Origin: an uncultured Chthonomonadaceae bacterium | Lineage (GTDB): Bacteria; Armatimonadota; Fimbriimonadia; Fimbriimonadales; Fimbriimonadaceae | Reading direction: 5' to 3' | Assembly (NCBI GenBank): GCA_946479035.1 | Contig: CAMLDW010000061.1 | Span: 1 to 9,262 of the forward strand | DNA length: 9,262 bases | In this document: piece by piece, positions 1 through 9,262 of the stretch | Layout: the number at the start of each line of letters is the position of its first letter | Position numbering within the stretch: position 1 is the stretch's first letter | Program-made: the position numbers and the translations under genes | Notes under the pieces: generated by a model | Seen by the model: the letters and a program-made list of their open reading frames with translations, nothing else | What the model was told of the DNA's origin: nothing | The model's database searches: none

Positions 1-17
1 GCAAAAAAACCGGTCGG

Positions 18-49
18 TAGCTTCACCGTGGGATGGAATGAACCCACGG
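18..49 (+). promoter_or_regulatory. Possible cheD promoter and leader hairpin
   Basis: TAGCTT at 18-23 resembles a -10 hexamer. A perfect 7-bp inverted repeat follows, CCGTGGG (26-32) with CCCACGG (43-49), around a 10-nt loop. The loop contains ATG GAA TGA (33-41), a two-codon reading frame in the same frame as cheD, placed 9 nt after the hexamer. It could be a promoter with a short structured leader ahead of cheD, or the 3' hairpin of a gene lying before the window. No T-run follows the hairpin, so a terminator is less likely. The TA...T match on its own could be chance. Confidence 0.3.
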
Positions 50-92
50 GCAGCGCGATTCGGTCGTGCTTGCCCCATCGGGACGGACACGG

Positions 93-698
93 ATGACCCA
101 ACGTACGACGACGGGCGCGGAGCCAAAGACCGAGGCACTGGCGTCACTACCGGCCGAAGAGAGGAAGGCCGTCGAGTGGCCCAAGCCAGGCACCGCGCGG
201 ACTGAGGAGACCATCGTCGGGCTCGCTGAGATCCTGGTCTCGGAAGGACCGAGGATGTTCTCGTTCATCGGGCTCGGGAGCTGCGTAGGCATCTGCGCGC
301 TCGACCCGGTAGCGAACGTCGGCGGCGCCGTACACGTCATGCTCCCGAATTCGTGCGCGGGCACCGTCGCCGAAAGGCTCGGGATGTTCGCAAACACAGG
401 GATCGAAGAGATGGTCCGCAGGATGGTCGAAGCGGGCGCGCAGAGGACGCGCATTCAGGCGGCCTATGCGGGGGGCGCGTGCATCGGTGCGATCGACGGT
501 GGAAAGCCGACGCTCGACATCGGGCCGCGCAACCTCTCGGCGGTGAAGGAGGTGCTCTTGGCGATGGGAATGTCCGTCGTCGGAGCCGACGAGGGCGGCA
601 CTTCGGGACGGACGCTCAAGATGGCGACCGTCTCGGGCGAAGTGTTCGTCCGGACGATCCAGATGGGAGAGGCTGTGATCTGCAGCCTGAGGGCATAG
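93..698 (+). CDS. cheD: CheD-family chemoreceptor glutamine deamidase
   Basis: CheD proteins deamidate specific glutamines of methyl-accepting chemotaxis receptors in the cytoplasm and usually interact with CheC. Numbered from the ATG at 93, the family core runs from about residue 41 to the end: GLGSCVG with nucleophile Cys64, DPVANVGGAVHVMLP with His81 (17 residues later, as in Thermotoga CheD), YAGGA, then IGPRN and the closing GEVFVRT strand. The Thr six residues before the Cys, which completes the triad in Thermotoga CheD, is Phe58 here, with Ser57 next to it. About 40 residues of low-complexity sequence precede the core. The start is uncertain: an in-frame GTG at 66 would add nine residues, and neither start has a strong ribosome binding site. 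The stop codon directly touches the next gene's ATG, implying translational coupling. The fold assignment is firm; activity is less certain because of the Thr change. Confidence 0.9.
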   Translation: MTQRTTTGAEPKTEALASLPAEERKAVEWPKPGTARTEETIVGLAEILVSEGPRMFSFIGLGSCVGICALDPVANVGGAVHVMLPNSCAGTVAERLGMFANTGIEEMVRRMVEAGAQRTRIQAAYAGGACIGAIDGGKPTLDIGPRNLSAVKEVLLAMGMSVVGADEGGTSGRTLKMATVSGEVFVRTIQMGEAVICSLRA

Positions 699-1577
699 AT
701 GGGCAACACGCAGAAACCGATCAATATCACGCTCGAGGAGATCGTCAGTCGCACCAGCGACCTGCCGACCTTCTCCGCCGCGGCGATCGAGGTCATGAAG
801 CTGGCCGACTCCTCGACGAGCCGCGCGCAGGACATCGCCAACATCGTCTCGCAGGACCAGGCGCTGAGCGTGCGCGTACTGAGGCTGGCGAACAGCGCGT
901 TCTACGGGATGTCGCGCAAGGTCTCGAGCCTGCCGGAGGCCGTGGTCGTGCTGGGCATGCGCTCGGTCAAGAACCTGGCGATGGTCGCAGCGACCTACCC
1001 CTGGATGTCCAAGCCGCTCAAAGGGTACGACCTCGGGCCGATGCAGATGTGGCACCACGCCTATGGCACCGCGCTCGCCTCACAGACGCTCGCGCAGAAG
1101 AGCCGCAAGTGCGAGGACCAGCTCGCGTTCACCGCGGGGCTGCTGCACGACGTCGGCAAGGTCGCGCTCTCGCTCTGGATCGGAGAAAAGCTCAAGGCGA
1201 TCGTCTATTACGCCGAGCGCGAAGGCATCGCCTTTGACGAGGCCGAGCGCAGGATCCTCGGATACGACCACACGCAGGTCGGCGAGCACCTCGCGCGCAA
1301 CTGGAACCTGCCGGACGAGGTCGTGCTCGGGGTCCGCTACCACCACGACCCGGAGGCGTGCCAGCCTTACCACCCGGTTGTCGACTGCGTGCACCTCGGC
1401 AGCGCGATGGCGATGACGATGGGGATCGGGCTCGGCGGCGACGGGCTGATGTACCGCTTTTCCGAAGGGTGCTACGACCGGCTCGGCATCTCGCCGGACC
1501 AGATGGACTCGCTCACTTCAGAGTACGTCGAGTCGTTCAAGAAGCACGAGTCGCTCTTCACCGCGATGGCTGCCTAG
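699..1577 (+). CDS. HDOD domain-containing signalling protein
   Basis: The protein (292 aa) is one HDOD domain over most of its length, with no membrane segment or signal peptide. Typical HDOD features are the N-terminal LPTFSAAAIEVMKLADS helix, IVSQDQALSVRVLRLANSAFYG (about 49-70), VVVLGMRSVKNLA (82-94), and an HD-like GLLHDVGK with His150-Asp151, followed by His191 and His215-His216. HDOD domains are degenerate relatives of HD phosphohydrolases; most lack proven catalysis and act as scaffolds in chemotaxis or c-di-GMP signalling. This copy keeps several His/Asp residues, so residual metal binding is possible. GAGGG at 689-693 gives a good ribosome binding site five bases before the ATG, inside the 3' end of cheD. 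Coupling to cheD suggests a role in tuning chemoreceptors or taxis, which is inference. Confidence in the domain is high; the target is unknown. Confidence 0.9.
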   Translation: MGNTQKPINITLEEIVSRTSDLPTFSAAAIEVMKLADSSTSRAQDIANIVSQDQALSVRVLRLANSAFYGMSRKVSSLPEAVVVLGMRSVKNLAMVAATYPWMSKPLKGYDLGPMQMWHHAYGTALASQTLAQKSRKCEDQLAFTAGLLHDVGKVALSLWIGEKLKAIVYYAEREGIAFDEAERRILGYDHTQVGEHLARNWNLPDEVVLGVRYHHDPEACQPYHPVVDCVHLGSAMAMTMGIGLGGDGLMYRFSEGCYDRLGISPDQMDSLTSEYVESFKKHESLFTAMAA

Positions 1578-1586
1578 CTCCGCTCC

Positions 1587-1613
1587 CCCTCTCCCTTTGT
1601 TGTTGAGAGAGGG
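1587..1613. terminator. Hairpin between convergent genes, possible terminator
   Basis: CCCTCTC (1587-1593) pairs with GAGAGGG (1607-1613) around a 13-nt loop, just after the HDOD stop codon and before the convergent PhzF stop. There is no clear T-run on either side, so termination efficiency is doubtful. The C-rich/G-rich arms and the adjacent GGGTCAGAGT resemble a degraded copy of the palindromic repeats found elsewhere in this window. Confidence 0.35.
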
Positions 1614-1639
1614 TCAGAGTCGTTGCTGGATTGGCCTCG

Positions 1640-2524
1640 CTAAGTAAGTTCGCCGACGAGCACCGTCCGCGCGGGGCCGGAGAGGGCGACGCGCGCGCCG
1701 CGGACCTCGACCCCGACGTAGCCCCCTCGCAGGGAGGCTTGGTAGCCGACGACCGACTCCTTTCCAAGCCGCGCCGCCCAATAGGGCCCGAGCGCGCAGT
1801 GGGCGGAGCCGGTCACCGGGTCCTCGGCGATGCCGCTCTGCGGGGCGAAGAAGCGCGAGACGAAGTCGGGGGGCGATGAGTGCGCGGACCCCCACCCTAA
1901 CCCTCCCCCAAGGGGGAGGGAATCTTCGGGAACGAGGTTGGTCTGCGCTGTGACGATCACGCCGCGCTTGCCAAGGCGCTCGATCGCGCCCATGTCGGGC
2001 TTGAGGGAAAGGAGCTGCTCGGCGGATTCGAGCACGAAGAACCAGTCCATGCGGTTGGCGCCGTACCAGACGGGCTCGGCCCCCAGCGCGGCCGACACGG
2101 GAAACGGGTCCGCCTCCTCTGGCGCTTCGGAAGGAAAGTCCATCTCGATGCCGCCGTCCACCGCGCGGCACGCGAGCTCCCCGCTTTTCGTTATGAATCG
2201 CACGATGTCTCCGGCCCCTCCCCCTTGGGGGAGGTCAGGGAGGGGGTGCCCGATGCCCGCTGACTGGAGTTCCTTGAATAAGACGTGCGCGCTCGCCAGA
2301 GTCGCGTGGCCGCACAGGTCCACCTCGAGGGCGGGAGTGAACCAGCGCAGGCGCAAACGGTCCCCTTCGGGCCAGAAGAAAGCGGTCTCGGCCTGGTTCA
2401 TCTCGGCCGCCACGCGCTGCATCCACGCCTCGTCCGCCGGCGCCTCGAGCGGGCATACGCCGGCGGGGTTGCCGGTGAAGGGCGCGTGCGCGAAGGCGTC
2501 GACGAGGTAGATCGGCTGCGGCAT
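1640..2524 (-). CDS. PhzF-family isomerase/epimerase with two repeat-encoded inserts
   Basis: This is a PhzF/YddE-type protein (294 aa), a diaminopimelate-epimerase fold whose members isomerise or epimerise small substrates; PhzF itself acts in phenazine synthesis. N-terminal half: VDAFAHAPFTGNPAGVC (8-24), then Glu46 in AETAFF (general acid/base position in PhzF), FTPALEVDLCGHAT (62-75). C-terminal half: DFVSRFFAP (220-228) and EDPVTGSAHC with Asp235. The catalytic set looks intact. Two stretches absent from usual relatives, about residues 87-106 and 195-218, are encoded by copies of a GC palindrome (LPDLPQGGGAGD and SLPLGGGLGWG); both fall between conserved blocks and keep the frame. Without them the protein would be roughly 250 residues, close to family size. 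No phenazine genes are nearby, so the substrate is unknown. The ATG is preceded by TAGTAC and 9 nt rather than a ribosome binding site, suggesting a leaderless mRNA. Confidence 0.92.
   Translation of the reverse strand: MPQPIYLVDAFAHAPFTGNPAGVCPLEAPADEAWMQRVAAEMNQAETAFFWPEGDRLRLRWFTPALEVDLCGHATLASAHVLFKELQSAGIGHPLPDLPQGGGAGDIVRFITKSGELACRAVDGGIEMDFPSEAPEEADPFPVSAALGAEPVWYGANRMDWFFVLESAEQLLSLKPDMGAIERLGKRGVIVTAQTNLVPEDSLPLGGGLGWGSAHSSPPDFVSRFFAPQSGIAEDPVTGSAHCALGPYWAARLGKESVVGYQASLRGGYVGVEVRGARVALSGPARTVLVGELT
1888..1920 (+). repeat. GC-palindromic repeat, copy 1, inside the PhzF gene
   Basis: The core is CCCTCCCCC (1901-1909), AA, GGGGGAGGG (1912-1920), a perfect 9-bp inverted repeat. An asymmetric left arm ACCCCCACCCTAA (1888-1900) gives it a direction. 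Read on the minus strand it is translated in frame as part of PhzF (SLPLGGGLGWG). It aligns over 33 bases with the reverse complement of 2215-2247, with a few substitutions and a one-base gap. Confidence 0.8.
2215..2247 (-). repeat. GC-palindromic repeat, copy 2, inside the PhzF gene
   Basis: CCTCCCCC (2217-2224), TT, GGGGGAGG (2227-2234) form an 8-bp inverted repeat. On the minus strand the directional arm reads ACCCCCTCCCTGACC, matching the arm of copy 1. This copy therefore lies in the opposite orientation and is translated on its other strand, as HPLPDLPQGGGAG. It sits between the conserved HVLFKEL and VRFITKSGEL blocks of PhzF. Confidence 0.8.
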
Positions 2525-2533
2525 AGCGCGAGG

Positions 2534-2539
2534 GTACTA
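2534..2539 (-). promoter_or_regulatory. -10-like hexamer of the PhzF gene, leaderless candidate
   Basis: On the minus strand TAGTAC is followed by exactly 9 nt and then the ATG. No purine-rich ribosome binding site lies in those 9 nt and no -35 match is obvious. The last base departs from TANNNT, so this is the weakest of four similarly spaced hexamers in the window. Confidence 0.35.
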
Positions 2540-2677
2540 GTCGCGGGGCCCGGAGCCATGAGTCCAGGGAGTTGGAGGCGTAGGGCGATCGTGACCCCCA
2601 CCCTGGCCGTTGCGCGGGTCGGGCCCTCCACAGGAGAGTCCTTGCGGCCATCGGAACGTCCGCGGCGACTTGGATGA

Positions 2678-2727
2678 GGGTTCTCCTGAATTGCCCCCAT
2701 CAAGGGGGAGGGGAACGGAGCGCGGCA
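2678..2727 (+). repeat. Dispersed repeat, copy 3 (intergenic)
   Basis: This stretch aligns with 5197-5252. Both begin GGG(T/C)TCTCCT, carry a C-run, and end with a TCAAGGGGG(G)AGGGG block followed by AACGG(A/C)GCGCGGCA. The last 28-29 bases differ by one substitution and one G. The left arm is reduced here (CCCCC at 2694-2698), so the hairpin is only about 5 bp. The two copies share far more than the palindrome, which points to dispersal of one element rather than independent GC-rich hairpins. Confidence 0.7.
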
Positions 2728-2815
2728 ATCCCCAACGGGGCGAATGTATGCAGTGCTGGAGGAGGACGCGCTGTGCCGCCGCGGCACGTTGGAATCGCAC
2801 TTGGGTCTCGCTCGA

Positions 2816-4171
2816 CTATGCTGCGAGCGGCAGACAGTCGGCCTTCCCTTCGTCCTGGGAGCCCCTGATCGTTCTGATCTCTGGGAGGATCGCCATGAAA
2901 GCATCGACGAGCCGCGGATCGAGCTCGCGGGCGGAGAGCGAAAGGATCATGTCGGTTGCCCGCTCGAACGTCCACGCTTCCTTGTATGGCCGGCTCGAGG
3001 TGAGAGCGTCAAAGATGTCACACACGGTGCAAATGCGACCAACGAGAGGGATGTCTTCGCCCGCGAGCCCGCGCGGATAGCCGCTCCCGTCCCACCGCTC
3101 GTGATGGGTCAGTGCGATCACCTCTGCCAGCTTGAGCAGCTCGTACTCGCTGCCAGCGAGCAGGTTCGCCCCCATGACAGTGTGCGTCTTGATGACCTCG
3201 AACTCCTCGGGCGTGAGCTTTCCCTTCTTGTGCAGGATCTGGTCCGGGATGCCAATTTTGCCAACATCGTGCATCGGCGCAGCTTCACGGAGCATCGAGC
3301 AGTCGCCCTCGCTCATTCCAATGGATCGTGCGAGCGCTTCGCAGTACTTTGCCATGCGCACGGCGTGCTGTCCCGTGTCGTCGTCGCGGTACTCGGACGC
3401 ACGCACGAGGCGTTCGATGATTTCAGTCTTGCTCTGGTCCATCTTGTGCTTGGCCTCCGCCTGGATGACCGTCCTGCGCATCAGGCCGGCACCGATGCCG
3501 ATGATGCAAGACAGGACCAGGGCGACGAAGACGCTGAGCGCGCTGGCAGCCCGGATCCTAGCGAGGCGGTTCAAGTAGCCCTCGGCCCGGAGGTCGACGC
3601 CGACGATGCCTGCCATGCGCCCCTGCGAATCGAAGAAAGGCGCATAGCCGCTGATGAACGAGCCCCACTTGTCGGCCGTCGGCTTGTCGTCTACTGCGGT
3701 CTTGCCCTGCCTGAGCGCTTGGACCATCGCCGGCGTGGCGTCCTCGTACGGCTCCATGATGTGGGACTTGTCGTCCACGCCGTCGCGGTCAGAGTCTCCT
3801 GCAGGCGTCGGGTCAAGGACGAAGCGCACCTGACCGTCCACGAGCACGCACGTGTAAACGAAGGCAAGGTCGTCGGTGGACGCTAGCATCCTCTTGAGCG
3901 GGGCGATCGCCTGACGGTACTGCTCGCTGTGCTCTTGAGACGGCTCTAGGAACCTGCGGTGCTGGTCGCCGTCGATGATCGAAGCTGCCTGAGCGGCAGA
4001 CCGGACGAGGTTCATCCGGACGGCCTCCTTGAGGGCACCGACAGCCGCAAAGTTCAGCGTGATTGCGCACACAAGGCAACTGCAGAACACGATGACGCCC
4101 GAATACACTCCTGCGGAGACAGGGCTTAGCCGCGAGACGATGCTGAAAAGGAAATTGCGGATCCAAAGCAT
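2816..4171 (-). CDS. Membrane sensor HD-GYP phosphodiesterase
   Basis: HD-GYP proteins hydrolyse cyclic di-GMP (some act on other cyclic dinucleotides), lowering the signal that favours sessile life. The protein (451 aa) has a transmembrane segment at about 21-42, an extracytoplasmic sensor (about 49-205, CHASE/Cache-like by position, with AASIIDGDQH near its start), a second segment at about 209-231, a short linker, then an HD-GYP domain from about 250 to 435. Expected metal and catalytic residues are present: His269, His301-Asp302 in HDVGKIGIPD, His330, His356-His357, GYP at 364-366, and Asp385 in DIFDALTSSRPYK. The sensor also has D-x-D-x-D-G at 126-131 followed by Asp133-Asp134, a calcium-loop-like motif. 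There is no GGDEF partner. AAGGGGAAGG lies 12 bases before the ATG as a ribosome binding site. An active phosphodiesterase controlled by an external ligand is the likely role; the ligand is unknown. Confidence 0.93.
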   Translation of the reverse strand: MLWIRNFLFSIVSRLSPVSAGVYSGVIVFCSCLVCAITLNFAAVGALKEAVRMNLVRSAAQAASIIDGDQHRRFLEPSQEHSEQYRQAIAPLKRMLASTDDLAFVYTCVLVDGQVRFVLDPTPAGDSDRDGVDDKSHIMEPYEDATPAMVQALRQGKTAVDDKPTADKWGSFISGYAPFFDSQGRMAGIVGVDLRAEGYLNRLARIRAASALSVFVALVLSCIIGIGAGLMRRTVIQAEAKHKMDQSKTEIIERLVRASEYRDDDTGQHAVRMAKYCEALARSIGMSEGDCSMLREAAPMHDVGKIGIPDQILHKKGKLTPEEFEVIKTHTVMGANLLAGSEYELLKLAEVIALTHHERWDGSGYPRGLAGEDIPLVGRICTVCDIFDALTSSRPYKEAWTFERATDMILSLSARELDPRLVDAFMAILPEIRTIRGSQDEGKADCLPLAA

Positions 4172-4194
4172 TGGCCGGTCGGCCCTTCCCCTTG

Positions 4195-4235
4195 ATTATC
4201 GGTACCGCCCAGCGCCTAGCCCTTAGGCCTGGGCG
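4195..4235 (-). promoter_or_regulatory. HD-GYP promoter candidate with upstream dyad
   Basis: On the minus strand GATAAT (4195-4200) resembles a -10 box 23 nt before the ATG and upstream of the ribosome binding site, so this gene would have a leader. Directly upstream is a bulged inverted repeat: CGCCCAG-C-GCCTA (4206-4218) pairs with TAGGC-CTGGGCG (4224-4235) around a 5-nt centre. It overlaps the place where a -35 element would sit and no T-run follows, so an operator is more likely than a terminator. No regulator can be named. Confidence 0.4.
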
Positions 4236-4309
4236 AAAAGGAACCAAAGTACCCGCAGGTAGGAATGGCAGAGGTCCGGACGGCGCAACGGCCTAGCCAT
4301 GATCTCGCG

Positions 4310-4315
4310 TAGACT
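4310..4315 (+). promoter_or_regulatory. -10-like hexamer of the M48 peptidase gene, leaderless candidate
   Basis: TAGACT is followed by exactly 9 nt (CAATTACCC) and ATG. These 9 nt contain no Shine-Dalgarno sequence, and the position 17 nt upstream has no TTGACA-like box. Transcription would start at or within a few bases of the ATG. Confidence 0.5.
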
Positions 4316-4324
4316 CAATTACCC

Positions 4325-5182
4325 ATGGCCCGCAAGAAGTTCAAAAACATCAGCCACGAGGCGTTTGTGGCGGAGACGGACAAGAAGGCGCTGGAGGCGC
4401 TCAAGAAGGTGCCCCTGCTGCCTTTGGCCGTCAAGAAGTTCTACGAGATCGGCGGGGATCGCTGGCTCTATTGCTACAACATGGCGACCAGCGTGCGGTG
4501 CGGGCCTAAGCAGTTCAAGTCGATGGACAAGTGCCTGGACGAGTGCTGCAAGATCCTTGATATGCCCAAGCCCGAGCTGTACGTCACAAGCGACCCCTTC
4601 CCGAACGCCTGGACCGGCGGTGTGGAGCGGCCCTACATCACGGTCCGCAGCTCGATCATCAACACGCTCGACGACGAGCAGATGTACCACCTGATCGGGC
4701 ACGAGCTGGGGCACATCAAGTGCGGGCACGTGCTCTACAAGACGGTCGGGGCGATCCTGAGCGTGATCCTGGAGATGGTCGCGCACAGCACCCTCGGGCT
4801 GGGCGAGACGGCGCGCATCGCGCTGATCCTTGCGTACATGGAGTGGTCGCGACAGGCCGAGGTCAGCGCGGACCGTGCGGGCCTGCTGTGTTCTCAGCAG
4901 TTCCAGCTCTCGGCCTCGGCCAACCTTGCGCTCACCCACGGCCCTTCGCGGCTCGACGGCGAGGCGAGCGTCGACGCGTTCCTCGACCAGGCGCGCTCAT
5001 ACCAGGACATGGATCCGAGCGACGCGGTCGGAAAGCTGCTCATCTACTACTTCTACAGCATGAACGCGACCCACCCGCTCCCGGTCCACCGCATGCAGGC
5101 GCTCGACAAGTGGTACCAAGAGGGCCACTTCGACCGGATCATGAAAGGGCAGTACGCGCACGTGGCCGGCAAGGCGAGCTGA
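4325..5182 (+). CDS. M48-type zinc metallopeptidase, cytoplasmic
   Basis: The protein (285 aa) carries the zinc peptidase motif HELGH (126-130; His126 and His130 bind zinc, Glu127 catalyses), with the third ligand likely Glu179 in AEVSADRAG, the usual M48 spacing. The segment ELYVTSDPFPNAWTGGVERPYI (84-105) is the strand region that precedes the helix in this family, and HPLPVHRMQALDKW (250-263) is the usual tail. There is no signal peptide. A hydrophobic stretch at about 141-172 is interrupted by charged residues and is more likely a core helix pair than membrane segments. HtpX and Oma1/BepA relatives are membrane or periplasmic; this shorter form looks soluble. Cysteines are unusually many (about eight, including a CC pair at 74-75). 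It stands alone, convergent with the lipoprotein genes, with its own promoter candidate. Substrate unknown; protein quality control is a guess. Confidence 0.9.
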   Translation: MARKKFKNISHEAFVAETDKKALEALKKVPLLPLAVKKFYEIGGDRWLYCYNMATSVRCGPKQFKSMDKCLDECCKILDMPKPELYVTSDPFPNAWTGGVERPYITVRSSIINTLDDEQMYHLIGHELGHIKCGHVLYKTVGAILSVILEMVAHSTLGLGETARIALILAYMEWSRQAEVSADRAGLLCSQQFQLSASANLALTHGPSRLDGEASVDAFLDQARSYQDMDPSDAVGKLLIYYFYSMNATHPLPVHRMQALDKWYQEGHFDRIMKGQYAHVAGKAS

Positions 5183-5196
5183 CCTTTTCGCGTGTC

Positions 5197-5252
5197 GGGC
5201 TCTCCTCAGATCTCCCCTCCCCCTCAAGGGGGGAGGGGAACGGCGCGCGGCA
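5197..5252 (+). repeat. Dispersed GC-palindromic repeat, copy 4
   Basis: This is the best-formed palindrome of the set: CCCCTCCCCC (5214-5223) pairs with GGGGGAGGGG (5229-5238) around TCAAG. The tail AACGGCGCGCGGCA matches copy 3 at 2714-2727 except for one base. It begins 15 nt after the M48 stop codon. It could fold in the 3' UTR and protect or end the transcript, although no T-run follows. Confidence 0.7.
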
Positions 5253-5271
5253 GAACGAAGGCCGATTGTTA

Positions 5272-5316
5272 AGGCCAAATCCGCTTTTTCCCATTTGTTT
5301 GCCGTTTATTTGGCCT
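5272..5316. other. AT-rich inverted repeat downstream of the M48 gene
   Basis: AGGCCAAAT (5272-5280) is a perfect 9-bp complement of ATTTGGCCT (5308-5316) across a 27-nt, T-rich loop. The surrounding 5265-5340 is much poorer in GC than the rest of the window. It may be part of the 3' end of the M48 transcript. The long loop makes a classic intrinsic terminator unlikely. Confidence 0.3.
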
Positions 5317-5382
5317 GTTTGCAAGGATTCACCACTTAGAAAGCATCGCCTTAAGGCAGTCGATTGGGGGCCAAAGGATAAA

Positions 5383-5409
5383 GAGGAGCGGCCGGACCGG
5401 CCGCTCCTC
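5383..5409 (-). terminator. Intrinsic terminator of the lipoprotein operon
   Basis: GAGGAGCGGCCGG (5383-5395) and CCGGCCGCTCCTC (5397-5409) form a 13-bp near-perfect hairpin centred on one A. On the minus strand it lies 22 nt after the stop codon of the second lipoprotein and is followed by TTTATCCTTT. The plus-strand side lacks a comparable T-run, so it mainly ends minus-strand transcription. Confidence 0.8.
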
Positions 5410-5431
5410 ATCCTTCGAGCCCTAGGGCGGG

Positions 5432-6133
5432 CTAGGCCCGCTTGAAGACGAGGTCCTGCGTGTCGGCGCCGTTCTTCGAGTCGATCGCTATGAGGCTCTT
5501 GCCGTCGGGCGCGACCTTGAGGAGCATCGGCTTGTCGTTGACGCTGGCCTGGGCGCCGTTCTTCTTGGCGAAGTCCTCGGGCTTCATCCCCATGAACTCG
5601 GTAGGGGTGAGCGACATCACGTCGCCGTTCTGCACCCACGTGCCCTTCATCGGCATACCCATCATCGCCATCGTGAAGGTCTTGTCCTTGCTGACGTTGA
5701 GGTCGAAGGTCATCATGGCGCCGAGCGCCTGGGCCATCGACTCGGTGAACTGCTCGGCGGCCTTGCGCTGCTCGGGCGTGGTGTTCGGGTCGGCGGCCAT
5801 CTTGGTGCGCTCCTTCTCCATCTGTGCCTTCATGTCGATCTTCGCGACCCAATGGCCGTAGACGCCGGTGTTCTCCACCGTTTGGTCAGGCTGCGGCCCT
5901 TCCCCGGCTGTCGTCGCCTGTGGAAGCTGTACGTCGGTTGCCGGTTGCTGGCCGTTGCTGACGGTCTGTAGCTGTGGCGCGCCGCGGTCTTTGTCGCCCA
6001 TGTAGACGTCGAGCGCCTTCGTGTCGAACTTGCCCTCGGTGCCGAGGGCGGTCGTGTCTTCGAACTTGCATCCGACGGCGAGCAAAAGAGCTGCCATCGC
6101 CAGGCCCGTACCAAGCTTGTTCAGAGCGGACAT
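5432..6133 (-). CDS. Lipoprotein, Met-rich, paralogue of its upstream neighbour
   Basis: From the ATG at 6131-6133 the protein has 233 residues. It opens with a lipoprotein signal: Lys6, a hydrophobic stretch, and lipobox LAVGC with Cys22 as lipidated residue. A Pro/Gln/Thr-rich linker (about 55-85) leads to a small domain starting YGHW, with a charged helix, then FDLNVSKDKTFT, MKGTWVQNGDVMSLTP and a closing VAPDGKSLIAI strand. The order resembles the upstream lipoprotein, suggesting duplication. The domain is rich in Met (AMMGMPMKG, FMGMK). I do not recognise a named family; a lipocalin-like or all-beta envelope domain is possible. An earlier in-frame ATG at 6158-6160 was rejected because it places nine extra residues before the signal peptide and lies inside an inverted repeat. 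GGTGA ends 4 nt before the chosen ATG. Function unknown; envelope-anchored. Confidence 0.75.
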   Translation of the reverse strand: MSALNKLGTGLAMAALLLAVGCKFEDTTALGTEGKFDTKALDVYMGDKDRGAPQLQTVSNGQQPATDVQLPQATTAGEGPQPDQTVENTGVYGHWVAKIDMKAQMEKERTKMAADPNTTPEQRKAAEQFTESMAQALGAMMTFDLNVSKDKTFTMAMMGMPMKGTWVQNGDVMSLTPTEFMGMKPEDFAKKNGAQASVNDKPMLLKVAPDGKSLIAIDSKNGADTQDLVFKRA

Positions 6134-6140
6134 AAGGTCA

Positions 6141-6163
6141 CCAGTGACGATTGTCGTCACTGG
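6141..6163 (-). promoter_or_regulatory. Perfect dyad abutting the lipoprotein ribosome binding site
   Basis: CCAGTGACGA (6141-6150) and TCGTCACTGG (6154-6163) are a perfect 10-bp inverted repeat with a 3-nt centre. On the minus strand it lies in the 63-nt gap between the two lipoprotein genes. Its last two G residues belong to the GGTGA that precedes the second ATG by 4 nt. As RNA it would partly hide the ribosome binding site; as DNA it would suit a dimeric regulator. No T-run follows, so it is not an intrinsic terminator. Confidence 0.6.
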
Positions 6164-6196
6164 CTCGTTGGCGCGTTGCTGAGGGATTTACCGGCT

Positions 6197-6616
6197 TTAC
6201 TGGGCATCGTCCCTGGTGAAGACGTAGCCTTGGTTCGTGGCGCTGGTGTTGTGCTCGAAGGTCAACTGCCTTCCGTCCTGCGAGACGTCGAGGACCAGTG
6301 CGGCCGCAGACCCGTTCGCGCCCGCGATCTGGAAGTCGAAGGGACCCTTGGGAACGAGGCTGACTTTGTGCTCGGAGTAGGTCCAGGTGCCTTCGCCCAG
6401 CCTTGAAGTGTAGGTGTGGTCGGCCCTGAACTCGATCGGGAACGCGAAGTTTTCGGCGAACGCCTGTGCTGCCGCCGTGAGCGGCTTGTCCTTGGCTTCT
6501 TTCTTTGCCTCGTCGCTGATCTGGACCCTGCCTGTCCACTTTCCGAGGAGGCTCTTTTCTGAAAAGCCGCAACCCGCGAGCAACAGAGGCAACAAGAGAA
6601 CCACGCACCTCTTCAT
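6197..6616 (-). CDS. Small lipoprotein, first of a tandem pair
   Basis: The protein (139 aa) has a short lipoprotein signal (Lys2, Arg3, hydrophobic 5-14) and lipobox LLAGC with Cys16. The mature part begins with LLGKWTGRVQI, an acidic/basic helix (about 35-55), then FPIEFRADHTYTS, GEGTWTYSEHKVSLVP and a C-terminal LDVSQDGRQLTF strand. The pattern (GKW, strand, D-x-T-x-T, G-x-W, V-S-L-x-P, DGRQL) recurs in the next gene. It looks like a compact beta-rich extracytoplasmic domain, comparable in layout to lipocalin-like proteins, but I do not recognise a family and the substrate is unknown. The ATG has no ribosome binding site; TACGCT lies 9 nt before it, so the mRNA may be leaderless. It is divergent from asnS and co-directional with the second lipoprotein, 63 nt apart, so they likely form one operon. 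Confidence 0.8.
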   Translation of the reverse strand: MKRCVVLLLPLLLAGCGFSEKSLLGKWTGRVQISDEAKKEAKDKPLTAAAQAFAENFAFPIEFRADHTYTSRLGEGTWTYSEHKVSLVPKGPFDFQIAGANGSAAALVLDVSQDGRQLTFEHNTSATNQGYVFTRDDAQ

Positions 6617-6625
6617 CGAGCACCG

Positions 6626-6631
6626 AGCGTA
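6626..6631 (-). promoter_or_regulatory. -10-like hexamer of the lipoprotein operon, leaderless candidate
   Basis: On the minus strand TACGCT is followed by exactly 9 nt (CGGTGCTCG) and ATG. No Shine-Dalgarno sequence fits in this space. It lies about 62 bp from the divergent asnS hexamer, so the two promoters are nearly back to back. Confidence 0.45.
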
Positions 6632-6693
6632 CCGCCATTTGACTCTGCAGAGCCTCCTCCCTAGCCTAGGCGGGCCGGCACCTGGAGGAACGG

Positions 6694-6699
6694 TAAAAT
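6694..6699 (+). promoter_or_regulatory. -10-like hexamer of asnS, leaderless candidate
   Basis: TAAAAT is followed by exactly 9 nt (CGGCCTCCC) and the asnS ATG. GGAGGAA at 6684-6690 looks like a ribosome binding site but is 18 nt from the ATG and upstream of the hexamer, so it would not be in the transcript. CCTAGCCTAGG (6660-6670), a short palindrome further upstream, could be an operator. Confidence 0.55.
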
Positions 6700-6708
6700 C
6701 GGCCTCCC

Positions 6709-8100
6709 ATGGATTACCGCCGGACGTACATCCGCGACCTGCTGGGGTCGCAGCCGGGCGGACAGGCGAGCGCGTTCGGCTGGGTGAAGACGCGGCGCGA
6801 CAGCAAGGGGGTCCACTTCGTGCAGCTGAGCGACGGCTCGTGCTTCCAGGACCTGCAGGTCGTGATCGAGGCTGGGCAGGTGCCGGAGGAGGAGCTGAAG
6901 AAGGTCACGACGGGCGCCTGCGCCCGCTTTGACGGCACTCTGGTCGCCTCCCCGGGCGAGGGGCAGGCTGTGGAGCTGAAGGCCACGGGGATGGAGGTGT
7001 TCGGACCGGCTGACCCAGCGACTTACCCGCTGCAGAAGAAGGGTGCGACGATGGAGTTCCTGCGGGAGATCGCGCACCTGCGCGTGCGCGGGAACACATT
7101 CGGGGCGGTGATGCGGGTGCGCAACCGCGCGGCGTGGGCGATTCACAAGTTCTTCCAGGACCGCGGTTTCTCGTGGATCCACACTCCGGTGATCACTGCG
7201 AGCGACGCGGAGGGCGCGGGCGCGATGTTCGCTGTGACGACGCTGATGGAGTCGCACGGCGGGAAGTACCGGCTGAAAGGGGACGACCCGACGCAGGACT
7301 TTTTCGGCAAGCCTTCGTTCCTGACGGTGAGCGGGCAGTTGAACGTGGAGACGCAGTGCCTGGGGCTGACGAACGTCTACACGTTCGGCCCGACGTTCCG
7401 CGCGGAGAACTCGAACACGGCGCGGCACCTGGCTGAGTTTTGGATGATCGAGCCGGAGCAGGCTTTTTGCGACATCGAGGGGAACATGAACCTGGCGGAG
7501 GAGTTCGTCCGCGAGGTGATCAACGACGCACTGGAGAACCGCGCGGACGACCTGGAGTTCTTCGACAAGCGGATGGAGCCGAAGCTGCTGGAGACGCTGA
7601 GGCACGTGGTGGAGTCGAAGTTCGAGCGGATCACCTACACTGAGGCGGTCGAGCTCTTGAAGAACAGCGGCGAGCCGTTCGAATACCCGGTGCAGTGGGG
7701 GAGCGACCTACAGAGCGAGCACGAGCGGTGGCTGACGGAGACGAAGATCGGCCGTCCCGTGATCGTGACGGACTACCCGAAGGAGATCAAGGCGTTCTAC
7801 ATGTACCAGAACGAGGACGGCAAGACGGTGCGCGCAATGGACGTGCTGGTGCCGCGGATCGGGGAGCTGATCGGCGGGTCGCAGCGCGAGGACCGGCTGG
7901 AGCGTCTGGAGCGGCGTATTGAGGAAATGGGGCTGCCGATGGAGGCGTACTGGTGGTACCTGGACCTGCGGCGGTTCGGTTCAGCGCCGCACGCGGGGTT
8001 CGGGCTGGGGTTCGAGCGACTGATCATGTACCTGACAGGGATGAAGAACATACGGGACGTGATCCCCTTCCACCGCGCCGTGGGTCAGGCGGAGTTTTAG
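6709..8100 (+). CDS. asnS: Asparaginyl-tRNA synthetase
   Basis: AsnRS charges tRNA-Asn with asparagine using ATP, in the cytoplasm. The protein is 463 aa, about the size of E. coli AsnS (466). The N-terminal OB-fold anticodon-binding domain (about 18-100) contains [20 protein letters not shown]. The class II catalytic core has motif 1 around [11 protein letters not shown] (153-163, Pro160), [18 protein letters not shown] (197-214), motif 2 [21 protein letters not shown] (230-250, Arg231) and motif 3 GFGLGFER (430-437, Arg437). [19 protein letters not shown] is typical of AsnRS rather than AspRS. The end reads IPFHRAVG where many relatives have IPFPRTPG, a small departure. The reading frame is intact. 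Direct charging of tRNA-Asn is expected, though the indirect GatCAB route could coexist elsewhere. The stop codon abuts the start of an ABC exporter, so the two are probably cotranscribed. Confidence 0.97.
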
Positions 8101-9262
8101 TTGCTCAAGATCTTTAAGGGCTTCGACCCGCGCTTGGCGGCCGAGCTGAAGTCGCAGCGGCGGTCCATCGTGAAGGGGCTGCTGTGCGTGGGGATCGGCG
8201 CGCTTTTGACGGCGGCGACGATCCCTCTGACGGAGCGGGCGATGCGGGCGATCGGCGACGCCGCGCCCGTGAGCGTGGACGTGCGGGACGCGCGGTACGG
8301 CGACCAGGAGATCGCGAAGGAGTTCGGGGTGAGCGCGGCAAAGGCGCGCGAGGCGATCTCCAAGCACCCCGCCGACCCGCGCGCGGCGCTGCCGAAGTCT
8401 GGGGACCTGGCCAAGGAGCTCGGGATCACGAAGGCTCGCGCGCAGGAGGGGCTCGACCACATTGCCGCCTCGTCGGGAGGCAAGGCCGAGAGCGCCTCGG
8501 ACGTCGCCGAGAGGCAGAGCCAGGCGCTGCGGACCCTCGGCTGGATCTGTCTGATCGTAGTCGGCGTGTTCGCGCTCAAGTACACGTTCACGCGCGGGCA
8601 GACGTACTACCTGAGCCGCGCGGCGACGCGGCTGGCTAGCGACCTTCGCATCCGGCTCTACGACAAGCTGATGCGGATGCCGGTGACGTACTTCAACGAG
8701 CGGCGGACCGGCTCGATCCAGAGCGTGCTGACGAACGACGTGAACGTCTACCAGAACGCGGTGAACATCATCCGCGACTCGATCGACGGGCCGTTCAAGG
8801 CGACGGCGGCGCTGGTGACGATCTTTGTCATCCAGTGGAAGCTGGCGATCGTGGCTGTGCTCTTCATCCCCGTGTTGGCCTGGTTCGTACAGCGCAACGG
8901 CCGCAAGATGCGCGAGGCGCAGGCGCAGGTGCAAGAGGACCTCTCGGTGCTTACGGGAGTGAGCCAAGAGGGGCTGACCGGCGCGCGTGTGATCAAGGCC
9001 TTCGCCGCCGAGGACCGGATGTCGCGCATCTACACCGTGCTGGTGGAAAAGACGTTCGCCAGCCAGATCCGGGCGGTGCGGCGCTTTGCGCAACTGCGGC
9101 CGATGGTGGAGTTCGTGGGCGCGGTCTCGCTGGCGACGATCCTTTACATCTGCGGCTACATGGCAAGGGCAGGGACGTTGCACATCTCGGAGATCGTGGC
9201 GCTGACGCTTGCGCTCGACATCATCAACCAGGGAGCGCGGGCGCTGAGCAACGTGAACAACA
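8101..9262 (+). CDS. Type I ABC exporter, membrane-domain part (partial, runs off the window)
   Basis: The visible 387 residues are the transmembrane half of an MsbA/multidrug-type exporter; the ATP-binding domain lies beyond the edge. The TTG start directly follows the asnS stop codon, with AGGCGGAG six bases upstream as a good ribosome binding site, and yields a normal cytoplasmic N terminus. Helices: TM1 about 24-44, TM2 146-164, TM3/TM4 about 230-263, TM5 about 336-354, TM6 from about 364. Family signatures include FNERRTGSIQSVLTNDV (198-214), the coupling region, and GARVIKAFAAED (294-305). The TM1-TM2 loop, normally about 20-40 residues, is about 100 here, hydrophilic, and holds two similar helix-turn-helix-like units (about 69-88 and 101-120). 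By family topology this loop faces outside. Substrate unknown: lipid, peptide or drug export are all possible. A homodimer or an adjacent half-transporter partner cannot be distinguished here. Confidence 0.93.
   Translation, partial: MLKIFKGFDPRLAAELKSQRRSIVKGLLCVGIGALLTAATIPLTERAMRAIGDAAPVSVDVRDARYGDQEIAKEFGVSAAKAREAISKHPADPRAALPKSGDLAKELGITKARAQEGLDHIAASSGGKAESASDVAERQSQALRTLGWICLIVVGVFALKYTFTRGQTYYLSRAATRLASDLRIRLYDKLMRMPVTYFNERRTGSIQSVLTNDVNVYQNAVNIIRDSIDGPFKATAALVTIFVIQWKLAIVAVLFIPVLAWFVQRNGRKMREAQAQVQEDLSVLTGVSQEGLTGARVIKAFAAEDRMSRIYTVLVEKTFASQIRAVRRFAQLRPMVEFVGAVSLATILYICGYMARAGTLHISEIVALTLALDIINQGARALSNVNN

Follow-up and report, generated by a model that had tools for sequence, protein, structure and literature searches.

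Short repeats with triplex-motif symmetry are translated in frame within loops of a PhzF-like enzyme and within other conserved enzymes of related genomes

The 9,262 nt of DNA analysed here (the window, meaning the whole stretch) belong to a metagenome contig and contain, on the minus strand at 1640..2524, a gene for a PhzF-like isomerase/epimerase of 294 amino acids, an intact ORF in which two short inserts are translated. The protein matches Pfam PF02567 (E=7.5e-54); scores above the PF02567 / TIGR00654 cut-offs and a PhzF fold place it in the PhzF family, and its nearest proteins are from Armatimonadota/Fimbriimonadaceae. The catalytic residues, which we take to be those familiar from PhzF enzymes, are intact. 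The nearest solved structure, by alignment as well as by best fold match of the model, is 1s7j, which in the alignment contains neither insert. Other genes of the window code for CheD, HDOD, HD-domain, M48 peptidase and class II aminoacyl-tRNA synthetase proteins. Since the PhzF protein is present on two contigs and the genome DNA of a relative has the same kind of insert, an assembly artefact behind the inserts is unlikely.

The window has exactly two occurrences of the 18-bp core CCTCCCCCNNGGGGGAGG (1902-1919 and 2217-2234), a number reached in none of 200 dinucleotide shuffles, and a repeat search of the window returned 1902-1920 and 2216-2234 as an inverted pair of 19 nt with 100% identity. 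With the directional arm included, the copies extend over 1888..1921 and 2215..2248 and are inverted relative to each other. Thus the sequence-only reading of this DNA, which had proposed two inverted repeat copies in frame inside one PhzF gene, is confirmed by the exact cores and the intact ORF. The copy at 1888..1921 (site 2), in plus orientation, is read along its G strand, the minus strand being the coding one, as SLPLGGGLGWGS (residues 202-213), and on the plus strand is composed of a third strand (1889-1897), loop TAA (1898-1900), C arm (1901-1909), loop AA (1910-1911) and G arm (1912-1920). The copy at 2215..2248 (site 1), in minus orientation, is read along its C strand, here also by way of the coding minus strand, as HPLPDLPQGGGA (residues 93-104), and on the plus strand runs from the C arm (2216-2224) through loop TT (2225-2226), G arm (2227-2234) and loop TCA (2235-2237) to the third strand (2238-2246).

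Site 1 is 29 residues long in the window protein versus 15 in 76 of the 97 parsed homologues, and site 2 is 27 residues long versus 8-9 in 59 of the 97, or 15 in relatives with almost no insert, P0002 and P0010 among them. The lengths come from a simple text rule tried on 120 homologues, 23 of which remained unparsed, and a few of the 97 parsed rows are visibly misread (for example P0005 at site 1; P0067, P0073 and P0095 at site 2). From the comparison with parsed homologues and near insert-free relatives, the net gains are estimated at about 14 residues at site 1 and about 12 at site 2, smaller than the 20-24 residues that had been claimed. Both inserts fall in loops of the AlphaFold model (mean pLDDT 87.3, 32-row alignment): site 1 links a helix to a strand, the pLDDT block means over residues 91-110 being 72 and 77, and site 2, where the pLDDT drops below 50 at residues 206-214, connects two strands. 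An RNA hairpin function for the window copies was considered and set aside, none of the four folds tried being significantly better than shuffles (best z -1.26).

Alignment of 29 collected copies, from which five deviating ones were excluded and 24 kept for the profile, gave a consensus of about 35 nt, ACCCCCTCCCTAACCCTCCCCCAAGGGGGAGGGGA. Its G strand presents a C arm, a 2-nt loop TT, a G arm, a loop TTA and a third G arm that mirrors the preceding one. The palindrome and the directional arm noticed earlier are indeed shared, but more than the palindrome is common to the copies, namely C arm, G arm and mirror third strand. The window copies are parsed as CCCTCCCCC-TT-GGGGGAGGG-TTA-GGGTGGGGG and CCCTCCCCC-TT-GGGGGAGG-TCA-GGGAGGGGG. 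In the copy at 1888 the third strand mirrors the G arm at eight of nine positions (T for A), and in the copy at 2215 the mirror is complete across the 8-nt G arm, the second loop being TCA. In its nucleotide order the element is symmetrical in the manner of G/C-rich class II intrastrand triplex motifs. This class is defined by three arms of 6-15 nt (C arm, G arm and mirror G arm, one mismatch being allowed) separated by loops of 1-6 nt (PMC4666352); the window copies agree with this ITxF definition. The strict TMECO pattern, CCCTCNCCC N3-6 GGGNGAGGG N3 GGGNGAGGG, does not describe them, because the first loop has 2 nt and the third strand is devoid of the GAGGG end. Two degenerate intergenic copies lie in plus orientation elsewhere in the window: that at 2694..2727 has a longer 3' tail (CAAGGGGGAGGGGAACGG.GCGCGGCA) and is 85% identical to 5219-5252 in the repeat search, and that at 5213..5252 combines the hairpin CCCCTCCCCCTCAAGGGGGGAGGGG with a 3' tail common to both. 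The tail AACGG.GCGCGGCA, common to 2694-2727 and 5219-5252, suggests a second, related repeat family.

Among the genomes compared, those with the PhzF proteins closest to that of the window are G031 (73% identity) and G001 (69%). Both loops are empty in the G031 protein (P0002). In the G001 protein, site 2 is occupied by a copy that runs the other way and lies closer to the next strand than the copy of the window. Because of the opposite orientation and the different insertion point, the site 2 inserts of the window and of G001 are, from their sequences, of independent origin, and among the PhzF insert comparisons this contrast is the only one shown to be so. Absence of the inserts from close homologues, as the repeat interpretation had led one to expect, was observed in several, P0002 among them, and fails for two relatives of the same protein clade: at site 1, P0004 reads HPLPDVPQGGGA, and at site 2, P0021 reads SLPLGGGC, each nearly the peptide of the window at the same place. 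Neither of the two carries both peptides, and their place in the clade does not mark them as homologues from distant genera. Since these two carry near-identical peptides at the places of the window inserts, the latter, or at least parts of them, may have been inherited from an older ancestor. Judged by length, 14 of 28 PhzF relatives are filled at site 1, at site 2 or at both. On a tree of the 28 built without the loops, parsimony yields seven state changes, and the well-supported branches alone force at least two for the insert-free state; the base of the tree is poorly resolved, so that the exact number of gains is not countable. Repeat-like peptides are present in several relatives (PLTPDPSPPEGR, PSPKGEG, SLPLGGGC), with that of G001 alone seen as DNA. 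Other repeat-like peptides, FGSSEVRRFG and AREDARPPG, occupy the same loops (P0007, P0014, P0015, P0019; L045) and apparently stem from different repeat families; some longer inserts, of the FGSSEVR type, are probably other repeats.

The further copies that had been predicted, some of them inside genes, are present in the related genomes, where they were counted. The core pattern has 11 copies in G001 and 17 in G031, the reversed control giving none in either. At least one match exists in 41 of 85 genomes of the family, many of these being other hairpins, and the exact pattern including the third strand is confined to two of 113 genomes of the order, G001 (three copies) and G031 (five). Two pattern-rich genomes, G053 and G078, were set aside, the matches listed having other loops and appearing by eye as plain hairpins or other repeats. 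A profile search over 800 kb of G031 detected 26 places at 17 bits or more; 19 of them, five in genes, score above 21 bits, and the seven below that value are uncertain one by one because the reversed-sequence control of the profile gave six hits at 18-21 bits (and three at 15-18). Six of the 26 places lie in called genes, two copies each in FucI, LeuS and TrmFO, the weak copy a of FucI being borne out by alignment to a solved homologue, and ArgS of G031 has two copies as well. If landings are independent, the simulated chance that six in-gene copies would share no more than three genes is 5 in a million. The copy pairs of LeuS and TrmFO may each be single events since each pair lies within one insert; in FucI the two inserts are separated by conserved sequence.

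Seven of the 28 strict copies lie inside genes by our own judgement, or nine of 27 by a home-made automatic gene caller with the PhzF contig left out. Set against coding densities of 0.83-0.88, the 7/28 strict copies and the 6/26 profile places of G031 in genes mean that in-gene copies are strongly depleted, about 85% being expected if insertion were without consequence. On either strand of the consensus, one of the three frames contains a stop, which is TAA for the C strand and TAG for the G strand. Copies read in the stop frame are altered: the stop has become TAT in PhzF and AAG in AlaS of G001, the loops of the ArgS, FucI a and TrmFO a copies are changed, and FucI b has lost one base. The altered stops are consistent with a frame filter rather than proof of it, because an intact stop hides a copy from an ORF-based count. 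From the idea of a filter for coding tolerance put forward earlier, the signs of frame filtering are retained and the stop-free frames on which it was based are not, there being one stop frame per strand. By register, 16 in-gene inserts divide into ten PSP, five LP and one PPP (chi-square p=0.02), in a list made by hand in which tandem and orthologous copies were counted once, terminal hits were excluded and rows are not fully independent; the preference is suggestive only, because the list pools orientations and includes the sister element of G006 described below.

In-frame copies in G031 and G001 are found in FucI, LeuS, TrmFO, ArgS, AlaS and PhzF, the first five carriers being identified by NCBIfam and Pfam as L-fucose isomerase, leucyl-tRNA synthetase, TrmFO, arginyl- and alanyl-tRNA synthetases. 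Solved homologues are devoid of the inserts of LeuS (query 469-509 versus chain 377-379), TrmFO (119-170 versus 121-127), FucI (10+13 aa) and AlaS (9 aa), and the ArgS copies fall in a stretch that does not align to the solved homologue (257-365 versus 174-194). Hits set aside in G001 and G031 were those at the N-termini of a GH2 ORF (L118) and of HPPD and AhpC-like ORFs (L119), and two (both L113) in ORFs that belong to no family, one of 256 aa and one of 639 aa, the latter hit being C-terminal. The LeuS loop is shorter and free of repeat-coded peptides in G006, G009, G036 and G030. In G001 (L228/L230), an unrelated insert of about 148 aa occupies the LeuS loop that has two triplex-motif copies in G031. 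The TrmFO insert is absent in G009, G036 and G006, and G001 and G031 differ in the insert they have there. The peptide PSPLGEG(K/R)GGG is common to AlaS of G001 and G031 and absent in G006, G009, G036 and G030; its DNA diverges between the two genomes at 3/33 nt versus 100/360 nt in the flanks (p=0.02), which may reflect conversion among copies, repeated insertion or constraint. Open-frame gaps between matched parts of AlaS, about 300 nt in G031 (L244/L246) and about 145 nt in G030 (L245/L247), suggest further inserts. A sister element, CCTCCCCC-GTTAC-GGGGGAGG..., is seen in G006 (L198-L216), a genome with 68 pattern matches. Among the 47 of these that were examined, 18 are in called ORFs and seven of the 18 are internal, in SufD, homoserine dehydrogenase (three), acyl-CoA dehydrogenase (two) and an AIRS-family protein, the copies being translated in tandem in homoserine dehydrogenase (three) and acyl-CoA dehydrogenase (two); the other 11 were set aside, ten as N-terminal and outside the family domain and one as part of a 241-aa ORF (L198).

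The element combines features of several known systems. In the accessible text of Holder et al. 2015 (PMC4666352), triplex motifs (TM, TMECO, PIT) are dispersed DNA structures linked to genome instability and with no function assigned. They have the same order of C arm, loop, G arm, 3-nt loop and mirror G arm and a similar length (34-37 nt in Table 1), the second loop of type A TMECO being the TTA of our consensus; like the element described here they occur in many dispersed copies and in inverted pairs, and in that text are not found with mobile elements. Differences are the 2-nt first loop and the third strand GGGAGGGGG, which depart from the strict TMECO consensus, the hosts, since TMECO were counted in proteobacterial genomes whereas the present element is Armatimonadota-like, and the location, TMECO being always intergenic in E. 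coli MG1655 whereas copies here also lie in frame in conserved genes (PMC4666352). Rickettsia palindromic elements, the comparison drawn by the sequence-only reading, are similarly inserted in frame in unrelated conserved genes, as far as they are described in PMC2229807, PMC10969869 and PMC3733652, and such insertion is what we found. The likeness therefore stands as regards a translated in-frame insert in an unrelated GC-rich genome; it does not extend to the anatomy, which is that of an intrastrand triplex motif. The host is another one, and the classical units are given as 105-146 or about 150 bp versus about 35 bp here (PMC2229807, PMC10969869, PMC3733652), although RPE-4 and RPE-6 are grouped with short CGTC REPs (PMC3733652). 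As for GTAG/CGTC REPs, the portion available of a 2013 report (PMC3733652) describes several bacteria whose conserved genes contain short palindromic REPs in frame, frequently as doubled inserts and with tRNA synthetases among the targets, as here, and two Xanthomonas species with different REPs at about the same place in recB. The present element differs from them in its triplex-type third strand, in the absence of a GTAG or CGTC tag from either strand of the consensus (by eye) and in its absence from the surroundings of the PF01797 matches examined. REPs read in frame have thus been published before from outside Rickettsia (PMC3733652). Among the hits listed by a search that covered mainly the openly accessible literature, none described translated triplex motifs inside genes, and none described such repeats from Armatimonadota. 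What is new is the triplex class, the phylum Armatimonadota and the repeated use of the same loops.

Taking into account the dispersal of the copies, their depletion in genes, the frames used and the loops occupied, all of which fit it, we consider it probable that non-autonomous repeats spread broadly and that, within genes, only those in open frames and tolerant loops survive. In this model the two PhzF sites would represent separate insertions of a repeat of about 35 bp, ACCCCCTCCCTAACCCTCCCCCAAGGGGGAGGGGA, copied perhaps by replication or repair templating at a fold-back, or perhaps through the action in trans of some enzyme. The majority of copies within genes would be purged, and the survivors would be those in loops with the frame kept, read as flexible Pro/Ser/Gly/Glu peptides. 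Once occupied, a loop would become a neutral landing place for more copies, which would explain pairs and recurrence, and a benefit to the enzyme is neither needed nor shown. A wider version of the model, in which certain loops of housekeeping enzymes, once tolerant, are standing landing places filled, doubled and refilled over the history of a bacterial family by different short repeats, those of triplex type among them, whichever way these are oriented, so that the repeat pool supplies flexible linkers (PSPxGEG, LPQGGG) filtered by frame, is put forward as a tentative extension.

The copies might instead be ordinary REP/REPINs mobilised by a genome-encoded RAYT transposase, those in genes being accidents. 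The palindromic unit of about 35 bp, its inverted pairs and clusters, and the presence of PF01797 matches in 52 of 85 family genomes (nine in G031, three in G001) are what such an origin would produce. However, none of the 12 PF01797 loci of G031 and G001 (about 3 kb each) has an element copy, the best score within about 1.5 kb of a match being 9 bits; at least three of them (L174, L175, L182) are by eye flanked by other repeats, and the consensus bears neither tag, all of which makes a RAYT origin rather unlikely, although a transposase encoded elsewhere might act on the copies in trans. One of the PF01797 matches (L181) is possibly spurious; it falls within a long ORF for another protein. 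Alongside the RAYT-type genes at L174, L175 and L182 of G031, distinct palindromic repeats of their own are seen by eye. If the peptides were selected as useful linkers, interaction surfaces or regulatory parts, both retention and frame preference would be explained, and filling of the same loops in many PhzF relatives, the AlaS insert at one place in G001 and G031 with its low divergence, and ten of 16 inserts in one of three register classes would be in line with it. Yet the enzymes are unrelated, the peptides differ, only some relatives have them and the PhzF model has low confidence there, and a tolerance filter accounts for the same facts, so that selection is improbable. That the loops are just length-variable and Gly/Pro-rich, the repeat likeness being a compositional accident, could be argued from the widely varying loop lengths of the clade and from the GC-rich background; against it, two cores appeared in none of 200 shuffles, the reversed pattern is absent from G001 and G031, and near-identical 35-bp units occur in unrelated genes. 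For this element the probability of chance likeness is negligible and we regard it as refuted; for some other PhzF inserts, seen only as protein, it may still apply.

Triplex repeats translated in essential enzymes are phase-marked insertions, which can show how such repeats spread, how often they hit genes and what a protein loop tolerates, and the availability of filled and empty orthologues makes the origin and persistence of RPE-like inserts testable outside an obligate parasite. As a minor observation on the extent of the unit, the box AAAGGACTTT occurs four times in 800 kb of G031 versus 1.5 expected, each time shortly upstream of a C-rich stretch (three by script test, the fourth by eye). 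The peptide GGKDFG of two PhzF inserts (P0004, P0017) resembles the translated AAAGGACTTT box, and the element may have a long form.
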